A stretch of DNA of 64,000 bases from Alkaliphilus serpentinus (GTDB lineage Bacteria; Bacillota; Clostridia; Peptostreptococcales; Natronincolaceae): contig NZ_WBZB01000012.1 in NCBI RefSeq assembly GCF_009017255.1, positions 1 through 64,000 on the forward strand, read 5' to 3'. Position numbers and translations under genes: made by a program. Under the pieces are notes generated by a model. That model worked only from the letters and a program-made list of their open reading frames with translations. It was not told the DNA's origin and did not search any database. Positions 1-64,000 of the stretch are shown one piece after another. The stretch's first letter is position 1. Every line of letters starts with the position of its first letter.

Positions 1-194
1 AGAATGGAAGCTTTGGGAATCCTATTTTAGGCTATTGGAATGGAGCCTTAGCCAATATGTGGAGGAAAGAGGGCTACCGATATAGTAAAACCGATGGTAA
101 TGGTATAACCTTCAACCTTCAGGATGGAGATGTGATTTTCTATTATGCCAATAAAAGAGCCTCCGATGATTATCAATCGGGAGGAACCCATTAA
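1..194 (+). CDS. C-terminal fragment of an unknown protein
   Basis: An open frame enters from the left edge and stops at TAA 192-194, giving about 63 residues. The visible tail is rich in Gly, Asn and Tyr and contains the stretch LQDGDVIFYYANKRASDDY. This loosely recalls the end of secreted DUF4430-type modules, but that is only an impression. No start, signal peptide or catalytic motif is inside the window, so no function is assigned. A strong terminator follows at 234-264. Confidence 0.6.
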   Translation, partial: NGSFGNPILGYWNGALANMWRKEGYRYSKTDGNGITFNLQDGDVIFYYANKRASDDYQSGGTH

Positions 195-233
195 AAAACT
201 TTAAGAAGCTCTTTACATATTTATATTCTATAT

Positions 234-264
234 AAAAAAGGATTGGGTAACCCAATCCTTTTTT
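234..264 (+). terminator. Rho-independent terminator
   Basis: A 14-bp perfect stem (AAAAAAGGATTGGG / CCCAATCCTTTTTT) with a 3-nt loop. It ends the partial gene and, being A/T-flanked on both sides, could work in both directions. Confidence 0.85.
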
Positions 265-370
265 ATTTAATAGTAATGTAGAAATTTGCCATTAAATAAC
301 ATAAGAATTTCATGATATTCATATCAAAAACAACAAAAGTACTCAAGAGGAGAAGCGCAAACCAGTTGAA

Positions 371-421
371 AAAAGTCAGCCATTAGGTAGACTGACTTTT
401 AACGTGGCGCTAGCCACTTTT
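371..421. terminator. Two adjacent hairpins, likely terminator of the DUF4097 operon
   Basis: Hairpin one pairs AAAAGTCAG (371-379) with CTGACTTTT (392-400) and is bidirectional. Hairpin two is GTGGC-gcta-GCCAC (404-417) followed by TTTT. They lie just downstream of the minus-strand gene that stops at 455. Confidence 0.6.
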
Positions 422-454
422 GTCTACTCTTAATGAGATCTTTGATATAGTGGA

Positions 455-1645
455 CTATACTAAAATATTGATATTGCTATTGGTAGTATAGGCCTTAATG
501 CTGCAGATGTGACTACAACCATTGAAATTTTCGGTGGCGCCAGTGATTTTAATAGAGGAACCACTTCTATGGTTTTCTGAGTAATTTAAAGGAATCATTG
601 ATTTAATGGAACCATTACTGGTGCCTGCCTCTAGACTGAAGGCGATACTATCTATTTCTGGAACATAGATATCAATCTTTCCATTGGAGGTTTTTAAATG
701 TAATTCCCTCAATTCCTTATATTCTAAATCTGTAGTAATGATTTTACCATTGGTGGTTAAGGCTTCAATTTTACTAGATTTTACTTCATTTAGCTCCATC
801 TTTCCATTGGTGGTAGATGCTAATACTTGGTTGGCTTGGAGGTCCTCAAGCTTTATTTTCCCATTGGCAGTAGAACAGCTTACTTCCTTTTCAACCTTTA
901 GCTTCCTTAAATATATTGGGGCATTTTTTGTAAAGCACTGGAGTTTGCCACTGGTTACACCTTCAATATGAATAGATGCATTTTTACTTTCTGCCTTTAT
1001 CGTGTCATATAACCTATGGGGCAGTGTAATTTCTAATTGTAGAACAAGTTTTTCTAAATCCTTTGGAAAAACTGATAGAGAATCTCCTACCTTTTTTACC
1101 TGCATAATGGGATGATTCTTTTCATAGGTCTCTTCCTTAGCTCTAATGTATGCCCTTATTTGGGTTTTATCTTCCTCCCATGAAGAAATGGTGATTTTCC
1201 CATTAATGGCCTTAAAGCTTAGAGCGGTTATTTCATCGGATATTACTTCCTCAAAAATCTCCTCATAGCTCTTATAATTTGAATCTATATCCATCCTTGA
1301 TAGGGATTCGAAATCTACATTTTTTTCAACAAAATCCATGATTTTTTCGGCGAAGCCCACTGACTTTTCAGCCAATTGAGCCCCTAAATGGCTCATTTTA
1401 TCCCCGAATCTTTCTCCGAAGTCATCCATTCTTTCACCAAAATCGTCCATCTTCTTACTAAAATCTGAGGCATGAACATGAATGGTTTTACTTTTATTAC
1501 GATCCTCGCGGCTACTTTCCTTTGAATACTTGTTGGAGCTTTGGGTTGAATCTTCGCCAAGGGCATCCAAAAGCTTTTCCGCCTCTTCATGAGAAATTTT
1601 TCCTTCCTCCAGAAGTCTTAAAATCATTAATCTTTCTTCACTCAT
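455..1645 (-). CDS. DUF4097 family beta-repeat protein with N-terminal SHOCT-like motif
   Basis: 396 residues. Residues 8-29 (ILRLLEEGKISHEEAEKLLD) form a short helical hairpin of the SHOCT-like/YvlB type. The middle is charged, and the last ~260 residues carry a beta-solenoid-like series of NGKI/NGKM/NASI/NSNI units roughly every 20 residues, typical of DUF4097. No signal peptide or membrane segment is visible, so it is probably cytoplasmic. The ATG at 1645 has AAGGGAGATG upstream. It lies 18 bp after the DUF2089 gene, and the two probably form one operon. The family has no established reaction; association with membrane-stress operons is known for YvlB-like proteins. Confidence 0.8.
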   Translation of the reverse strand: MSEERLMILRLLEEGKISHEEAEKLLDALGEDSTQSSNKYSKESSREDRNKSKTIHVHASDFSKKMDDFGERMDDFGERFGDKMSHLGAQLAEKSVGFAEKIMDFVEKNVDFESLSRMDIDSNYKSYEEIFEEVISDEITALSFKAINGKITISSWEEDKTQIRAYIRAKEETYEKNHPIMQVKKVGDSLSVFPKDLEKLVLQLEITLPHRLYDTIKAESKNASIHIEGVTSGKLQCFTKNAPIYLRKLKVEKEVSCSTANGKIKLEDLQANQVLASTTNGKMELNEVKSSKIEALTTNGKIITTDLEYKELRELHLKTSNGKIDIYVPEIDSIAFSLEAGTSNGSIKSMIPLNYSENHRSGSSIKITGATENFNGCSHICSIKAYTTNSNINILV

Positions 1646-1663
1646 TCCTACATCTCCCTTCTT

Positions 1664-2026
1664 CTACTCCTTTAATAGTTTTACTGCCTCATCAGCAGTA
1701 ATTTCTCCCCTGCTTAGCTTTTCTAGAACTTCCTTCCTACCCTCTGTAGCTACAGGGGAAGGTTTGTGACCTAATGCCTCGATTACTGCCTCTAGCTTAC
1801 TTCTAACCGTTGGATAGGATATCCCCAGCTCTCGCTCAATTTCCTTTATGTTTCCTCTGTTTTTAATAAAGACATCAACGAAATCCTTATTCTCCTTAGA
1901 CAATCTAGAAAACTTACATAATTGAAATTCTCCCTCAATTGTGGTGTGGCAGTTGGAGCATTTAAGCTTAGCTACATATAGGCTGCTATTGCAAACTGGA
2001 CACTGGCCTAAGACTTCCTTTCTCAT
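1664..2026 (-). CDS. DUF2089 family zinc-ribbon/HTH regulator
   Basis: 120 residues. A zinc ribbon is formed by CPVC (9-12) and CSNC (23-26). A helix-turn-helix follows around 56-78 (IKEIERELGISYPTVRSKL). The C-terminal 20 residues (KLSRGEITADEAVKLLKE) repeat the short motif found at the N-terminus of the downstream DUF4097 protein. This is the normal DUF2089 architecture. The likely role is transcriptional control of its own operon (inferred from the HTH and the paired gene). ATG at 2026 with AAGGAG seven bases upstream; a sigma-A-type promoter lies at 2075-2103. Confidence 0.85.
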   Translation of the reverse strand: MRKEVLGQCPVCNSSLYVAKLKCSNCHTTIEGEFQLCKFSRLSKENKDFVDVFIKNRGNIKEIERELGISYPTVRSKLEAVIEALGHKPSPVATEGRKEVLEKLSRGEITADEAVKLLKE

Positions 2027-2074
2027 GTTATCAGCTCCTTATAAATATGGTATAATTTTCTGCTATTTAACTAC

Positions 2075-2103
2075 ATATTACAGGTTAACATTTAATATGT
2101 CAA
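2075..2103 (-). promoter_or_regulatory. Sigma-A-type promoter of the DUF2089-DUF4097 operon
   Basis: Read on the minus strand, TTGACA (2098-2103) is followed after 17 nt by TAATAT (2075-2080), about 50 bp before the DUF2089 start. GTTAAC motifs at about 2083 and 2152 lie in the same AT-rich region and could be operator sites. Confidence 0.6.
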
Positions 2104-2325
2104 TTAAAATATTAAATAAATTAATATTAACTTTAAATATTTTTAAAATAGTTAACATTGAGATTAATATATTTAATGCACCAGGCCTTTGATTATATAG
2201 ATTTTATAAATGGTATATAATATAATAATAGATAGATTTGATACTATGAAGACGACAATAGATTGAAGATATAGGAGAGTATTGATATACTTAGTATTAG
2301 AATATTAAATATTGGAGGAAATAAG

Positions 2326-2928
2326 ATGGATAAGCAAATAGATGCAAGAGGAATGAATTGCCCCCTTCCAGTTATACACACAAAAAAAGCTCTAGAGGGA
2401 ATCGACGAGGGTAAGGTTACAACCATTGTAGATAATGAGGTTGCTAAGGAAAATGTAGCAAAGCTGGCAAAGAGCCTCACTTTAGAAGTTGATATAAAAG
2501 AAAGCCAAGGACATTACTATATAGATATATTTAAGGGTCAGCAAACAATAGGGGAAATAACAACCTTTGTTACGGAGGACGATAATCCTAAAAAAGACTT
2601 AGTGATTCTGATAACCACAGAGGTTTTTGGAGAAGGAGAAGAAGAGCTAGGCAAGATCTTAATGAAGGGATACATCTATGCATTAACGGAGGTAAGGCCC
2701 TATCCAAAATCCATTATTTTTCTAAACAATGGAGTTAAGCTGACGGTAGAGGGATCTCCGGTAATTGAGCATTTAATAGCTTTAGAGGCTAATGGTGTTG
2801 AAATTTTAGCCTGTGGGACATGCTTAGATTATTATAAATTAAAGAATAAGCTTTTAGTTGGTAGCATTAGTAATATGTACACCATAGCTGAGAAGTTAAA
2901 CAATAGCAAAAATACCATCAAGCTTTAG
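2326..2928 (+). CDS. yedF: Sulfurtransferase-like selenium metabolism protein YedF
   Basis: 200 residues. An N-terminal TusA-like domain has the sulfur-carrier Cys in MNCPLPV (Cys12). A C-terminal DsrE-like domain carries the Cys pair in ACGTCLDYYKL (about residue 165). This two-domain layout defines YedF, which occurs with selenium-use genes; its exact reaction is not settled, but persulfide or selenide relay is the usual proposal. ATG with TTGGAGG upstream. It starts a probable operon with the DUF3343 gene (20 bp downstream) and the MscS gene. No selD, selA or selenoprotein gene is in the window. Confidence 0.88.
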   Translation: MDKQIDARGMNCPLPVIHTKKALEGIDEGKVTTIVDNEVAKENVAKLAKSLTLEVDIKESQGHYYIDIFKGQQTIGEITTFVTEDDNPKKDLVILITTEVFGEGEEELGKILMKGYIYALTEVRPYPKSIIFLNNGVKLTVEGSPVIEHLIALEANGVEILACGTCLDYYKLKNKLLVGSISNMYTIAEKLNNSKNTIKL

Positions 2929-2948
2929 TTAGAATAGGAGATATATAA

Positions 2949-3200
2949 ATGCACGTAATAGTTTTTGATTCAACCCATGCGGCCATATCTGCAGAAAAAA
3001 CCCTTAAAGAGTTAAACATTCCGATAGAAATCATTCCTACACCAAGGGAAATAACCGCCAGTTGTGGTCTTTCAATCCTTTTTGATAAGAGTTATATGAA
3101 CTTAATAAAAGAAGAAATCACAAAGGAAAAGCTCTCTATTAATGGTGTCTATCTACTTGAAAAGAGGGGTATAGAAAAGCACGTTGATAGAATTATGTAA
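2949..3200 (+). CDS. DUF3343 domain protein, putative Se/S carrier-like
   Basis: 83 residues. The N-terminal VIVFDSTHAAISAEKTLK and the central TASCGLSILF, with a single conserved Cys, match the DUF3343 family. These small proteins often sit beside YedF and cysteine desulfurases and are thought to carry selenium or sulfur, though this is not proven. Spacing from yedF is 20 bp with AGGAG at the end of the gap, so it is co-transcribed. The neighbourhood supports a selenium/sulfur role. Confidence 0.8.
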   Translation: MHVIVFDSTHAAISAEKTLKELNIPIEIIPTPREITASCGLSILFDKSYMNLIKEEITKEKLSINGVYLLEKRGIEKHVDRIM

Positions 3201-3216
3201 TTAAGGAGGGGGAGTA

Positions 3217-4098
3217 TTGATTTTATCAGAGATTAAAAAGCTAGCTGTTGATACCTTTGAATTTATTAGGGATCCTGAGCAGCTTTCCCATTATTTTGGT
3301 AAGTTTATTAGTGTAATTTTGATTTTTGTAATAGCTAGGATTAGTATTAAGCTTCTGCATTCTATTGTTAACAGTTTTTTTCAAACGAAGATCTTTACAA
3401 AGAGTGGAAGCAGTAAGTTTGCAGTTGATATACCTAGAATGGAAACCCTAAAGGGGCTAATTAAGAGTATTTCTAAGTATATCATCTATTTTATCGCCTT
3501 CGCAACCATCCTAGATTCAATAGGCTTTGAAATAGGAACCCTTATAGCTGCAGCTGGTATAGGAGGTTTAGCCATAGGCTTTGGGGCACAAAACTTAGTA
3601 AAGGATATTATAACTGGTTTTTTCATACTATTTGAGGACCAATTTAGTGTTGGACATTATGTTGAAATTGATAGTGCCTCTGGTATTGTAGAGGAAATGG
3701 CCCTTAGGGTAACTAAGTTGAGGGATTTCAATGGAGACCTTCATATAATCCCTAATGGACAAATTAACAAGGTTACCAATCGTAGTGTTGGCAACATGAG
3801 GGCATTGGTGGAAATATCCATTGCATACGAAGAGGATATCAACAAGGCCTTAGAGGTATTAAATAAAGAATCAGAAAAAATCCGACAAGAGAATCCTCAA
3901 ATTGTTGAAGGGCCAATTGTATTAGGGGTATCCAGCTTGGCGGCTTCAGAGGTGGTTATAACCATAATCGCCAAGACCATTCCTATGGAGCAATGGGCAG
4001 TGGAGAGATTGATGCGCAAGACCTTTAAAGAGGCCTTTGATAGAGAGGATATAGAAATACCTTATCCAAGAACCGTATTAATTGATAAGAACTTATAA
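3217..4098 (+). CDS. Small-conductance mechanosensitive channel, MscS family
   Basis: 293 residues. Hydrophobic helices lie at about 25-45, 75-95 and 100-125. The pore-lining helix is Gly/Ala-rich (GTLIAAAGIGGLAIGFGAQN), followed by the beta domain (VGHYVEIDSASGIVEEM) and a cytoplasmic alpha/beta domain ending in EIPYPRTVLID. The family opens under membrane tension to release osmolytes during hypo-osmotic shock. The TTG start has AAGGAGGGGG ahead, and no better ATG exists. It is the last gene of the yedF operon, with a terminator at 4102-4128. A mechanistic link to YedF is unclear. Confidence 0.92.
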   Translation: MILSEIKKLAVDTFEFIRDPEQLSHYFGKFISVILIFVIARISIKLLHSIVNSFFQTKIFTKSGSSKFAVDIPRMETLKGLIKSISKYIIYFIAFATILDSIGFEIGTLIAAAGIGGLAIGFGAQNLVKDIITGFFILFEDQFSVGHYVEIDSASGIVEEMALRVTKLRDFNGDLHIIPNGQINKVTNRSVGNMRALVEISIAYEEDINKALEVLNKESEKIRQENPQIVEGPIVLGVSSLAASEVVITIIAKTIPMEQWAVERLMRKTFKEAFDREDIEIPYPRTVLIDKNL

Positions 4099-4101
4099 CC
4101 A

Positions 4102-4128
4102 AAGGAGCTCTCTGAGCTCCTTGATTTT
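4102..4128 (+). terminator. Rho-independent terminator
   Basis: AAGGAGCTC (4102-4110), loop TCT, GAGCTCCTT (4114-4122), then GATTTTT. Ends the yedF operon. Confidence 0.8.
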
Positions 4129-4272
4129 TGCCGATTTGACATCTATTTCTATCTCATATATCATATTAATATTATGATATATATTTATGTTTTTCAGCAG
4201 ATATCAATGGGGAGACCTTTACATGAGCTAGTGAAGGAATTATCCACCAATTCAAAAAGGGGAGAGATAATC

Positions 4273-5154
4273 ATGAAGAAATTCTTTAAGACCTCGGGCT
4301 TTATTTTGCTATACCTTGCCATTTACTTTATTTTACAGTTGGTTTATTTAATCGGGGCCATGGTTGTATCGATGGTTTCTACAATGTCAAATAACCCAGA
4401 TATAGATCAAAGTGCATTAATAAATCATACCGTTACAAGGATCAATAATCATATCCTTCCAGCTATTATAGTTGCCGCAATCATATCCTTTGGAATTTAT
4501 TATTTAATATGTAGAGGTAGAAAAACCACAATATTTAAGGTATGTGAATTCAATAGGATTTCCCTTCAGAAGGTAGCCCTTATGATCCCAGCTGCAATAT
4601 CTTTGGGCTTTGTTGTGGGCTTTTTAATATCAAAGGTTTATAGTTTAGGGATACTAGATGAAGCCTTTTCTACCCATCAAGATTTAATGGGAGATATAAT
4701 GGGAGGCAGTACCATCATGACGTTTTTAGCAGTAGGTCTGATGGGACCCTTTATCGAAGAAGTCATTTTTAGGGGCCTTATTTATAAGGAACTAAGGGGT
4801 AGCCTAAGTATAATTCCAGCTTTAATTATTCAGGCAGTGTTATTTGGACTTTATCATATGCAAGTAATACAAGCTATTTATTCAGTTTTCATTGGGATAG
4901 CCTTTGGACTTGTATTCATTTGGTTTAAATCCATCTGGGCACCAGTTATACTCCATGTGGTTTACAATTCCACCTTTGTAGTTTTAAGTAGGATACCTGA
5001 AGGCAGCTTTATAGACCAATATCCAAACCTCGTCTTTATAATAAACCTTGTAATCTTAATAACTAGCTTTATATTCCTTTACAAGGAAAGGATTGTTGAA
5101 GTAGAAGATGCTGAAGAACCAACGATAACTAACGATAATATATTAGAAGTATAG
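4273..5154 (+). CDS. CPBP family intramembrane glutamic endopeptidase
   Basis: 293 residues with about eight membrane segments. The three CPBP (Rce1/Abi) motifs are present: EEVIFRG with the catalytic Glu pair (about 165-171), FGLYHMQ with a His, and ILHVVYN with His and Asn. Members cleave prenylated or other membrane substrates, or act in bacteriocin self-immunity; the substrate here is unknown. The frame opens earlier, at 4174, but ATG 4273 (MKKFFKTSG) has AAAGGGGAGAG at the proper distance and is preferred. A second CPBP gene of similar design is at 6620. Confidence 0.85.
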   Translation: MKKFFKTSGFILLYLAIYFILQLVYLIGAMVVSMVSTMSNNPDIDQSALINHTVTRINNHILPAIIVAAIISFGIYYLICRGRKTTIFKVCEFNRISLQKVALMIPAAISLGFVVGFLISKVYSLGILDEAFSTHQDLMGDIMGGSTIMTFLAVGLMGPFIEEVIFRGLIYKELRGSLSIIPALIIQAVLFGLYHMQVIQAIYSVFIGIAFGLVFIWFKSIWAPVILHVVYNSTFVVLSRIPEGSFIDQYPNLVFIINLVILITSFIFLYKERIVEVEDAEEPTITNDNILEV

Positions 5155-5160
5155 AAGAAG

Positions 5161-5186
5161 CTGAGGGAGGATAAATCCTCCCTCAG
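5161..5186 (+). terminator. Terminator-like hairpin, first of a twin pair
   Basis: A perfect 12-bp stem, CTGAGGGAGGAT / ATCCTCCCTCAG, with a 2-nt loop. A second copy of the same core (AGGGAGG / CCTCCCT) followed by TTTTT stands at 5336-5359, after an intervening repeat element. Confidence 0.7.
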
Positions 5187-5331
5187 ACTGTTGAAAAACT
5201 ATCATATTCTTTGTTGCTGCAGAAATCCAACACTCTTGCGTATTGTTGTATACGCTGCAACCGCTGGATTCCTTTGCGCCTCGACTCTAACAGCTTTTGA
5301 ACAGTCTGGATGTTGTCGACTTTTTCAACAA
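5184..5331. repeat. MITE-like dispersed element, copy A
   Basis: Begins CAGACTGTTGAAAAACTATC and ends GACTTTTTCAACAA, giving imperfect terminal inverted repeats (GTTGAAAAA...TTTTTCAAC). An inner pair, ctgttgaaaa/ttttgaacag, is also visible. It shares its first ~35 bp and a central ~28-bp block (TGTATACGCTGCAACCGCTG...) with a second copy at 16699-16858. No believable gene lies inside it. Confidence 0.65.
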
Positions 5332-5335
5332 CCTC

Positions 5336-5359
5336 AGGGAGGCTTTATCCTCCCTTTTT
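5336..5359 (+). terminator. Rho-independent terminator, second of the twin pair
   Basis: AGGGAGG (5336-5342), loop CTTTAT, CCTCCCT (5349-5355), TTTTT. Same stem as the hairpin at 5161-5186; also suitable, read from the other side, for the minus-strand gene ending at 5368. Confidence 0.75.
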
Positions 5360-5367
5360 CTGTGGTT

Positions 5368-6237
5368 TTATTCAAATCTTTTTAAGTTTTCTCTATTAAA
5401 AACCCACTCTGGGGTTCTTAAGGTTTCGCCAAAGCTTAAAGAATACCAAGGAGAAAGGTACTCATCCATAGGATTTACTAAAATTTGTGTCTCTTGAGCT
5501 GGCATATAGCTTTGGGCTAAAAGAAAAATAACCTCTCCTGTAGTTTCATTTCTAGCCATATCCACCACAACAACAGCATGACCAGGGCTGCCACCCTGAA
5601 TAAATACATCTCCTATTTTCATATCCTCAACAGCTACAGCCATTAACTCATTTTCTAAAGAAATGGTACCTGCGTAGGCAAATACAATATTTAAGTACTT
5701 CTTAAAGCTATCATAGTTGTTGGAGGCCTCTGCAGTTTTTACCCATTTAACATCATTTCCAGAAGCAGAAACTCTATAGCCCTCCATCCATTTGCTGTAA
5801 TCAGCTCTAAAGCCATTGGTAAAATTAAAGTGAATTTTATCGATTTCTCCTCTTTCATAAAAATATTCAGCCCTTAATCGAATAATGGCATCAGCACATT
5901 GCTGAAGGTCTCGATCATCGATATCCATATCAACAACCCCTATGTAAACTCCACTTTTATTTTTAGTCCTGCCATCATAATAGGATACCTTTGTTCCATG
6001 GGCCTTTAATGGCAGTCTTCTCAAATAGGCAGCAAAGGAGCCCTCCTCCACCTCAAGTCTTTCAAAACCCTCTGGCAAAAGGAACCGCTCTTCTATTGTG
6101 GTTCCCTCTTCATTTATAAAATTGGGCTTAGGAGTGAAGGGGTTAGATATTTCAGAGCCCTCTTCAGGATTTCCTTTTTGAGAGCTACAACCCACAATTA
6201 GAGCTAATACTATTATAAAGAGCATTAATTTTTTCAT
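5368..6237 (-). CDS. DUF4846 domain lipoprotein
   Basis: About 289 residues. An N-terminal lipoprotein signal (MKKLMLFIIVLALIVGCSS) gives a lipidated Cys at residue 17. The rest matches the DUF4846 pattern: LPEGFERLEVEEGSFAAYLR, then DLQQCADAIIRLRAEYFY, and a C-terminal IGDVFIQGGSPGHAVVVVDM. The Gly-His loop resembles papain/NlpC-like folds, but catalysis is not established for the family. ATG 6237 is preferred over the GTG two codons upstream because GAGGAAG lies seven bases before it. It points toward the repeat element at 5184-5331. Confidence 0.82.
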   Translation of the reverse strand: MKKLMLFIIVLALIVGCSSQKGNPEEGSEISNPFTPKPNFINEEGTTIEERFLLPEGFERLEVEEGSFAAYLRRLPLKAHGTKVSYYDGRTKNKSGVYIGVVDMDIDDRDLQQCADAIIRLRAEYFYERGEIDKIHFNFTNGFRADYSKWMEGYRVSASGNDVKWVKTAEASNNYDSFKKYLNIVFAYAGTISLENELMAVAVEDMKIGDVFIQGGSPGHAVVVVDMARNETTGEVIFLLAQSYMPAQETQILVNPMDEYLSPWYSLSFGETLRTPEWVFNRENLKRFE

Positions 6238-6619
6238 AGACACTTCCTCTTTTCAATATAGGAATATTTTCTAGTCACTTATAACGTTATTATATCAGTA
6301 TTGCTAATCAATATGTGGTTATACAATAAAAAACATTTTTATTTTATTGGATAAATGGTTTTAAATAGGTTCCTTTATGTTTGTCGAAAAAAGCAAATGG
6401 AAACTTGGTGAAATTTAGAAAAAATTGTTTTATAATGTAAACACAGCTCTTTGAGATACTTAAAGCTATTCCAAGTCTTTGGGGAGCTAGATGCTAAAAA
6501 AATAATAAAACTTTTTAAAGAAGAAAGCTAGTAGCCTTAGTAGTTTGAGGCTACTACCTAACAAGAATTAGTCGGATATAAAATAATATTACTATTAGAG
6601 TTAAGTTGGAGGATAATTA
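6238..6619. other. Intergenic control region before the second CPBP gene
   Basis: 382 bp without a gene. It holds a segment (6357-6424) repeated with changes at 7530-7597, a TGTCGAA box inside it, a TATAAT at 6430-6435, and a hairpin TAGTAGCC...GGCTACTA (about 6530-6557). The hairpin could act in the leader of the CPBP mRNA. Confidence 0.5.
6357..6424 (+). repeat. Duplicated control segment, copy 1, with Spo0A-box-like site
   Basis: Both copies share TTTAAATA-GTT-CTTTATGTTTGTCGAAAAAAGCA and GGTGAAAT-TAGAAA. Here the box TGTCGAA is at 6382-6388. Copy 2 is at 7530-7597, before the double-glycine peptide gene. TGTCGAA is the core of the Spo0A box known from Bacillus. Confidence 0.55.
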
Positions 6620-7465
6620 ATGTGTTTATTAAGAACATTATGGCGAGTGATTAAATACATGCTAATATTTCTTTTGTTCAGAGAAGCAAGTATCTTAATT
6701 TTTTCATTTTTAACAGATCACATATTGACCTCAGTAAAACATGTTAATGACGTCAATTGGATTAGGAGGGAGTTAATAAAAAATAAAACTGCTATAACTT
6801 ATGTTATATCAGCAGTAAGTTCACTTTTAGTTTTTAGCCAAATGATAAAAAGAAAAAAAATGAACATATATGAGATCTGCCATTTCACAAAATTACCAAA
6901 AGATAAAGCTATTATATCATTTATAGCAGGGATAGCACTAATCTTTTGTTCTTCAATAGTTTTAGCTATTATAAGATCTATATTACCAGCGGCGTACGAA
7001 TCTCATGCAGAAAATATTAATTTATTAACGCAGGGTGGTACTTTTCAATTGCTTTTATTTGGTGGTATTATTGCACCACTGTTCGAAGAAGTTATGATAA
7101 GGGGTTTGATCTTTAATGAATTTTTAAAAACAGTATCTATTAAAAAAGCTATTTTAGCTCAGGCTATTATATTTGGTATTTTACATTTCAATTTAACACA
7201 AGGGGTCTATACAACCATTCTGGGAATATTTTATGGGCTGGCCTTCTATTGGACGGGATCAATTTGGTCCCCAGTCTTGATGCATATGAGTGGTAATCTA
7301 TTTACTTTAGGAATGAGCATTATAGGACAAAACATAGTCAAGGTTAACCCTATTGCCATTGGGGTGATTACAGTATTCATGTTGTTCTGCGTGTTTGTTC
7401 TAACTCCATATACATTTAGCTATTTATATAGAAAACGGGTTACGTATAAAAATATCGATAGATAG
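6620..7465 (+). CDS. CPBP family intramembrane protease, peptide-locus associated
   Basis: 281 residues, strongly hydrophobic with about seven to eight membrane segments. The CPBP motifs are intact: EEVMIRG (about 156-162), FGILHFN and VLMHMSGN. It lies 290 bp upstream of a double-glycine leader peptide and a C39 exporter, so a role in self-immunity or peptide processing is plausible, as known for Abi proteins in lactobacilli (inference). ATG with TTGGAGGA upstream. A GGGACAG hairpin (7482-7500) follows. Base composition is more AT-rich than the CPBP gene at 4273. Confidence 0.83.
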   Translation: MCLLRTLWRVIKYMLIFLLFREASILIFSFLTDHILTSVKHVNDVNWIRRELIKNKTAITYVISAVSSLLVFSQMIKRKKMNIYEICHFTKLPKDKAIISFIAGIALIFCSSIVLAIIRSILPAAYESHAENINLLTQGGTFQLLLFGGIIAPLFEEVMIRGLIFNEFLKTVSIKKAILAQAIIFGILHFNLTQGVYTTILGIFYGLAFYWTGSIWSPVLMHMSGNLFTLGMSIIGQNIVKVNPIAIGVITVFMLFCVFVLTPYTFSYLYRKRVTYKNIDR

Positions 7466-7481
7466 ATATGAGAGAAACTTG

Positions 7482-7500
7482 GGGACAGGTTCACTGTCCC
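7482..7500 (+). terminator. GGGACAG hairpin, copy 1
   Basis: GGGACAG, loop GTTCA, CTGTCCC. The same stem with another loop recurs at 8618-8635. No strong T-run follows, so termination is uncertain; it may be a small dispersed palindrome. Confidence 0.55.
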
Positions 7501-7529
7501 ACTCCAATTTTATTATATTCGATATAGGA

Positions 7530-7597
7530 TTTTAAATATGTTTCTTTATGTTTGTCGAAAAAAGCAGATTGAAAATTGGTGAAATATAGAAAGAAAT
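7530..7597 (+). repeat. Duplicated control segment, copy 2, with Spo0A-box-like site
   Basis: Second copy of the 6357-6424 segment, about four fifths identical by eye. TGTCGAA lies at 7553-7559, about 200 bp before the peptide start. Confidence 0.55.
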
Positions 7598-7659
7598 GGG
7601 ATTAAGGCTTTAACAAACAAAATATAGATTAACCCCATATAATTCCAACAATTCTATCT

Positions 7660-7690
7660 CATATGATGTTTTCCCTAGAACTATCATATG
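7660..7690 (+). promoter_or_regulatory. Inverted repeat upstream of the peptide gene
   Basis: CATATGAT (7660-7667) and ATCATATG (7683-7690), perfect 8-bp arms with a 15-bp spacer. A possible operator or leader hairpin about 70 bp before the peptide start. Confidence 0.4.
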
Positions 7691-7758
7691 TAACCTTCTT
7701 TTAGGGGAGGAGGTTGGGGTGTTGGATTATTAAAATATAAAATAAAGGAGGGAAAAAG

Positions 7759-7998
7759 ATGTTTAAAGAATTAAAAAGTGATGAATTAATTGAACTTAAT
7801 GGCGGAAAATTAGATACTTGGGAGAAAGAAGTTATTCTTCAGACAGGAGTTGCCACAGTTCTTGCAGTTGCGTCAGCTCCGGCAGCTGTACCAATAGCTA
7901 CAGCAGCTTTGATTTCTTATTGTATAAATAATGATAATAAGAACTTTTCCTTAAAAAATAAAGGTTGGGAAGATTACGCAAGAAGATATAGACGATAA
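7759..7998 (+). CDS. Double-glycine leader peptide, putative class II bacteriocin or signal peptide
   Basis: 79 residues. The leader MFKELKSDELIELNGG fits the double-glycine pattern (hydrophobic residues at -4, -7 and -12, GG at -2/-1), so cleavage is expected after Gly16. The mature 63 residues have an Ala/Val-rich hydrophobic core (about 28-53) and a basic, aromatic tail (WEDYARRYRR). A single Cys argues against a disulfide. AAAGGAGGG lies at an ideal distance. The C39 exporter at 8887 is the natural partner. Antimicrobial activity is an inference; an autoinducing or toxin role is possible. Confidence 0.75.
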   Translation: MFKELKSDELIELNGGKLDTWEKEVILQTGVATVLAVASAPAAVPIATAALISYCINNDNKNFSLKNKGWEDYARRYRR

Positions 7999-8332
7999 TT
8001 TAGGTTACTAATATGCAGAGGATTATATCTATAGTTCATCATATAATCCTCTGCCTCACAATAAAACTATATCAAATATTATAATTACATCTGAGCACTG
8101 AGAGTTATTACACTTTTAAATACTGAATAATATATTAGTATAATAATTTAGTTAGGGTAGCAAAATGGCATTGAACTAAGGGAATACAATTACTCCATAT
8201 TTCATACTGCTAATAATAAAAATAAGAAAGTGTTTATTACTTGTTATTATTTGTAAATTTAAATTTATGTAGTTAAGCTAATTATTATATTTAATAGATT
8301 AACAATATATGTATAGTGAAGGGAGTTTTTAT
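7999..8332. other. Intergenic region after the peptide gene
   Basis: Contains a 14-bp perfect hairpin (8015-8054) just after the peptide stop. Beyond it is AT-rich sequence with no open frame having a ribosome binding site until 8333. Confidence 0.5.
8015..8054 (+). terminator. Strong hairpin after the peptide gene
   Basis: GCAGAGGATTATAT pairs perfectly with ATATAATCCTCTGC around a 12-nt loop. No T-run follows, so it may work as an mRNA 3'-end stabiliser or a partial terminator. Confidence 0.6.
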
Positions 8333-8611
8333 ATGGGATATTATCATGTTTTAATATTTTCTATTACTTTAGTAATTGAGTACATGTTATTAAGAAAATT
8401 TTTTTATGGGAAGATTACCAAAACTAATACTAAGAAATATGTTTTGACTTTAGCTATAATGATAATAAGTTTGTTTGCAATAAATAGAATAGGAATTATC
8501 GATTTTATATTCAGAGCCCCTTATATTAGCGTCATTTTAGCTACAATAATATGCTTAATTATTATAAAAGGTGAAAGTATTAATCAAGCTAAAGGTAAAA
8601 GTAACAATTAA
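8333..8611 (+). CDS. Small membrane protein, possible immunity protein
   Basis: 92 residues from ATG 8333 (MGYYHVLIF), which has AAGGGAG seven bases upstream; an earlier ATG at 8309 lacks one. Three hydrophobic stretches (about 2-18, 38-53, 60-79) separated by short basic loops. No recognised family. Size, hydrophobicity and position between the double-glycine peptide and its exporter resemble bacteriocin immunity proteins, which is inference only. Confidence 0.55.
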   Translation: MGYYHVLIFSITLVIEYMLLRKFFYGKITKTNTKKYVLTLAIMIISLFAINRIGIIDFIFRAPYISVILATIICLIIIKGESINQAKGKSNN

Positions 8612-8617
8612 AAAAAG

Positions 8618-8635
8618 GGGACAGTACGCTGTCCC
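8618..8635 (+). terminator. GGGACAG hairpin, copy 2
   Basis: GGGACAG, loop TACG, CTGTCCC, preceded by an A-run right after the stop of the small membrane protein. Same stem as 7482-7500. Confidence 0.55.
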
Positions 8636-8886
8636 GCTATCTCAATCACTAGACAAAAAAGTCAGGTTAATTTATAAATATAAACAGTTATATCAGTAAC
8701 TTACAGTATTTAAAGGCCGAGTATAGCAATATAGTGAGCTCTAAAAATACATAAAACTATTACGGAAAAGATTATTTAGTTCCAGGTATTACACTTCAGT
8801 AGTTATTAAGAAGTAGCTGAGATGCCAAGGGGTATTGATTTAGCAAGTAGAGAATTCTAATATTATATGAACAAACGGAGGAAGTA

Positions 8887-11135
8887 ATGTTTAAGAAATT
8901 ATTTAACGATCTATTTAACATTAATATGAAGTATTTACTGAGAAAATACCACTGCATCAAGCAACACGACATTACTGATTGCGGAGCTGCCTGTCTAGCC
9001 ACTATATCAAAGCAGTATGGCTTAAAGATACCCATAACAAAGATTAGAGAAGTGGCAGGCACAGACAAACAGGGTACAAATGCCTATGGCGTTATTAAGG
9101 CAGCGGAACAGTTGGGCTTTACAGCTAAAGGAGTGAAGGGCGACAAAGAGGCTTTTTTCACTGAATTTCCACTTCCTGCTATAGCCCATGTAGTTGTAGA
9201 TAGTTCGCTATTACATTATGTTGTTATACATAGAATTGCTAAAACAGAGGTTATTGTAGCTGATCCTGGAAAAGGGATTGTTAAGTACAAACCTGAGGAA
9301 TTCTTCAAAATATGGACAGGGGTTCTTATATTAATGGTACCTAATATGGGTTTCCAAAAGGGAGACGATACTAAAGGAATTTTTAAAAGGTTTTTTGGTC
9401 TTTTAAAACCCCAAAAGGTACTGTTATTACATATTTTCTTAGCCTCCCTATTATACACCCTATTGGGGATACTAGGCTCTTTTTACTTCAAATTCTTACT
9501 TGATGATATTTTACAGTATAATTTAAAGAAAACCCTCCATATAATTTCAATTGGAATAATCATACTTAATGTATTTAAAATACTTTTAGATGCCTTCCGG
9601 GCCCACTTAATGCTTTATTTAAGTCAAAGGCTTGATATACCTTTAATTTTGGGCTATTATCAGCATGTACTGGAATTGCCTATGAACTTTTTTGGGACAA
9701 GGAAGGTAGGAGAAATCATAGCAAGATTTATGGATGCTTCTAAGGTAAGGGAAGCAATTTCAGGGGCAACCTTAACAATAATGATTGATACCTTAATGGC
9801 TATTGTAGGGGGAGTAATTTTATATACTCAAAACACAACCCTCTTTGGAATTACTGTAACAATTGCCCTATTATATGGAGGAATTGTTTTTGCGTTTAAC
9901 AAACCCATTAAAGATATTAATAGAAGGCAGATGGAGGATAACGCCCAATTAACATCCTATCTTGTGGAGTCATTAAACGGTATTGAAACCGTTAAGTCCT
10001 TCAATATTGAAAGAAAAGTAAATATAGAAACGGAAAAGAAATTTGTTAACTACTTAAAAGTGTGTTTAAAGGTGGAATTATTGGCAACCTTCAAAGCTCC
10101 CTTTCAAGTATAATAGCATCAGTGGGGGGCATAGCAATATTATGGGTTGGAGCCTACAATGTAATTAATGGTAATTTGACAGCTGGGCAGTTGATAGCCT
10201 TTAACGCCCTTCTTGCATATTTCCTTGAGCCAATTCAGAATCTTATTAATCTACAACCAATGATGCAAACTGCAATTGTAGCCTCCGACAGGCTAGGTGA
10301 AGTCCTTGATCTTGAATTAGAAAAAAAGGACGATGAAAACCAAAAAATAAAACCATCAACCTTAAAGGGAAAAATAGAAATAAAAAATGTTGATTTTAGA
10401 TATGGGACAAGACAATTGGTCTTAAAAAATATAAGCATGACTATTAATCCCGGAGAAAAGATTGCTTTGGTTGGGGAAAGTGGTTCGGGAAAAACAACCC
10501 TAGTTAAACTCCTTTTAAATTTCTACGACTGGGAAAAGGGAGATATATTAGTTAATAACTATAATATAAAGGATATTAATTTAGATACTCTCAGAGGAAA
10601 GATCGCATATATTTCCCAAGATATATTTTTATTTAGTGGAACAATAAAGGAAAATCTTTTAATGGGGAATTTAGATGCAGAGCTAGAGGAGGTAATAGAA
10701 GCTTCTAAACTAGCTAAGGCCCATGATTTTATAAATGAATTTCCATTAAGATATGAAACAATGTTGGAGGAAAATGGAACAAATATTTCTGGCGGACAAA
10801 AACAAAGACTTGCAATTGCTAGAGCCATCCTGAAAAATCCTGATATCTTTATTATGGACGAGGCCACCAGCAATCTAGACTCCATTACCGAAAAGGCCAT
10901 TGAAAGAACTATAGACAAATTGAGTGAGGGTGTAACTACCATTATAATAGCCCACAGATTAAGTACTATTAAAAGGTGTGATAAGATTTATGTTATGGAG
11001 AAAGGGAAATTTATTGAAGCAGGGACTCATAAGGAGTTGATGGAGAGTAAAGGTAAATATCATAAACTATGGAAAGAACAGCTTCCTGACACTGAAGAAT
11101 TAATACAAGAATGTGAAGCAGGAGGTGTAGTTTAA
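8887..11135 (+). pseudogene. C39-peptidase ABC exporter (PCAT), apparent frameshift
   Basis: Two overlapping frames make one bacteriocin-type exporter. The first (8887-10113) has the C39 peptidase with DCGAAC (Cys32), His110 and Asp126, then membrane helices. The second (from about 10062 to 11135) has the last helices and the ATPase: Walker A GESGSGKTTL, signature ISGGQKQRLAI, Walker B IFIMDEATS, and H-loop IAHRLST. Near 10060-10068 the frame shifts; one extra T or loss of one GT in the GTGTGTTTAAA tract would restore a continuous protein of usual length (about 740 residues). If real, the exporter is inactive; a sequencing error is possible. The family removes double-glycine leaders while exporting peptides. 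Confidence 0.85.
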
Positions 11136-11136
11136 T

Positions 11137-12617
11137 ATGAAGGGTATAATACAGGATATCAAAGATTTAACCGATAGCAGAGAATTGCTATTATCAAAAC
11201 CCCATCCTTTTATTTCAATATTTATTTACCTACTTATAATAATTATTACAACAGCTACATTATGGACATATTTTGGCGAAATGGATATTTATATTAAGAC
11301 AAGTGGAGTGGTAAGGCCCAGTGAAACTGTAAGTACAATAACTAATAAGGTATCGGGGAATATTATTGAAATTCATTATTCAGAGGGAAAAAAAGTTCAA
11401 CTGGGAGATTTATTATATATTATAGATAATTCTCAGATGATATTAGAAAGGGATGCCGTTGCGTGGGAGCTTAAAATAGCTTCACAGGAGCTTGGTAACC
11501 TTATTAAATTCAGTGAAAACATAGATTCCGTAGAAAACCCTTTTAATAAAGATGTTGAGGAAGAGGAGGATTACTATTATAAATTCTTAAAATATAGAAC
11601 TGATTATGATCTGGAATTAAAGAGATTAGAATTAGAAAGCAACAGAGTCGAGTTAGACATTAACCAGTATACTTATTTAAGCAAACAATTGGATAATCTA
11701 ATAAAACTAAGAGAATCAATAATTGTAAAATCAAATTTATTTGGAGAATCCAACTCAATTTTTTATACAAAATATGAAATATATAGACAGAATATTGAAG
11801 AACTTGAAACACTTATGGCAATTAATGAAAATGAATATGAAGTTGCTAAAGTGCTTTTTAACTCTGGGGGGATTTCCAAAAAGGAGCTTGAAGATAAAGA
11901 GAATACAGTTAAGCAAATGGATCTAGATCTAAAAAAATATAAAAATGATTATTCGCTATCAGTATATAGCTCAATTGAGGAAATTGAAGTTAGATTAAGG
12001 GAGCTTCGAATTAATATTTTAAATAATGAAGTAGGACTAGAAGTGTCTAATTTAACACCCGAAAAGCACAAAATTGATACACTGATTCAAATCGATGACA
12101 AGATTAATTCATTATTAGATAAGGTTGAAAGATTAGAAAAGGACTTAGAAAAGCATGAAATAGCCATTAAAGATTCTAGAGTTTCATCACCTAGAGATGG
12201 AACTGTCAATGTAAATGTAGAACTAAGCGAAGGAGATTATCTGCAAAATGGGATAGAGGTTTTAACCATAGTGCCAGAGACGGGTTCTAAATTTAAAGTT
12301 CAGCTTTTTGTTTCTAATAAAGATATAGCTTCCATAAAGGTTGGGGACGAGGTTAAATATCACTTTCAAGCATTACCCTATAGAGAGTATGGAGAATTAA
12401 CTGGCGAAATAACATCCATAAGTACAGATGCTAAAATCGATAATCAGAGGACTGTAAGCTATTATATTGTAGAGGCTTCAATAGACAACAAGCCCCTTTA
12501 TAGTTATAAGGGGGCAAGGCTGAAGTAAAAGTAGGTATGCTGAGTGAGGCACAGGTAATAACTAAATCAAAGAAAATATTACATTACCTCCTTGAGAAGA
12601 TTAATTTAAGAGAATAA
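11137..12617 (+). pseudogene. HlyD-family secretion accessory protein, apparent frameshift near the end
   Basis: One membrane helix (about 25-45), a lipoyl-like half (VSGNIIEIHYSEGKKVQLGDLLY), a long coiled coil (about 150-350), a second lipoyl half and a beta-barrel. This is the membrane-fusion partner of a C39 exporter. The open frame stops at 12528, but the next frame continues with KAEVKVGMLSEAQVITKSKK to TAA 12615-12617, which is the normal end of such proteins. Adding one G to the GGGGG run at about 12510 joins them. It begins 2 bp after the exporter stop, so the genes are coupled. Confidence 0.82.
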
Positions 12618-12684
12618 GTAAATACACTAAGTTATACATTACAATAGAATTGAAGGACTTATTATCTTTTGTAGAGGTGATCAA

Positions 12685-13026
12685 ATGAAAAATGTTTTGT
12701 TATACTTTTTGTTGATAGTACTATTTTTACCACCTCTTCTTATGTTTCTCCCAATTGCTTTCTTTATGATTTTACTCTTGTTACCCTTAATCCCATACTT
12801 TATTTCCCTGGAAGTAATAGAAAAAGCCACTAAGGGTTTAATTTCATCTTCTAACCCTGAAAAAGAAGGTAAAAAGAAAAGTTTACCTTGGATTCATCCC
12901 TATTTAGCAATTATCGCCATTATAATGGCAATAGTTATAATAATTCGATGGGATGGACTTCTCTATGGGCTGGCTTATATAGCATTTTTCTTATTGAGTA
13001 GTTTAGGATTATATACATATAAATAA
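12685..13026 (+). CDS. Small membrane protein of unknown function
   Basis: 113 residues. The N-terminal 45 residues are almost wholly hydrophobic with a proline-rich turn (FLPPLLMFLPIAFF). A charged loop (about 50-70, NPEKEGKKKS) is followed by two more helices. ATG with GAGGTGATC upstream. No family recognised. It follows the HlyD gene by 67 bp and may belong to the same transcript. It could be an immunity or accessory protein, but nothing in the sequence decides this. Confidence 0.55.
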   Translation: MKNVLLYFLLIVLFLPPLLMFLPIAFFMILLLLPLIPYFISLEVIEKATKGLISSSNPEKEGKKKSLPWIHPYLAIIAIIMAIVIIIRWDGLLYGLAYIAFFLLSSLGLYTYK

Positions 13027-13126
13027 AATTTAATAAAGTAAAAACCTAAACAATCTTCCATTATTTGCTCTTTACCCTTATAATTATAAAAGAAAGATTA
13101 GGCTCTTCTAAGAAAGGAGAATACAA

Positions 13127-14578
13127 ATGAAATTGAAGAAACTAGTTCTATGTATAATTGTTATAGTTTTAACAATGGCAGTTATACAAACACCACTGCT
13201 TTATACCTTGGCAAATGAAACACTAGAAATTGAGCATTATGAAATGGATTTATGGGCTGTTGAAGAAGTTGGAATGGCAAAGCTATATAGCTTTGCAGAC
13301 GAGAGTATCCTGCATAGCTTTAGAAATCACATAACAAAACAAGAACTAACAAATTTAAGCATGAACTTATATGGGAAGCTAACAGAAAATATTGATAATC
13401 AAGAGGCTTTAAACATCTTCAACAATCAACTGGTGAATACTCTTTGGAAAGAGGGCTTTGACGCAACTACATTGGCAACTAGAGAAGAAGTTGGACATGC
13501 TTTATACTATGTTATAAAGACATCAGCACCGGAGTTGGATTATACTGTATTAGAAAATACAAACCATAAAGATATAGCAGACTTAGGGGAAGAAGCTAAA
13601 AAGGCAATAGGCTACATAGTAGATAAGGGGATACTAAGGGGCAAAGGTAATAATAATTTAGACTTAAGAACTAATTGTAGTCGTCAAGAGATCCTTGTAC
13701 TTGCAAAAAGAGTCTATGAACATGTAATCCACGAAACTGGCAGAGCATCAAAGGGTTACTTTTATAAAGTAACAGGAGAAAATAGCCAAGTGTACATATT
13801 GGGTTCAATTCATATAGCAGATATTAGTATATACCCATTACATAAGGAGATTGAAGAAGCCTTTAGCATAGCAGATTACTTAGCAGTAGAGGCAGATGTA
13901 ACAAACATGAATGACGACATTGAATATATGCAGCAGAAGGCAGTGTTTTTGGATGGGACAACCATTGATATGGTTATAGCCCCAGAGACATATAAACTAT
14001 ACGCAGAAAAATTGGAAGAATACGGGTTCACGCCAGAGGTTTATAACATTTTAAAGCCTTGGTATGCTGCAATGTTAGTTCAAAACCTTAGTTTAGAGGA
14101 AGTATCCTTTAGTGCAGGTCTTGGAATAGATATGTACTTTTTATCAAAAGGACAAGGCAATAAAGAAATTTTAGAGATAGAAGGGTTACCCTTTCAAGTA
14201 GATTTATTTGATAACTTTTCAGCAGAAATTCAAGAAGCATTCTTGATAGAGGCCCTATCTAGCAGTGAAAAGACTACTGAAGGAAGTAGTGCTGGAGTAG
14301 ATTCAATGAAAGAAATGCTGTTAGCATGGAAGCATGGAGACGTAGAGGCACTAGAGACGATACTTGAAACAACAGATAAATCTGAGGATGCCAACGACTT
14401 TAACAATAAATTCTGGATTGAAAGAAATAAAAATATGACTGAGAAGATAATAAGCTACCTATCAGATGAAAACCAAAAGACTTATATGGTAATAGTAGGA
14501 GCCGGACATTTAGTGGGGGAAACGGGAATAGTAAAAGAGCTTATAGAATTGGGCTATACATTAGAGATGGTTCAATAG
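13127..14578 (+). CDS. TraB/GumN family protein with signal peptide and SLH-like segment
   Basis: 483 residues. A signal peptide or anchor is at 1-29. Residues about 120-200 resemble S-layer homology repeats (TREEVGHALYYVI, then DLGEEAKKAIGYIVDKGIL and CSRQEILVLAKRVYEHV). The rest is a TraB/GumN (Tiki-fold) domain with GSIHIAD near residue 226 and the C-terminal VGAGHLVGETGIV carrying the paired conserved His. Tiki proteins are metal-dependent proteases, and enterococcal TraB lowers pheromone output. Bacterial substrates are unknown. AGAAAGGAG precedes the ATG. The place after a peptide-export locus is suggestive only. Confidence 0.8.
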   Translation: MKLKKLVLCIIVIVLTMAVIQTPLLYTLANETLEIEHYEMDLWAVEEVGMAKLYSFADESILHSFRNHITKQELTNLSMNLYGKLTENIDNQEALNIFNNQLVNTLWKEGFDATTLATREEVGHALYYVIKTSAPELDYTVLENTNHKDIADLGEEAKKAIGYIVDKGILRGKGNNNLDLRTNCSRQEILVLAKRVYEHVIHETGRASKGYFYKVTGENSQVYILGSIHIADISIYPLHKEIEEAFSIADYLAVEADVTNMNDDIEYMQQKAVFLDGTTIDMVIAPETYKLYAEKLEEYGFTPEVYNILKPWYAAMLVQNLSLEEVSFSAGLGIDMYFLSKGQGNKEILEIEGLPFQVDLFDNFSAEIQEAFLIEALSSSEKTTEGSSAGVDSMKEMLLAWKHGDVEALETILETTDKSEDANDFNNKFWIERNKNMTEKIISYLSDENQKTYMVIVGAGHLVGETGIVKELIELGYTLEMVQ

Positions 14579-14981
14579 CTACAGTCCATAAAAAAGATAG
14601 AAGAGAACCCATGGGTATAGGAGTACTTATGGGTTCATTTAATGTTTTCAGAGATATCATTAGCATTATTCAAAGATTGACGTAGGATGGGATTTATTGT
14701 AGAATAATCGTGAAAGGGAGTGACAAAGGAAATGTACCACAAACCTGGGAAAAAGCAAGGTTGCCAATTTAAGAATCTATACGATTATTACCATCTTAGG
14801 CCCTAATCCAGTAGCCGACATACTGTTTTGGTCTTTTTTTGTTTATAATTCCTAGGAGAGGCAAGGTTTTCGTTACTGATATTGGATTTTTATTCATCTT
14901 AGTTACAGTGAATGCTTTTTTCGCTGCAGGGACATTTCGTAATCACTCAATCGGCTGATACAGTTGATAAAAGGAGGACCA
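14579..14981. other. Intergenic region with decayed coding remnants
   Basis: About 400 bp. GAACCCAT / ATGGGTTC (about 14606-14637) can form a hairpin after the TraB/GumN gene. Further on, one frame at about 14866-14958 reads VFVTDIGFLFILVTVNAFFA and then stops; it resembles the first helix of CNNM/CorC membrane proteins and may be a gene remnant. No complete gene is seen. Confidence 0.35.
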
Positions 14982-16061
14982 ATGGAGCTACAATATATAA
15001 ATAAAAAGAAGTTCATTGTCAATGTGATTTATTTTTTTCTAATAATATTACTAGCATATGTTGTTATGAAATATGCCATCACGTTGATAGGCCCATTTAT
15101 ATTTGCATTTATAATCGCATTTATACTGAAAAAGCCAGCAAAAGCAATTTCCTCAAGAATTAAAGTGCCTCATAAGCTTGTATCATTCTCTCTTGTTTTG
15201 ATTTTCTACAGTACTGTGGGGGTTTTGATATCACTGATTAGTCTAAAGCTTATTTCAACGGTTACAAAAGTGATTTATCAAATACCCAGTATATATGAAA
15301 ATCAGTTAATACCGTTTTTGACAAGTACTTTTTATGGTATTGAAAAGGCTGTATATCGCCTAGATCCAGCTCTTGTAAAGGTTCTAAATGATGGTTTTAA
15401 CCAGCTGGTTAATTCCCTTGGGGAGAACATTACAAATACTTCGCTGGCACTGGTAGGCTCCTTGTCGGATATAGCATCATCCTTTCCGGCATTCTTGATT
15501 AAAATTCTACTAATGGTTATCTCCACATTTTTTATTGCCATGGACTTTGATGTGCTGACTTCATTTATTTTAAGGCAATTTTCCCATAAAGGGAATGAAA
15601 TTATACAAACAATCATGCAGTATATGGTGAATACCCTTTTCGTGGTGATTCGTTCGTATATCATCATTATGTCGATTACTTTTATTGAATTGTCCATAGG
15701 TCTATCGATAATAGGGATTCCAAATGCCATCTTGATTGCCTTTCTAATTGCATTATTCGATATTTTACCTGTCCTGGGGACGGGTGGAATCATGATTCCG
15801 TGGGTAATTTTTACAATTTTCCAAGGTGATTACAAAATTGCTTTTGCTTTACTGGCAGTTTATGTTTTCATTACAATCATTAGGAATATTCTTGAGCCAA
15901 AGATTGTGGGAAAACAATTGGGATTGCACCCTGTTGTTGCATTAATGAGTATGTTTATCGGTGCCAACCTTGTTGGTATTATTGGCTTATTTGGATTTCC
16001 AATTATTTTATCCCTTCTTAAACACTTGAATGATAAAGGCTTATTAAAAATGTTTAAGTGA
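14982..16061 (+). CDS. AI-2E family transporter
   Basis: 359 residues with eight probable membrane helices in the typical order and the C-terminal signature EPKIVGKQLGLHPVVALMSM, where the family has its conserved Pro-Lys/Gly region. Members export autoinducer-2 or work as Na+/H+ antiporters; sequence alone does not separate these roles. ATG 14982 has AAGGAGG four bases upstream and is favoured over the TTG at 14964. It lies 42 bp before the DUF3267 gene, which probably shares its transcript. Confidence 0.88.
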   Translation: MELQYINKKKFIVNVIYFFLIILLAYVVMKYAITLIGPFIFAFIIAFILKKPAKAISSRIKVPHKLVSFSLVLIFYSTVGVLISLISLKLISTVTKVIYQIPSIYENQLIPFLTSTFYGIEKAVYRLDPALVKVLNDGFNQLVNSLGENITNTSLALVGSLSDIASSFPAFLIKILLMVISTFFIAMDFDVLTSFILRQFSHKGNEIIQTIMQYMVNTLFVVIRSYIIIMSITFIELSIGLSIIGIPNAILIAFLIALFDILPVLGTGGIMIPWVIFTIFQGDYKIAFALLAVYVFITIIRNILEPKIVGKQLGLHPVVALMSMFIGANLVGIIGLFGFPIILSLLKHLNDKGLLKMFK

Positions 16062-16102
16062 GGTATTGAAGGGAAATAAAAAACTACATCGGGGGACCCT
16101 AT

Positions 16103-16678
16103 ATGGACTTAGAATTAGATAAATACACAAAGGAAGAAAGAATCATCAGTATAAAAAGAGCCAATATTGTGGCGATATTTTTAATGATTGGCTTGTTTCT
16201 GTTAGTAGCACCAATTTATTATATTCTTTGGAAGGAAAACATGATGAAGGGATTTAATTTCAGTGAGGGTAGTCTGTTAAACCTGATATACCAGATTGGC
16301 TTCATTGTTATGTTAACCTTGATTCATGAATTCTTACATGTTGTGGGCTTTATAATAGCTCCAGGTGTAGGGCTAAAGGATACAAAAATAGGAGTCTTCT
16401 GGAAAAAGCTTACACCCTACGCCCATTGCAAGGTGCATTTAAGACTAGATTATTATAAATTTGCCTTATTATTACCCAATGTTGCCCTAGGGGTTGTTCC
16501 CCTTATGTTGGGAATTATAATTGGAAGTAACATAATGGCCTTTTGGGGAGGTTTTATGTTTGTTTGTGGAGTAGGAGATTTTATGATTTTAAACCTTCTT
16601 AGAGGGTTACCTAAGGACACCTTAGTTAGTGACCATCCTTCAGAGGGTGGATGTTTAGTATATTTACCAGAGAAATAA
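16103..16678 (+). CDS. DUF3267 family membrane protein with zinc-protease-like HExxH
   Basis: 191 residues with four to five hydrophobic helices. Within the second membrane region is HEFLH (75-79), a zincin motif, and a further helix carries ALLLPNVALGVVPLMLG. This fits DUF3267, putative intramembrane or membrane-anchored zinc metalloproteases. No substrate is known. Start ATG 16103 has GGGGGACC upstream. A terminator at 16862-16890 lies beyond a repeat element. Confidence 0.8.
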   Translation: MDLELDKYTKEERIISIKRANIVAIFLMIGLFLLVAPIYYILWKENMMKGFNFSEGSLLNLIYQIGFIVMLTLIHEFLHVVGFIIAPGVGLKDTKIGVFWKKLTPYAHCKVHLRLDYYKFALLLPNVALGVVPLMLGIIIGSNIMAFWGGFMFVCGVGDFMILNLLRGLPKDTLVSDHPSEGGCLVYLPEK

Positions 16679-16698
16679 AGGCCATCTACATTTACCCA

Positions 16699-16858
16699 CA
16701 GACTGTTGAAAAACTATCATATGCTTTGCTGCCGCATAAACCTTGCACTTTCATTAACCTCTGAGTGACAGACCCTACCATATTACAGCCTTTACTGTAT
16801 ACACTGAAACCACTGGATTCCTTACCAATAGAAGTCTCTGCTATTCAATGACTTCAAC
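16699..16858. repeat. MITE-like dispersed element, copy B
   Basis: Shares CAGACTGTTGAAAAACTATC at its start and the block TGTATACACTGAAACCACTG in its middle with the element at 5184-5331, and ends ACTTCAAC. The regions between the blocks have diverged. No open frame of note. Confidence 0.6.
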
Positions 16859-16861
16859 CAC

Positions 16862-16890
16862 AGGATATTTATTATAAATATCCTTTTTTT
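16862..16890 (+). terminator. Rho-independent terminator
   Basis: AGGATATTTAT / ATAAATATCCT with a minimal loop, then TTTTTTT. Probable end of the AI-2E/DUF3267 transcript, separated from the stop codon by the repeat element. Confidence 0.75.
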
Positions 16891-16984
16891 ATGCCTTCCT
16901 TCCCAAAACATGACATCTGTCATATGTAAAGTTATTTTTCATGTCACTACAAGCCGCCCCAGGGATTATGTATTATAAAAGAAT

Positions 16985-17041
16985 AATGTTGAATGTTGAA
17001 TGTTATATGTTGAATTAATGAAGCTTCCATGACTGGAAGCT
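16985..17041 (+). repeat. Heptad-hairpin repeat, copy 1
   Basis: Tandem ATGTTGA units, then ATTAATGA and the hairpin AGCTTCC-atgact-GGAAGCT. One of five related copies (others at 29765, 52731, 55784 and, reversed, 61831). Confidence 0.65.
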
Positions 17042-17106
17042 ATAATAACCCAACAAAATCAACTGAAATTAACATTTAATATTAGATATGAAAGGGGAAG
17101 GGATAG

Positions 17107-17265
17107 ATGATTTTAGAAATAAGAGGTTTAGTAAAAAGATATAATGGAACCTTGGCGGTGGATAATGTTGACCTGAGGGTGGCATCCTATACCGGCATGC
17201 TTTTGCTAATGGCAATAGGGATTTACCTAACTACCCTCTTATTGGGAAGGAGGAGATTTAATTGA
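17107..17265 (+). pseudogene. ABC transporter deletion scar (ATPase start fused to permease end)
   Basis: A 52-codon frame with a good ribosome binding site. Its first part, MILEIRGLVKRYNGTLAVDN, is a perfect N-terminus of an ABC ATPase. After VDLRVA it changes to SYTGMLLLMAIGIYLTTLLL, ending GRRRFN, the last helix and tail of an ABC-2-type permease. The Walker motifs and everything between are missing. Downstream, QAFIEYLRIK and, in another frame, MRFLIIIISPIIYMLIFATM look like the start of a second permease. The simplest reading is one large internal deletion plus decay. Confidence 0.7.
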
Positions 17266-17331
17266 CTCTTTTAACAAACAAGCCTTTATAGAATATTTAA
17301 GAATAAAATGAGGTTTTTAATTATCATAATT

Positions 17332-18726
17332 TCACCGATTATATACATGCTTATTTTTGCTACAATGGATATGGAAGATTTTTTTTATAAAGAAGGAATA
17401 GGCCACTGTAAAGATCGGAAAGATATAGCACAGAACTGCATAGGGTCCATAGGAGAGGGCAGAAATCCCTGTTATCATTCCAATGATTAAGGCATTAACA
17501 TTCCACGGAAACAAAGGGGCTATTATAGTACCGGTATCCGAGATGGTTCTAGCCAAAACTTGACTATTTACACCAAGTTCCTTGAATTTTTCCTTAAACA
17601 TCCTCCCGGGGAGAACGATTCCCACCGTTTGATCGCAGGTTATAATGGTGAGAAAACAGCTTATCAGCCCTGTTTTACGGATAAGCTCACCTTCAGATTT
17701 TATACAGGCCACCACCCTATTAATTAGAGGTTTAATCAAGCCGGAGGCTTCAAATAAAGTACTAAGGGCTATGGCTCCTGCCACAATAAAAACCACCTCC
17801 ACCATGGAAGCAATACCACCACTGAATAAAATTCTATTCAATTCTTGTGAGGGGGTATCTCCTCTGTAGCCAATCATCATAGAACTGAAAATCAACCTAT
17901 AGGGCAGGGCCTGCACGATTTTACTTACAATCATCCCCCCCACCATACCAAGACAGATGGTATATAGAGGCTTTAAGCCAATAACCGATAGTATTATAGT
18001 AATTACAGGTAAAATTAACAACCATGGGGAAAGGTTAAATCCTTGTTGAAGGGCTGACTGGTAGGTTTCGACAGTACCAATGGTTGTTGCTGTATCATAT
18101 TTAGAACCAATCATAAAATAAATAAAAGCTGTGAACACATAAACAGGAATCAGGGTTTTGGTCATAGAGGATAGGGCTTCTCGATATTTAGTGTTTGTTG
18201 AAGCAAGGGTTAAATTCATCAAACCAGAGATGGGGGAAAGCTTATCTGCTAGAAATCCACCAGACACAATGGTTCCCAATAGGATATGGGGTGGGAGGCC
18301 AAAGCCCCTACCTACTCCTAGAAGGGCAATACCAATGGTGCTTAAAGTACCTACAGCTGTTCCCATAAATAAGGCAGCTATAGAAGTAATGATAAAAGCA
18401 GCCAATAGAAAGTTAAAACCCTGCATATATTGAAGGCCATAGTAAATCATGGCGGGTACAACTCCAGAAGATAGCCAAAGAGATACAGTTCCGCCTATTA
18501 ATAGTATAAAAATATATAGGGATTGACATTCCTTTAAACCATTAAAGATGGCTAGCAAAAGGGGTCTTACCTTAAAGCCCTTTTTCCATAACACCCAACT
18601 AGTAAAGGCAATACTTAAAAGAAACCCTATGAAGATGGATATATTAAAGGCTATGCTTAAGGAAATAAATAACATTGTAGCTGCAAAAACCAAATATCTT
18701 TGTAAGATAGAAATTTCTTGATCCAT
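17332..18726 (-). CDS. nhaC: NhaC family Na+/H+ antiporter
   Basis: 464 residues with 11-12 membrane helices. The NhaC signature region GGFLADKLSPISGLMNLTLA is present (about 184-203), as are the later FPWNVNALI and VLPGRMFKEKF. The family exchanges external H+ or an organic ion for internal Na+, fitting pH/salt homeostasis. ATG 18726 has AAGGGG upstream. The last ~15 codons (HIHCSKNKHVYNR) overlap, on the opposite strand, the decayed permease start at 17308-17380, so the C-terminus may have been altered by the rearrangement there. No co-transcribed partner. Confidence 0.87.
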   Translation of the reverse strand: MDQEISILQRYLVFAATMLFISLSIAFNISIFIGFLLSIAFTSWVLWKKGFKVRPLLLAIFNGLKECQSLYIFILLIGGTVSLWLSSGVVPAMIYYGLQYMQGFNFLLAAFIITSIAALFMGTAVGTLSTIGIALLGVGRGFGLPPHILLGTIVSGGFLADKLSPISGLMNLTLASTNTKYREALSSMTKTLIPVYVFTAFIYFMIGSKYDTATTIGTVETYQSALQQGFNLSPWLLILPVITIILSVIGLKPLYTICLGMVGGMIVSKIVQALPYRLIFSSMMIGYRGDTPSQELNRILFSGGIASMVEVVFIVAGAIALSTLFEASGLIKPLINRVVACIKSEGELIRKTGLISCFLTIITCDQTVGIVLPGRMFKEKFKELGVNSQVLARTISDTGTIIAPLFPWNVNALIIGMITGISALSYGPYAVLCYIFPIFTVAYSFFIKKIFHIHCSKNKHVYNR

Positions 18727-18965
18727 AGTAGAAACAACCCCTTCTAGCAGTAATGGAGGAACAATATATAATGAAGTATTATATTCTTAAATTATACGAC
18801 AGAAAACCTAGAATATAAAATAAAAATAAATTATCTAGTAAGTTCGGTGGTGGTTTAGTGGATTTACGGTGTAATTTATAAAGTTTTTTGTTAATATATA
18901 AGTAAATCAGTGAAGGAAGCTAAGTTTTGATAGATAGAATTTTTATAGGGAAGGGAGAGGTTAAC

Positions 18966-19157
18966 ATGCCCATGAAGTTAGAAATAGGAGATTTAGTAGA
19001 ATTAAAAAAGCAGCATCCTTGCGGTAACCATCAATTTGAAATACTAAGAACAGGAGCAGATTTTAGAATTAAGTGTACCAAATGTGAAAAACAGGTTTGG
19101 GTACCCAGAGCTACCCTAGAAAAGAGAATTAAAAAGGTGGTATCTTCACATAAATAG
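18966..19157 (+). CDS. DUF951 domain protein
   Basis: 63 residues. IGDLVELKKQHPCGNHQFEI and the later IKCTKCEKQVWVPRATLEK match DUF951, with three Cys that could bind a metal. Members are small, conserved in Firmicutes, and often lie near parB/spo0J or mscS; function is unknown. ATG 18966 with AAGGGAGAGG upstream is preferred to the TTG at 18927. It is monocistronic by spacing, 124 bp before the aminotransferase. Confidence 0.82.
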   Translation: MPMKLEIGDLVELKKQHPCGNHQFEILRTGADFRIKCTKCEKQVWVPRATLEKRIKKVVSSHK

Positions 19158-19281
19158 CCACTTGCTAAATAATTTGAAGGGTAATAATTTTTTAGAATAA
19201 TGCTACGGTGTTTTAATCTATTATGTGGTATAATATTAGAGAAAATATCTGTTTCAAAAATGTCTATTCGGAGGTGTTTTA

Positions 19282-20469
19282 ATGGCAATTAAATATGCAA
19301 AGAGAATGAATAATCTAAAGGCATCAGAGATTCGAGAGATCTTAAAACTTACTGAAAGACCCGAGGTAATTTCCTTTGCAGGAGGATTACCTGCACCTGA
19401 ATTGTTCCCCATCGAAGAAATGAAATTGGTTTCAGAGTTGGTTCTAAATGAAGAAGGTGCAAAGGCCTTACAGTATAGTACAACAGAAGGCTATGGACCT
19501 TTAAGAGATAAGATCGCTAAGAGATTAAATGGTGTTGGGATTCAAGGAGATGGAGATAAGGTATTGATTACAAATGGATCTCAGCAGGGCTTAGATTTTT
19601 CTGCAAAGATTTTTATTAATGAGGGGGACATCATCGTCTGTGAAAGCCCCAGTTACATAGGTGCAATTAATGCCTTTAAAGCATACTTGCCAGAATTCGT
19701 TGAAATCCCTACCGATGATGAGGGGATGATCATGGAGGAGCTTGAAGGGGTATTATCCTCTAGAGAAAATGTAAAAATGATTTATGTGATCCCTGATTTT
19801 CAAAATCCATCTGGCAGAACCTGGTCGGTAGAAAGAAGAAAAAAATTGGTTGAGTTAGGAAATAAATATGACCTTCCAATTATAGAAGACAATCCCTATG
19901 GAGAGTTAAGATTTGAGGGAGAATTCCTTCCATCTGTAAAGTCCTTTGATACAGAAGGAAGGGTTATATATCTTGGAACCTTCTCTAAAACCTTCTGCCC
20001 AGGCCTAAGGATCGGTTGGGTGTATGCAGATAAAGAACTTCTACATAAATATATATTAATTAAGCAGGCTGCAGACCTTCACTCCAATTCCATGTCTCAA
20101 AGAGAATTGGATAAGTTTCTAGAGCTATATAATTTAGACGAGCACATCGAAAAAATTAAAGTCGTTTATAGAAAACGTAGAAATATAATGATGGATACCA
20201 TTAAAGAAAGCTTCCCAGAGGGCTTAAAATATACCTATCCAGAGGGTGGCCTCTTTACTTGGGTTGAACTTCCAAAGGATATCAATGCAAGGGATTTATT
20301 AATAAAGGCCCTAGAGGTAAACGTTGCCTTTGTTCCTGGGGGGTCCTTCTTCCCAAATGGAGGACGCGAAAACACCATGAGACTGAATTTCTCTAATATG
20401 CCGGAGGATAGAATAAAGGAAGGTATTCAAAGATTAGGTAAGGTAATAGCAGAAATGATGAAACAATAA
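19282..20469 (+). CDS. PLP-dependent class I/II aminotransferase (2-aminoadipate/LysN-like)
   Basis: 395 residues with the full fold-type I aminotransferase pattern. An N-terminal PEVISFAGGLPAPELFP is typical of the 2-aminoadipate/MocR-like subgroup. NGSQQGLD binds PLP phosphate, IPDFQNPSGRTW contains the conserved Asn-Pro, and GTFSKTFCPGLRIGW contains the Schiff-base Lys. It has no N-terminal DNA-binding domain, so it is a stand-alone enzyme acting on aromatic, branched or aminoadipate-type amino acids. GGAGGTG lies before ATG 19282. A strong hairpin follows at 20478-20508. Confidence 0.88.
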   Translation: MAIKYAKRMNNLKASEIREILKLTERPEVISFAGGLPAPELFPIEEMKLVSELVLNEEGAKALQYSTTEGYGPLRDKIAKRLNGVGIQGDGDKVLITNGSQQGLDFSAKIFINEGDIIVCESPSYIGAINAFKAYLPEFVEIPTDDEGMIMEELEGVLSSRENVKMIYVIPDFQNPSGRTWSVERRKKLVELGNKYDLPIIEDNPYGELRFEGEFLPSVKSFDTEGRVIYLGTFSKTFCPGLRIGWVYADKELLHKYILIKQAADLHSNSMSQRELDKFLELYNLDEHIEKIKVVYRKRRNIMMDTIKESFPEGLKYTYPEGGLFTWVELPKDINARDLLIKALEVNVAFVPGGSFFPNGGRENTMRLNFSNMPEDRIKEGIQRLGKVIAEMMKQ

Positions 20470-20477
20470 TAAAAAAT

Positions 20478-20508
20478 TAGGAGAGTGGCTGATTTAGCCA
20501 CTCTCCTA
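20478..20508 (+). terminator. Strong hairpin after the aminotransferase
   Basis: TAGGAGAGTGGCT / AGCCACTCTCCTA, a 13-bp perfect stem with a 5-nt loop. No T-run follows on this strand. Confidence 0.6.
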
Positions 20509-20745
20509 GTGTAAGGGGGAGATTGGGATGAATAAATGTTGTATTGTGGGGGCTATCTACTAATAATATGGCCTCTAGTATAGGCTTTTATACATAAATA
20601 AAATAAAAATTTCAAAAGGAAATCTATTGACAATAATAAGAAGGGGATTTAAAAATTATATTATGGGTATGGTGATATTATAATCAAGGAGTAAAAGGAT
20701 TATAATAAGTAAATACCTACATAAACAATAATTTTTTTTCTAAGG

Positions 20746-22890
20746 ATGAGGGATATGATCATTGGTGATGGAGATATGGTTAGTGAAAACTATATAAATC
20801 GCGAACTAAGCTGGCTAGAATTCAACGATAGGGTTTTAAAGGAAGCTAAGGATAAAAACAACCCTCTTTTTGAGCGCTTAAAATTTCTTTCTATCGTTAG
20901 TTCCAACCTAGATGAGTTCTTTATGGTGAGGGTGGCCTCACTAAAGGATCAGGTTCATGCCGGTTATCATAAAAAGGATCCCTCTGGGCTTACACCCAAG
21001 GAACAGCTGAGGGATATTTCCATAAGAACTCACAAACTGGTGGCGGAGGCCTATAATACCTATAGCAGAAGCTTAATCCCTAAGCTTAGAAAAAAGGGAA
21101 TTCTTCTATTAGATAAAAGAAGCCTTACCTTAGAGGATGGAGATTATCTAAAAAACTATTACTATAAATATATCTACCCGGTGTTAACACCAATGGCTGT
21201 AGATTCAAGCCGTCCCTTTCCGCTAATTTTAAATAAAAGTCTAAATATAGGGGTCCTTGTTAAGGATTCTGACCAGCTACTGTTTGCTACTGTCCAGGTT
21301 CCCTCCGTTTTAGATAGAATAATAGAAATTCCCTCTAAGGGTGAAGGTAAGAAATTTATTCTATTAGAAGAGGTAATCACCCTCTTTATAAAGGAATTGT
21401 TTATAGGAAAGCGAATAATCTTTGCCTACCCCTATCGGATAACCAGAAACACAGACTTACCTATAGAAGAAGAGGAGGCGGAGGATCTTCTTATAGAGAT
21501 TGAAAAATCCCTGAAGAAAAGAAAATGGGGAGAGGCTGTTAGGCTTGAGATAGATGGAGCTGCTGATGAATTACTTATAGATATTTTAAAAAATGCCCTA
21601 GAGATTCATGATAAGGATATCTACAGAATAAGGGGGCCCATAGACTTAACCTTTATGGAACATTTCTACAGCCTAGAGGGATATGAAGGGCTGAAATACA
21701 AGCCCTTTAAACCTCAGCTAATAGATGCCCTTTTATCTACCAATAAAAGTATTTTTGAGAGGATTAAGGAGGGGGATATTTTCCTTCACCTACCCTATGA
21801 TTCCTTTCAGCCAGTTGTTGAATTTGTTAAAGAGGCTTCGAAGGATCCAGATGTACTGGCCATAAAGCAAACTCTATATAGAGTGAGTGGGGACTCGCCC
21901 ATCGTTAAGGCCTTGGTTGAAGCCGCTGAAAGGGGAAAACAGGTAACTGTAGTGGTGGAGCTTAGAGCTCGCTTTGATGAGGAAGTAAACATCCAATGGG
22001 CAAAAAAAATGGAAAAGGCAGGCTGCCATGTTCTATATGGTTTTAAGAACTTAAAAACCCATGCAAAAATTACCCTTGTTGTAAGACGAGAAAAGGAAGG
22101 GATCTGCAGATATGTGCATTTATCTACAGGAAACTATAACGATATTACTGCAAGACTATATACAGATGTGGGGATATTCACGGCTAAAAGGGAATATGGA
22201 GTAGATGCATCAAAAATTTTTAATTTTCTTTCGGGATTTTCTGAAGTTCCCCATCTTAAGAAGCTGAATATGGCTCCATATGACTTAAGGCAAAAATTAT
22301 ATGAAATGATAGCTAGAGAAATATCCTTTGCTGAAAAAGGCTTAAAAGCTAAAGTAATTATTAAAGTCAATTCCCTTGTAGATGAGGAGATGATAGATAA
22401 GCTATACCAAGCCTCCACAGCAGGTGTGGAAATTGAACTTATAGTTAGAGGAATTTGCTGCTTAAGGCCGGGGATAGAGAACTTGAGTGGCAATATAAGG
22501 GTAAGAAGCATAGTTGGTAGATTCTTAGAGCATAGTAGGATTTTTTATTTTTACAACAATGGTAAGGAGGAAGTGTATTTTTCCAGCGCAGACCTTATGC
22601 CCAGAAATCTTAATCGAAGAATAGAATTGCTCTTCCCCGTTGATAGCTCTATAATTAAAGAAAAAATCATTGGCATCCTTGATATTGAGCTAAGGGATAC
22701 CATGAAGGCAAGGCTTTTAAATAGTGATGGAAGCTATAAAAGAGTGGATAAAAGGGGCAAAGAGAAAATGGATTCTCAGCAGCACTTTATGAACTTAGCC
22801 ATAGCCCAAGGCAAAGCTATGTGTAGATTTCAAAACAACTTGCCCTTAGAAGAATGCATCCTTTATCTAAGGGATGTTAAAGAAGATTAA
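20746..22890 (+). CDS. ppk1: Polyphosphate kinase 1
   Basis: About 714 residues, the usual PPK1 length. It begins with the N-domain signature YINRELSWLEFNDRVLKEA and NLDEFFMVRVA. The two phospholipase-D-like catalytic domains carry KTHAKITLVVRRE and LEHSRIFYFYNNG, with the phosphorylated and assisting His residues, plus VHLSTGNYND. It builds polyphosphate from ATP reversibly. The start is uncertain: ATG 20746, 20755 and 20776 are all in frame with weak ribosome binding sites. The exopolyphosphatase gene follows after 18 bp, so synthesis and breakdown are co-transcribed. Confidence 0.93.
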   Translation: MRDMIIGDGDMVSENYINRELSWLEFNDRVLKEAKDKNNPLFERLKFLSIVSSNLDEFFMVRVASLKDQVHAGYHKKDPSGLTPKEQLRDISIRTHKLVAEAYNTYSRSLIPKLRKKGILLLDKRSLTLEDGDYLKNYYYKYIYPVLTPMAVDSSRPFPLILNKSLNIGVLVKDSDQLLFATVQVPSVLDRIIEIPSKGEGKKFILLEEVITLFIKELFIGKRIIFAYPYRITRNTDLPIEEEEAEDLLIEIEKSLKKRKWGEAVRLEIDGAADELLIDILKNALEIHDKDIYRIRGPIDLTFMEHFYSLEGYEGLKYKPFKPQLIDALLSTNKSIFERIKEGDIFLHLPYDSFQPVVEFVKEASKDPDVLAIKQTLYRVSGDSPIVKALVEAAERGKQVTVVVELRARFDEEVNIQWAKKMEKAGCHVLYGFKNLKTHAKITLVVRREKEGICRYVHLSTGNYNDITARLYTDVGIFTAKREYGVDASKIFNFLSGFSEVPHLKKLNMAPYDLRQKLYEMIAREISFAEKGLKAKVIIKVNSLVDEEMIDKLYQASTAGVEIELIVRGICCLRPGIENLSGNIRVRSIVGRFLEHSRIFYFYNNGKEEVYFSSADLMPRNLNRRIELLFPVDSSIIKEKIIGILDIELRDTMKARLLNSDGSYKRVDKRGKEKMDSQQHFMNLAIAQGKAMCRFQNNLPLEECILYLRDVKED

Positions 22891-22908
22891 TAAGGAGAAG
22901 GTGTAGTA

Positions 22909-24426
22909 ATGGCTAAAAAATATGCCATCATAGATTTGGGTTCAAACTCCGTCAGAATGATCATTATGAAGATTTTTAATGACAACTCCTACAAATTAAT
23001 AGATCAGGTTAAAGAAATGGTTAGGCTAAGTGAAGGTATGGGTGAAGAAAAAACCTTAAAGCCATTGGCCATAAAGAGGACTATGGAGGCATTAAAATTC
23101 TTTAAAAAGCTTATAGAGGTCCACTCCGTTGATAATACCTATATGGTGGCAACAGCAGCAGTTAGAAATGCTACAAATCAAGAATTCTTTCTTGAGAAGG
23201 TGAAACAAGAGGTGGGTTTCGATTTTACAGTAATAACGGGAAAAGAAGAGGCCTACTATGCCTATTTAGGGGTGATAAACACAATTGATATAGAGGATTG
23301 TGTTATGATTGATATCGGTGGAGCCAGTACTGAGATCGGGTGGATACAAAATAGACGCCTTAAAGAGTCCATCAGCTTACCCTTTGGTGCAGTAATCATG
23401 ACAGAGAAGTTCATGCTGAAGGATAAGATTTCTAGCCAAAGACTTAAGAGACTAGAGGAGTTCTTTAAGAAGGAGTTTTCTAATATCCCTTGGTTAAAGG
23501 AGACCCAAGGATTACCAGTGGTGGGGCTGGGAGGCACCATTAGAGCCCTTGCCAAAATAGATAGGAATAGAGTTGGCTTTAATCTCATAAGCCTCCACAA
23601 CTATCAGATGAACCTTGATGAGGTGTCCTATGGCTATAATTTGGTTTCTCGGGCAAACTATCAAGAAAGAAAGAATATCCCGGGGGTTAATAAGGAAAGA
23701 GCCGATATCATAGTTGGAGGATTAGTACCTATACGATATCTTTTAGAATATATTAAGTCCGACAAGCTCATTATAAGTGGTAATGGTTTAAGAGAAGGTG
23801 TTTTTTACCATAATTATCTAAAGGAGTATTATAAAAAAGCAGAAATTCTTGAAGATGTATTGTACCATAGCATAGAAAACAATCTAAAAAATTATGATGT
23901 CAATATCAAACATAGTAATCATGTAAAAAATCTAGCATTGTCCATATTTGATCAAACAACTAAGCTTCATAAAATGGGTAGGGAGGCTAGACGGCTTTTA
24001 TCTGTTGCAGCCCTTCTTCATGATATTGGCAGCTATGTGGATTATTATAATCACCACAAACACGGCTTTTATTTGGTTTTAAACTCAAGGATCAATGGTT
24101 TAAGAAACCGTCAATTATTGATGTGTGCCTTTATAGTGGCCAATCATAGAGAAATACCCTTTAAAGAGGATTGGCGAAAGTACAGCACCCTTATCAATAA
24201 GGCTGATTACGAAGCAATTAAAAAATTAAGCATTTTTTTAAGAATTGCTGAACAATTAGATCGTAGCGAATTTGGTAGTGTTGAAGAGGTTGCATGCTAC
24301 TTAACAGAGGACTGCCTTCAAATAATGGTGAAATCCCCTAATAGCCCAGAACTTGAAATAGAGACGGCCATGAAGGCAGAAGGGGACTTTAAAAAATTGT
24401 TTAATAGAAGGCTGGTAATCGTATAA
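22909..24426 (+). CDS. ppx: Exopolyphosphatase, Ppx/GppA family with HD domain
   Basis: 505 residues. The ASKHA-fold Ppx/GppA part opens with IDLGSNSVRMIIM (phosphate-binding loop) and contains VATAAVRNA, IDIGGASTEIGW and GLGGTIRALAK. The C-terminal third is an HD-like domain (AALLHDIGSYVDYYNHHKHG) with the metal-binding His-Asp. It hydrolyses polyphosphate or pppGpp. AAGGAGAAGG precedes ATG 22909. Its place directly after ppk1 makes polyphosphate the likely main substrate. Confidence 0.92.
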   Translation: MAKKYAIIDLGSNSVRMIIMKIFNDNSYKLIDQVKEMVRLSEGMGEEKTLKPLAIKRTMEALKFFKKLIEVHSVDNTYMVATAAVRNATNQEFFLEKVKQEVGFDFTVITGKEEAYYAYLGVINTIDIEDCVMIDIGGASTEIGWIQNRRLKESISLPFGAVIMTEKFMLKDKISSQRLKRLEEFFKKEFSNIPWLKETQGLPVVGLGGTIRALAKIDRNRVGFNLISLHNYQMNLDEVSYGYNLVSRANYQERKNIPGVNKERADIIVGGLVPIRYLLEYIKSDKLIISGNGLREGVFYHNYLKEYYKKAEILEDVLYHSIENNLKNYDVNIKHSNHVKNLALSIFDQTTKLHKMGREARRLLSVAALLHDIGSYVDYYNHHKHGFYLVLNSRINGLRNRQLLMCAFIVANHREIPFKEDWRKYSTLINKADYEAIKKLSIFLRIAEQLDRSEFGSVEEVACYLTEDCLQIMVKSPNSPELEIETAMKAEGDFKKLFNRRLVIV

Positions 24427-24434
24427 ATTAAAGT

Positions 24435-24463
24435 TTGCAATTTAATTCTCATAATGATATAAT
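24435..24463 (+). promoter_or_regulatory. Sigma-A-type promoter of rpsF-ssb-rpsR
   Basis: TTGCAA (24435-24440), a 17-nt spacer, TATAAT (24458-24463). It lies just after the ppx stop and about 70 bp before rpsF. Confidence 0.65.
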
Positions 24464-24490
24464 ACTTTAATGTGAAGAAATCTTCTCTGT

Positions 24491-24516
24491 CCTGCTCATA
24501 AGCAGGGCCGCATAGT
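24491..24516 (+). promoter_or_regulatory. Possible S6:S18-binding leader hairpin
   Basis: CCTGCT-cata-AGCAGG followed by GCCGCATAG in the rpsF leader. Autoregulatory rpsF leaders that bind the S6:S18 complex carry a hairpin with an essential CCG; the match here is by eye only. Confidence 0.4.
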
Positions 24517-24534
24517 CCAAAGGGAGGTGAAATA

Positions 24535-24819
24535 ATGAACAAGTATGAATTAATGTACATCCTTAAATCAGATGTAGAAGAGGAAAGACGTCTTCAACTA
24601 TTGGAGAAGTTTAAAGGAATCATTGAAGCTGATGGTCAAATCGATAGCGTTGATGAGTGGGGTAACAGAAAGCTTGCCTATGAAATTAATAAGCTTAATG
24701 ATGGCTACTACTTCTTAGTAAATTTCCATTCATCTGCAGATGTTCCAAAGGAACTAGACAGAAACCTAAAGATTGCTGACGAAGTAATTCGACACATGGT
24801 TCTTAGGTTAGAAGCTTAA
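24535..24819 (+). CDS. rpsF: 30S ribosomal protein S6
   Basis: 94 residues with the S6 pattern MNKYELMYILKSDVEEE, GNRKLAYEINKLNDGYYFLV and a terminal RHMVLR. It binds 16S rRNA with S18 in the platform of the small subunit. AAGGGAGGTG precedes ATG 24535. First gene of the classic rpsF-ssb-rpsR operon. Confidence 0.97.
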   Translation: MNKYELMYILKSDVEEERRLQLLEKFKGIIEADGQIDSVDEWGNRKLAYEINKLNDGYYFLVNFHSSADVPKELDRNLKIADEVIRHMVLRLEA

Positions 24820-24840
24820 TAATTAAAGGGTGGTGTAACT

Positions 24841-25254
24841 GTGAATAATGTTGTGTTAATAGGTCGACTAGCAAGAGACCCCGAGTTACGATTTACTGCC
24901 AGCGGAAAAGCTGTAACCACCTTTAGTGTTGCAGTGAATAGACCATTTTCTAAAAACAAGGAAGCAGACTTTTTCAATATAGTTGTTTGGGGCAAAAGTG
25001 CTGAACATTGTGCCAATTATCTTTCTAAAGGAAGACTTGCAGGAATCCAAGGAAGGCTTCAAAGCCGTTCCTATGAAACTCAAAGTGGGGAAAAAAGATA
25101 TGTTACGGAAGTTGTAGCAGATCAGGTGGAATTCTTGGAATGGGGCAATCGCGAAGGACAATCAAGCAATAAAAGCAATGATAACTTTGGCTCTATGGAT
25201 ATTGATTTAAATGATTTCGAAGCCATTGATGAAGATGAAGACATTCCATTCTAG
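24841..25254 (+). CDS. ssb: Single-stranded DNA-binding protein
   Basis: 137 residues. OB fold from [20 protein letters not shown] to about residue 105, a short Ser/Asn/Gly-rich linker, and the acidic partner-binding tip DEDEDIPF at the C-terminus. It coats single-stranded DNA in replication and repair. GTG start at 24841, with AAAGGGTGGTG upstream. 21 bp after rpsF. Confidence 0.96.
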
Positions 25255-25268
25255 AAGGAGGGAAAAGC

Positions 25269-25499
25269 GTGATCAATAAGAGAAAACGCAGAAGCAAAAA
25301 GAAAATTTGCACCTTCTGTGCTGATAAAGTAACCCATGTAGATTACAAGGAAGTACAGAAGTTGAGAAAATATGTTACAGAGCGTGGTAAAATTCTTCCA
25401 AGAAGAATCTCTGGCAACTGTGCTATACATCAAAGAGATATTACTCAAGCTATTAAAAGAGCTAGACATATGGCTTTACTACCATACACAATGGAATAA
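25269..25499 (+). CDS. rpsR: 30S ribosomal protein S18
   Basis: 76 residues, very basic. [18 protein letters not shown] has the Cys pair of the zinc-binding (C+) form, followed by [19 protein letters not shown] and the family-typical [16 protein letters not shown] start at 25269 with AAGGAGGG upstream, 14 bp after ssb. A terminator follows. Confidence 0.96.
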
Positions 25500-25509
25500 A
25501 TTTAACATT

Positions 25510-25537
25510 AAAGGAAGTCTTTAGACTTCCTTTTTAT
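25510..25537 (+). terminator. Rho-independent terminator of rpsF-ssb-rpsR
   Basis: AAAGGAAGTCT / AGACTTCCTTT, loop TT, then TT. An 11-bp perfect stem right after the rpsR stop. Confidence 0.85.
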
Positions 25538-25704
25538 ATGGTTAAAATACAGGTTTTGTTGATTGTTAAAATATGATTCAAATCACGTTATCAAATTAAA
25601 AAATAAGGTATAATTATAGGTAGGCACACCAATGAAAAAAGCTTGTATATTCTACTTAAAGAAGCAATGCTATAATATTTCTAATCGTAATGAAAGGTGA
25701 TATC

Positions 25705-26235
25705 ATGAGAGCCTTTAAGCTAAAGGAAATAATCATAATACCCATAGTCGTTGCCCTTATGTTTGTAATGGGATACTTTCTAATACCCATCATGTCGGTT
25801 ATGCCTTTGCCAGCCTATAGGGCTTTGGTGGTGGCTCCCATATATGGAATCGGTATTACCCTAGCCCTTAGCTCTATCAGAAGAATAGGGGTAGTTTCAG
25901 TCATAGGACTATTGATTGGTGTAATTCTAAGTGCTTTTTCCATCATTATGCTGATTGTTTCCGCTCTATCAGGTTTGATGACAGATATCATTTGCATTTT
26001 TATGAGGGATCAATATCGGAAAGATCCAACAATACTTATTGCAGCAGGACTTTTTCCTGCCCTTCAAATACCATTGGTATTTTACACAATGGCCTATACA
26101 GTAGGGGGAGCCTTTGAAGAAACAATAAAAACCCCTATAATAATGATTATACCAACAATTACAACCTTCTTACTCTCCTTTTATGTGTCTAGGAAGTTTT
26201 ATGGAGTTTGGAAAAAAAGAGGAGTTCAAAATTAG
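25705..26235 (+). CDS. Six-helix membrane protein, possible ECF transporter S component
   Basis: 176 residues from ATG 25705, which has AAAGGTGAT upstream; the ATG at 25690 lies inside that site. Five to six hydrophobic helices fill the protein, with a short basic C-terminus (SRKFYGVWKKRG). The size, the Pro-rich loop after helix 1 (IPIMSVMPLPAYRALVV) and the Gly/Ala-rich helices resemble S components of ECF vitamin or metal transporters (for example the MptD-like group). No substrate motif can be named. Single gene between two terminators. Confidence 0.6.
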   Translation: MRAFKLKEIIIIPIVVALMFVMGYFLIPIMSVMPLPAYRALVVAPIYGIGITLALSSIRRIGVVSVIGLLIGVILSAFSIIMLIVSALSGLMTDIICIFMRDQYRKDPTILIAAGLFPALQIPLVFYTMAYTVGGAFEETIKTPIIMIIPTITTFLLSFYVSRKFYGVWKKRGVQN

Positions 26236-26242
26236 TAAAACT

Positions 26243-26264
26243 GCCTAGGAATCTAGGCTTTTTT
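26243..26264 (+). terminator. Rho-independent terminator
   Basis: GCCTAG-gaat-CTAGGC followed by TTTTTT. Confidence 0.8.
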
Positions 26265-26323
26265 GTTTATATAACTCTACTATTTATTATTAAATTTATA
26301 GTGGGATATGAAAGTCTTGTAAT

Positions 26324-26352
26324 TTGACACTATAACTATGGATTGGTATACT
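26324..26352 (+). promoter_or_regulatory. Sigma-A-type promoter of the tldD-tldE genes
   Basis: TTGACA (26324-26329), 17-nt spacer, TATACT (26347-26352), about 60 bp before the TldD start. Confidence 0.65.
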
Positions 26353-26413
26353 TCAAGGAAGAGGGGTGTTTAATAACACCGATCAAAACATGACTAGGCA
26401 AGGGGTGTAATCA

Positions 26414-27889
26414 TTGAAAAAGTATGACGACTTAATCAAGAATTCTTTAAAATATGCAGAGGAGCTGGGAATATATCTGATCATCAGAATACAGCAAACA
26501 AAGGGTAAGTATGTGTTGGTTAATAATACAAAAACTGAGGAAATATCCTATAATGAAGCAGCTGGAATTGGATTTCATGCCTTTACAAAGGAAGGTGGCT
26601 GCGGTTTTGCTGCAACAGAAATACATGAAATTGAAAACTGCCGTAGGATGATTAAGCTAGCTGCAGATATAGCCTTTCAAATGGAAAAGAGGGAAGGAAA
26701 GAAAAATACAGAGGTATACCGGTTAGAACCTATTAAGGATGAAGTATTTGCAAAGGTCAAATATCCCTTTGATTATTATAGCTTAGAAGAGGCAGAAAAG
26801 AAGGTAATAGCCTTAAATGGTGAAATATTAAAAAGTTACTCCAATATTGCAATTGAGAGTATTTACAGACAAGTAGAAGATCAATGGAGAATAGCACGAA
26901 GTGATGGTGGGGATGTGATTTTTAATATACCCAGGACTGTTTTTTTTAGTACCATTACAGCTAAGGGCAAGAAAACAGCCACCACCAGAGCCGCTTTAAG
27001 CGGAAGCGATAGCTCTATACTCCATGATGATGACAAAGTTGAAATTTTACATAAACGAATTCATAATGCATGTAGTTTAGCAATAGATCTTTTAGAGGCC
27101 AATATGGTTAAGGGGGGGAACTATAAAATTGTTATGGACTACGCCTTAGCAAAGGGTTTGGCCCATGAAGCCTTTGGACATGCAGTAGAAAGCGACGGAT
27201 TAAAAACCTCAATTTTAGGTAATGAGGATGGCAGCTTTAAAAAGGGAGTAGAAGTAGCAATGCCTATAGTATCCATCATTGATGAGGCCAAAGAAGGAGA
27301 CTATGCCTATCAACCCTATAGTGCCAACGGCATTAAGAGAAGAAGAGTTGAAATTATTAAGGATGGCGTACTAAAGGAAGCATTGGCAGATATATTTTCT
27401 GCTGCCGAAGCTAATGTAGAGGTTACGGGAGCTGGCAGGCTTGAAAGCTTTAGGCATATTCCCATACCTAGGATGTCCAATATTCGAATTGAAGTAAAGG
27501 ATCCTATAGAGTTAGACAAAGCTATAGAGGATGTTAAACCAGAGGAAATATATAAAATTCTTCTAGAAAATAATATTGCAAAAGAAGATGAAGAAATTCT
27601 GTATTTAGTGGGTTATAAGGGTGGTCAGGTTAAACCTAGTCAAGGAGAATTTGTATTTAATTGTAGTGGGATTTATAAGCTTGGTAAAGAAACAACCCTA
27701 TATCAGCCTGCTATATTTAGTGGGAATATTCTTTCAGCCTTAAAATCCATAATAGCCGCAATAGGGCCCCTTCAATTGGATGCTCAGGGCACCTGTGGAA
27801 AGTTTGGTCAACAGGTTCCCTCCAGTGGCGGATCCCACTACTTTGTTGTCATGGAGGCTAATAAGGATATTATTATTGGCGGAGAATAA
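26414..27889 (+). CDS. tldD: TldD family zinc metalloprotease subunit
   Basis: 491 residues. The zinc motif HEAFGH is in AKGLAHEAFGHAVESDGLKT (about 254), with the further conserved Cys in VFNCSGIYKLG. TldD pairs with TldE, and the heterodimer degrades unfolded peptides; it is known from microcin B17 maturation and CcdA turnover. TTG start at 26414 after AGGGGTG; no ATG gives a better fit. The tldE-like gene follows after 110 bp, in the same order as in other bacteria. Confidence 0.9.
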   Translation: MKKYDDLIKNSLKYAEELGIYLIIRIQQTKGKYVLVNNTKTEEISYNEAAGIGFHAFTKEGGCGFAATEIHEIENCRRMIKLAADIAFQMEKREGKKNTEVYRLEPIKDEVFAKVKYPFDYYSLEEAEKKVIALNGEILKSYSNIAIESIYRQVEDQWRIARSDGGDVIFNIPRTVFFSTITAKGKKTATTRAALSGSDSSILHDDDKVEILHKRIHNACSLAIDLLEANMVKGGNYKIVMDYALAKGLAHEAFGHAVESDGLKTSILGNEDGSFKKGVEVAMPIVSIIDEAKEGDYAYQPYSANGIKRRRVEIIKDGVLKEALADIFSAAEANVEVTGAGRLESFRHIPIPRMSNIRIEVKDPIELDKAIEDVKPEEIYKILLENNIAKEDEEILYLVGYKGGQVKPSQGEFVFNCSGIYKLGKETTLYQPAIFSGNILSALKSIIAAIGPLQLDAQGTCGKFGQQVPSSGGSHYFVVMEANKDIIIGGE

Positions 27890-27999
27890 AGGAACAATTA
27901 ATAATGAACAATGTATAATGAATAATTATCATCACATAAAGGATAAAATGAAAAAATCTGATTCAGTTCAGTTATTGTAAGATTTTTTGCAAGAAAGGG

Positions 28000-29325
28000 A
28001 TGATGGCTAAAATGGATTATATTAAAAAGCTAGAAAAAGATCTTTTAGAATATATGGTGAAGGATAAAGAAGATTTGCAAATTAAGGGCTGGTACTTTGG
28101 GATTAATTCGTCAACCTCCCTAAAGATCGGTATGAAAAACAATGAGTTAGGTGGACCCTATAGCTGCCCTAAGGCAGAGGACTCTATAAGGGGCAAAATC
28201 TATATAATCTGGAAGGATAATAGACGTAGTGTGGCATCCCTCGAAAGTAACACCTTAAACAACATCCCAAGGATGATGGTATATTGGAGGAGAGCCTCCT
28301 ATATGGACGAAGGGGCCCCAGATATTTATGTGGATTCTCAATATCCAGATGTAAAGCTCTATGATGAAGAAGTACACAAAATGATTGATGAAGATCAAGA
28401 CTCTTTATATGATTATCTTTCAAATTATAAAAGCCAATTGCTTGAAGGGGGTTTAAGAAATATAACAGCCACCGCAAGTGCTAGTTATTTTGATCACTAT
28501 ATTAGAAATTCTCAAGGATTGAAGATTGAAAACAGGGCTACCTCCTTCTCAACCAGTCTATACGCTGATGAGACCTACGGAAAAAGCTATATAAGCAGAA
28601 GGAAGCTAATGAAGGATAGAAGCCAAAGTTTTATTAACCAAATAGCTTCAACAGTATTATCTCTAAGAAAAAAGGGCACCATAGAGGGTGGCCCTATGAA
28701 GATACTCCTCATGCCAGAGGTCACAGAAGCCTTTATCCTCCATTACTTATTGAGGAATTTGCAGGGTAGTAGTGTACATAATAAAAGATCAGCTTTTCTG
28801 CAGGGGGACTTTGACGAGGGGAAGAAGGTAATGGCAGAGAATCTCAATCTTTATCTAAATACAATAGAAGATTATAATCAGGGCTCCTACATTTCTACCT
28901 ATGAAGGAGTTGCTGGTGGTGAAATCCACTTGATAAAGGATGGGCAGCTAAACTCTCCGATACTTGATTTAAAATATGCGAATAAAATGAATAAGAAGGC
29001 CACCCCATTACCCGCGGGCCAAGGTAGCTTAAAGTTTTATGGTAAGAAAAAGGAAAACTATCAAGATACTATAGATGGAATGGATAAGGGAATTATCATA
29101 TGCAATTTATTGGGAATGCATACTCAGGATGCCACCAGTGGGAATTATTCTTTAACTGCCCCCAATTGCATGATTTTGGAAAAGGGAAAGATTGTAGGTG
29201 GATGTAAGGCTGTTATATCAGGGAACTTTTTTGAAGCATTAAAGGATCAAGAGACAGCAATTGTTGAATTAAAGGGATCAGAAGAACCTATGCTTCTAAT
29301 GAAATCGAAAATTACCGTAGATTAG
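28000..29325 (+). CDS. TldE/PmbA family protein, partner of TldD
   Basis: 441 residues with the TldE-type pattern and no HExxxH motif, as expected for the inactive half of the TldD/E dimer. Features include YFDHYIRNSQGLKIENRAT in the middle and the C-terminal LLGMHTQDATSGNYSLTAP, a conserved family stretch. The start is ambiguous: ATG 28000, 28003 or 28012, all close to AAAGGG (27994-27999). The gap from tldD (110 bp) holds no promoter I would trust. Confidence 0.85.
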   Translation: MMAKMDYIKKLEKDLLEYMVKDKEDLQIKGWYFGINSSTSLKIGMKNNELGGPYSCPKAEDSIRGKIYIIWKDNRRSVASLESNTLNNIPRMMVYWRRASYMDEGAPDIYVDSQYPDVKLYDEEVHKMIDEDQDSLYDYLSNYKSQLLEGGLRNITATASASYFDHYIRNSQGLKIENRATSFSTSLYADETYGKSYISRRKLMKDRSQSFINQIASTVLSLRKKGTIEGGPMKILLMPEVTEAFILHYLLRNLQGSSVHNKRSAFLQGDFDEGKKVMAENLNLYLNTIEDYNQGSYISTYEGVAGGEIHLIKDGQLNSPILDLKYANKMNKKATPLPAGQGSLKFYGKKKENYQDTIDGMDKGIIICNLLGMHTQDATSGNYSLTAPNCMILEKGKIVGGCKAVISGNFFEALKDQETAIVELKGSEEPMLLMKSKITVD

Positions 29326-29338
29326 AGGAGGAGATATA

Positions 29339-29752
29339 ATGAGCTATGTGATGGTAGGCAATAAGATGATAGATAGTGAAGAGATTCTGCAGAATATAAA
29401 AGAGCAGCTTCCTTTTAAGGGGATAAAGGACATAACAAAGGGAGCTAAACGGGACGATACATTAATATTCCAGGTATATCATGATGTGGGGAGTCTTAAA
29501 GAGTTCTTAGATGTTGAAGAGATGAGGGACCTTAGTGAAGAAGAATTAATCGATGAGCTTATGGAGTTGGCCGATGAGAAAACTAGTGAAATAGAAGACT
29601 ACATACCAGAAGGGCTTATGACCTTTTCCTATTCCTATTATTATGATGAGGCAGAGAACAGGATAAAAAGTGTATTCATAGCCGTTGATCAAGAGGTTGG
29701 AGAGCTTCGGTTGAGGGATATAGCAGAAAGGGTTTTAAGGTCATTGGATTAA
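29339..29752 (+). CDS. Acidic hypothetical protein downstream of TldE
   Basis: 137 residues, rich in Glu and Asp, with an N-terminal VMVGNKMIDSEEILQNIKEQ, a central acidic helical stretch (EEMRDLSEEELIDELMELAD) and a C-terminal LRDIAERVLRSLD. No family recognised, no signal peptide or membrane segment. GAGGAGAT lies before ATG 29339, 13 bp after tldE, so it belongs to the tld operon. The hairpin at 29790-29812 with a T-run ends the transcript. Confidence 0.65.
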   Translation: MSYVMVGNKMIDSEEILQNIKEQLPFKGIKDITKGAKRDDTLIFQVYHDVGSLKEFLDVEEMRDLSEEELIDELMELADEKTSEIEDYIPEGLMTFSYSYYYDEAENRIKSVFIAVDQEVGELRLRDIAERVLRSLD

Positions 29753-29764
29753 AAAGAAAATGAT

Positions 29765-29817
29765 AAATGTTGAATGTTGAATGTATGAAGAAATTTGCTC
29801 AGGCAAATTTCTTTTTT
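29765..29817 (+). repeat. Heptad-hairpin repeat, copy 2, doubling as terminator
   Basis: AATGTTGA units followed by ATGAA and the stem GAAATTTGC-tcag-GCAAATTTC, then TTTTTT. Because of the T-run this copy can serve as Rho-independent terminator of the tld operon. The stem sequence equals that of copy 4 (55784) but differs from copies 1, 3 and 5. Confidence 0.7.
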
Positions 29818-29937
29818 ATTCGCATACCTGTCCCTCTACTTTAAAACTTTCAACTCCTTTTCGTATACTTTAAAAAAATCTGGCAATAATCAAGCTAGAG
29901 AAGTGAATATTGAATACTGAAATAAGGAGTGAAGGTT

Positions 29938-30510
29938 TTGAACAGGCTAACAAGTGATGTTAGGAATAGTGTTGGAAAAAATGATAGTCATCATTTAAGG
30001 GACGAAGGATATATACCAGCAGTAATATATAGCAAGGACATGGATACTTTACCAATACGGATTAATAGAAGGGAAGCAGAAGGCTATATAAGAAGATATG
30101 GAGAGAACTCCTTGGTTGACTTAAGTATCGGCGGCACCAGTTATACTGCCCTTATCAAGGAGATACAAGCTGACCCATTAACAAGGAGTATTATTCACAT
30201 TGACTTTCAGAGGGTAACTGAGGACCAAAAAATACATGTAAAAATTCCGATAATTCTCCAAGGAAGACAACTAGCCGATGGAGGCAGTGCCATTTTACAA
30301 CAGCAGATAAATGACATTGAAATAGAGTGTTCCGCTGGCAGCATACCCAAGAAACTAGAAATGAATATTTCAAACTTTAGACCAGGAGATATTTTAAGAG
30401 TTGCAGACTTAGAAATTAGTGAGGAGTTTCATATAGTTCAAGATCCACAAACAATCATTGCCTCCTTATCGATACCAGATCATGTAGCAGAAGAGGAAGA
30501 AAAGGAATAA
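29938..30510 (+). CDS. rplY: 50S ribosomal protein L25/general stress protein Ctc
   Basis: 190 residues. The L25 N-domain starts with SDVRNSVGKNDSHHLRDEGY and PAVIYS, contains LIKEIQADPLTRSIIHIDFQRV, and is followed by the TL5/Ctc C-domain (LRVADLEISEEFHIVQDP) and an acidic end. It binds 5S rRNA. TTG 29938 has AAGGAG eight bases upstream; a GTG at 29929 is too close to that site. The N-terminal loop (GKNDSHHLRDEG) is slightly unusual, lacking the common Lys-Arg-rich motif. Confidence 0.88.
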   Translation: MNRLTSDVRNSVGKNDSHHLRDEGYIPAVIYSKDMDTLPIRINRREAEGYIRRYGENSLVDLSIGGTSYTALIKEIQADPLTRSIIHIDFQRVTEDQKIHVKIPIILQGRQLADGGSAILQQQINDIEIECSAGSIPKKLEMNISNFRPGDILRVADLEISEEFHIVQDPQTIIASLSIPDHVAEEEEKE

Positions 30511-30538
30511 CCTTCTATTATTTAGAGGGTTATTTTTA
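30506..30538 (+). terminator. Rho-independent terminator of the L25 gene
   Basis: AATAACCTTCT / AGAGGGTTATT (one G-U pair), followed by TTTT. It starts within the stop region of the gene. Confidence 0.75.
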
Positions 30539-30644
30539 TTGAATATTTTCTATAATAGACAGGAAAATGGTATTTTTTGTTGAATAATATCCAATAATTA
30601 ACCAAATTTCATAGGCGTATCATTGCCTAAAGGGGGAAAGGCTC

Positions 30645-32114
30645 ATGTTCGGAAAAAAGAAGTTAATAAATGAGATGATTACCACAACAGAGAAGATTGC
30701 ACAAGGAGATCTTACAACAAAATTGGAAATAAAGTCAAAATCTAGCCTCGGAAAGCTAGCGGCTACAATTAATCGGATGATATTGAAGGTTAGAAACCTT
30801 ATAGGACAAGTTTCGACTGCAAATGAAAAAACCTTAAATTTTGCTAAAGAACTAGAGGAAAACACAAGGCATATCTATGATTCCTCCCAAGAGGTGGCAA
30901 ACGCTATTACCGATATAGCATCAGAGGCAAGTCTTCAAAACGAGGCCTTGATGAATGTAAAAAGCTATAATGAGGAGATGGAAACAGGAATCGATGAAAT
31001 TCTTACTCAAGCTGATGAAACCAGAAAAAGAACGAATAAATTAGTAGATACTGTCAAAGAAAGTAGTAGGGTTTTTGAGAGGGTTGTTGATGTGTTAGAT
31101 CAAAACTCTACCTGGAGTTTAAATCTCTCCAATAAAATGAATGATTTAAAGGAAGAAGTTGAAAAGATTCAAAAAATTACCAGCTTTGTTACACAAATCA
31201 GTGAAAATACCAATCTTCTGGCATTAAATGCATCAATAGAAGCGGCAAGGGCTGGGGAAGCAGGGAAGGGTTTTTCCGTTGTTGCCAATGAAGTAAGGAA
31301 GCTGGCAGAACAATCAGCTGAGTTCGCTAAGGATATTGAATCTATTGTGGATAGTATAGCATTAAGAATCGTGAATATTTCTGAGGAGATTATTAGAGAA
31401 ACAGAAAAGGCTAAGGAGGATATTATTCTTGCCAAGAAAAGCAAGGAGCAGCTGGGGCTTGTTATTGAATCCACTGAAAACACCTCGGCAGCTGTCGAAA
31501 AGATCCATAGCTTAGCTAATAAAGAAGCGGGATTGGTTAAAGAAGTGAGTAGTTCAATAGAAAAAATTTCTTTAGCTGTAGAAAAATCCGCTGCCTTTTC
31601 ACAAGAAGCAGCAGCTTCTACAGAAGAACAAACAGCATCCCTTCACATAATTTTTGAATCCATTAAAAAAATGGGGGCCTTGGCTAAAGATGTACAGGAT
31701 GTTGTAGTAGGCTTTGTCAAAGAATATCAAATGGATGATAAAACCATTAATCAAATCAATAGGGCCAAAGATGTACTAAAGGAGATTTCTTTAGTAATGG
31801 ATATTGTAAGGGAAGGAACTGATAATTTACCAAAACTAAAGAAGTATCTAGAAGAGAATCATTACTTCCACTTATTATCCATGATGGACTTTAAAGGAGA
31901 TATAGTAGCTATCGTAATTAGGGACTCTGAAGAAACCATATCAGGGAACGTAGGCCACCGGCCATATTTCCAGCAGGCCATTATGGGTGAGGAGTATACT
32001 TCCGAACCTTATATTTCACTTTTAACCAATAACTACTGTGTGACCATTGCTCTACCCATAATCGTGGATCAACAAATAAAAGGAATAGTTATGGGAGATA
32101 TTTCTCTAGAGTAA
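30645..32114 (+). CDS. Soluble methyl-accepting chemotaxis protein with C-terminal sensor-like domain
   Basis: 489 residues without membrane helices. A short HAMP-like start ([20 protein letters not shown]) leads into a long signalling coiled coil with the conserved hairpin tip [20 protein letters not shown] and [16 protein letters not shown]. The C-terminal ~110 residues (about 375-489) look like a Cache/PAS-type module ([18 protein letters not shown], then [20 protein letters not shown]). Such a domain normally lies outside the cell before the first helix, so here it would sense a cytoplasmic signal. GGGGGAAAGG precedes ATG 30645. No che genes are nearby. Confidence 0.85.
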
Positions 32115-32202
32115 AAATCTCCTTAAAGCTTTTATAATACACCTTTAAGAAATCCATCGTTCTTCTTAATCATTAGTTAAGCAAAAAAATATCAAGGACT
32201 CG

Positions 32203-32241
32203 AGTCAGATGATCATTGTTTGAAGATTATCTGACTTTTCT
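32203..32241 (+). terminator. Rho-independent terminator after the chemoreceptor
   Basis: AGTCAGATGATC and GATTATCTGACTT pair around an A/T-rich loop, followed by TTTC. Confidence 0.65.
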
Positions 32242-32260
32242 GTAATAAATCAGTATTGAC

Positions 32261-32290
32261 TTGAAATGATTAGCTTCAACAGGTTATAAT
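32261..32290 (+). promoter_or_regulatory. Sigma-A-type promoter of hflK-hflC
   Basis: TTGAAA (32261-32266), 18-nt spacer, TATAAT (32285-32290), about 90 bp before hflK. Confidence 0.55.
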
Positions 32291-32382
32291 TGAAAAGCAA
32301 GGTAATTTCGGACTATTGGTGGTTAAAGCCTTGCATTTCTTGAGAGAAGGGAATACAAAACAAAGGGGAGAGAGGTAACATA

Positions 32383-33318
32383 ATGAAAAATAAGTTAACA
32401 ACCACGATTATTATTGTGATCTTATGTATAACTGCCATATTTTTAATTACCAGTAGTATATATACGGTAGATCAAGCAGAATATGCAGTTGTAACAACTT
32501 TTGGCGTGCCAAGTACTGAAATTTCAACACCCGGACTAAAATTCAAGCTTCCTTATCCAATTCAAGGTGTAAGTATCCTATCGAGGGAGACTTTTTCCCT
32601 TGCCTTTGGATATGAAGATACAGATGATGGAGCTGTTGTCCATGAAAGGGAAGCAAAGATGATTACTGGAGATGAAAACATCATTTTAGCAGATCTTGAG
32701 GTTCAGTGGAGAATCGTAGACCCTGTGGCCTTCCTATACAATACTCAAGATCCAGAAAAAATTCTATATAATGCTACTTCCTCATCCTTAAGGGGAGTAA
32801 TCGGAAGCTCAACTGTGGACGATGCCCTTACAGATGGGAGAACTAGAATCATTAATGAGGTAAGGGATAATCTTACCCATCTAGTGGAAGTGTATGATAT
32901 TGGGATAGCTATTGTAAATGTTAACCTTCAGGATGTAGATTTGCCAACCAATGAAGTAAGTAACGCCTTCAAGAAGGTTACTTCAGCTAGAGAAGAGAGA
33001 ATCACAAAAATAAATGAAGCCAATAGATATAAGAATGAAAAAGTGAATACCGCTGAAGGGCAAAAACAAGCATTAATTAGTAGGGCTGAAGGACAAAAGG
33101 TAGCAAGAATTCAACAAGCAATTGGAGACGTAGCTAAGTTTAATGGTATCTATTCTGAGTATGTAAATAACAAGGAAATCACAAAGCAAAGATTAATTAT
33201 AGAAACCTTAGAAAACATATTACCAGGTGCGAAAATCTATGTAATGGATGAGAGTGGAAATTCTAGCACTTTGAAATATTTACCACTAGATAGCGCTAAG
33301 CAAGGAGGTGGCAATTAA
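32383..33318 (+). CDS. hflK: Protease modulator HflK (SPFH/band 7)
   Basis: 311 residues. One N-terminal membrane helix (about 8-26) precedes an SPFH domain with VDQAEYAVVTTFG, PGLKFKLPYPIQ and DVQ-type EVQWRIVDPVAFLY. A Glu/Ala-rich coiled coil (INEANRYKNEKVNTAEGQKQ) ends the protein. HflK and HflC form a cage around the FtsH protease and limit its action. GGGGAGAGAGG precedes ATG 32383. Its stop overlaps the hflC start (TAATG), indicating translational coupling. Confidence 0.9.
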   Translation: MKNKLTTTIIIVILCITAIFLITSSIYTVDQAEYAVVTTFGVPSTEISTPGLKFKLPYPIQGVSILSRETFSLAFGYEDTDDGAVVHEREAKMITGDENIILADLEVQWRIVDPVAFLYNTQDPEKILYNATSSSLRGVIGSSTVDDALTDGRTRIINEVRDNLTHLVEVYDIGIAIVNVNLQDVDLPTNEVSNAFKKVTSAREERITKINEANRYKNEKVNTAEGQKQALISRAEGQKVARIQQAIGDVAKFNGIYSEYVNNKEITKQRLIIETLENILPGAKIYVMDESGNSSTLKYLPLDSAKQGGGN

Positions 33319-34253
33319 TGTTTAGAAGAGTAACTAATATTGCTGAAGAATTCAATTCACAAGCAACCAAACCGAAGTTTGAGTTCCCCAAAAAAACCTT
33401 TATCACAATTCTAATCATTTTCTTTGCTTTAATCTTTGTATTCAATAATCTTTATATCGTTCAGCCAAATGAGTATAGAGTTGTGAGACAATTTGGAGAG
33501 ATTGTAAAGATTGTTGCTGAGCCAGGTTTACACTTTAAAATTCCTTTTATCCAAAGTACAACCAGTCTTCCAAAGCATACTTTAATTTATGATGTTCCAG
33601 CCGCCGAAATCAATACCCTTGATAAGAAAAGGATTATGGTGGATTATTATGGAATGTGGAGGATAACCGATCCTAAAGCCATGATAGAAACCTTAAGAAC
33701 CGTAGGTGCTGCAGAAACAAGGCTCGGGGATATCATTTACTCAAATATTAGAACTGAGCTTGGAAAGATGGATTATGAACAAATTGTGAATTCCAAAAAG
33801 AACCGTAGAGGAGATATAGACTCCCTTGTAAAGGAAGAGGTAAATGCTATTTTAGCGGAAAACCTCAATGGAGTAGAACTTGTTGATATTAAAATGAAGA
33901 GGACGGATTTACCTCCAGCAAATGAGCAATCTGTTTTCCAAAGAATGATCTCTGAGAGAGAAAGTACTGCTCAGCAATATTTATCACAGGGGGATGCAGA
34001 AGCCCTAAAGATACAAGCAGAAACCGATAGGACCGTTGAAGAGATGTTGGCTATGGCTGATGCTGAGGCAAAGACCATTGCAGCAGAAGGGGAAAAGGAA
34101 GCTGCCAGAATTTATAACGAAGCCTATGGTAAAGATCCAGAGTTTTTCCATATGTATAGGACATTAGAATCCTATAAGACAGTTATAGGAGATGAAACCG
34201 TCATTGTTCTACCGATAGATTCACCCTATTTAAAATATTTATTAGGACAATAA
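33318..34253 (+). CDS. hflC: Protease modulator HflC (SPFH/band 7)
   Basis: 311 residues with an N-terminal membrane helix (about 26-45), the SPFH domain (PNEYRVVRQFGEIVKIV, PGLHFKIPFIQS, VDYYGMWRITDP), and the HflC-type RMISERESTAQQYLSQGDAE plus an alanine-rich coiled coil. The order hflK-hflC and the one-base overlap fit the standard operon. The N-terminal ~25 residues before the helix are longer than in many HflC proteins. A bidirectional terminator follows. Confidence 0.9.
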   Translation: MFRRVTNIAEEFNSQATKPKFEFPKKTFITILIIFFALIFVFNNLYIVQPNEYRVVRQFGEIVKIVAEPGLHFKIPFIQSTTSLPKHTLIYDVPAAEINTLDKKRIMVDYYGMWRITDPKAMIETLRTVGAAETRLGDIIYSNIRTELGKMDYEQIVNSKKNRRGDIDSLVKEEVNAILAENLNGVELVDIKMKRTDLPPANEQSVFQRMISERESTAQQYLSQGDAEALKIQAETDRTVEEMLAMADAEAKTIAAEGEKEAARIYNEAYGKDPEFFHMYRTLESYKTVIGDETVIVLPIDSPYLKYLLGQ

Positions 34254-34300
34254 ATTCAGATTTTAATTGATAAAATAAGAAGTAAATTGTTTGAAATTTT

Positions 34301-34338
34301 AAAGGAGCCTCTTATGTAATAATAAGAAGCTCCTTTTT
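34301..34338. terminator. Bidirectional terminator between hflC and mltG
   Basis: AAAGGAGC-c-TCTTAT / ATAAGA-a-GCTCCTTT with one internal mismatch, followed by TTTT. Serves both convergent genes. Confidence 0.8.
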
Positions 34339-35355
34339 TTATGGATTCTTCATAAGTTTTCTATAATTTTCAACGTTTTTCTGATGCTCCTGATAGGTTT
34401 TTCCAAAAACATGGCCATCTTTGCCTAATACGTAGTAGTAATAATCATGACTTTCAGGATACAAGGCAGCCTTGATGGAAGCTTTCCCCGGTGCTGCAAT
34501 AGGCCCAGGAGGGATATCATTAATCATATAGGTGTTAAAGGGGTTAGGAGTACTGGTATGGGAGTTAAGAACCCTTGTAATATGATCCTTTCCCTCTCCC
34601 AGTCCATATATTACTGTAGCGTCCACCTGTAGGGGCATACCAATCTCTAATCTATTATATATAACCCCACTTATTGTGGCCCTTTCTTCATCATTATAGG
34701 CTTCCCTTTCAATAATAGAAGCCAAGGTAAGAACCTCGTGGATGGATAGATCCAATTCTTCGGCTCTATCCCTATATTCTTGGCTGAATACTTCCTCCAT
34801 TGTTTTGGCCATGCGATTTACTACATCCCTTGGAGTAGATTTATCAGTAAAATGATAGGTATCTGGATACAAATAACCCTCCAGAGGAAAATACAAATTC
34901 TCTGTACTAAAATCGTAATTTTCTTCATAGTAGTCCATAGTAGCTTCAATAAATTCCTTCGTTGAACCTAATCCAATAGATTCTACCCTTTCCGCCATCT
35001 GATAAAGGGTAAAGCCCTCAGGTATGGTTAAAACCACCGGTTTATCAAGAGTCCCCTTTTGTAGCAGGGTAAATATATCCTCAAGGGACATTCCTGGAGT
35101 GATATCATAGCTACCAGGCTTAATGCTTCTATCAATGTCCTTTGACTTTGCTTGATATTTAAACCAATATCTGCTTTTAATTATTCCTTCGTTATATAAG
35201 CTATCCGCTACATAATTAAGGCTAGCTCCTTTAGGAATGGTTAATACAACAGGTTCATTAAAGCTAACCTCCGACAGATAATTTGGTAGGTATAAGAAAC
35301 CAAATAATCCAATAGCAACAACCAATATAACAAATAGATAGAATGCTTTTTTCAT
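34339..35355 (-). CDS. mltG: Endolytic murein transglycosylase MltG
   Basis: 338 residues from the ATG at 35355, which has GGAGGT seven bases upstream; the frame is open further but lacks another site. An N-terminal membrane anchor (MKKAFYLFVILVVAIGLFGF) is followed by a LysM-like region (VLTIPKGASLNYVADSLYNEG) and the YceG/MltG catalytic domain with LASIIEREAY containing the catalytic Glu, and a C-terminal YVLGKDGHVFGKTYQEH. It cleaves nascent peptidoglycan glycan strands in the outer face of the membrane. Stand-alone gene convergent with hflC. Confidence 0.93.
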   Translation of the reverse strand: MKKAFYLFVILVVAIGLFGFLYLPNYLSEVSFNEPVVLTIPKGASLNYVADSLYNEGIIKSRYWFKYQAKSKDIDRSIKPGSYDITPGMSLEDIFTLLQKGTLDKPVVLTIPEGFTLYQMAERVESIGLGSTKEFIEATMDYYEENYDFSTENLYFPLEGYLYPDTYHFTDKSTPRDVVNRMAKTMEEVFSQEYRDRAEELDLSIHEVLTLASIIEREAYNDEERATISGVIYNRLEIGMPLQVDATVIYGLGEGKDHITRVLNSHTSTPNPFNTYMINDIPPGPIAAPGKASIKAALYPESHDYYYYVLGKDGHVFGKTYQEHQKNVENYRKLMKNP

Positions 35356-35531
35356 ATAATACCTCCAAAAAACCGACTCTATGATTATTTTACCACTTAA
35401 TATGACAAAATGCACAAGGATATTTTTTGACATTGTAATCCTATATAATATAAGCATTTGCTATTGTATTCATATAGCTATATAATTCATAATAAAGATA
35501 AGAGAAAAGTAAAGTTTTGGAGTGAGGTTAT

Positions 35532-36551
35532 ATGGATGAGAGATATTCTAAGCAGATGAACTTTAAAGGTATTGGAAAAGAGGGCCAAAGGCTATTGGCA
35601 AATGGTAGAGCTTTAATTGTGGGCTGTGGAGCCTTGGGAACGGTTGTAGCAAATAGTCTAGTTAGAACGGGAGTGGGCTTTATAAGGCTTGTGGATAGAG
35701 ATTTTGTTGAAAAGAGTAATCTCCATAGGCAAATTCTATTTGATGAGGAGGATGCTGAAAAAAGCGCTCCGAAGGCAGAGGTTGCAAAAAATAAGCTTCA
35801 GACGGTGAATTCTTTAGTGAACATAGAGGCAGTGGTAAAGGATGTAAACAGCATCACTATAGACAAGTTTACATCGGATATTGATATAATCATAGATTGT
35901 ACAGACAACTTTAAAACCCGATATTTGATAAATGATCTATCTTTTTCAAAGGGCATACCATGGATTTATGGAGGAGCTGTAGGAAGCACCGGGGTAGTAA
36001 AAAGTTTTATTCCAGGAGAGGGGGGCTGTCTAAGGTGCATGATGGATACTCCACCACCTACAGGTAGCTTTGATACCTGCGATACAGCAGGAGTTATAAA
36101 TACCGTCACGGGAATTGTGGGTATGCTACAATCCAACGAAGCAATTAAGTTTTTAACAGGAAATAAAGAGGATATGGAAAGTGAAATGATTTTTCTAGAC
36201 TTGTGGGATAATGTTTACGAAAAGGTTCAATTACCTAAATTAGAAACCTGTAGCTGTTGCGGAAAGAAGGATTTTCAGTATCTACAAGACAAAAAACCAG
36301 AGGCATCCTTCATGTGTGGCAATAAAAGTGTACAGGTTGACCCTCATGGAAGCCGAGGGAATATTTCACTAGAAGCTTTAAGTCTCCGTTTGTCCCAAGC
36401 CGGCATAAAAACAAGGTTAACACCCTTTATATTGAATATATGGGTAGATAACTACGAGATAAAACTCTTTGATGATGGAAGGGCCATCATCAAAAACGTA
36501 GATACTATTGATGAGGCAAAGGGGATATATTCCCGTTACATAGGATATTAA
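35532..36551 (+). CDS. ThiF/MoeB/HesA-type E1-like adenylyltransferase
   Basis: 339 residues. The Rossmann ATP site GCGALGTVVANSLVRTGV, the RQILF and DCTDNFKTRYLIND motifs, and two Cys pairs for structural zinc (GGCLRCMMDT and CSCCGKK) define the family. It adenylates the C-terminal glycine of a ubiquitin-like sulfur carrier (ThiS or MoaD). The extra ~75 residues (about 265-339, VQVDPHGSRGNISLEALSLR) look like an added ThiS-partner-type beta-grasp region. No thiamin or molybdopterin gene is adjacent, so the pathway is open. GGAGTGAGG before ATG 35532. Confidence 0.87.
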   Translation: MDERYSKQMNFKGIGKEGQRLLANGRALIVGCGALGTVVANSLVRTGVGFIRLVDRDFVEKSNLHRQILFDEEDAEKSAPKAEVAKNKLQTVNSLVNIEAVVKDVNSITIDKFTSDIDIIIDCTDNFKTRYLINDLSFSKGIPWIYGGAVGSTGVVKSFIPGEGGCLRCMMDTPPPTGSFDTCDTAGVINTVTGIVGMLQSNEAIKFLTGNKEDMESEMIFLDLWDNVYEKVQLPKLETCSCCGKKDFQYLQDKKPEASFMCGNKSVQVDPHGSRGNISLEALSLRLSQAGIKTRLTPFILNIWVDNYEIKLFDDGRAIIKNVDTIDEAKGIYSRYIGY

Positions 36552-36558
36552 AGTTCCT

Positions 36559-36580
36559 AAAGCTGTCACAAAGCTGTCAC
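36559..36580 (+). promoter_or_regulatory. Tandem 11-bp operator repeat, Pho-box-like
   Basis: AAAGCTGTCAC occurs twice head to tail without a gap (36559-36569, 36570-36580), so CTGTCAC recurs at one helical turn. OmpR/PhoB-type regulators bind this kind of site, and CTGTCA is the E. coli Pho-box half. It lies about 60 bp before the DUF2680 gene, which precedes an OmpR-family regulator. Confidence 0.65.
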
Positions 36581-36638
36581 ACTAAAGGGTTACAATTAAA
36601 TTGTACTAAAATACAATTTATAATAGGAGGAATAAAGC

Positions 36639-37115
36639 ATGAAGAAAAAGTGGATAGTTTTAGCACTGGCGGCAATGATGATCTTGGTTATGGCATCCTT
36701 TTCCTTTGCAGCTACAGATACGGAAGCTGGAAATCGATGGTTTGGGGGCTTTGAGAGACATAATGGTCTTCGGTTTATGATGGAGAAGCTTGGTTTAACA
36801 GAGGAAGAGATTTTGGATTTGAGAGATAGTGGTAAAACCATGGTTGAGATTGCCGAAGAAAATGGGATAGACATAGATGAATGGCAGGACACGATGCTTG
36901 AATATAAATATGAAAGAATTGATGAACTGGTAGAAGAAGGTACATTAACTGAAGAAGAAGGAGAAGAGTTAAAAGCGCTATTGAAAGAAAGAATGGAAAC
37001 ATGCCCTGGAAATGGAAGATTTTTTAATAAAGGTGCTGGCAGAGGCTTTGGCAGAGGCTTTGGCAGAGGCTTTGGCAGAGGAATGATGGGCAGAGGATTT
37101 GGTTGGCAAGAGTAA
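36639..37115 (+). CDS. Secreted DUF2680 domain protein with GRGF repeats
   Basis: 158 residues. A cleavable signal peptide (MKKKWIVLALAAMMILVMAS, ending SFA-A) is followed by two helical DUF2680-like units (LRFMMEKLGLTEEEILDLRD and RIDELVEEGTLTEEEGEELK) and a tail with GRGFGRGFGRGFGRG, encoded by three perfect 12-bp repeats at 37038-37073. Function is not established. The tandem operator upstream and the two-component system downstream suggest that this is a target of that system. TAGGAGG before ATG 36639. Confidence 0.75.
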   Translation: MKKKWIVLALAAMMILVMASFSFAATDTEAGNRWFGGFERHNGLRFMMEKLGLTEEEILDLRDSGKTMVEIAEENGIDIDEWQDTMLEYKYERIDELVEEGTLTEEEGEELKALLKERMETCPGNGRFFNKGAGRGFGRGFGRGFGRGMMGRGFGWQE

Positions 37116-37134
37116 ATGTTTTAGGGTATAATGG

Positions 37135-37152
37135 AGGCACCTAAGGGTGCCT
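37135..37152 (+). terminator. Terminator-like hairpin, first of a twin pair
   Basis: AGGCACC-taag-GGTGCCT just after the DUF2680 gene. An identical stem with loop GAAG and a T-run stands at 37377-37398. Confidence 0.7.
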
Positions 37153-37376
37153 GAGATTATCGAAAAACCCCTATATTTTAAAACTGAGAAATTGGCTCTC
37201 GGTCAAAAGGCAGGATGAACTCAAAAATTACAGGTATTTACAAAACTCACCTTCGGCTCAGACATTGAAAATACTATTCTGTAATTTTCTCCTTCTTTTA
37301 TTCTTATCTCCGCAGATTTCTCATTATTTAAGAATATAGGTGTTCAATTATAGTTTTATACTTAATCGATGGCCTG
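37153..37376. repeat. Palindromic insert between twin terminators
   Basis: 224 bp without a gene. Its halves are imperfect inverted copies: CTATATTTTAAAACTGAGAAAT near 37170 against GATTTCTCATTATTTAAGAA near 37315, and AAAATTACAGGTATTT near 37227 against AAAATACTATTCTGTAATTT near 37268. It could fold into one long hairpin. Confidence 0.6.
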
Positions 37377-37398
37377 AGGCACCGAAGGGTGCCTTTTT
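37377..37398 (+). terminator. Rho-independent terminator, second of the twin pair
   Basis: AGGCACC-gaag-GGTGCCT followed by TTTTT, about 25 bp before the response-regulator gene. Confidence 0.75.
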
Positions 37399-37423
37399 AA
37401 TCTATTAAATTGAGGTGAGGTCG

Positions 37424-38101
37424 ATGGTTGGAGCAAATATTCTAATAGTTGAAGATGAAGATAAGCTAAGACGCTTAGTGGCTACCTATCTTAAAAGGGA
37501 GATGGTAAATGTCTATGAAGCCTCCAATGGAGAAGAGGCCTTTCAACAGCTGGAAAATAAGGATATGGATTTAATCATCTTAGATATTATGCTACCGAAA
37601 TATGATGGTTGGACCATCTGCAAAAGGGTTAGAGAGAATAGTATAGTACCTATACTAATATTGACAGCAAGGGCAGAAGAAAGTGATAAATTGTTTGGTT
37701 TTGAGCTAGGTGCAGATGATTATATGACCAAGCCCTTTAGCCCTAAGGAATTGGTTGCAAGGGTAAAGGCTTTACTAAGAAGAAGCAAAAAAAATATTGC
37801 CTCTGAGGTTCTAAATATTCAGGAACTTACAATAGATAAGAGATCCCATAAGGTTTTTGTAGGGGGTAAGGAAATTCAATTAAGTCCAAAGGAATATGAT
37901 TTGCTAATATATTTTATTCATCATAAAAATCAAGCCCTCTCAAGAGAAAACCTATTAGATGGAGTATGGGGATATGATTATTATGGTGATTTAAGAACTG
38001 TAGACACCCATGTAAAACGTCTTAGACACAAGATAGGAGATGCCAGTGATAAAATCAAGACCGTTAGGGGCTTGGGATATCGATTTGAGGTGGAGGAATG
38101 A
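37424..38101 (+). CDS. OmpR-family response regulator
   Basis: 225 residues from ATG 37424 (AGGTGAGG upstream). The receiver domain has the acidic pocket in ILIVEDEDK, the phospho-acceptor Asp in LIILDIMLPKYDGW, the Thr in ILTARAEE and the Lys in TKPFSPKEL. The C-terminal winged helix contains LSPKEYDLLIYFIHHKNQ and GYDYYGDLRTVDTHVKRLR. It overlaps the kinase gene by 4 bp (ATGA). Its likely target includes the tandem repeat at 36559-36580 (inference). Confidence 0.92.
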   Translation: MVGANILIVEDEDKLRRLVATYLKREMVNVYEASNGEEAFQQLENKDMDLIILDIMLPKYDGWTICKRVRENSIVPILILTARAEESDKLFGFELGADDYMTKPFSPKELVARVKALLRRSKKNIASEVLNIQELTIDKRSHKVFVGGKEIQLSPKEYDLLIYFIHHKNQALSRENLLDGVWGYDYYGDLRTVDTHVKRLRHKIGDASDKIKTVRGLGYRFEVEE

Positions 38102-39522
38102 AGAAAACATCAATTTTTATAAAGCTCTTAGGGATGTTTATTTTCTTTGCTCTGGTGATAATAGGGATTTTGTGGGTTATGCAATCCTTCTTTTTAAAGG
38201 ATTTTTATCATAAACAAAAAATCAACCAAATGAAAAACTATGGTTTAGAACTAGAAAATCAAATTAGAGACTCTGGCTTTAGTCAAGAAACCCTTGATGA
38301 AATGGAGAAAACTGCACAGTTGCTTAATGGAAGAGTTACAGTGATGGACAATAATGGTTCCATCAGCATCCAGCAGGGGAATATGATGGGAATTCCAAGG
38401 ATGGTAAGGATTCCTACTGAAATTTGGAGAAGGGTACGAAATAGAGAAATTGTTCCCTTCAGAATTCCAGGACACATGGGTAGGATGGAATCCATTGGTC
38501 TTTTAATACCTGCAGATAATTATTTTCTTCTGATTCAAACTCCCTTAGAAGTAATTGAAGAGTCTGTAGCCATATCGAAGCAATTCTATTTATATATATT
38601 ATTAGTGGCCTTTATTGCTGCTATATTCCTTTCCATGATTTTATCTAGAACCATAACGAAACCATTGGTAAAGCTCAATAAAGTCGCATCAGAGATGTCA
38701 AAACTCAACTTTGATGTCAGGTGGGATGAAGATAGAGGCGATGAGATCGGAGAACTAGGGGAAACCATCAATTTTCTAATGGATAAACTAAAGAAGACTT
38801 TTGGAGATTTGAAGCAAGAACTCTTAAAGGAAAAGGATTTAGAAAAGATGAGGAAGCAATTTGTAGCTAGAGTATCCCATGAGCTTCAAACTCCCATAGC
38901 CCTTGTAGGTGGATACACCGAGGCCCTCCAGGATAAGGTTTATACAGATGAAGATGAAGAAAGGGAATACTTTCAGATTATTGAAGAAGAAATGAGTAAA
39001 ATGAGTAATATGGTAAGGGATTTATTAGATCTTAGTCAATTGGAATCTGGTAGCTTTAAGGTAAAGGTGGAGACATTTGAAATATCTAGTGTAATAGAAA
39101 ACCTACTATCTAAGTTTAGAATATTGCACAGAGACAAAAATCTACAATTCAGCATTACAGCAAAAAACGAGGAATATTATGTTTCGGGAGATGAGTACCG
39201 AATAGAACAGGTAATTACAAACCTTCTACAAAATGCAGTAAATCACTGTAGCATAAATGGGCATATAGATATTAAGATCACAGAAGGAATAGACAAGATA
39301 GTAGTAGAGGTATTCAATGAGGGTAATCCAATAAAAGAAGAGGACTTGCCTTATATTTGGGAAAGCTTCTATAAAAGCCGAGACCGAAAATCTGGTACCG
39401 GATTAGGGTTAGCCATTGTAAAAAATGTTCTAGATCTTCATAAGAGTGATTATGGAGTCTTGAATACATCCAAGGGAGTGGTTTTCTTTTTTCATCTGGA
39501 AAAGGCTAGAGAAGAAGTTTAA
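38098..39522 (+). CDS. Sensor histidine kinase with HAMP domain
   Basis: 474 residues. Two membrane helices (about 8-28 and 165-185) enclose an extracytoplasmic domain of ~135 residues rich in Met, Arg and Gly (GRVTVMDNNGSISIQQGNMM). Then come HAMP (SRTITKPLVKLNKVASEMSK), the phospho-acceptor His in VARVSHELQTPIALVGG, the N-box EQVITNLLQNAVNH and the ATP lid KSGTGLGLAIVKNV. The signal is unknown; the Met-rich sensor might bind a metal, which is a guess. Translationally coupled to the regulator. Confidence 0.9.
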   Translation: MKKTSIFIKLLGMFIFFALVIIGILWVMQSFFLKDFYHKQKINQMKNYGLELENQIRDSGFSQETLDEMEKTAQLLNGRVTVMDNNGSISIQQGNMMGIPRMVRIPTEIWRRVRNREIVPFRIPGHMGRMESIGLLIPADNYFLLIQTPLEVIEESVAISKQFYLYILLVAFIAAIFLSMILSRTITKPLVKLNKVASEMSKLNFDVRWDEDRGDEIGELGETINFLMDKLKKTFGDLKQELLKEKDLEKMRKQFVARVSHELQTPIALVGGYTEALQDKVYTDEDEEREYFQIIEEEMSKMSNMVRDLLDLSQLESGSFKVKVETFEISSVIENLLSKFRILHRDKNLQFSITAKNEEYYVSGDEYRIEQVITNLLQNAVNHCSINGHIDIKITEGIDKIVVEVFNEGNPIKEEDLPYIWESFYKSRDRKSGTGLGLAIVKNVLDLHKSDYGVLNTSKGVVFFFHLEKAREEV

Positions 39523-39590
39523 TTCTGCTTGTGAAAATGATAATATAGTACCCCCTTCCTAAAAATCAATAGAAGGAATTTATGGCTCGT

Positions 39591-39597
39591 TGTCGAA
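39591..39597 (+). promoter_or_regulatory. Spo0A-box-like site
   Basis: TGTCGAA, extended TTGTCGAATAT, about 85 bp before the small membrane protein gene at 39680. Confidence 0.4.
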
Positions 39598-39679
39598 TAT
39601 TTACTTAATATAAGACATAGTGCCATTTTTTATGTTGATTAATACATTATTGTAAGAATGTGTAGAAGGAGGTATTGTA

Positions 39680-39874
39680 GTGGGTTTTCATGATATTATA
39701 TCGATGCTTTTTCTAGGCCTTCTTTTAATTCCCATTGGATTGTTTGTTATAACCCTATTAAACCTCACTATAGAGGATGTAAGAAGACATAAGGCCATGG
39801 AAGTGGAAGGAGCCCCAATGGAAATTCAACATGGGCATGAAGCTTCAGCAAGGGCATTAAGATTGGTAAAATAG
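39680..39874 (+). CDS. Small membrane-anchored protein of unknown function
   Basis: 64 residues with GTG start and AAGGAGGT six bases upstream. One N-terminal membrane helix (about 8-28, MLFLGLLLIPIGLFVITLL) and a hydrophilic tail (TIEDVRRHKAMEVEGAPMEI...). No family recognised. A TGTCGAA box lies upstream and a strong terminator downstream, so this is a short stand-alone gene. Confidence 0.55.
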   Translation: MGFHDIISMLFLGLLLIPIGLFVITLLNLTIEDVRRHKAMEVEGAPMEIQHGHEASARALRLVK

Positions 39875-39941
39875 ATATGGTGAGGAGCCTCATTATATAA
39901 AAGGACTTAGCTTGGGATAACTTCATTATGACTTTTTCATT

Positions 39942-39991
39942 AAACCAGTGCCTAAAGACATCTCTCTCGAGATTCTTGGTGCTGGTTTTTT
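39942..39991 (+). terminator. Rho-independent terminator
   Basis: AAACCAGTGCC / GGTGCTGGTTT (with two G-U pairs) around a 25-nt loop, followed by TTT. Confidence 0.75.
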
Positions 39992-40139
39992 GTTCTGATT
40001 TAAGATGTTCAAAAATAAGGATTATTTTGACTTTTTCGACTCATTCCAGAAAGGTTTTTTTTTAATGTTTTTATGCTTGTTGTGTGAACTCATAAGTGAT
40101 ATTATAATATGGTAATTTTTCTATTAAAGGGAGTGTAAA

Positions 40140-40640
40140 ATGATGGCGGCGTTAATTAGGCATACAGCCTGTGAACCCCAAAAACCACTATGGCAAACCC
40201 TACTTTCAATAGTAGGCATTGTATTAGGGATTAATTTTTTAGTACAAATGATTCATTTGCTTCCAGCTAAGCTTGCAGCATTGGCAAGTATAGCTGTTCT
40301 TTTGTTTAGTGCAAGGGTCTGTTCCTATTTAATTAACAGGAAACTGGCAAAGTATAGTTATCTTCTAATTGATAATCAATTAATTATACAAAAGCAGTTA
40401 GGCAAAAGAGAAAATGCTATATTAGATATAAAAATATCAGATATTCAATGGATTGGTCCATTAAGGGAATTTAAGAAGGAAAAAAAATATAAAAAAACCT
40501 ATTACTTGGCCTGTAGAACCAGGGGAGATAAGGTATATGTATGTGAGTTTACTAAAAATTACAAGAGTTATGCTCTGATTTTTCAGCCAAATGAAGCGAT
40601 AGCCAAGGAGCTTAAAGGACAATTGGGTAATAAGCAATAG
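40140..40640 (+). CDS. Two-helix membrane protein of unknown function
   Basis: 166 residues. Two hydrophobic helices (about 20-40 and 44-65) are followed by a soluble part of alternating strands (YSYLLIDNQLIIQKQLGK, ISDIQWIGPLREFKKEKKY) that could form a PH-like barrel as in bPH-domain membrane proteins (weak impression). Basic overall. AAAGGGAG precedes tandem ATG codons at 40140 and 40143. No co-transcribed neighbour. Confidence 0.6.
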   Translation: MMAALIRHTACEPQKPLWQTLLSIVGIVLGINFLVQMIHLLPAKLAALASIAVLLFSARVCSYLINRKLAKYSYLLIDNQLIIQKQLGKRENAILDIKISDIQWIGPLREFKKEKKYKKTYYLACRTRGDKVYVCEFTKNYKSYALIFQPNEAIAKELKGQLGNKQ

Positions 40641-40982
40641 ACTAAAGCAATGAATAGTGAATAACTAATAACTCGTACACTAGTTTTAGAAATTAACATT
40701 TAGTAAAGAGTTATGGCAGAATAGGTGAGAAATTAATTCTACATTCTACATTCTAGATTCTTAATTTGTTTAGTGCAACACTCAATTAAGGACAATAACA
40801 TTCGTATATGCAACACTCAGTCCTATTCATTAAGGGTCCCCTTTCCAAGTCAATATTACTTGTAAATTGTTAATTGAAATATTTAAAAAAGATTCTATTA
40901 ACATTGTACGAGATTACTGAATAAACTAATAGAGAAGGGGCAAACTAATAGGTAATACTTAATGAATGGAGCTGAGGGTTAT
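40641..40982. other. Intergenic region with small direct repeats
   Basis: About 340 bp. TGCAACACTCA occurs at 40774-40784 and 40809-40819; ACATTCTACATTCTAGATTC at about 40741 is a short tandem; ATAACT...AGTTAT flanks 40665-40715. No gene is seen before gin. Confidence 0.45.
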
Positions 40983-41156
40983 ATGCTGAAGGAAAAGCTT
41001 CACTGTTTTATGTGTAATAACCTAAAGGACACAGGGATTATTGTAAATAATCATTTTATATGCATTAGATGTGAAAGAAAAATAGTGAACACATCACCAA
41101 ATCATCAGAAATACCAATCTATTAAAGAAAAAATAAAATTATTATGGGCAAAGTAA
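40983..41156 (+). CDS. csfB: Anti-sigma-G factor Gin (CsfB)
   Basis: 57 residues. Two Cys pairs (CFMCNN near 8-11 and CIRCER near 28-31) form the zinc-binding fold of Gin, with the family-typical DTGIIVNNHFICIRCE between them. In Bacillus, Gin is made under sigma-F control in the forespore and holds sigma-G and sigma-E inactive. ATG 40983 has GCTGAGGG upstream. Its position just before the yaaO-tmk cluster equals that in B. subtilis. Confidence 0.88.
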   Translation: MLKEKLHCFMCNNLKDTGIIVNNHFICIRCERKIVNTSPNHQKYQSIKEKIKLLWAK

Positions 41157-41180
41157 GGGACTACAAAAGTAGTCCCTTGC
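41155..41180 (+). terminator. Rho-independent terminator of gin
   Basis: AAGGGACTAC-AAAA-GTAGTCCCTT, 10-bp perfect stem starting in the stop codon region. Confidence 0.8.
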
Positions 41181-41187
41181 TGTTTCT

Positions 41188-41353
41188 TATTTAATAGGAA
41201 AGTTCTCTTTTTTCCTATTAAATGGGGGATTTTAAGGGGGTTACCCCCTTATAAAAATAAGGAGAGTACAACGAAGTGTCCTAGAGAACGCATGGGTTCT
41301 CTGGAAAACAAAAGCATTTTAACCATAGAAAGTTAACGCATGAAATGCTTTTG
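41188..41353. other. Cluster of four further hairpins
   Basis: After the gin terminator come TTTAATAGGAAA / TTTCCTATTAAA (41188-41222), TAAGGGGGT / ACCCCCTTA (41233-41251), AGAGAAC / GTTCTCT (41283-41302) and ACAAAAGCATTT / AAATGCTTTTGT (41307-41354). The last may end the minus-strand gene at 41357. The group could be a structured RNA or a remnant of palindromic elements. Confidence 0.5.
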
Positions 41354-41356
41354 TTA

Positions 41357-41548
41357 TTAAGTTCTATTAGACCTAAGATTATTTGATGTTAGGATGCTTT
41401 CTTTAGCATGATCATACCTGGATGATTTTTGTCTTTCTAAGGTAACATTCTTGATGGGAATGTCCAGCATATGGGATATCTCTACATCGGTTTTATGACT
41501 TCCACAGACCTTAACAAAATCCTTCAGGTTTTTAATCTGACGACTCAT
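41357..41548 (-). CDS. Small HTH-like protein of unknown function
   Basis: 63 residues. ATG 41548 has AAAGGATGGTG upstream on the minus strand, and a hairpin lies just past its stop. The middle, SHKTDVEISHMLDIPIKNVT, has the spacing of a helix-turn-helix, and the tail is basic. It is divergent from the decarboxylase gene at 41680, so it may act on that intergenic promoter (inference). No family recognised; the alternative is a chance frame. Confidence 0.5.
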   Translation of the reverse strand: MSRQIKNLKDFVKVCGSHKTDVEISHMLDIPIKNVTLERQKSSRYDHAKESILTSNNLRSNRT

Positions 41549-41679
41549 CGTAACACCATCCTTTATGCTTATTTTGTTGCAATAGGTCTATTTATAGTAT
41601 TCCTTAGAAAAAAAATCTTATACAGCATAAAGGAAAATAGTACTAATAATAGAATTGTTATAACAAAGGAGGAATTATT

Positions 41680-43125
41680 TTGAACAAATCACCAATTTTT
41701 CAACAACTCATAAAGTTATATCATCAGCAGATGGTATCCTTTCATACTCCAGGACATAAAAATGGTAATATATACAATTCCTTGGGATATCATGATTTTA
41801 AAAACAATATTTTAAATATAGATACTACTGAGATACCCTTTACTGATAACCTATTCAGTCCAATGGGCTGCATAAAGGAGGCTCAACACAGGGCTGCAGA
41901 GGTATTTGGTTCCCAAGAAACCTTTTTTTTAGTGAATGGAAGCACTTCGGGAGTATATAGTATGATAATGGCCGCAACAAAGCCTGGAGACAAGATTATT
42001 ATTGCACGCAATTCCCATAAATCCGTTATAAACAGTGTTTTTTTAGGAGACCTTGATCCCATTTTTCTGTACCCTGAAACCGATGATCATCAGGGTATAG
42101 CTATGGGCATCGATGCAGAGTCATTAGACAATCTTCTTTTTAATAACCCTGATGTTAAGGCTGTAGTCATTACATACCCAACCTATCACGGGATAGCCTG
42201 TGATTTAAAAAAAATAGCAGAGATCACCCATAAGTATGATAAAATATTATTGGTGGACGAAGCCCATGGTGCCCATCTGGGTTTAAGCAATCAATTGCCT
42301 GCCACAGCCCTAGAGTGTGGCGCTGATGGAGTGGTACAAAGCACCCATAAAACCCTCCCCGCCTTTACACAAAGCTCAATGCTACATATTCAAGGGGATC
42401 GGATAGACCGAGAAAAACTAAGATTTATGCTGCAGCTACACCAAAGCAGTAGTCCGTCATATATTTTAATGGCCTCTTTAGATATGGCAACCATGATTTA
42501 TCAAACTAAGGGGAAAGACCTGATGGAAAAGCTACTAGAGAGTATTCACTATTTACAGGAAAAGCTTTTAAGTATTGAAGGCCTCCATATAAACGATAAA
42601 AGCATCATTGGGAATTACCAGGTGAAGGATATCGACATTACAAAACTTTGGATTAGTCATAAAGCTAAGGGTATAACAGGGCCCCAATTGGAGGAAAAAT
42701 TAAGAAGTCAGTATTCAATACAATTGGAGCTGTCAAACATCTATGGAGCCCTGGCAATAACCACCATAGGCAATAATAAAAGGGACTTTGAAAGACTAAT
42801 CATCGCCCTACAGGAAATCAGTAAGGAAAAGGGAAAAGCCCCAGTTAAGGAGATACCTCCTATAAGCTACAAGTCTCCTGTGCAGGGATGTAGCTTTAAG
42901 AAAGCCATTTATCACGAGAAAATATTGATTCCATTAGATGAATGCAATGGAAGGATTTCGGGAGAGTATCTAATCCCCTATCCCCCTGGAATTCCCTTAA
43001 TAATCCCTGGTGAAATTATTGATAAAGAAGTTATAAAATATATTAAGCTTTTAAGGGAAACCGGGGTAGAGGTGTTGGGCCCTAGTGATGGCAACTGTCA
43101 ATATATAAATATTGTTAATACATAA
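41680..43125 (+). CDS. yaaO: Orn/Lys/Arg decarboxylase family protein (YaaO-like)
   Basis: 481 residues. Fold-type I PLP enzyme: SFHTPGHKNGN near the N-terminus, FLVNGSTSGVYSMI, the PLP-binding VDEAHGAHLG, and the Schiff-base Lys in VVQSTHKTLPAFTQSS. The C-terminal domain has YPPGIPLIIPGE, typical of the decarboxylases. Short (about 480 residues) biosynthetic-type form, converting a basic amino acid to a polyamine precursor; the substrate is not decided by sequence. TTG 41680 with AAAGGAGG upstream. Next to tmk as in B. subtilis. Confidence 0.88.
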   Translation: MNKSPIFQQLIKLYHQQMVSFHTPGHKNGNIYNSLGYHDFKNNILNIDTTEIPFTDNLFSPMGCIKEAQHRAAEVFGSQETFFLVNGSTSGVYSMIMAATKPGDKIIIARNSHKSVINSVFLGDLDPIFLYPETDDHQGIAMGIDAESLDNLLFNNPDVKAVVITYPTYHGIACDLKKIAEITHKYDKILLVDEAHGAHLGLSNQLPATALECGADGVVQSTHKTLPAFTQSSMLHIQGDRIDREKLRFMLQLHQSSSPSYILMASLDMATMIYQTKGKDLMEKLLESIHYLQEKLLSIEGLHINDKSIIGNYQVKDIDITKLWISHKAKGITGPQLEEKLRSQYSIQLELSNIYGALAITTIGNNKRDFERLIIALQEISKEKGKAPVKEIPPISYKSPVQGCSFKKAIYHEKILIPLDECNGRISGEYLIPYPPGIPLIIPGEIIDKEVIKYIKLLRETGVEVLGPSDGNCQYINIVNT

Positions 43126-43147
43126 GATAAAGTCAACTTGAGGTGAG

Positions 43148-43810
43148 ATGATGAAGGGTAAATTTATAACCATTGAAGGATTAGATGGAGCAGGAAAATC
43201 AACACAAATAAATTATATGAAGAGTTATCTAGAGAAGAAAGGATTTAAGGTATTGCTAACAAGGGAGCCTGGAGGAACCAATATTGGGGAGAAGATCAGG
43301 GATATTGTCCTTGATAAAGCCCATGCTGAGATGGACTCAGTGACGGAAGCCCTCCTCTATGCAGCTTCTAGGGCACAGCACGTTTCGCAGGTGATTATGC
43401 CAGCTCTGACTAGAGGAGAGATTGTTTTGTGTGATCGCTTTGTAGATTCCAGCATGGTATATCAGGGCAGGGGTAGAAATCTAGGCTTCGATGCAGTAAA
43501 GGCTGTTAATGATTTTGCAACGAGGGGTCTAGAACCCAACTTAACCCTTTTATTTAACATTAATCCCGATACAAGCCTTAAGAGAATCAACGAGCGAGGG
43601 CCTGGGGATAGACTAGAGGAAGAAAAACCACAATTTCATTTTTCGGTACATAAAGCCTATATGGACTTGGCCCAACGCTTTACCAACCGCATTAAAGTCA
43701 TTAATGCAAGCCAAGGAATAGAGGATATAAGAAAAGAAGTTGAGGATATTTTAGAAAAATTAATTAAGGAGGGAGAAATTCATGAAGTTAGTAATCGCAA
43801 TTGTACATGA
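43148..43810 (+). CDS. tmk: Thymidylate kinase
   Basis: 220 residues. P-loop GLDGAGKSTQ, the DR-type motif TREPGGTNIGEKIRDIVLD, CDRFVDSSMVYQGRGR and the lid segment INERGPGDRLEEEKPQFH. It phosphorylates dTMP to dTDP for DNA synthesis. GAGGTGAG lies just before two ATG codons; 43151 may be the true start because of spacing. The 3' end overlaps darA by 29 bp. Confidence 0.95.
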   Translation: MMKGKFITIEGLDGAGKSTQINYMKSYLEKKGFKVLLTREPGGTNIGEKIRDIVLDKAHAEMDSVTEALLYAASRAQHVSQVIMPALTRGEIVLCDRFVDSSMVYQGRGRNLGFDAVKAVNDFATRGLEPNLTLLFNINPDTSLKRINERGPGDRLEEEKPQFHFSVHKAYMDLAQRFTNRIKVINASQGIEDIRKEVEDILEKLIKEGEIHEVSNRNCT

Positions 43811-44111
43811 TGATGATGTGCAACCATTATTAGAGGACTTAACATCTAAAGAGTTTAGAGTCACAAAACTAGCAACTACGGGGGGCTTTCTACGAGCGGG
43901 CAATACCACCCTTTTAATAGGTGTTGATGATGAAAGATTAGATCAGGTAATTGAGATTGTAAAGAATAATTGTGAATCTAGAGAGCAAATTACCACCTCT
44001 CCAGCTCCCGTAACGGGAACAGCGGGAGTATTCGTTCCTTATCCTATAGAGGTAAAGGTGGGGGGTGCTACTATATTTGTTGTGGATATCGAAAAATACA
44101 TTAAGCTTTAG
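43782..44111 (+). CDS. darA: Cyclic-di-AMP receptor, PII-like (DarA/PstA/YaaQ)
   Basis: 109 residues with the DUF970 pattern: MKLVIAIVHDDDVQPLLEDL, EFRVTKLATTGGFLRAGNTT and LIGVDDE, then a C-terminal PYPIEVKVGGATIFVVDIEK. The trimeric PII-like protein binds c-di-AMP; its downstream partner is still unknown. AAGGAGGGAG lies inside tmk before ATG 43782, and the 29-bp overlap indicates coupling. Only 11 bp separate it from holB. The yaaR gene found here in Bacillus is absent. Confidence 0.93.
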   Translation: MKLVIAIVHDDDVQPLLEDLTSKEFRVTKLATTGGFLRAGNTTLLIGVDDERLDQVIEIVKNNCESREQITTSPAPVTGTAGVFVPYPIEVKVGGATIFVVDIEKYIKL

Positions 44112-44122
44112 AAGGCGAGGTC

Positions 44123-45115
44123 TTGGAATTGACCTTTAGAGGAATTATTGGACAGAAAAAAATCATCGATCATATAAAGAGGGCCCTCTCTGAGGAAGAG
44201 ATTTCTCATGCTTATTTAATTGAGGGTGCCGTTGGTTTAGGAAGGAGAAGGGTTGCAAAACAGCTGGCTATGGCTATAACCTGTATGAATAACATAGAAA
44301 AGCCCTGCCATAGCTGTAGTAGCTGCTTAAAGGCAGTTAGTCAAAATCATCCAGAAATCAAAATCATAGAGGGCGATGGCAGTATTAAGATTGATTTAAT
44401 TAGAGAAATTCAAAAAGAAATTCAATTAAAGCCCTATGAAGGAAAACGGAAGGTAATCATACTATATGACTGTGAAACCATGACCCTCCAAGCTCAAAAT
44501 GCATTTCTAAAAACCCTAGAGGAGCCTCCCCTCTATGCCACAATCATAATGATTACTGTAAATAGTGGAAGTCTATTACCAACTATCGTATCTAGATGTC
44601 AGCTTATTAAGCTCAATCCTGTTAATGAGAGGACTATACAGGAATACCTTGTTTCCCATGAAGGAGCCAGTATGGAAACCAGTAAGGTAATTGCTGCCTA
44701 CTCTGGGGGAAATATCGGGAATGCTGTTAAAATGCTATATAACCAAGATTTTAAACAAAAGAGGGAAGAACTAGTAAAAATCACCAAGGAACTCTTAAGG
44801 GGAAGCTTGACAAATGTGTTGGAATTAGCGGATTTTTTTACGCTGGAAAAGAGGGAAGTAATAGAGAACCTAGATCTATTAATGAGCTGGTACCGTGACT
44901 TGCTAATTTATAGGGAGACCCAGCATCTTGATTTTATTAGAAATTATGATAAAATAGAAGAAATTGTGCTGCAGTCTAAAAATATCAACACGTATAAATT
45001 GCAGGAAGTTGTTTATATAATAGAGGATGCTAAAAACAAGCTGAAGAGCAACGTAAATTTCCAGTTGAATATGGAGGTTATGCTGTTGAACATACAGGAG
45101 GTTTTATCATGGTAA
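44123..45115 (+). CDS. holB: DNA polymerase III delta-prime subunit
   Basis: 330 residues. AAA+ fold: HAYLIEGAVGLGRRRVAKQL (degenerate Walker A, as in delta-prime), the zinc module CMNNIEKPCHSCSSCLK, TLQAQNAFLKTLEEPP and the SRC motif in IVSRCQLIKLNP. It is part of the clamp loader that places the beta clamp on DNA. TTG 44123 after AAGGCGAGG. It overlaps ricT by 7 bp. Confidence 0.92.
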   Translation: MELTFRGIIGQKKIIDHIKRALSEEEISHAYLIEGAVGLGRRRVAKQLAMAITCMNNIEKPCHSCSSCLKAVSQNHPEIKIIEGDGSIKIDLIREIQKEIQLKPYEGKRKVIILYDCETMTLQAQNAFLKTLEEPPLYATIIMITVNSGSLLPTIVSRCQLIKLNPVNERTIQEYLVSHEGASMETSKVIAAYSGGNIGNAVKMLYNQDFKQKREELVKITKELLRGSLTNVLELADFFTLEKREVIENLDLLMSWYRDLLIYRETQHLDFIRNYDKIEEIVLQSKNINTYKLQEVVYIIEDAKNKLKSNVNFQLNMEVMLLNIQEVLSW

Positions 45116-45993
45116 CAGTTGTAGGCGTACGGTTTAAGAAGGCCGGTAAAATATATTATTTTGATCCAGAGGATACCCAAGCAAAAAAAGGGGAATGTGC
45201 AATTGTTGAAACTGCTAGGGGAATTGAATTTGGTGAAGTTGTGGTGGGGCCCAAGGATGTAGCTGAAGACGATATAGTAGCTCCATTAAAAAAAGTGATA
45301 AGAGTAGTAACCGAAGAGGATAAGGCTAAGCATCGAGAAAATAAAGAAAAAGAAAATGAAGCATTTCAAATATGCTTAGAGAAAATTAAACTTCACCAGT
45401 TGGATATGAAGCTAATAGATGTTGAATATACCTTCGATAATAATAAAATCATTTTCTACTTTACAGCAGATGGAAGGGTAGACTTTAGAGAATTGGTAAA
45501 GGATCTAGCTGCAATATTTAAAACAAGGATTGAATTAAGACAAATTGGAGTTAGAGATGAAGCCAAGATGATTGGTGGAATCGGACCTTGTGGAAAATCC
45601 CTATGCTGCTCAAGTTGGTTAGGGGATTTTGAACCAGTGTCGATAAAAATGGCGAAAGATCAAAGTCTTTCCCTGAATCCTTCAAAGATATCAGGGATAT
45701 GTGGTAGATTATTCTGTTGCTTAAAGTATGAACATAATCTATATCAGCAGATCTTAGACAAAATTCCCGGCATAGGCTCCCTTGTGGATACCGTTGACGG
45801 GGAAGGGATTGTTGTGGAGACCAATGTTTTACTTGAAGAGATCAAGGTAAAGATTAAGAATCCAGCTGATCAAACAGAGGAAATAAAGATTTATCCTCTA
45901 TACAAAGTAACCAGAGTTAAGCAAGAGGTAAAATCCCACCGTGACGACCTAGATGAAGAAATCATAAAGGAACTTAAAATGCTAGAAGAATAA
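45109..45993 (+). CDS. ricT: PSP1-domain protein RicT (YaaT)
   Basis: 294 residues. An N-terminal VGVRFKKAGKIYYFDP and ECAIVETARGIEFGEVVVGP begin the PSP1 domain. The Cys-rich core is complete: GGIGPCGKSLCCSSWL and GICGRLFCCLKYEHNLY. In Bacillus, RicT with RicA and RicF binds Fe-S clusters, aids RNase Y and promotes Spo0A phosphorylation. ATG 45109 has CAGGAGG upstream within holB. A short hairpin with a T-run (about 45994-46018) follows. Confidence 0.93.
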   Translation: MVTVVGVRFKKAGKIYYFDPEDTQAKKGECAIVETARGIEFGEVVVGPKDVAEDDIVAPLKKVIRVVTEEDKAKHRENKEKENEAFQICLEKIKLHQLDMKLIDVEYTFDNNKIIFYFTADGRVDFRELVKDLAAIFKTRIELRQIGVRDEAKMIGGIGPCGKSLCCSSWLGDFEPVSIKMAKDQSLSLNPSKISGICGRLFCCLKYEHNLYQQILDKIPGIGSLVDTVDGEGIVVETNVLLEEIKVKIKNPADQTEEIKIYPLYKVTRVKQEVKSHRDDLDEEIIKELKMLEE

Positions 45994-46018
45994 AAAGGCC
46001 TTAATGGGTCTTTTTTCC
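45994..46018 (+). terminator. Probable terminator after ricT
   Basis: AAAAAGGCC-ttaat-GGGTCTTTTTT, a short imperfect stem and a T-run. Confidence 0.6.
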
Positions 46019-46101
46019 TTATACAATAAGGATATTCTTTATTGGAGTTTATTTGGTATAATATATTCAAATAAGCGAAGAATCCGAGAGGGGTGTTTCA
46101 T

Positions 46102-46761
46102 ATGAATAAGAGGAAATATATCATGATCATTCTAATTGTTGTATTAGCATTTACGATAGCAGGCTGTAAAAGGGAATCGGAAGGCCCCCCTGCAGAGGAA
46201 ATACCAATTGAAGATCATAGTGAGGAGACTGCTGATGAATCTGAGTCAGAGGCTGAGGGTTCAGAGGTCGATACAGAAACTGAAGAGTCTATTCCAGAGG
46301 AAGAGGAAGATTTAATGGGTATTCATCAAGGGAATGTTCTACCCCAGTTTACTTTAGAAAATGAAGAAGGATCACTGGTGGATGTTTCAAGCTATAGAGG
46401 CAAGCCATTAATGTTTACCTTTTGGGTGAGTTGGAGTGAAGAGTCAAAGGAGCAGCTTGAGATACTAAGTAATGTGGAGCTTTTATTAGGGGATGATGTC
46501 GCCTTTGTCGCCATCCATGGAACTGGCTTTGACACAGTATCCCTACAAGAAGCTATAGACATAATGGGGGAGTTTAATGATGCGCTTGATACCCTCTATG
46601 ATATAGAGGGGGTAGTACAACAGAAATTATACGTAGGTAAGTTTCCGACAACTTTTTTTGTAGACTCAGATGGTAAGGTTTATAAAACCTATACTGCCAT
46701 AGTTGAAGAGGATAAAATCCTTGAGGACTATGAAGAGATTTTGGGAGAGGTTTTACCTTAA
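46102..46761 (+). CDS. Thioredoxin-like (TlpA/AhpC-fold) lipoprotein lacking CxxC
   Basis: 219 residues from ATG 46102 (GAGGGGTG upstream). A lipoprotein signal ends at AGC (Cys22). An acidic linker (about 27-70, Glu/Asp/Ser-rich) leads to a thioredoxin fold: LPQFTLENEEGSLVDVSSYR, FTFWVSWSEESKEQLEI, FPTTFFVDSDGKVY. The place of the usual WCxxC reads W-S-E-E-S (111-115), so both redox Cys are missing and it cannot act as an ordinary disulfide reductase. It may bind a partner or ligand instead. It precedes sigI by ~110 bp. Confidence 0.8.
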   Translation: MNKRKYIMIILIVVLAFTIAGCKRESEGPPAEEIPIEDHSEETADESESEAEGSEVDTETEESIPEEEEDLMGIHQGNVLPQFTLENEEGSLVDVSSYRGKPLMFTFWVSWSEESKEQLEILSNVELLLGDDVAFVAIHGTGFDTVSLQEAIDIMGEFNDALDTLYDIEGVVQQKLYVGKFPTTFFVDSDGKVYKTYTAIVEEDKILEDYEEILGEVLP

Positions 46762-46824
46762 ATCCTCTTATTGAATGATTTCATTTTGTTACCTATTCAA
46801 TTAATGCTTTTGTTCAAAAAGAGT

Positions 46825-46851
46825 ACCCCTAAAAAATAGTGGGTTTGCGAA
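46825..46851 (+). promoter_or_regulatory. SigI-type promoter before sigI
   Basis: ACCCCT (46825-46830), a 17-nt spacer, CGAA (46848-46851). SigI promoters of Bacillus and Clostridium thermocellum have a C-rich -35 element (ACCCCC) and a CGAA -10 element, so sigI-rsgI is probably self-activated. Confidence 0.65.
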
Positions 46852-46874
46852 CTTATATGATAGGAGGTGTAAAG

Positions 46875-47612
46875 GTGACAAAGCTATTCAATCTCCTTAA
46901 GGGAAAAAAAGGACTTGAAGAGAGAGTAAAGCAGATTCAAGAAGGTGACGTAAAGGAGCGGAATTCCCTTATAAAAGAATATATTCCCTTTATACAAAAA
47001 AATACCAGCAATCAAGTAGGTAAGTTTATTGATAAGGAAGATGATGCATATAGCATCGGATTAATGGCCTTTAACGAAGCTCTAGATAAATACAACGAAG
47101 GCAGAGGAAGCTTTTTAGCCTTTGCATCCATGGTTATAAAAAGTAGAGTTGTGGACTATCAAAGAAAACAGTCAAGGCTATCTAAGGAAGTATATCTCAG
47201 TCAATTTGATAAAAATGAAGAGGATACAGTTTCTGATAATCTATTGGCAGTTGACGGCTTTGAAGCAACAATAGAAACAAAGCTTGATATGATGAAATTG
47301 ATTTCGGAAATGAAGGTTTATGAAGTATCTTTAGAGGATTTAATAAAGGAGAGTCCAAAACACATAGACACTAGGATTAAAGCTGTTGAAATAGCCAGGT
47401 ATATATATGACAATCCAGCAGCCAAGGACACATTTTTAAAAGATCAACAACTACCCGTAAAGGAAATAATGGATGCCTTACATATTAGTAAAAAAACCAT
47501 TCAGCGAAGCAGAAAATTTATTATTGCAATGGTTTTGATATTAAATAGTAACTTAGATACACTAAAGCAGTACATTATTGGAATAGAAAGGAGGGGGCAG
47601 AATGAAACATAG
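46875..47612 (+). CDS. sigI: RNA polymerase sigma-I factor
   Basis: 245 residues from GTG 46875, with AGGAGGTG five bases upstream. Region 2 reads IKEYIPFIQKNTSNQVGKFI and DDAYSIGLMAFNEALDKYN, followed by SFLAFASMVIKSRVVDYQRK. The C-terminal SigI-type domain ends in a helix-turn-helix (MDALHISKKTIQRSRKFIIA). In clostridia SigI factors answer polysaccharide or heat/envelope signals through RsgI. The stop overlaps the rsgI start by 11 bp. Confidence 0.92.
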   Translation: MTKLFNLLKGKKGLEERVKQIQEGDVKERNSLIKEYIPFIQKNTSNQVGKFIDKEDDAYSIGLMAFNEALDKYNEGRGSFLAFASMVIKSRVVDYQRKQSRLSKEVYLSQFDKNEEDTVSDNLLAVDGFEATIETKLDMMKLISEMKVYEVSLEDLIKESPKHIDTRIKAVEIARYIYDNPAAKDTFLKDQQLPVKEIMDALHISKKTIQRSRKFIIAMVLILNSNLDTLKQYIIGIERRGQNET

Positions 47613-49032
47613 AGGCTGTGTTATGGAAATTCGTCAAAAGACCATGGTGTTAATGACTGAAGAATGCAGCTTTGTAGAAGTTAAAAAACCTTTTAATGTT
47701 ATAGAAGGTATGGAAATAGAATTCACTTCTAAAGATATTGTCTCAAACAGTCGAAAACAATACAAATCCCTTGTTTCAATAGCTGCTGCCATTGTTTTTA
47801 TACTAATATCCTCCTTTTCAGTGATCAATTATTGGCAGACAAACCTTAAGCCAGTAATACTATTAACAGTGGATATCAACCCAAGTATAGAGGTAGAGCT
47901 GAACGAAAAGCAAGCGGTTGTAAGCATAACTCCTTTAAATGAAGAAGCTAGACAGATTTTAGCCAATAGTAATTTCAAGAGAAAGCCCATAGAGGAAGTA
48001 ATAGAAATTATTGTTGAAAGAGCCGAAGAAGCCGGTTATATCAGTAAAGAGGAAGAGAATCTTATTCTTATAACATCTGTATCCCTTGACGAGGAAGAAG
48101 AGGGGGAAACAGTATCTCGACAGTTATTGGAAAACCTTAAGGATTCTGTTGAGGAACTTGGACAATCAAAAGGAGAAAGAATAACAGTTGTCACTGCGGA
48201 GGCAAATAAAGAACAATGCAAAAAGTCTAAAGAAGACAAGACTTCAGTCGGTAGGGTCTTTATAAAAGAAGATACAGAAAAAGAGGATAATCCTACAGAG
48301 GAGAAGGAATGGAAAAAAAGACATCTTAAAGAGGTGCTAAAAGAGGTTTCTAAAGAACATCCAGTGTTTAAGCAAAATCCAGGACTTATTAACCATCCAA
48401 TTTTTAGAGGTAGAAATATAGATGAGGAAGATGAAATAGAAATAGATGAAGGCAAGAAGGATAAAAAGGACAAAAAAGATAGAAATAGCTCAAACTCTGA
48501 TAATGAAGACGATGATGATGTAAAAGATGAAAAGGCTAAAGGAAACAAGGGCAATGGTAATAAAGATCAGAAGCATCCTGTTTTTGAAGAACATCCATCC
48601 AATGGTAATAGGGATAATAGAAGCGATGAAAAGGATCATGAAAATGATGATGATAAAGATGACGACGAAAATGACGATGAAAATGATCAAAGGGGTAGAG
48701 GAAATAGAGATAGTGAAGATCAGGAGCACCCAGTTTTTGAAAAGCATCCATCCAATGGTAACAGCGGCAATAGAGGCAACGAATCAGATTCTGAAGATCA
48801 GGATAAAGATGACGAAGAGAATCGAACAGATGATGAAATGGAAGATGACAATGAAGATGTAGAAGATGAGGACAAAGAATCTGACGAAGATGATGATGAA
48901 GATGATAAAGATGATGATGAAGATGATGATGAAGAAGATCATTCAGTAGAGGACGACGATATAGACCTTGGTAAAGGGAATTCTGATAAGGCTAAAGGTA
49001 GAGATAGAGAAGAAGGCAACAAAACTCCATAA
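47602..49032 (+). CDS. rsgI: RsgI-type anti-sigma-I factor with acidic repeat ectodomain
   Basis: 476 residues. An N-terminal sigma-binding domain (about 1-50), one membrane helix (57-76), then the periplasmic-side RsgI domain with VDINPSIEVEL (90-100); the Asn93-Pro94 bond is where RsgI proteins self-cleave. The rest (about 190-476) is extremely acidic, Asp/Glu-rich, with repeated HPVF units (EHPVFKQNP, KHPVFEEHPSNGN, EHPVFEKHPSNGN). No carbohydrate-binding module is visible, unlike in cellulolytic clostridia. The tail might bind cations or cell-wall polymers (inference). AGGAGGGG precedes ATG 47602. Confidence 0.9.
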   Translation: MKHRGCVMEIRQKTMVLMTEECSFVEVKKPFNVIEGMEIEFTSKDIVSNSRKQYKSLVSIAAAIVFILISSFSVINYWQTNLKPVILLTVDINPSIEVELNEKQAVVSITPLNEEARQILANSNFKRKPIEEVIEIIVERAEEAGYISKEEENLILITSVSLDEEEEGETVSRQLLENLKDSVEELGQSKGERITVVTAEANKEQCKKSKEDKTSVGRVFIKEDTEKEDNPTEEKEWKKRHLKEVLKEVSKEHPVFKQNPGLINHPIFRGRNIDEEDEIEIDEGKKDKKDKKDRNSSNSDNEDDDDVKDEKAKGNKGNGNKDQKHPVFEEHPSNGNRDNRSDEKDHENDDDKDDDENDDENDQRGRGNRDSEDQEHPVFEKHPSNGNSGNRGNESDSEDQDKDDEENRTDDEMEDDNEDVEDEDKESDEDDDEDDKDDDEDDDEEDHSVEDDDIDLGKGNSDKAKGRDREEGNKTP

Positions 49033-49052
49033 GTCCTACATAAAGTATTGAT

Positions 49053-49080
49053 GCCTGCAGATATGGTCGCAGGCTTTTTC
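49053..49080 (+). terminator. Rho-independent terminator of sigI-rsgI
   Basis: GCCTGC-agatatggtc-GCAGGC followed by TTTTTC. Confidence 0.8.
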
Positions 49081-49190
49081 TATGGATAAAATCAGCTTCT
49101 TTTGCTTTCTTATATAATTTATCTCTAAAAATACTAATTGTTATTAATAAGTGTTATAATATCATAAAAAAGGATATTAGGAGCTTAGCT

Positions 49191-49958
49191 ATGGAAAAAC
49201 TACTAAGGGCGGAAGAAAGAATTGATAATCTTAATGTTAAAGATTTAAGAATTATACAAAACCCAAAGGGCTTTTGTTTTGGCATAGATGCAGTGCTTTT
49301 AGCAAATTTCGTTGAAGTAAAAAAGAATTCCAAGGTAGTTGATTTAGGTACAGGAACAGGGATTATACCTTTACTACTAGCTGGAAAAAGCCGATCAAGC
49401 CATATAACCGGCCTTGAAATCCAAGAAGAAGTTGCAGATATGGCAAAAAGAAGTGTAGAACTAAATCAGCTACAGCAACGGATTCATATATTAAATATCG
49501 ATTTAAAGGATGCTGAAAAGAATATTCCCATCAATGCATATGATGTAGTAACCAGTAATCCACCCTATATGCATTCAGAGGGATTAATTAATCCAGAGGA
49601 TAGAAAGGCTATTTCTAGACATGAAATAAAGTGTAATTTAGAGGATATCATTAGAATCGCTTCAAGGCTATTGAAACATCATGGACGTTTCTTTATGGTT
49701 CATAGACCCCAACGGCTTGTTGATATAATGGTTCTTTGTAGGAAATATAAGCTTGAGCCCAAAAGGCTACAGTTTATCCATCCCACCAGTGGGAAAAAAC
49801 CAAACCTATTACTAATAGATTGTAAAAAGGCAGCTAATCCTGAGTTGAAAATCCTTGACCCCCTCATTGTATATGATGATGCAGGAAAGTATACGGAAAA
49901 CTTAATTGAGGTATATAATAAAACCAGTATAGAAGAAGGAAGTGGATTAATTGGATAG
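49191..49958 (+). CDS. trmN6: tRNA1(Val) (adenine(37)-N6)-methyltransferase family (YabB)
   Basis: 255 residues. SAM site VVDLGTGTGIIPLLLAGKS, then the N6-adenine methylase motif VTSNPPYMHSEG, with FCFGIDAVLLANF at the front. This is the TrmN6/YabB family, which methylates A37 of tRNA. GGAGCTTAG lies before ATG 49191. It overlaps rsmI by 8 bp, and the pair matches yabB-yabC of B. subtilis. Confidence 0.9.
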   Translation: MEKLLRAEERIDNLNVKDLRIIQNPKGFCFGIDAVLLANFVEVKKNSKVVDLGTGTGIIPLLLAGKSRSSHITGLEIQEEVADMAKRSVELNQLQQRIHILNIDLKDAEKNIPINAYDVVTSNPPYMHSEGLINPEDRKAISRHEIKCNLEDIIRIASRLLKHHGRFFMVHRPQRLVDIMVLCRKYKLEPKRLQFIHPTSGKKPNLLLIDCKKAANPELKILDPLIVYDDAGKYTENLIEVYNKTSIEEGSGLIG

Positions 49959-50787
49959 GGGAAAGTTATTTATATGTCCTACCCCCATTGGAAATTTAGA
50001 AGATATTACCCTAAGGGTTCTTAGAATCCTTAAGGAGGTTGATTATATAGCTGCAGAGGATACTCGCCATACCCTAAAGCTTTTAAACCACTTTGAAATA
50101 AGCAAGCCTTTATCCAGCTATCATGAGCATAATAAAACAAAAAAGGGAGAAGCTATTTTACAGGATTTATTACAAGGGAAAACCATTGCTTTGGTATCAG
50201 ATGCAGGATTGCCGGGAATATCTGATCCAGGAGCAGACATAATCAAGGATTGTGTTGAAAATGGAATCCCCTTTGAGGTTCTGCCGGGGGCATCAGCAGG
50301 AATCCTTGCATTGGTTGCATCAGGGTTAGACACCACTCGGTTTTCCTTTGAAGGGTTTATTCCAAGAGAAAAGAAAAGGCGAAGGGAAAGGCTAGAAAAA
50401 ATTAAAAAAGATGATAGAACCCTGATATTTTATGAAGCTCCCCATAGAATCATAGATACCTTAAAGGATATGATGGGGGTTTTGGGTAATAGGAAGGTAG
50501 CATTAGGTAGAGAACTCACTAAAAAATATGAAGAGTATATTAGAGGTACAGCTGAAGAGCTATTAAATCATTTTCAAACCCATTCACCTAAGGGAGAGTT
50601 TGTTATAGTATGTGAAGGGGCATCAGAAGAAGAATTAGAAGTCGATAATCATCTTGACATAACCATCAAAGAACAGCTTCAGCAGATGATAGATTCCGGG
50701 ATAGATAAAAAGGAAGCAGTGAAGGAAGTGGCAAAACTAAGAAGATTACCCAAGCGGGAGGTATACCAAGAAGCAATAGATTTATAG
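49951..50787 (+). CDS. rsmI: 16S rRNA (cytidine(1402)-2'-O)-methyltransferase
   Basis: 278 residues. LFICPTPIGNLEDITLRVLR, EDTRHTLKLLNHF and SDAGLPGISDPGADI are the RsmI tetrapyrrole-methylase-fold signatures, followed by LPGASAGILALVASGL and FYEAPHRIIDTL. It 2'-O-methylates C1402 of 16S rRNA. TTG start at 49951 inside trmN6, with GGAAG upstream. A bidirectional terminator shared with abrB follows. Confidence 0.94.
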   Translation: MDRGKLFICPTPIGNLEDITLRVLRILKEVDYIAAEDTRHTLKLLNHFEISKPLSSYHEHNKTKKGEAILQDLLQGKTIALVSDAGLPGISDPGADIIKDCVENGIPFEVLPGASAGILALVASGLDTTRFSFEGFIPREKKRRRERLEKIKKDDRTLIFYEAPHRIIDTLKDMMGVLGNRKVALGRELTKKYEEYIRGTAEELLNHFQTHSPKGEFVIVCEGASEEELEVDNHLDITIKEQLQQMIDSGIDKKEAVKEVAKLRRLPKREVYQEAIDL

Positions 50788-50794
50788 CAATAAA

Positions 50795-50812
50795 AAGAGC
50801 CCGTAGGCTCTT
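50795..50812. terminator. Bidirectional terminator between rsmI and abrB
   Basis: AAGAGCC-cgta-GGCTCTT with A/T flanks on both sides. Confidence 0.75.
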
Positions 50813-50813
50813 A

Positions 50814-51056
50814 TTAATAATTCGACATTTCACTAAGACAATCTTTGCAAATATTCTTAGTTTTAAAGTTTTTTACATCCTTTGCGTTTCCGCAGAAGAT
50901 ACAAGCTGGTTCGTATTTTTTAAGTATAACGCTTTCGCCGTCGACATATATTTCAAGGGCGTCCTTTTCAGCAATGTTTAGAGTACGACGAAGCTCTATA
51001 GGTAATACCACTCTTCCTAATTCATCTACTTTTCTAACGATACCTGTTGATTTCAA
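50814..51056 (-). CDS. abrB: AbrB-family transition-state regulator
   Basis: 80 residues. The N-terminal swapped-hairpin DNA-binding domain is complete: STGIVRKVDELGRVVLPIEL and RRTLNIAEKDALEIYVDG. The C-terminal part has two Cys pairs (CIFCGN and ICKDC), so it may bind zinc, which Bacillus AbrB does not. TTG start at 51056 with AAGGAGG upstream. It represses post-exponential genes such as peptide antibiotics in Bacillus. The promoter is overlapped by an inverted repeat, and TGTCGAA boxes lie upstream. Confidence 0.93.
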   Translation of the reverse strand: MKSTGIVRKVDELGRVVLPIELRRTLNIAEKDALEIYVDGESVILKKYEPACIFCGNAKDVKNFKTKNICKDCLSEMSNY

Positions 51057-51087
51057 TATAATTCCTCCTTTTATATTTCTGTCTAAT

Positions 51088-51116
51088 ATTGTAATATATC
51101 TCTACGCATATTACAA
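51088..51116 (-). promoter_or_regulatory. abrB promoter overlapped by a perfect inverted repeat
   Basis: On the minus strand, TTGTAA (51111-51116), 17 nt, TACAAT (51088-51093). The arms TTGTAATAT (51089-51097) and ATATTACAA (51108-51116) are perfectly inverted around 10 bp, suggesting an operator covering the promoter. Confidence 0.6.
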
Positions 51117-51121
51117 CAAAT

Positions 51122-51128
51122 TTCGACA
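51122..51128 (-). promoter_or_regulatory. Spo0A-box-like site upstream of abrB
   Basis: TGTCGAA on the minus strand, 5 bp before the -35 element of abrB. A second copy lies at 51211-51217. In Bacillus, Spo0A~P represses abrB through two such boxes. Confidence 0.5.
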
Positions 51129-51210
51129 TCCTATACAATAAATAGTACCAGATATGCCATAAATAGTCAATACTAATACCGAAAATTATTAGAAATAAAT
51201 AATAGTTCTT

Positions 51211-51217
51211 TTCGACA
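51211..51217 (-). promoter_or_regulatory. Second Spo0A-box-like site between abrB and cca
   Basis: TGTCGAA on the minus strand, 47 bp before the cca start, so it could serve either divergent gene. Confidence 0.4.
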
Positions 51218-51263
51218 TTTATTTTTGATATGATTAGTATATAGAAACCCAAGGGGTGATTTA

Positions 51264-52706
51264 ATGATTAATATATACGATATACTGGTAAATGCAAAAA
51301 ACACCCTTTCGCTAAGGGCTTACATTGTAGGAGGATCCTTAAGGGATATATTGATAGGTAAGAATGTGAAGGATTATGACCTTGTTGTCGACAAGAATCC
51401 TAGAGGATACGCTGAGGCTATAGCAACAGAATTAAAGGGTAGGTTTATTATATTGGATGAAGAACAGGAAACCTTTAGAGTCATCTTGGATTCTAAAGAG
51501 TTTATTGATATTAGCAGGATGAAGGGTAAATCCATAATTGATGATTTAAAACATAGGGACTTTACAATTAATGCTATGGCCTACGATGTTGACAACAGTA
51601 TTCCAATTATAAAAGAAAAAATTCTTGACCCCTATAATGGAATGAAGGATCTCGATAGAAAGTTGATTAAGCATTTAACTGAGGAAACCTTTGAGGCTGA
51701 CCCTATAAGGATGCTAAGGGCTGTTCGATTTATGGCTGCCTTGGATTTCTCCTTAGATGAAGATACCATACAGCAAATAACAAAAAATGCTTCCTCAATA
51801 AAAAGAGTTTCTGGAGAACGAGTTAGTTACGAGTTATTCGAAATTTTGAAAAGCAATAAAAGCTATTATTATTTAAGCTATATGGATAAGGAGCTTAAGC
51901 TATTAGATAAAATATTTCCGGATATAGAGGAAATGAAAAAGGTGGGTGAATGTAAGTACCATGTAGTAAATAGCTGGACCCACTCTATATATACTGTTAA
52001 AGTTGCTGAAAATGTTATAAATGAGGATGGCTTTTTTGAGAAGCATATTAAGAGGGCATTTGAAGAGCATACAAGGGAACTCATAGCGGCAGATCGAAGT
52101 AGATTGCAGCTTATTAAGCTTGGAGCGTTATTTCACGATATTGGAAAACCTTCTGCCATGAAGATTGATAGCAGTGGTAGAACAAGATTTCGAGGCCACG
52201 AAATAACAGGTACAAAAATAGTGAAGGGATATTCTGAAGCTCTTAAGCTTAGTACATTGGAAAAAAACATACTACAAAAATATGTGTATCTCCATATGCT
52301 ACCTCTAGTCTCATATAAAAACAATGATGTAAGTGGAAGGGCCTTATATAATATATTTAGCAAGATGGGGGAAGAGACTCTGGATATCCTCCTCATAGCC
52401 TTTGCGGATATTGTTGCCACACGAAGACTATTAGACCCCCATGAGGAAATGGGTATGATTAAGATTCATGTAGAATATATTGCTAATAATTATTTAACTC
52501 GCTATAAGCCCCTTGAGAAGATTTCTGCCATCATAACTGGCAAGGAAATTATGGACACTTTAAATATTCCTGAGGGTGAAGAGGTAGGGATGATTCTAGA
52601 AGAGGTTAAGAAGGCCATATACTTTGGAGAGATATCTTCTTCAAAGGAGGCTGTTATTGAATATATTAAAGGAATAAAAGCAGTTGAAGATCTGAAAAAG
52701 CAATAA
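51264..52706 (+). CDS. cca: CCA tRNA nucleotidyltransferase with HD domain
   Basis: 480 residues. Nucleotidyltransferase head: YIVGGSLRDILIGKNVKDYD with the DxD-type DLVVD, then HRDFTINAMAYD and DPIRMLRAVRFMA. The HD domain has LFHDIGKPSAMK. It adds or repairs the CCA end of tRNA; fusion with an HD phosphohydrolase is common in clostridia. AAGGGGTGA before ATG 51264. It stands divergent to abrB, an insertion relative to the Bacillus order. Confidence 0.9.
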   Translation: MINIYDILVNAKNTLSLRAYIVGGSLRDILIGKNVKDYDLVVDKNPRGYAEAIATELKGRFIILDEEQETFRVILDSKEFIDISRMKGKSIIDDLKHRDFTINAMAYDVDNSIPIIKEKILDPYNGMKDLDRKLIKHLTEETFEADPIRMLRAVRFMAALDFSLDEDTIQQITKNASSIKRVSGERVSYELFEILKSNKSYYYLSYMDKELKLLDKIFPDIEEMKKVGECKYHVVNSWTHSIYTVKVAENVINEDGFFEKHIKRAFEEHTRELIAADRSRLQLIKLGALFHDIGKPSAMKIDSSGRTRFRGHEITGTKIVKGYSEALKLSTLEKNILQKYVYLHMLPLVSYKNNDVSGRALYNIFSKMGEETLDILLIAFADIVATRRLLDPHEEMGMIKIHVEYIANNYLTRYKPLEKISAIITGKEIMDTLNIPEGEEVGMILEEVKKAIYFGEISSSKEAVIEYIKGIKAVEDLKKQ

Positions 52707-52730
52707 GTATTAATTTGATTAAGATTCCTT

Positions 52731-52786
52731 AATGTTGAATGTTAAATGTTGAATGTTGAATTGATGAAGCTTCGAAGTTTCGAAGC
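52731..52786 (+). repeat. Heptad-hairpin repeat, copy 3
   Basis: ATGTTGA/ATGTTAA units, ATTGATGA and the palindrome GCTTCGAA-gt-TTCGAAGC, in the gap between the convergent cca and pncB genes. Confidence 0.65.
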
Positions 52787-52816
52787 AATCTTTTGATTTA
52801 AGTGCATTTTAAATTG

Positions 52817-52856
52817 AGAAAGCCAAAGAGTGGTTTTGGACCATCTTCGGCTTTCT
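52817..52856. terminator. Long hairpin between cca and pncB
   Basis: AGAAAGCC...GTGGT and ACCATCTTCGGCTTTCT pair over about 16 bp with small bulges around TTTGG. A possible terminator for either convergent gene. Confidence 0.55.
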
Positions 52857-52945
52857 TCACATTTTGAATGGTTATCTAGTGTATTTTACTAATAGGGAGT
52901 AGGCATTTTCAATTTTCAATTTGCCATTTTCAATTTAGTATTTTC

Positions 52946-54379
52946 CTATTCCCCATCCCTTCGCTTATTAACCAAATCATTCTTTAGGTTCCAAAGCCTT
53001 TCTGAAAGGTCCACCTTATAAAGCTGGGGACGATTCAAGCGTTTATACTCGGGCCACAGGCTTGAAAGCTCCTTCTTAGTATAACCCTTAATTTCTTCGG
53101 CGGTTTTTCTGTTATATAAAAGGGTGCCATCCACATAAACTGGTACCAGCATATCCCGAATAGAGTAATTGTAAAAGGTTTTCTTTTTCCAGGTATATAA
53201 GGGGTGGAATATTGTTAAAGGTTTATTAGTGTCTATTTCCTCGTCATCAAGGGCAATTAAGTCAGCCTCAGCATATCCATCCTCATTATATATTCGTATA
53301 ACCTTTTTATATCCTGGGTTTGTAATTTTTTCGGGGTTTTCAGAAATTTTGATTTTAGGAGTCAGCTGGCCATTTTCTTCAACGGCTGAAAGCTTGTAAA
53401 CACCACCAAGAGCAGGGCAATCCTTGGAGGTTATTAAATTGGTTCCTACACCCCAACCAGTTATCTCAGCCCCCTGCATTTTTAAACTATGAATTGTACC
53501 TTCATCTAGGTCGCTGGAGGCAACTATTTTAATATTGCCAAAGCCTGCAGACCTAAGGAGCCTTCTCGCCTCCTTAGAAAGATAAGCTATGTCCCCAGAA
53601 TCTATTCTTATTCCTAAAGGCTCATGACCCTTAGCCCTAAGCTCTTGAAAAACCTTTATTGCGTTGGGAATGCCGCTTTTTAAGGTATCGTAGGTATCTA
53701 CCAATAGCAAACAGGAATCAGGATAGATGGAAGCATAAGCCCTAAAGGCCTCTAACTCGGTATCAAACTTTTGAATCCAACTATGGGCCTGAGTACCTGA
53801 TAAGGGGATATTAAACATTTTTCCTGCTAAAACGTTGGAGGTTCCGGCGCAACCACCGATGTAAGCAGCTCTAGCACCATAGATTCCTGCATCCGGCCCC
53901 TGTGCCCTCCGCAAACCAAACTCAAACACAGGATCTCCTCCTGCAGCCTCGCAAACTCTGGATGCCTTTGTAGCTATTAAAGACTGAAAATTGATAATAT
54001 TTAGGAGGGCAGTTTCTATCAATTGAGCTTGAAAACAGGGAGCTAGCACCCTTACTACAGGTTCCTGAGGAAACATAATACTTCCTTCTTCTACAGCATA
54101 AATAGATCCAGTAAATTTAAAATTTTTCAGCTCCTCCAGAAAAACCTCATCAAAAAGCTTGAGGGTCCTTAGATACTGTATATCCTCTTCATTAAAGCTA
54201 AGATTTTCAATATAATCGATAACCTGCTCAATACCAGCTATAATTGTATAGCTATTATCACAAGGATTTTTCCTAAAAAACAAATCAAAAACTACCACAT
54301 CATTATGAATACCATTCTTTAAGTAGCCGTTCATCATCGTTAATTGATAAAAATCCGTTAGTAAAGTATGATTTTTCAT
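52946..54379 (-). CDS. pncB: Nicotinate phosphoribosyltransferase
   Basis: 477 residues. LLTDFYQLTMMNGYLKNG at the N-terminus, FEFGLRRAQGPDAGIYGARA, GTQAHSWIQKF with the phosphorylated-His region, and LGIRIDSGDIAYLSKEARR are NAPRTase signatures. It makes nicotinate mononucleotide in NAD salvage. AAGGAAGG precedes the ATG at 54379. It is convergent with cca and divergent from spmA; no other NAD gene is near. Confidence 0.93.
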   Translation of the reverse strand: MKNHTLLTDFYQLTMMNGYLKNGIHNDVVVFDLFFRKNPCDNSYTIIAGIEQVIDYIENLSFNEEDIQYLRTLKLFDEVFLEELKNFKFTGSIYAVEEGSIMFPQEPVVRVLAPCFQAQLIETALLNIINFQSLIATKASRVCEAAGGDPVFEFGLRRAQGPDAGIYGARAAYIGGCAGTSNVLAGKMFNIPLSGTQAHSWIQKFDTELEAFRAYASIYPDSCLLLVDTYDTLKSGIPNAIKVFQELRAKGHEPLGIRIDSGDIAYLSKEARRLLRSAGFGNIKIVASSDLDEGTIHSLKMQGAEITGWGVGTNLITSKDCPALGGVYKLSAVEENGQLTPKIKISENPEKITNPGYKKVIRIYNEDGYAEADLIALDDEEIDTNKPLTIFHPLYTWKKKTFYNYSIRDMLVPVYVDGTLLYNRKTAEEIKGYTKKELSSLWPEYKRLNRPQLYKVDLSERLWNLKNDLVNKRRDGE

Positions 54380-54562
54380 TAGTTTTTCCTTCCTTTTTGT
54401 TGGGCTAGGCCTGTAATATGTAATCTATTAATAATTATAACAAAGTTTTCACTTATCAACCATATTTATAGCCCTTTTTTAGAAAATAGTAATGGATAGG
54501 GCTAAAAAAAGGCCTACAATCATAGATTTATATCAAACATTAAAAAAGGGGAAGACGATGAT

Positions 54563-55141
54563 ATGAATTTTATTTGGGCTTTTATAATTTTAATTGGAAT
54601 TCTAGTTGCAACATTAACGGGAAAGCTAAATGTAACAAATGAGGTTATATTAGGAGATGCCCAAGAGGCTATCGTTTTTGCCATTTCCCTTACTGGTATC
54701 ATGTCGGTTTGGTTAGGCTTGATGAATATTGCAAAGAAATCGGGCCTTATAAAAAGCTTTGGAAATCTGATGAAACCACTAACAAAATTGTTATTCCCAA
54801 CGGTACCCCCCAACCATCCAGCATTAAGTGCCATAATTATGAATATGGTAGCCAATATGATGGGTGCTGGTAATTCCGCTACAGCCTTAGGATTAAAGGC
54901 AATGGAAGACCTACAAAGCTTAAATAAGAATAAGAGGGTGGCCAGTGATGCCATGTGTATGTTTCTTGTAATAAACATGTCTTCAATACAGTTGATTCCT
55001 TTGACGGTATTAAAACTAAGGAAAGACGCAGGATCCATTTTCCCAGAAGAAATCATAATAACTTCTATTATAGCCACGGCTATCTCAACTATAGTGGGAA
55101 TATTGGTTTGCAAGGTATTTGAAGGGAGGGAAAGCTATTGA
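54563..55141 (+). CDS. spmA: Spore maturation protein SpmA
   Basis: 192 residues with about five membrane helices. MNFIWAFIILIGILVATLTG, DAQEAIVFAISLTGIMSVWL and NMVANMMGAGNSATALGLKA are the nucleoside-recognition (Gate) domain pattern of SpmA. With SpmB it is needed for full dehydration of the spore core. AAAGGGGAAG before ATG 54563. Overlaps spmB by 4 bp. Confidence 0.92.
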   Translation: MNFIWAFIILIGILVATLTGKLNVTNEVILGDAQEAIVFAISLTGIMSVWLGLMNIAKKSGLIKSFGNLMKPLTKLLFPTVPPNHPALSAIIMNMVANMMGAGNSATALGLKAMEDLQSLNKNKRVASDAMCMFLVINMSSIQLIPLTVLKLRKDAGSIFPEEIIITSIIATAISTIVGILVCKVFEGRESY

Positions 55142-55668
55142 AGGTATTAGCTATGATTTCAATTATGGCTATTCCCTTTATTATGACCACAATAATCCTT
55201 CATGGATTAATAAAGGGAATTAATATATATGAAACATTTATCGAAGGAGCAAAGGAAGGCTTTACAACAGCTATAAAAATAATGCCCTATTTGGTTGCCA
55301 TTTTTTTAGCTATAGGAATTTTAAGAAGATCTGGAGGATTAAATTATCTAACTAGTCTCTTATCACCCATTACGAAGCCATTGGGAATTCCCCCAGAGGT
55401 TCTACCTTTGGCTTTAATGAGACCCTTTTCAGGAAGTGGGTCTTTGGGGATCTTAAAGGACATCATTACTACATATGGGCCAGATTCCTTTGTGGGAAGG
55501 GTGGCTTCCACAATGATGGGTTCTGCCGAAACAATTTTTTTCACTATGGCAGTATATTTTGGTGCTGTAGGGATACAGAAATCAAGGCATACAGTTGTAG
55601 CCGCTCTATTATCCCATTTGGCAGCTGTTCTTGCCTCCGTTTTGATTTGTAGAATTATTTTATTCTAA
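55138..55668 (+). CDS. spmB: Spore maturation protein SpmB
   Basis: 176 residues, five membrane helices. ETFIEGAKEGFTTAIKIMPY, ALMRPFSGSGSLGILKDI and DSFVGRVASTMMGSAETIFF are typical. TTG start overlapping the spmA stop, with GGGAGGG upstream. Partner of SpmA in spore-core dehydration. Confidence 0.92.
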   Translation: MKVLAMISIMAIPFIMTTIILHGLIKGINIYETFIEGAKEGFTTAIKIMPYLVAIFLAIGILRRSGGLNYLTSLLSPITKPLGIPPEVLPLALMRPFSGSGSLGILKDIITTYGPDSFVGRVASTMMGSAETIFFTMAVYFGAVGIQKSRHTVVAALLSHLAAVLASVLICRIILF

Positions 55669-55743
55669 AATGTGATATTGCTAAAAAAGGGGTGGAAGGT
55701 AGTTTTACAATTCAGGAAGGGTGAAGAAACTTTGATAAAAAAG

Positions 55744-55772
55744 TTGACAAAATGGGAATAATTATATAATAT
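55744..55772 (+). promoter_or_regulatory. Sigma-A-type promoter of metG
   Basis: TTGACA (55744-55749), 17 nt, TAATAT (55767-55772). Transcription would begin near 55780, so the heptad-hairpin copy 4 lies in the leader before the T-box. Confidence 0.6.
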
Positions 55773-55783
55773 AGATTCAATTA

Positions 55784-55851
55784 AAATGTTAAATGTTAAA
55801 TGATGAATGTTGAATGTTGAATTAATGAGAGAAATTTGCAGGTAAATTTCG
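55784..55851 (+). repeat. Heptad-hairpin repeat, copy 4
   Basis: Five heptads (AAATGTT, AAATGTT, AAATGAT, GAATGTT, GAATGTT), GAATTAATGA and a stem GAAATTTGC-AGGT-AAATTTC. The longest copy. Confidence 0.65.
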
Positions 55852-55898
55852 AAATCTTTATTTGTTTAATTTTTACATTTAATTTACATTTATTTCAT

Positions 55899-56176
55899 CG
55901 GTGATGACGGGAAGAGTAAGCCTTTGGAATCAGCAAAAGAGAGCCGGGTAAGGTGAAAGCCGGTGCTGATGAAAATAGCTGAAGATGGCCCCTGAGCCTC
56001 TTGGTTGAGGAAGCATAAGCTTCTTAGGTTGAGACGGATTTGCCTCCGTTATATAGGCAAGGTAAATCAATGAATTTACCTATTGAGTTTATTGTTGCAA
56101 AACAGTAATAAACTAGGGTGGTAACGCGATTAATCCTCGTCCCTATATGATTATATAGGAACGGGGTTTTTTATTT
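55899..56176 (+). ncRNA. T-box leader of metG, Met specifier
   Basis: Stem I begins near GTGATGACGGGAAGAG; the specifier loop reads GAAGATGGCCCC, giving the Met codon ATG at 55985-55987. The T-box core AGGGTGGTAACGCG is at 56115-56128. The terminator pairs CCTCGTCCCTATAT with ATATAGGAACGGGG, then TTTTTT. Uncharged tRNA-Met would stabilise the antiterminator and turn on metG. Confidence 0.93.
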
Positions 56177-56222
56177 AATTTTGATAAATGGTAATAATGA
56201 TTCTATAGAAGGAGGAGATATA

Positions 56223-58166
56223 ATGAAGAAAGGAAAGTACTATATTACAACAGCCATAGCCTATACATCTGGTAAGCCTCATATAGGCAATACCTATGAA
56301 ATTATCTTGGCAGATGCTATAGCAAGATTTAAAAGACAACAGGGATATGATGTATTCTTTATGACTGGCACCGACGAGCATGGTCAAAAGATTGAATTGA
56401 AGGCCAAGGAGGCAGGAAAAACCCCGCAGCAATTTGTGGACGATGTAGCTGCTGATATTAAAGGCATTTGGGATTTAATGAACACAAGCTATGATAAGTT
56501 TATTAGAACTACAGATCCCTATCATGAAAAACAGGTACAAAAGATTTTTAAACGTCTCTACGATCAAGGAGATATCTATAAGGGAGAATATGAAGGCCTT
56601 TATTGTACCCCCTGTGAATCTTTTTGGACCCAAAGTCAATTGGTTGACGGAAATTGTCCAGATTGTAATAGACCTGTTAAGGAGTCTAAGGAAGAAGCAT
56701 ACTTCTTTAAGCTTAGTAAATATCAAGATAGGCTAATGAAGCATATTGAAGAAAATCCAGAATTTATTCAACCAGAGTCCAGAAAGAATGAGATGATCAA
56801 TAACTTCCTTAAGCCGGGCCTACAGGATTTATGTGTGTCTAGAACCTCCTTTAACTGGGGAATACCAGTAACCTTCAATGATAAGCACGTAATATATGTA
56901 TGGATAGATGCATTATCAAATTATATTACAGGAATTGGTTTTGATGCAGATGGCAATCATCAAGAGCTATACGAAAAATATTGGCCAGCTGATATGCACT
57001 TAATTGGAAAGGATATTCTGCGGTTTCATACAATCTATTGGCCCATTATGCTGATGGCATTAGATCTACCACTCCCCAAAAAGGTTTTCGGTCACCCATG
57101 GATGTTGGTAGGAGAGGGTAAGATGAGTAAATCAAAGGGTAATTTAATTTATGCCGATGATTTGGCAAAGCACTTTGGGGTTGATGCAGTTAGATACTAT
57201 TCCTTACACGAAATGCCCTTTGCCCAAGATGGTACGATTACATGGGATTTGGTAATTGAAAGAGTTAACTCTGATTTAGCAAATGTTTTGGGGAATTTGG
57301 TTAACCGAACCATTACCATGGTTAATAAATACTTTGATGGAGTGGTTGAAAAACCAGTAATTAAAGAAGACATAGATGATGAACTAGTGAAGATAGCCCT
57401 TGAAACCCCTATAAAGGTTGTACAGAAAATGGACCACTATAGGATCGCCGATGGAATCAGCGAAATCTTCACCCTTTTAAGAAGAAGTAATAAGTATATT
57501 GATGAGACTATGCCTTGGGTCTTAGGAAAGGACCCTGAGAAAAAGGAAAGATTATCAACAGTATTGTATAATCTACTAGAATCCATAAGGTTTGCAGCGG
57601 TGATGTTACATTCCTTTTTACCCCAAACCTCAGAAAATATCTTTAAACAGTTAAACACAGATCAAACAAGCTGGGCTTCCTTAGCTGAGTTTAATGGTAT
57701 AAAAGCAGGAGATAGAGTAGGAAAACCAGAAATTCTGTTTGGCAGAATAGATGCAGAAAAAAAACTAGAAGAAATTAAGCTGGAGCTAGGTAGTAGTCAA
57801 GGGAATATTGGAACCGAAGCTGATGAAGAGGTTACCGCCAAAGAGGAGATCACCATTGATGACTTCGATAAGGTTGAATTAAGGGTAGCTAAGGTACTGT
57901 CGGCAGAAAGTCATCCAAAGGCAGATAAGCTATTGGTTTTAAAGCTTCAGGTTGGGAAAGAGACTCGACAAGTAGTATCGGGCATAGCAAAGTATTATAA
58001 ACCTCAAGATCTAGTGGGTAAATCTGTAATATTAGTAGCTAACCTTAAGCCCGTTAAGTTAAGGGGAATAGAATCTCAGGGAATGGTTTTGGCTGCTTCA
58101 GCTAATGATAAACTGGTATTGGCTACCGTCGATGGAGATATAGCCAGTGGAACCCTTATAAGCTAG
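56223..58166 (+). CDS. metG: Methionyl-tRNA synthetase
   Basis: 647 residues. HIGN-type class I motif (GKPHIGNTYEI), zinc knuckle CTPCESFW...CPDCNRP, KMSKSKGN loop, and a C-terminal tRNA-binding OB domain (DFDKVELRVAKVLSAESHPK, about 545-647). ATG 56223 with GAAGGAGGAGAT upstream; the frame opens earlier, but inside the leader. Controlled by the T-box. Position matches metS of Bacillus after abrB. Confidence 0.96.
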   Translation: MKKGKYYITTAIAYTSGKPHIGNTYEIILADAIARFKRQQGYDVFFMTGTDEHGQKIELKAKEAGKTPQQFVDDVAADIKGIWDLMNTSYDKFIRTTDPYHEKQVQKIFKRLYDQGDIYKGEYEGLYCTPCESFWTQSQLVDGNCPDCNRPVKESKEEAYFFKLSKYQDRLMKHIEENPEFIQPESRKNEMINNFLKPGLQDLCVSRTSFNWGIPVTFNDKHVIYVWIDALSNYITGIGFDADGNHQELYEKYWPADMHLIGKDILRFHTIYWPIMLMALDLPLPKKVFGHPWMLVGEGKMSKSKGNLIYADDLAKHFGVDAVRYYSLHEMPFAQDGTITWDLVIERVNSDLANVLGNLVNRTITMVNKYFDGVVEKPVIKEDIDDELVKIALETPIKVVQKMDHYRIADGISEIFTLLRRSNKYIDETMPWVLGKDPEKKERLSTVLYNLLESIRFAAVMLHSFLPQTSENIFKQLNTDQTSWASLAEFNGIKAGDRVGKPEILFGRIDAEKKLEEIKLELGSSQGNIGTEADEEVTAKEEITIDDFDKVELRVAKVLSAESHPKADKLLVLKLQVGKETRQVVSGIAKYYKPQDLVGKSVILVANLKPVKLRGIESQGMVLAASANDKLVLATVDGDIASGTLIS

Positions 58167-58178
58167 GGGGTTATAAAA

Positions 58179-58946
58179 ATGTTATTTGATAGTCATGCCC
58201 ATTTAGATGATAGCAGATATGAAGAAAATAGAGGGGATATTATTGGTGCAGCCGAGGCTGAAGGGGTTAAGTATATTCTGAATCCTGGCGCTGACCTTGC
58301 ATCCTCGATAAAAGCTGTAAATATTTCAGAGAAGTATGATGGAGTTTATGCTGCTGTGGGGGTCCACCCCCATGATGTAAAGGATATGGATGATTCTACC
58401 ATAGAGCTTTTAAAATCCCTAACAACGAGAAAAAAAGTAGTGGCCATTGGAGAGATTGGTTTAGATTATTATTATAATCATTCTCCCCAAAAGGATCAAA
58501 TTAAATGGTTTAGAAGACAACTAGAATTAGCTAAGAGTCTTAAATTACCTGTGATTATCCATGATAGAGATGCCCATCAGGATACCTTTGACATCTTAAA
58601 GGAGTATAAAGCAGGAGATTGGGGTTGTGTAATGCATTGCTTCTCTGGCAGTGTAGAATTGGCTAAGGAGTATGTAAAACTGGGAGTATTAATTTCCTTT
58701 GCAGGGCCCCTAACCTTTAAAAACGCAAAAAAAACCCACCAGGTAGCTAAAGAAATTCCCCTTAGGTGGTTAATGGTGGAAACAGATTCCCCCTACTTAA
58801 CACCAGAGCCCTTGAGAGGCAAGAGAAATCAACCTTTAAATGTCAAACACGTTGCAGAAGCCTTAGCAAGAATCAAGGGGTTACCTCTTGAGGAGATTGC
58901 AGAAAAAACTACAAAAAATGCTAAGGATTTACTTTCTATAGAATAA
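58179..58946 (+). CDS. tatD: TatD-family metal-dependent hydrolase (YabD)
   Basis: 255 residues. MLFDSHAHLDDSRYEE (metal-binding His-x-His), GEIGLDYYYN, VIIHDRDAH, MHCFSGSVELA and ETDSPYLTPEP give the whole TatD metal-binding set. Members are 3'-5' DNases and deacylases. AGGGGG before ATG 58179, 12 bp after metG, in the same transcript as in Bacillus. Confidence 0.93.
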   Translation: MLFDSHAHLDDSRYEENRGDIIGAAEAEGVKYILNPGADLASSIKAVNISEKYDGVYAAVGVHPHDVKDMDDSTIELLKSLTTRKKVVAIGEIGLDYYYNHSPQKDQIKWFRRQLELAKSLKLPVIIHDRDAHQDTFDILKEYKAGDWGCVMHCFSGSVELAKEYVKLGVLISFAGPLTFKNAKKTHQVAKEIPLRWLMVETDSPYLTPEPLRGKRNQPLNVKHVAEALARIKGLPLEEIAEKTTKNAKDLLSIE

Positions 58947-58952
58947 TTGTTG

Positions 58953-58982
58953 AACCCTCCATATTGATAAATGGAGGGTTTT
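58953..58982 (+). terminator. Rho-independent terminator of metG-tatD
   Basis: AACCCTCCAT-attgataa-ATGGAGGGTT, then TT. 10-bp perfect stem. Confidence 0.8.
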
Positions 58983-59018
58983 GAATTTTATAAAAATTAG
59001 GAGGATTTAATTTATTCA

Positions 59019-59025
59019 TGTCGAA
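59019..59025 (+). promoter_or_regulatory. Spo0A-box-like site before the HD-GYP-like gene
   Basis: TGTCGAA in CATGTCGAATATTC, 114 bp before the start codon at 59139. Confidence 0.4.
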
Positions 59026-59138
59026 TATTCCAGAGATAGACAATATTGGCTATTTAATAAATGATCTAATATTGAATAATCAATAACGAAAATTATAATA
59101 CATTCCTAAATAAAATTCCAGCTGTGGGGGGGTTAATA

Positions 59139-60278
59139 ATGTCGTATCTTAACAAAAGAGACTATAAGCAGGTAGAAATTGAGGATTTAATGGAGGGTAT
59201 GGAGCTTAAAACGGAGGTTGTAAACCGTTACGGAAATGTGCTGTTACCCGAAGGTATGGTTTTGCAGGACATCGAGAAGGTAAAACAGTTATTGGATCTA
59301 CACAATATCCGAAGCGTTAGAGTTAAGGTGGATAATTCCATCAATACCAGCTTTTTAGACGACCTTATAAGACCAGATGAATACATTGATTCTGATGAGT
59401 TAGAAGAATTGCAGCTAAATATGGAAGTTGAAAACTTTAAAGCTGACTTGTCTGAAGTTAAAGAAGAATTGCAGGCAAACTTTGAAAAGATTCTAAAGGG
59501 AGAAACTGTAGAGCAGTCAGAATTCCAGGATAATATAAAGAAGATTCTAGAAATATTCAAAGGCAGCTTAAATGTATTCCAATTATTAGAAAGAATGAAG
59601 AATTATGATGATTTAACCTATGCCCATAGTCAAAATGTAGCTCTAATAAGCTATGCCATTGGTAAATGGTTAGACTTATCTCAAGAGCAACTTACTGATT
59701 TAACTTTAAGTGGCCTTTTGCTGGATATCGGGAAAATGCAGGTTCCAGTTGAACTGCTGAATAAAAGAGAAAAGTTAACCCATGATGAAATACTAGAGTG
59801 CCAAAAACATGCAATTTATGGTCATCAGCTAATAAAGAACTATAGCTTTGTAAGCGAAGTGGTGAAGCAGACTGTACTATTACATCATGAAAGAATGGAT
59901 GGAAGCGGTTACCCTATGGGGTTAAAGGGGGATAAGATTCCGCTACTGGCAAGGATATTAGCAATTGCTGATGTGTATAATGCATTAACCTCCGAGAGAC
60001 CTTATAGAGAAAAGAAAACCCCCTTTAATGCTATAAAAATCATGGAACAGGAATATGTCGAAAAATTAGATGCAAAAATTCTTTATATATTCCTACAGAG
60101 GATTGGAAACTGTTTTATAGGTCAAACAGTTGAGCTTAGCAATGGTTCTGTTGGTAAAATTATTTTCATTCCAAAGCAAAATTTATACCGTCCAATAATC
60201 CAAATAAAGAATAGCGATACCATTTTAGACTTAAGTCAACCTGCCAACAAGGATATAGAGATAATTGATTTTAAGTAG
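59139..60278 (+). CDS. HD-GYP-like protein with altered HD motif
   Basis: 379 residues from ATG 59139 (GGGGGGG upstream). An N-terminal ~150 residues of the kind common in clostridial HD-GYP proteins (EGMELKTEVVNRYGNVLLPE), then the HD-GYP fold: YAHSQNVALI (His163), SGLLLDIGKMQVP, KHAIYGH, LLHHERMDGSGYPMGLKG. The usual HDIGK reads LDIGK (195-199), losing one metal-binding His, while the GYP part is intact. HD-GYP enzymes break down c-di-GMP; this one may be inactive or a c-di-GMP receptor. It sits between tatD and yabE, an insertion in the conserved order. Confidence 0.85.
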   Translation: MSYLNKRDYKQVEIEDLMEGMELKTEVVNRYGNVLLPEGMVLQDIEKVKQLLDLHNIRSVRVKVDNSINTSFLDDLIRPDEYIDSDELEELQLNMEVENFKADLSEVKEELQANFEKILKGETVEQSEFQDNIKKILEIFKGSLNVFQLLERMKNYDDLTYAHSQNVALISYAIGKWLDLSQEQLTDLTLSGLLLDIGKMQVPVELLNKREKLTHDEILECQKHAIYGHQLIKNYSFVSEVVKQTVLLHHERMDGSGYPMGLKGDKIPLLARILAIADVYNALTSERPYREKKTPFNAIKIMEQEYVEKLDAKILYIFLQRIGNCFIGQTVELSNGSVGKIIFIPKQNLYRPIIQIKNSDTILDLSQPANKDIEIIDFK

Positions 60279-60317
60279 TTAAACGGATTTTATATTTTAG
60301 TAACTACCTAATATAAT

Positions 60318-60368
60318 AAACCCAGCCTTTAAGGAACCTTATACAGGTCAGAAGCTGGGTTTTTTTAT
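60318..60368. terminator. Bidirectional terminator between convergent genes
   Basis: AAACCCAGC (60318-60326) and GCTGGGTTT (60354-60362), then TTTTT. It ends the HD-GYP-like gene; read from the other strand, the CAP gene. Confidence 0.75.
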
Positions 60369-60407
60369 TATGAACTACTTTTTCTCGGTATAGAAATTTT
60401 GAGTGTA

Positions 60408-61667
60408 TTAAACATTGTAGGGACCACCAAAGGCTACTCCCACTCCTAGGTTTTCGAAATCCCCTAGTATTGCCTCCCTGTGGCCTTTAGAATTCATTAA
60501 GCCTTCAAAGGCGTAGATTGCGCTTTGCTGTCCTGCTGCTATGTTTTCTCCTGCTCTATAATAATCAATTCCTTCCTTTAACAATCGATCGCCAGGAGAC
60601 AGACCTTGTAAGTTATCGTGACTAAAGAACTGATTCTTTACCATATCATAGCTATGCTTATAGGCGACAGTATCAGCATCACTACATCTCACCAGAGGAG
60701 TCAACCCCCTTTTTACTCTAGCTACATTGGTTAAATCAAATAGTTGTGCCTCATAGGCCTTCCTTAAAGTAGTAGTATCATAATCAGAAGGAATGTAAGC
60801 TTCTTCTACGATTTTACTGACCATATGTATTGCAGTAACTTTGTTATGATTATGGAGATCGAAAAATATCGTAATATAGTCTCCATTAACTGAATACAAA
60901 TAGTACTCTTCAAACCCCTTTCTAAATCCAGGTAGCAAATAATTGACATTTCCCTTAGTAATCATTGTAAGGGGGTCTTTTAGTTTCTCTTCTATGATTG
61001 TTTTTTCTGTATTTATATCAATATTATAATGATTATCCCAACCAGAATCATTACCATATAATGCAACTACAACCCGATCCTTTACACCTATTTGTATATA
61101 CCCCCTATAATTATTGTGATAGACATACCAATTAAAGTTATATTCACTACTATCAATTCTAAGGGGATTACCAAAGGTTTCTATGACATGGCTAACGGAG
61201 TCGCCAAGGGAAATCCCTTTATATGAAAAGGAAGTTGAGGGATAAGTAATGTATACAGCATTATTTTTACCATCCCAACTGACATCTGCACCTAATCCTT
61301 CTGCTAGGAATCTAACGGGTATAAAAGTGCGGTCTCTTATCAATTGAGGAGGGACGTCCAAAACAAATGGCTTTTGATTTACATAAGCTGTTCTGCTGCC
61401 AATTTTTAAGCGTATATCAATACCATCTTTGCTGGTGGTAACGGTTCTAGTAGTGCCATCCCAGTTCACCTCGGCATCTAAAGATTCCAATATGCCCCTT
61501 ACAGGAACCAATACTCTATTATCAATATTTCTGGGACTTGCGTCAAAGGCTATGAGTTTGTTGTTGACGTAAACCTTTATCGTTTGCTGGGCATATAATG
61601 TAGAAAAATAAAGGAAACTAGATATTATCAAAGCTGTCAGCAATATATATACTTTAATTTTTTTCAT
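60408..61667 (-). CDS. Secreted stalk/CAP-domain protein with premature stop
   Basis: 419 residues from the ATG at 61667 (AAAGGA nine bases upstream). A signal peptide is followed by two copper-amine-oxidase-type stalk repeats (VLVPVRGILESLDAEVNWDG and TFIPVRFLAEGLGADVSWDG), a CAP-associated domain, and a CAP/SCP domain with DLTNVARVKRGLTPLVRC, FFSHDNLQG, YRAGENIAAG and NSKGHREAILG. It stops at GGPYNV. Past the TAA the same frame reads YTQNFYTEKK to a TAG at 60375-60377, the usual end of a CAP domain, so a Tyr codon has become TAA. Likely a cell-wall or spore-coat type protein. Confidence 0.85.
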   Translation of the reverse strand: MKKIKVYILLTALIISSFLYFSTLYAQQTIKVYVNNKLIAFDASPRNIDNRVLVPVRGILESLDAEVNWDGTTRTVTTSKDGIDIRLKIGSRTAYVNQKPFVLDVPPQLIRDRTFIPVRFLAEGLGADVSWDGKNNAVYITYPSTSFSYKGISLGDSVSHVIETFGNPLRIDSSEYNFNWYVYHNNYRGYIQIGVKDRVVVALYGNDSGWDNHYNIDINTEKTIIEEKLKDPLTMITKGNVNYLLPGFRKGFEEYYLYSVNGDYITIFFDLHNHNKVTAIHMVSKIVEEAYIPSDYDTTTLRKAYEAQLFDLTNVARVKRGLTPLVRCSDADTVAYKHSYDMVKNQFFSHDNLQGLSPGDRLLKEGIDYYRAGENIAAGQQSAIYAFEGLMNSKGHREAILGDFENLGVGVAFGGPYNV

Positions 61668-61830
61668 AACGTGCATTCCTTTCCTTTAGTTCAATTACTA
61701 TTCATTCATGTAGAGTTTTGGAGTTACTATTATTATGATATCATTTTTATCAATCTTCACCAAGGCTATTAAAAAATAAAAAGACTTTAATATTAGACAT
61801 ATTTCCTGGGAAATAGACTTTTTATAAATT

Positions 61831-61874
61831 AGCTTCGATTTATCGAAGCATCCTGAATTCAACATTCAACACTT
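61831..61874 (-). repeat. Heptad-hairpin repeat, copy 5 (reverse orientation)
   Basis: GCTTCGAT-tt-ATCGAAGC followed by GAATTCAACATTCAACACT, the reverse complement of the other copies' order. Confidence 0.6.
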
Positions 61875-62003
61875 AGTTATAGGTTTGAGACCTATCATTA
61901 TATTTATACGAAAACCATTAATAATTTAAGGAAATTGCAGATAACAAAAAGAATTGTGCAATAGGTTTAAATTTTTAAAATATTGACAATAATAGCCAAT
62001 GAG

Positions 62004-62031
62004 TTGACAAAATCTAATAATAAGATAGAAT
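62004..62031 (+). promoter_or_regulatory. Sigma-A-type promoter of yabE
   Basis: TTGACA (62004-62009), 16 nt, TAGAAT (62026-62031). Another TTGACA lies 21 bp upstream. Confidence 0.55.
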
Positions 62032-62171
62032 ATATGAATAAGTATCTTTAAACCTAGCAGAAATAAAAAATCCGGGGACAATTTATCCGTAAATCAGAGC
62101 TTTTATTGTTGAAATTTCAAAATAAAAGTACATACGAACTATGGAAGAACATTTAGTTCTTCGGAGAATAA

Positions 62172-62220
62172 AAAAAGCATATCATAACTTATAGATCACT
62201 TTAATTCAATGCTTTTGTTC
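62172..62220 (+). promoter_or_regulatory. Leader hairpin before yabE, possible attenuator
   Basis: AAAAGCAT and ATGCTTTT at the ends of a ~45-nt segment, followed by TTGTTCTC; preceded by GAACTA...TAGTTC (about 62138-62161). The two might compete, as in an attenuated leader. No known riboswitch core was recognised. Confidence 0.4.
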
Positions 62221-62248
62221 TCATACAAAAAGAACAGGAGGAAGTAAG

Positions 62249-63283
62249 ATGCAGAGTATAGTTAGCAGCAATAGACTTTTTAATAAAAAGATCCTAATTG
62301 CGGCAATGGTGATATTATTGGTTGCAGCAACCATTATCGTCATGAAATTAAATAAGCATGTTGTTATAGCCTTTGATGGCCAAGAAGTGAAAGTAATGAC
62401 CTTTGCAAAGGATGTAGAAGGTTTATTAAAAAAGGAAGGCATAGAGTTTGAGGAAGAAGATAAAATTATACCAGGCCTTCAGGAAAGACTGGTAGATGGA
62501 ACGAGGATTGTAATTCATAGAGCTTTTGATATTACTTTAGTTGATGGAGGGTATGAAACCCAGATAAGAACTGCCGAGTCTACTATTAAAGACCTATTAA
62601 GTTCTCAAGAAATCAAAATAAATCCACTAGATGAAATAGAGCCTGCTCTAACAGAAGAGCTTAAGGCTGGAGAAATCGTCACAATAACCCGGAGAGAAGA
62701 GAACTATATCGTTGAAGAACAAGAGGTTCCCTTTCATACTGTTACTAAATATAGCGATACTCTAAATCATGGAGAAACTAGATTAATCCAAGATGGAGAG
62801 AATGGTTTAAAGGAAATTAAGATTAAAATCTCATACGAGGATGGAATTGAAGTTGCTAGGGAAGTAGTAGAAGAAACGATTCATAAAGAGGCTATCGACG
62901 AAATCGTTGAGAAGGGCACTCTGAACTATATTGTTAGCTCAAGGGGCGAGGTTACAAGATACAAGGAAGTAATAGTTATGGAGGCATCCGCTTATGATGC
63001 AGGCTTTGAAAGCACTGGTAAAAACCCCGGAGATCCTTATTATGGTCTGACAAGAAGTGGTACTAAAGTTCGTAGGGGAGTAGTGGCTGTGGATCCTAAA
63101 GTGATACCCCTAGGAACAAAGCTGTATGTTGAATCGATGGATGGCACTGCCAGCTATGGATATGCAGTTGCTGAGGATACTGGTGGTGCCATAAAGGGGA
63201 ATAAAATTGACCTATTTATGGAAGACCGTAGCGAGGCCTTGAAGTTTGGACGTAGAAAAGTTAAGGTTTATATACTTGAATAG
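62249..63283 (+). CDS. yabE: YabE-like cell-wall protein (DUF348, G5, 3D domains)
   Basis: 344 residues. An N-terminal membrane anchor (about 14-32), two DUF348 units (VVIAFDGQEVKVMTFAKDVE and ITLVDGGYETQIRTAESTIK), a G5 domain (about 150-225, EEQEVPFHTVTKYSDTLNHG) and a C-terminal 3D domain with the Asp triad (AVDPKVIPLGTKLYV, AVAEDTGGAIKGNKIDLFM). 3D domains are MltA-like lytic folds, related to Rpf/Sps proteins in spore revival and wall turnover. AGGAGGAAG before ATG 62249. Confidence 0.92.
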   Translation: MQSIVSSNRLFNKKILIAAMVILLVAATIIVMKLNKHVVIAFDGQEVKVMTFAKDVEGLLKKEGIEFEEEDKIIPGLQERLVDGTRIVIHRAFDITLVDGGYETQIRTAESTIKDLLSSQEIKINPLDEIEPALTEELKAGEIVTITRREENYIVEEQEVPFHTVTKYSDTLNHGETRLIQDGENGLKEIKIKISYEDGIEVAREVVEETIHKEAIDEIVEKGTLNYIVSSRGEVTRYKEVIVMEASAYDAGFESTGKNPGDPYYGLTRSGTKVRRGVVAVDPKVIPLGTKLYVESMDGTASYGYAVAEDTGGAIKGNKIDLFMEDRSEALKFGRRKVKVYILE

Positions 63284-63303
63284 ATTGTATACCTTTTATA
63301 CTA

Positions 63304-63331
63304 AGACCAGAGGGAACTCTGGTCTTTTTCT
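63304..63331 (+). terminator. Rho-independent terminator of yabE
   Basis: AGACCAGAG-ggaa-CTCTGGTCT followed by TTTTC. Confidence 0.85.
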
Positions 63332-63446
63332 TGGGTTTTAAAATAGCTAAAAAACAGCTATAATAAAAACAACAGATACAATACATATTAAAAAAGATAC
63401 CATAATTACGATAAATTATTGAGGTATAGGCTTTAAGGAGGACAAA

Positions 63447-63983
63447 ATGATAAAGGAAATTATAGTAGTAGAGGGTAAGGATGATGTGTCGGCTATAAAG
63501 AGGGCTGTAGATGCAGAAATGATCATAACCGGTGGATACGCATTACCGCCCTCTGTCCTAAAAAGAATAGAAACAGCAGCAAAAAAAAGAGGGGTAATTA
63601 TTTTTACCGACCCAGATTATGCAGGAGAAAGAATTAGACATATTATATCCTCTCAAATCCCTGGGTGTAAGCATGCCTTTCTCTCAAAGGAGGAGGCCAT
63701 GAAGGATGATGATATAGGGGTGGAAAATGCCTCCCCTGAAAACATCATAAAGGCTTTGGAGAAGGTTAGGTGCCAACAGATAGAAACAAGCAATCTCTTT
63801 ACCAAGGAAGACCTGATAAAACACAAGCTAATCGGATATGAAGGGTCAGCAGATAGAAGAAACACCTTAGGACAATTGCTAGGAATAGGCTATGGTAATG
63901 GGAAGCAATTTCTTAGTAGATTAAATAATTATGGTGTCACAAGGGAAGAGTTTTTAGCTGTAATAAATACTATGGAAGAGTAG
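63447..63983 (+). CDS. rnmV: Ribonuclease M5
   Basis: 178 residues. The TOPRIM domain has IIVVEGKDDVSAIKRAVDAE (catalytic Glu) and VIIFTDPDYAGERIRH (DxD). The C-terminal part (about 120-178) carries GSADRRNTLGQLLGIGYGNG. It matures 5S rRNA precursor together with L18. TAAGGAGGAC before ATG 63447. In the standard place between yabE and ksgA. Confidence 0.94.
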   Translation: MIKEIIVVEGKDDVSAIKRAVDAEMIITGGYALPPSVLKRIETAAKKRGVIIFTDPDYAGERIRHIISSQIPGCKHAFLSKEEAMKDDDIGVENASPENIIKALEKVRCQQIETSNLFTKEDLIKHKLIGYEGSADRRNTLGQLLGIGYGNGKQFLSRLNNYGVTREEFLAVINTMEE

Positions 63984-63991
63984 GGATTAAA

Positions 63992-64000
63992 ATGGATAAA
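63992..64000 (+). CDS. Start of the next gene, expected rsmA/ksgA
   Basis: ATGGATAAA begins 8 bp after the rnmV stop, with TAGGGATT upstream. Only three codons are inside the window. The identity as 16S rRNA dimethyladenosine transferase rests only on the conserved gene order. Confidence 0.35.

Follow-up and report, generated by a model that had tools for sequence, protein, structure and literature searches.

Among the described mobile elements, IS1272 and TnSha1 of the IS1182 family select a terminator or hairpin as target by its structure and not by its sequence (PMC4923244; PMC5678879). Terminators were reported as targets by Furi et al. (PMC4923244). IS1272 targets hairpins but deletes them, and duplication of the whole hairpin was drawn by Wan et al. 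(PMC5678879) as a hypothetical outcome of an attack on its 5' feet. The elements F1 and F2 considered here share the type of target but differ in outcome: with IS1272 and TnSha1, the target hairpin is wholly or partly lost and no target duplication is generated, whereas around F1 and F2 the hairpin is duplicated. At the loci described here, the pathway drawn by Wan et al. (PMC5678879) seems to be realised in nature. No report of whole-hairpin duplication was found in the open literature searched; specialist IS databases may record it. Bacterial MITEs, including the pneumococcal RUP, BOX and SPRITE elements (PMC10969869; PMC3049150), are like F1 and F2 short, palindromic, intergenic, multicopy and thought to be mobilised in trans; whole-terminator duplication was not found described for them in the literature searched.

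The window, i.e., the whole stretch of 64,000 nucleotides of Alkaliphilus serpentinus DNA that was analysed, contains F1 and F2 each enclosed between two hairpins. Both are very probably non-autonomous MITEs moved by the transposases of one IS1182 subgroup, with a hairpin target that is read by structure and duplicated whole, because similar ends and the same whole-hairpin duplication are found in intact members of this subgroup. The ISBspe1-like elements (ISBspe1 and those of Photorhabdus, Xenorhabdus, Vibrio and Rhizobium) resemble F1 and F2 in the end type CAGRCTGYTGA, in the hairpin or terminator target and in the duplication of the whole hairpin. Their intact members encode a transposase of ~450 amino acids, whereas F1 and F2 are about 125-260 bp long and non-coding; multicopy and bounded by terminal inverted repeats, F1 and F2 have the features of MITEs.

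The F1 element of the window (5184-5335, no strand assigned) is a palindromic MITE of 152 bp with the ends CAGACTGTTGAAAAA and, as reverse complement, GAGGTTGTTGAAAAA. On its left lies a duplicated terminator stem-loop, AGGGAGGATAAATCCTCCCT (5164-5183, no strand assigned; AGGGAGG-ATAAAT-CCTCCCT), and on its right a complete terminator-like site with a T-run, AGGGAGGCTTTATCCTCCCT (5336-5359, + strand), whose stem-loop at 5336-5355 reads AGGGAGG-CTTTAT-CCTCCCT and is followed by TTTT. The earlier note had described the stem AGGGAGG/CCTCCCT on both sides of a MITE-like element at 5184-5331; the twin hairpins are indeed present, but the true element end is at 5335, ~4 bp beyond. The two flanks of this copy align with a score of 14, compared with a 99th percentile of 12 and a maximum of 17 for mismatched flanks. 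The pair by itself is only modest evidence for duplication, given this score against the control maximum, and it is the family-wide pattern that makes the duplication secure. The two hairpins (5164-5183 and 5336-5355) differ by one mismatch if one is inverted and by three if they are compared directly; the better inverted match is due to a flipped loop. The hairpin pair at another locus, L106, likewise has no mismatch inverted and three direct, the loop of one copy being flipped. An inverted second hairpin counts against simple duplication, which does not predict inversion, and suggests that the palindrome flipped once inserted or that the repair involved template switching. A third F1 copy in the window is decayed (16699-16840, + strand), with a terminator hairpin on the right side only (about 16862-16884).

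A like architecture with other sequence, which the earlier note had placed at 37135-37398, is formed by a second hairpin pair around F2, a 223-bp MITE at 37153-37375 (+ strand) whose body is unrelated to that of F1. The left hairpin copy, GAGGCACCTAAGGGTGCCT (37134-37152, + strand), reads GAGGCACC-TAAG-GGTGCCT and has no T-run behind it, while the right copy with its T-run, GAGGCACCGAAGGGTGCCT (37376-37398, + strand), has a stem-loop at 37376-37394 that reads GAGGCACC-GAAG-GGTGCCT, followed by TTTT. Most F2 copies have the family ends GAGGTTATCGAAAAA and, as reverse complement, CAGACCATCGAAAAA, of the same type as the F1 ends. Upstream of F2, the encoded protein has a C-terminal GRGF-rich repeat tail (37020-37113), which is not seen in the aligned orthologous loci of Alkaliphilus peptidifermentans and G002.

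Both elements belong to dispersed families. In the A. serpentinus assembly (3.29 Mb, 83 contigs), 46 stretches were matched by F1, fragments and hairpin-only matches counted, and 25 by F2, fragments counted. Of 40 other genomes searched, 12 also contain F1; most of these belong to the same family, and A. peptidifermentans DSM 18978 has many copies. Two further GAGGTTGTTGAAAAA sites, C6 and C10, were rejected as element ends and attributed to chance matches inside coding genes. An additional MITE family with ends similar to those of F1 and F2, TGAGATTGTTGAAAAAG/TCAGGCTGTTGAAAA, is present at locus L026 of a genome from a different family within the order (G026), between the twin hairpins GCTACTATTTATAGCAGCC/GGCTGCTATTTATAGCAGCC.

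Duplication was measured, besides the window copies, at 37 F1 and 20 F2 loci of the A. serpentinus genome with flanks, both sides being read in element orientation. A duplication was considered readable when the left and right flanks of a copy aligned above the 99th percentile of mismatched left and right flanks from the same genome; for F1 copies in relatives, this control was inflated by nested elements and was left out as a threshold. Of the 36 anchored F1 copies, 18 have a readable duplication, and so do 14 of the 18 anchored F2 copies (32/54 in total); the copies without one (18 and 4, respectively) are mostly old or diverged, truncated or nested. Every well-preserved copy has its own locus-specific hairpin, the same on both sides of the element, as in the perfect repeats AATAGAGCTTGCATTTTGCAAGCTCTATT of L031 and AAGCGATAGGTTAAAACCTATCGCTT of L037. 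Among copies whose bodies are 91-96% identical, the flanking hairpins are unrelated, the similarity between copies ending at the hairpin. A fold into a single hairpin was obtained for 69 of 72 duplications tested (17/18 for F1 and 13/14 for F2 in A. serpentinus, 17/18 for F1 in relatives and 22/22 for ISs). At either side, the median offset between duplication edge and stem base is 0. The duplications measure 13-47 bp, with perfect repeats of up to 40 bp, loop included, and their length correlates with hairpin span (r = 0.61 and 0.69 for F1 and F2 in A. serpentinus, 0.98 for F1 in relatives and 0.96 for ISs). The eight nucleotides past the right copy contain on average 4.6 T, compared with 2.7 in nearby background sequence; therefore, most targets look like intrinsic terminators. 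At many loci, an A-run also precedes the left copy, as would be the case if these terminators were bidirectional.

Empty sites were sought in relatives using the joined flanks as query, with the element and one hairpin removed; locus L044 was left out of this evidence. At the window F2 site, the orthologous loci in two related genera, A. peptidifermentans and G002, have the same two neighbour genes and one terminator, AAAACACCATATAGACTGGTGTTTTT and AAAACACCATATCTTTGGTGTTTTT, respectively (L310 and L311), without the element. A single-terminator site of this kind, for which the earlier note had proposed a search, was also found for the A. peptidifermentans F1 copy L087, where a congener (G007) has one hairpin and no element. 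At another A. peptidifermentans locus (L086), the same congener aligns across the junction, but there is no clear hairpin there. For the window F1, no clean empty site was found among the relatives searched, since the upstream gene is not syntenic in them and only the right-hand gene is. Three IS insertions of Photorhabdus thracensis correspond to one-hairpin empty sites in P. khanii, P. tasmaniensis and P. australis, which align gapless or nearly so (373 of 377 identical bases and no gap for the first). Two observations that the earlier note had named as contrary to its proposal, namely orthologous loci with both hairpins but without the element and hairpins unrelated on alignment, were not seen.

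Intact elements with the same behaviour were found among IS1182 relatives. In A. peptidifermentans, a multi-copy IS is bounded by GAGACTGTTGACAAAG and TGAGGTTGATTACAAACC; its terminal protein fragments fit the NCBIfam IS1182 model. Every end of this IS that was seen (10 right, 4 left) has a hairpin next to it, and at three pairs of contig ends the hairpin is common to both, giving the duplications ACATAGGTTTTACCTATGT, AGCGTCGTAGACGCTC and AGGAAAGTAGAACTTTCCT. Its ends, GAGACTGTTGACAAA/GAGGTTGATTACAAA, are similar but not identical to F1 CAGACTGTTGAAAAA/GAGGTTGTTGAAAAA, as are those of a hairpin-duplicating element from another genome of the order (G056), AGACTGTTGACAA/AGGTTGCTGACAA. One hairpin-duplicating element of the order has an asymmetric end pair, AGACTG / AGGTTG, as in F1. 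Relatives of the A. peptidifermentans IS were sought by scanning one genome per species, and hairpin duplications of 17-33 bp were found in P. thracensis (6 copies, excluding two with exchanged flanks), Xenorhabdus szentirmaii (7 copies), Rhizobium, Flavimaribacter, Litoreibacter, an Acidobacteriaceae genome and Paucisalibacillus. A hairpin is likewise duplicated around a Vibrio element and around the ISBspe1 copy of a Bacillaceae plasmid. Further twin-terminator elements, for which the earlier note had likewise proposed a search, occur at dozens of F1 and F2 loci, in relatives and around intact IS1182 copies.

Full-length transposases score 476-490 bits on NCBIfam NF033551 (cut-off 270). ISCfr1 and the IS1182 elements of Sinorhizobium and Roseivivax belong by annotation to the same transposase family as the hairpin group but have flanking repeats of 8, 6 and 4 bp, respectively, at sites without hairpins. 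In a tree of nine full-length proteins, from which partial and very divergent sequences were left out, they stand apart from the six hairpin duplicators, which lie on one side of a branch with support of 95/98, in a tree of long branches and few sequences. Whole-hairpin duplication is a property of one IS1182 subgroup spanning several phyla, not of the whole family. In P. thracensis, two IS copies (L198 and L200) bear each other's right-hand hairpin, which suggests recombination between them. Three others (L194, L196 and L197) are inserted in the same 16-17 bp hairpin, adjoining the start of an ORF that resembles an IS200/IS605 TnpB-type protein (MLRATKVRLYPTPEQ...); the IS seems to use the hairpin of another mobile element as target.

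That the hairpins belong to the elements as composite ends, so that twin hairpins would be mere element ends, can practically be dismissed. The window hairpins do lengthen the F1 terminal inverted repeats, into 35-nt arms with 89% complementarity, but near-identical bodies carry unrelated hairpins, similarity between copies stops at the hairpin, and the hairpin is already present at empty sites. The same observations refute the suggestion of the earlier note that the elements carry a copy of the hairpin, while its other suggestion, that insertion into a terminator duplicates the target hairpin, is supported by hairpins that are locus-specific, alike on both sides and single at empty sites. The note did not assign the elements to the IS1182 type. 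Stem-loop replacement as in IS1272, in which the target hairpin would be removed and nothing duplicated, has in its favour the same transposase family and the same target class (PMC5678879; PMC4923244), and several copies in which no repeat is readable could have arisen in this way. It is refuted for the copies with two hairpins and extremely improbable as a general explanation, as two full hairpins are kept in the readable copies and the Photorhabdus empty sites show one hairpin becoming two.

It is also highly improbable that the elements were inserted beside a terminator with a short duplication or none, the second hairpin being acquired later by selection or gene conversion. In its favour, a terminator is of use to the cell, and sequence could be exchanged between the two copies beside an element; however, the repeats are perfect over up to 40 bp including the loop, the junctions lie exactly at the stem base, and the same pattern recurs across dozens of loci as well as around ISs in distant bacteria. 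Moreover, the Photorhabdus IS copies are near-identical and their hairpin repeats identical, so that these repeats are young.

Under the preferred reading, of IS1182-type MITEs whose hairpin target is duplicated whole, the transposase would recognise a stem-loop, usually an intrinsic terminator, by structure rather than sequence. The substrate would be an extruded cruciform or hairpin. At the 5' feet of the stem-loop, each of the two strands would be joined to one 3' end of the element, and the ensuing gap repair across the hairpin would copy it whole on each side, so that the target duplication would have no fixed length and be as long as the hairpin. On balance, though with limited confidence, we favour the broader view that a clade of DDE transposases sets duplication length by the extruded target hairpin (13-47 bp) and not by a fixed stagger, attacking the two 5' feet of a cruciform, and that terminators thereby constitute a renewable safe landing site, each insertion regenerating its terminator.

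For the inferred substrate, a hairpin on one strand only, in lagging-strand or transcription-bubble DNA, is a tentative alternative to the two-strand cruciform. The targets are terminators, which sit in transcribed DNA, and single-stranded targets are known for other mobile elements. Two strand transfers one hairpin apart are, on the other hand, easier to envisage with close feet, as in a cruciform (pathway b in the model of PMC5678879). The present data fit both substrates alike.

While a fixed length of target duplication is the normal signature of a transposase, here the length follows the size of the target structure, which is strong natural evidence for the recognition of extruded hairpins in living cells. 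The deletion by IS1272 and the duplication seen here are linked as alternative outcomes in a single family, so that the question of the cut site becomes testable, and twin terminators provide a simple diagnostic for such insertions. Regarding the host, the copy beside the original T-run would stay a complete terminator, and the composite would also fold as one long hairpin ending in a T-run. In the window, the twin hairpins with F1 are predicted to form one long hairpin of -74.5 kcal/mol (z = -7.9) and those with F2 one of -76.8 kcal/mol (z = -5.0), both with the T-run at the end. Termination is probably kept after insertion. Because the copy at the T-run remains a complete terminator and the composite fold ends in a T-run, insertion probably does next to no harm to the host gene, and this suggests how a genome may hold dozens of gene-end insertions without loss of termination.

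The proposed link of F1 and F2 to the IS1182 subgroup rests on end sequence and behaviour. No intact transposase gene with the exact F1 or F2 ends was found in the 83-contig A. serpentinus assembly, and the families may thus be orphaned or their source unassembled. No relative of the A. peptidifermentans transposase was found in this genome at the threshold used, and an unguided inverted-repeat scan of the IS loci of the family gave mostly noise. The genome has only two IS1182-type genes, C42 and C54, with ends other than those of F1 and F2. Neither was retained as source: the C42 element has the ends TAGGTTGTTGCAAAAC/AGATAGTTGCAAAAC and a 12-bp repeat, TAATTTAGGAAT, while C54, with the left end CAGACTGCGCAAAAA, looks truncated, and neither matches F1 or F2 exactly.

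An Rfam search of the window returned only a T-box leader, elsewhere than F1 and F2, at 55895-56147 (RF00230, 102.5 bits). By appearance, 7759-12528 is a putative bacteriocin export cluster. It encodes a short peptide whose leader is of the double-glycine type (ELNGGK), a cysteine-peptidase-like ABC transporter that is divided between the overlapping frames 8887-10113 and 10062-11135, and a protein resembling a secretion adaptor.
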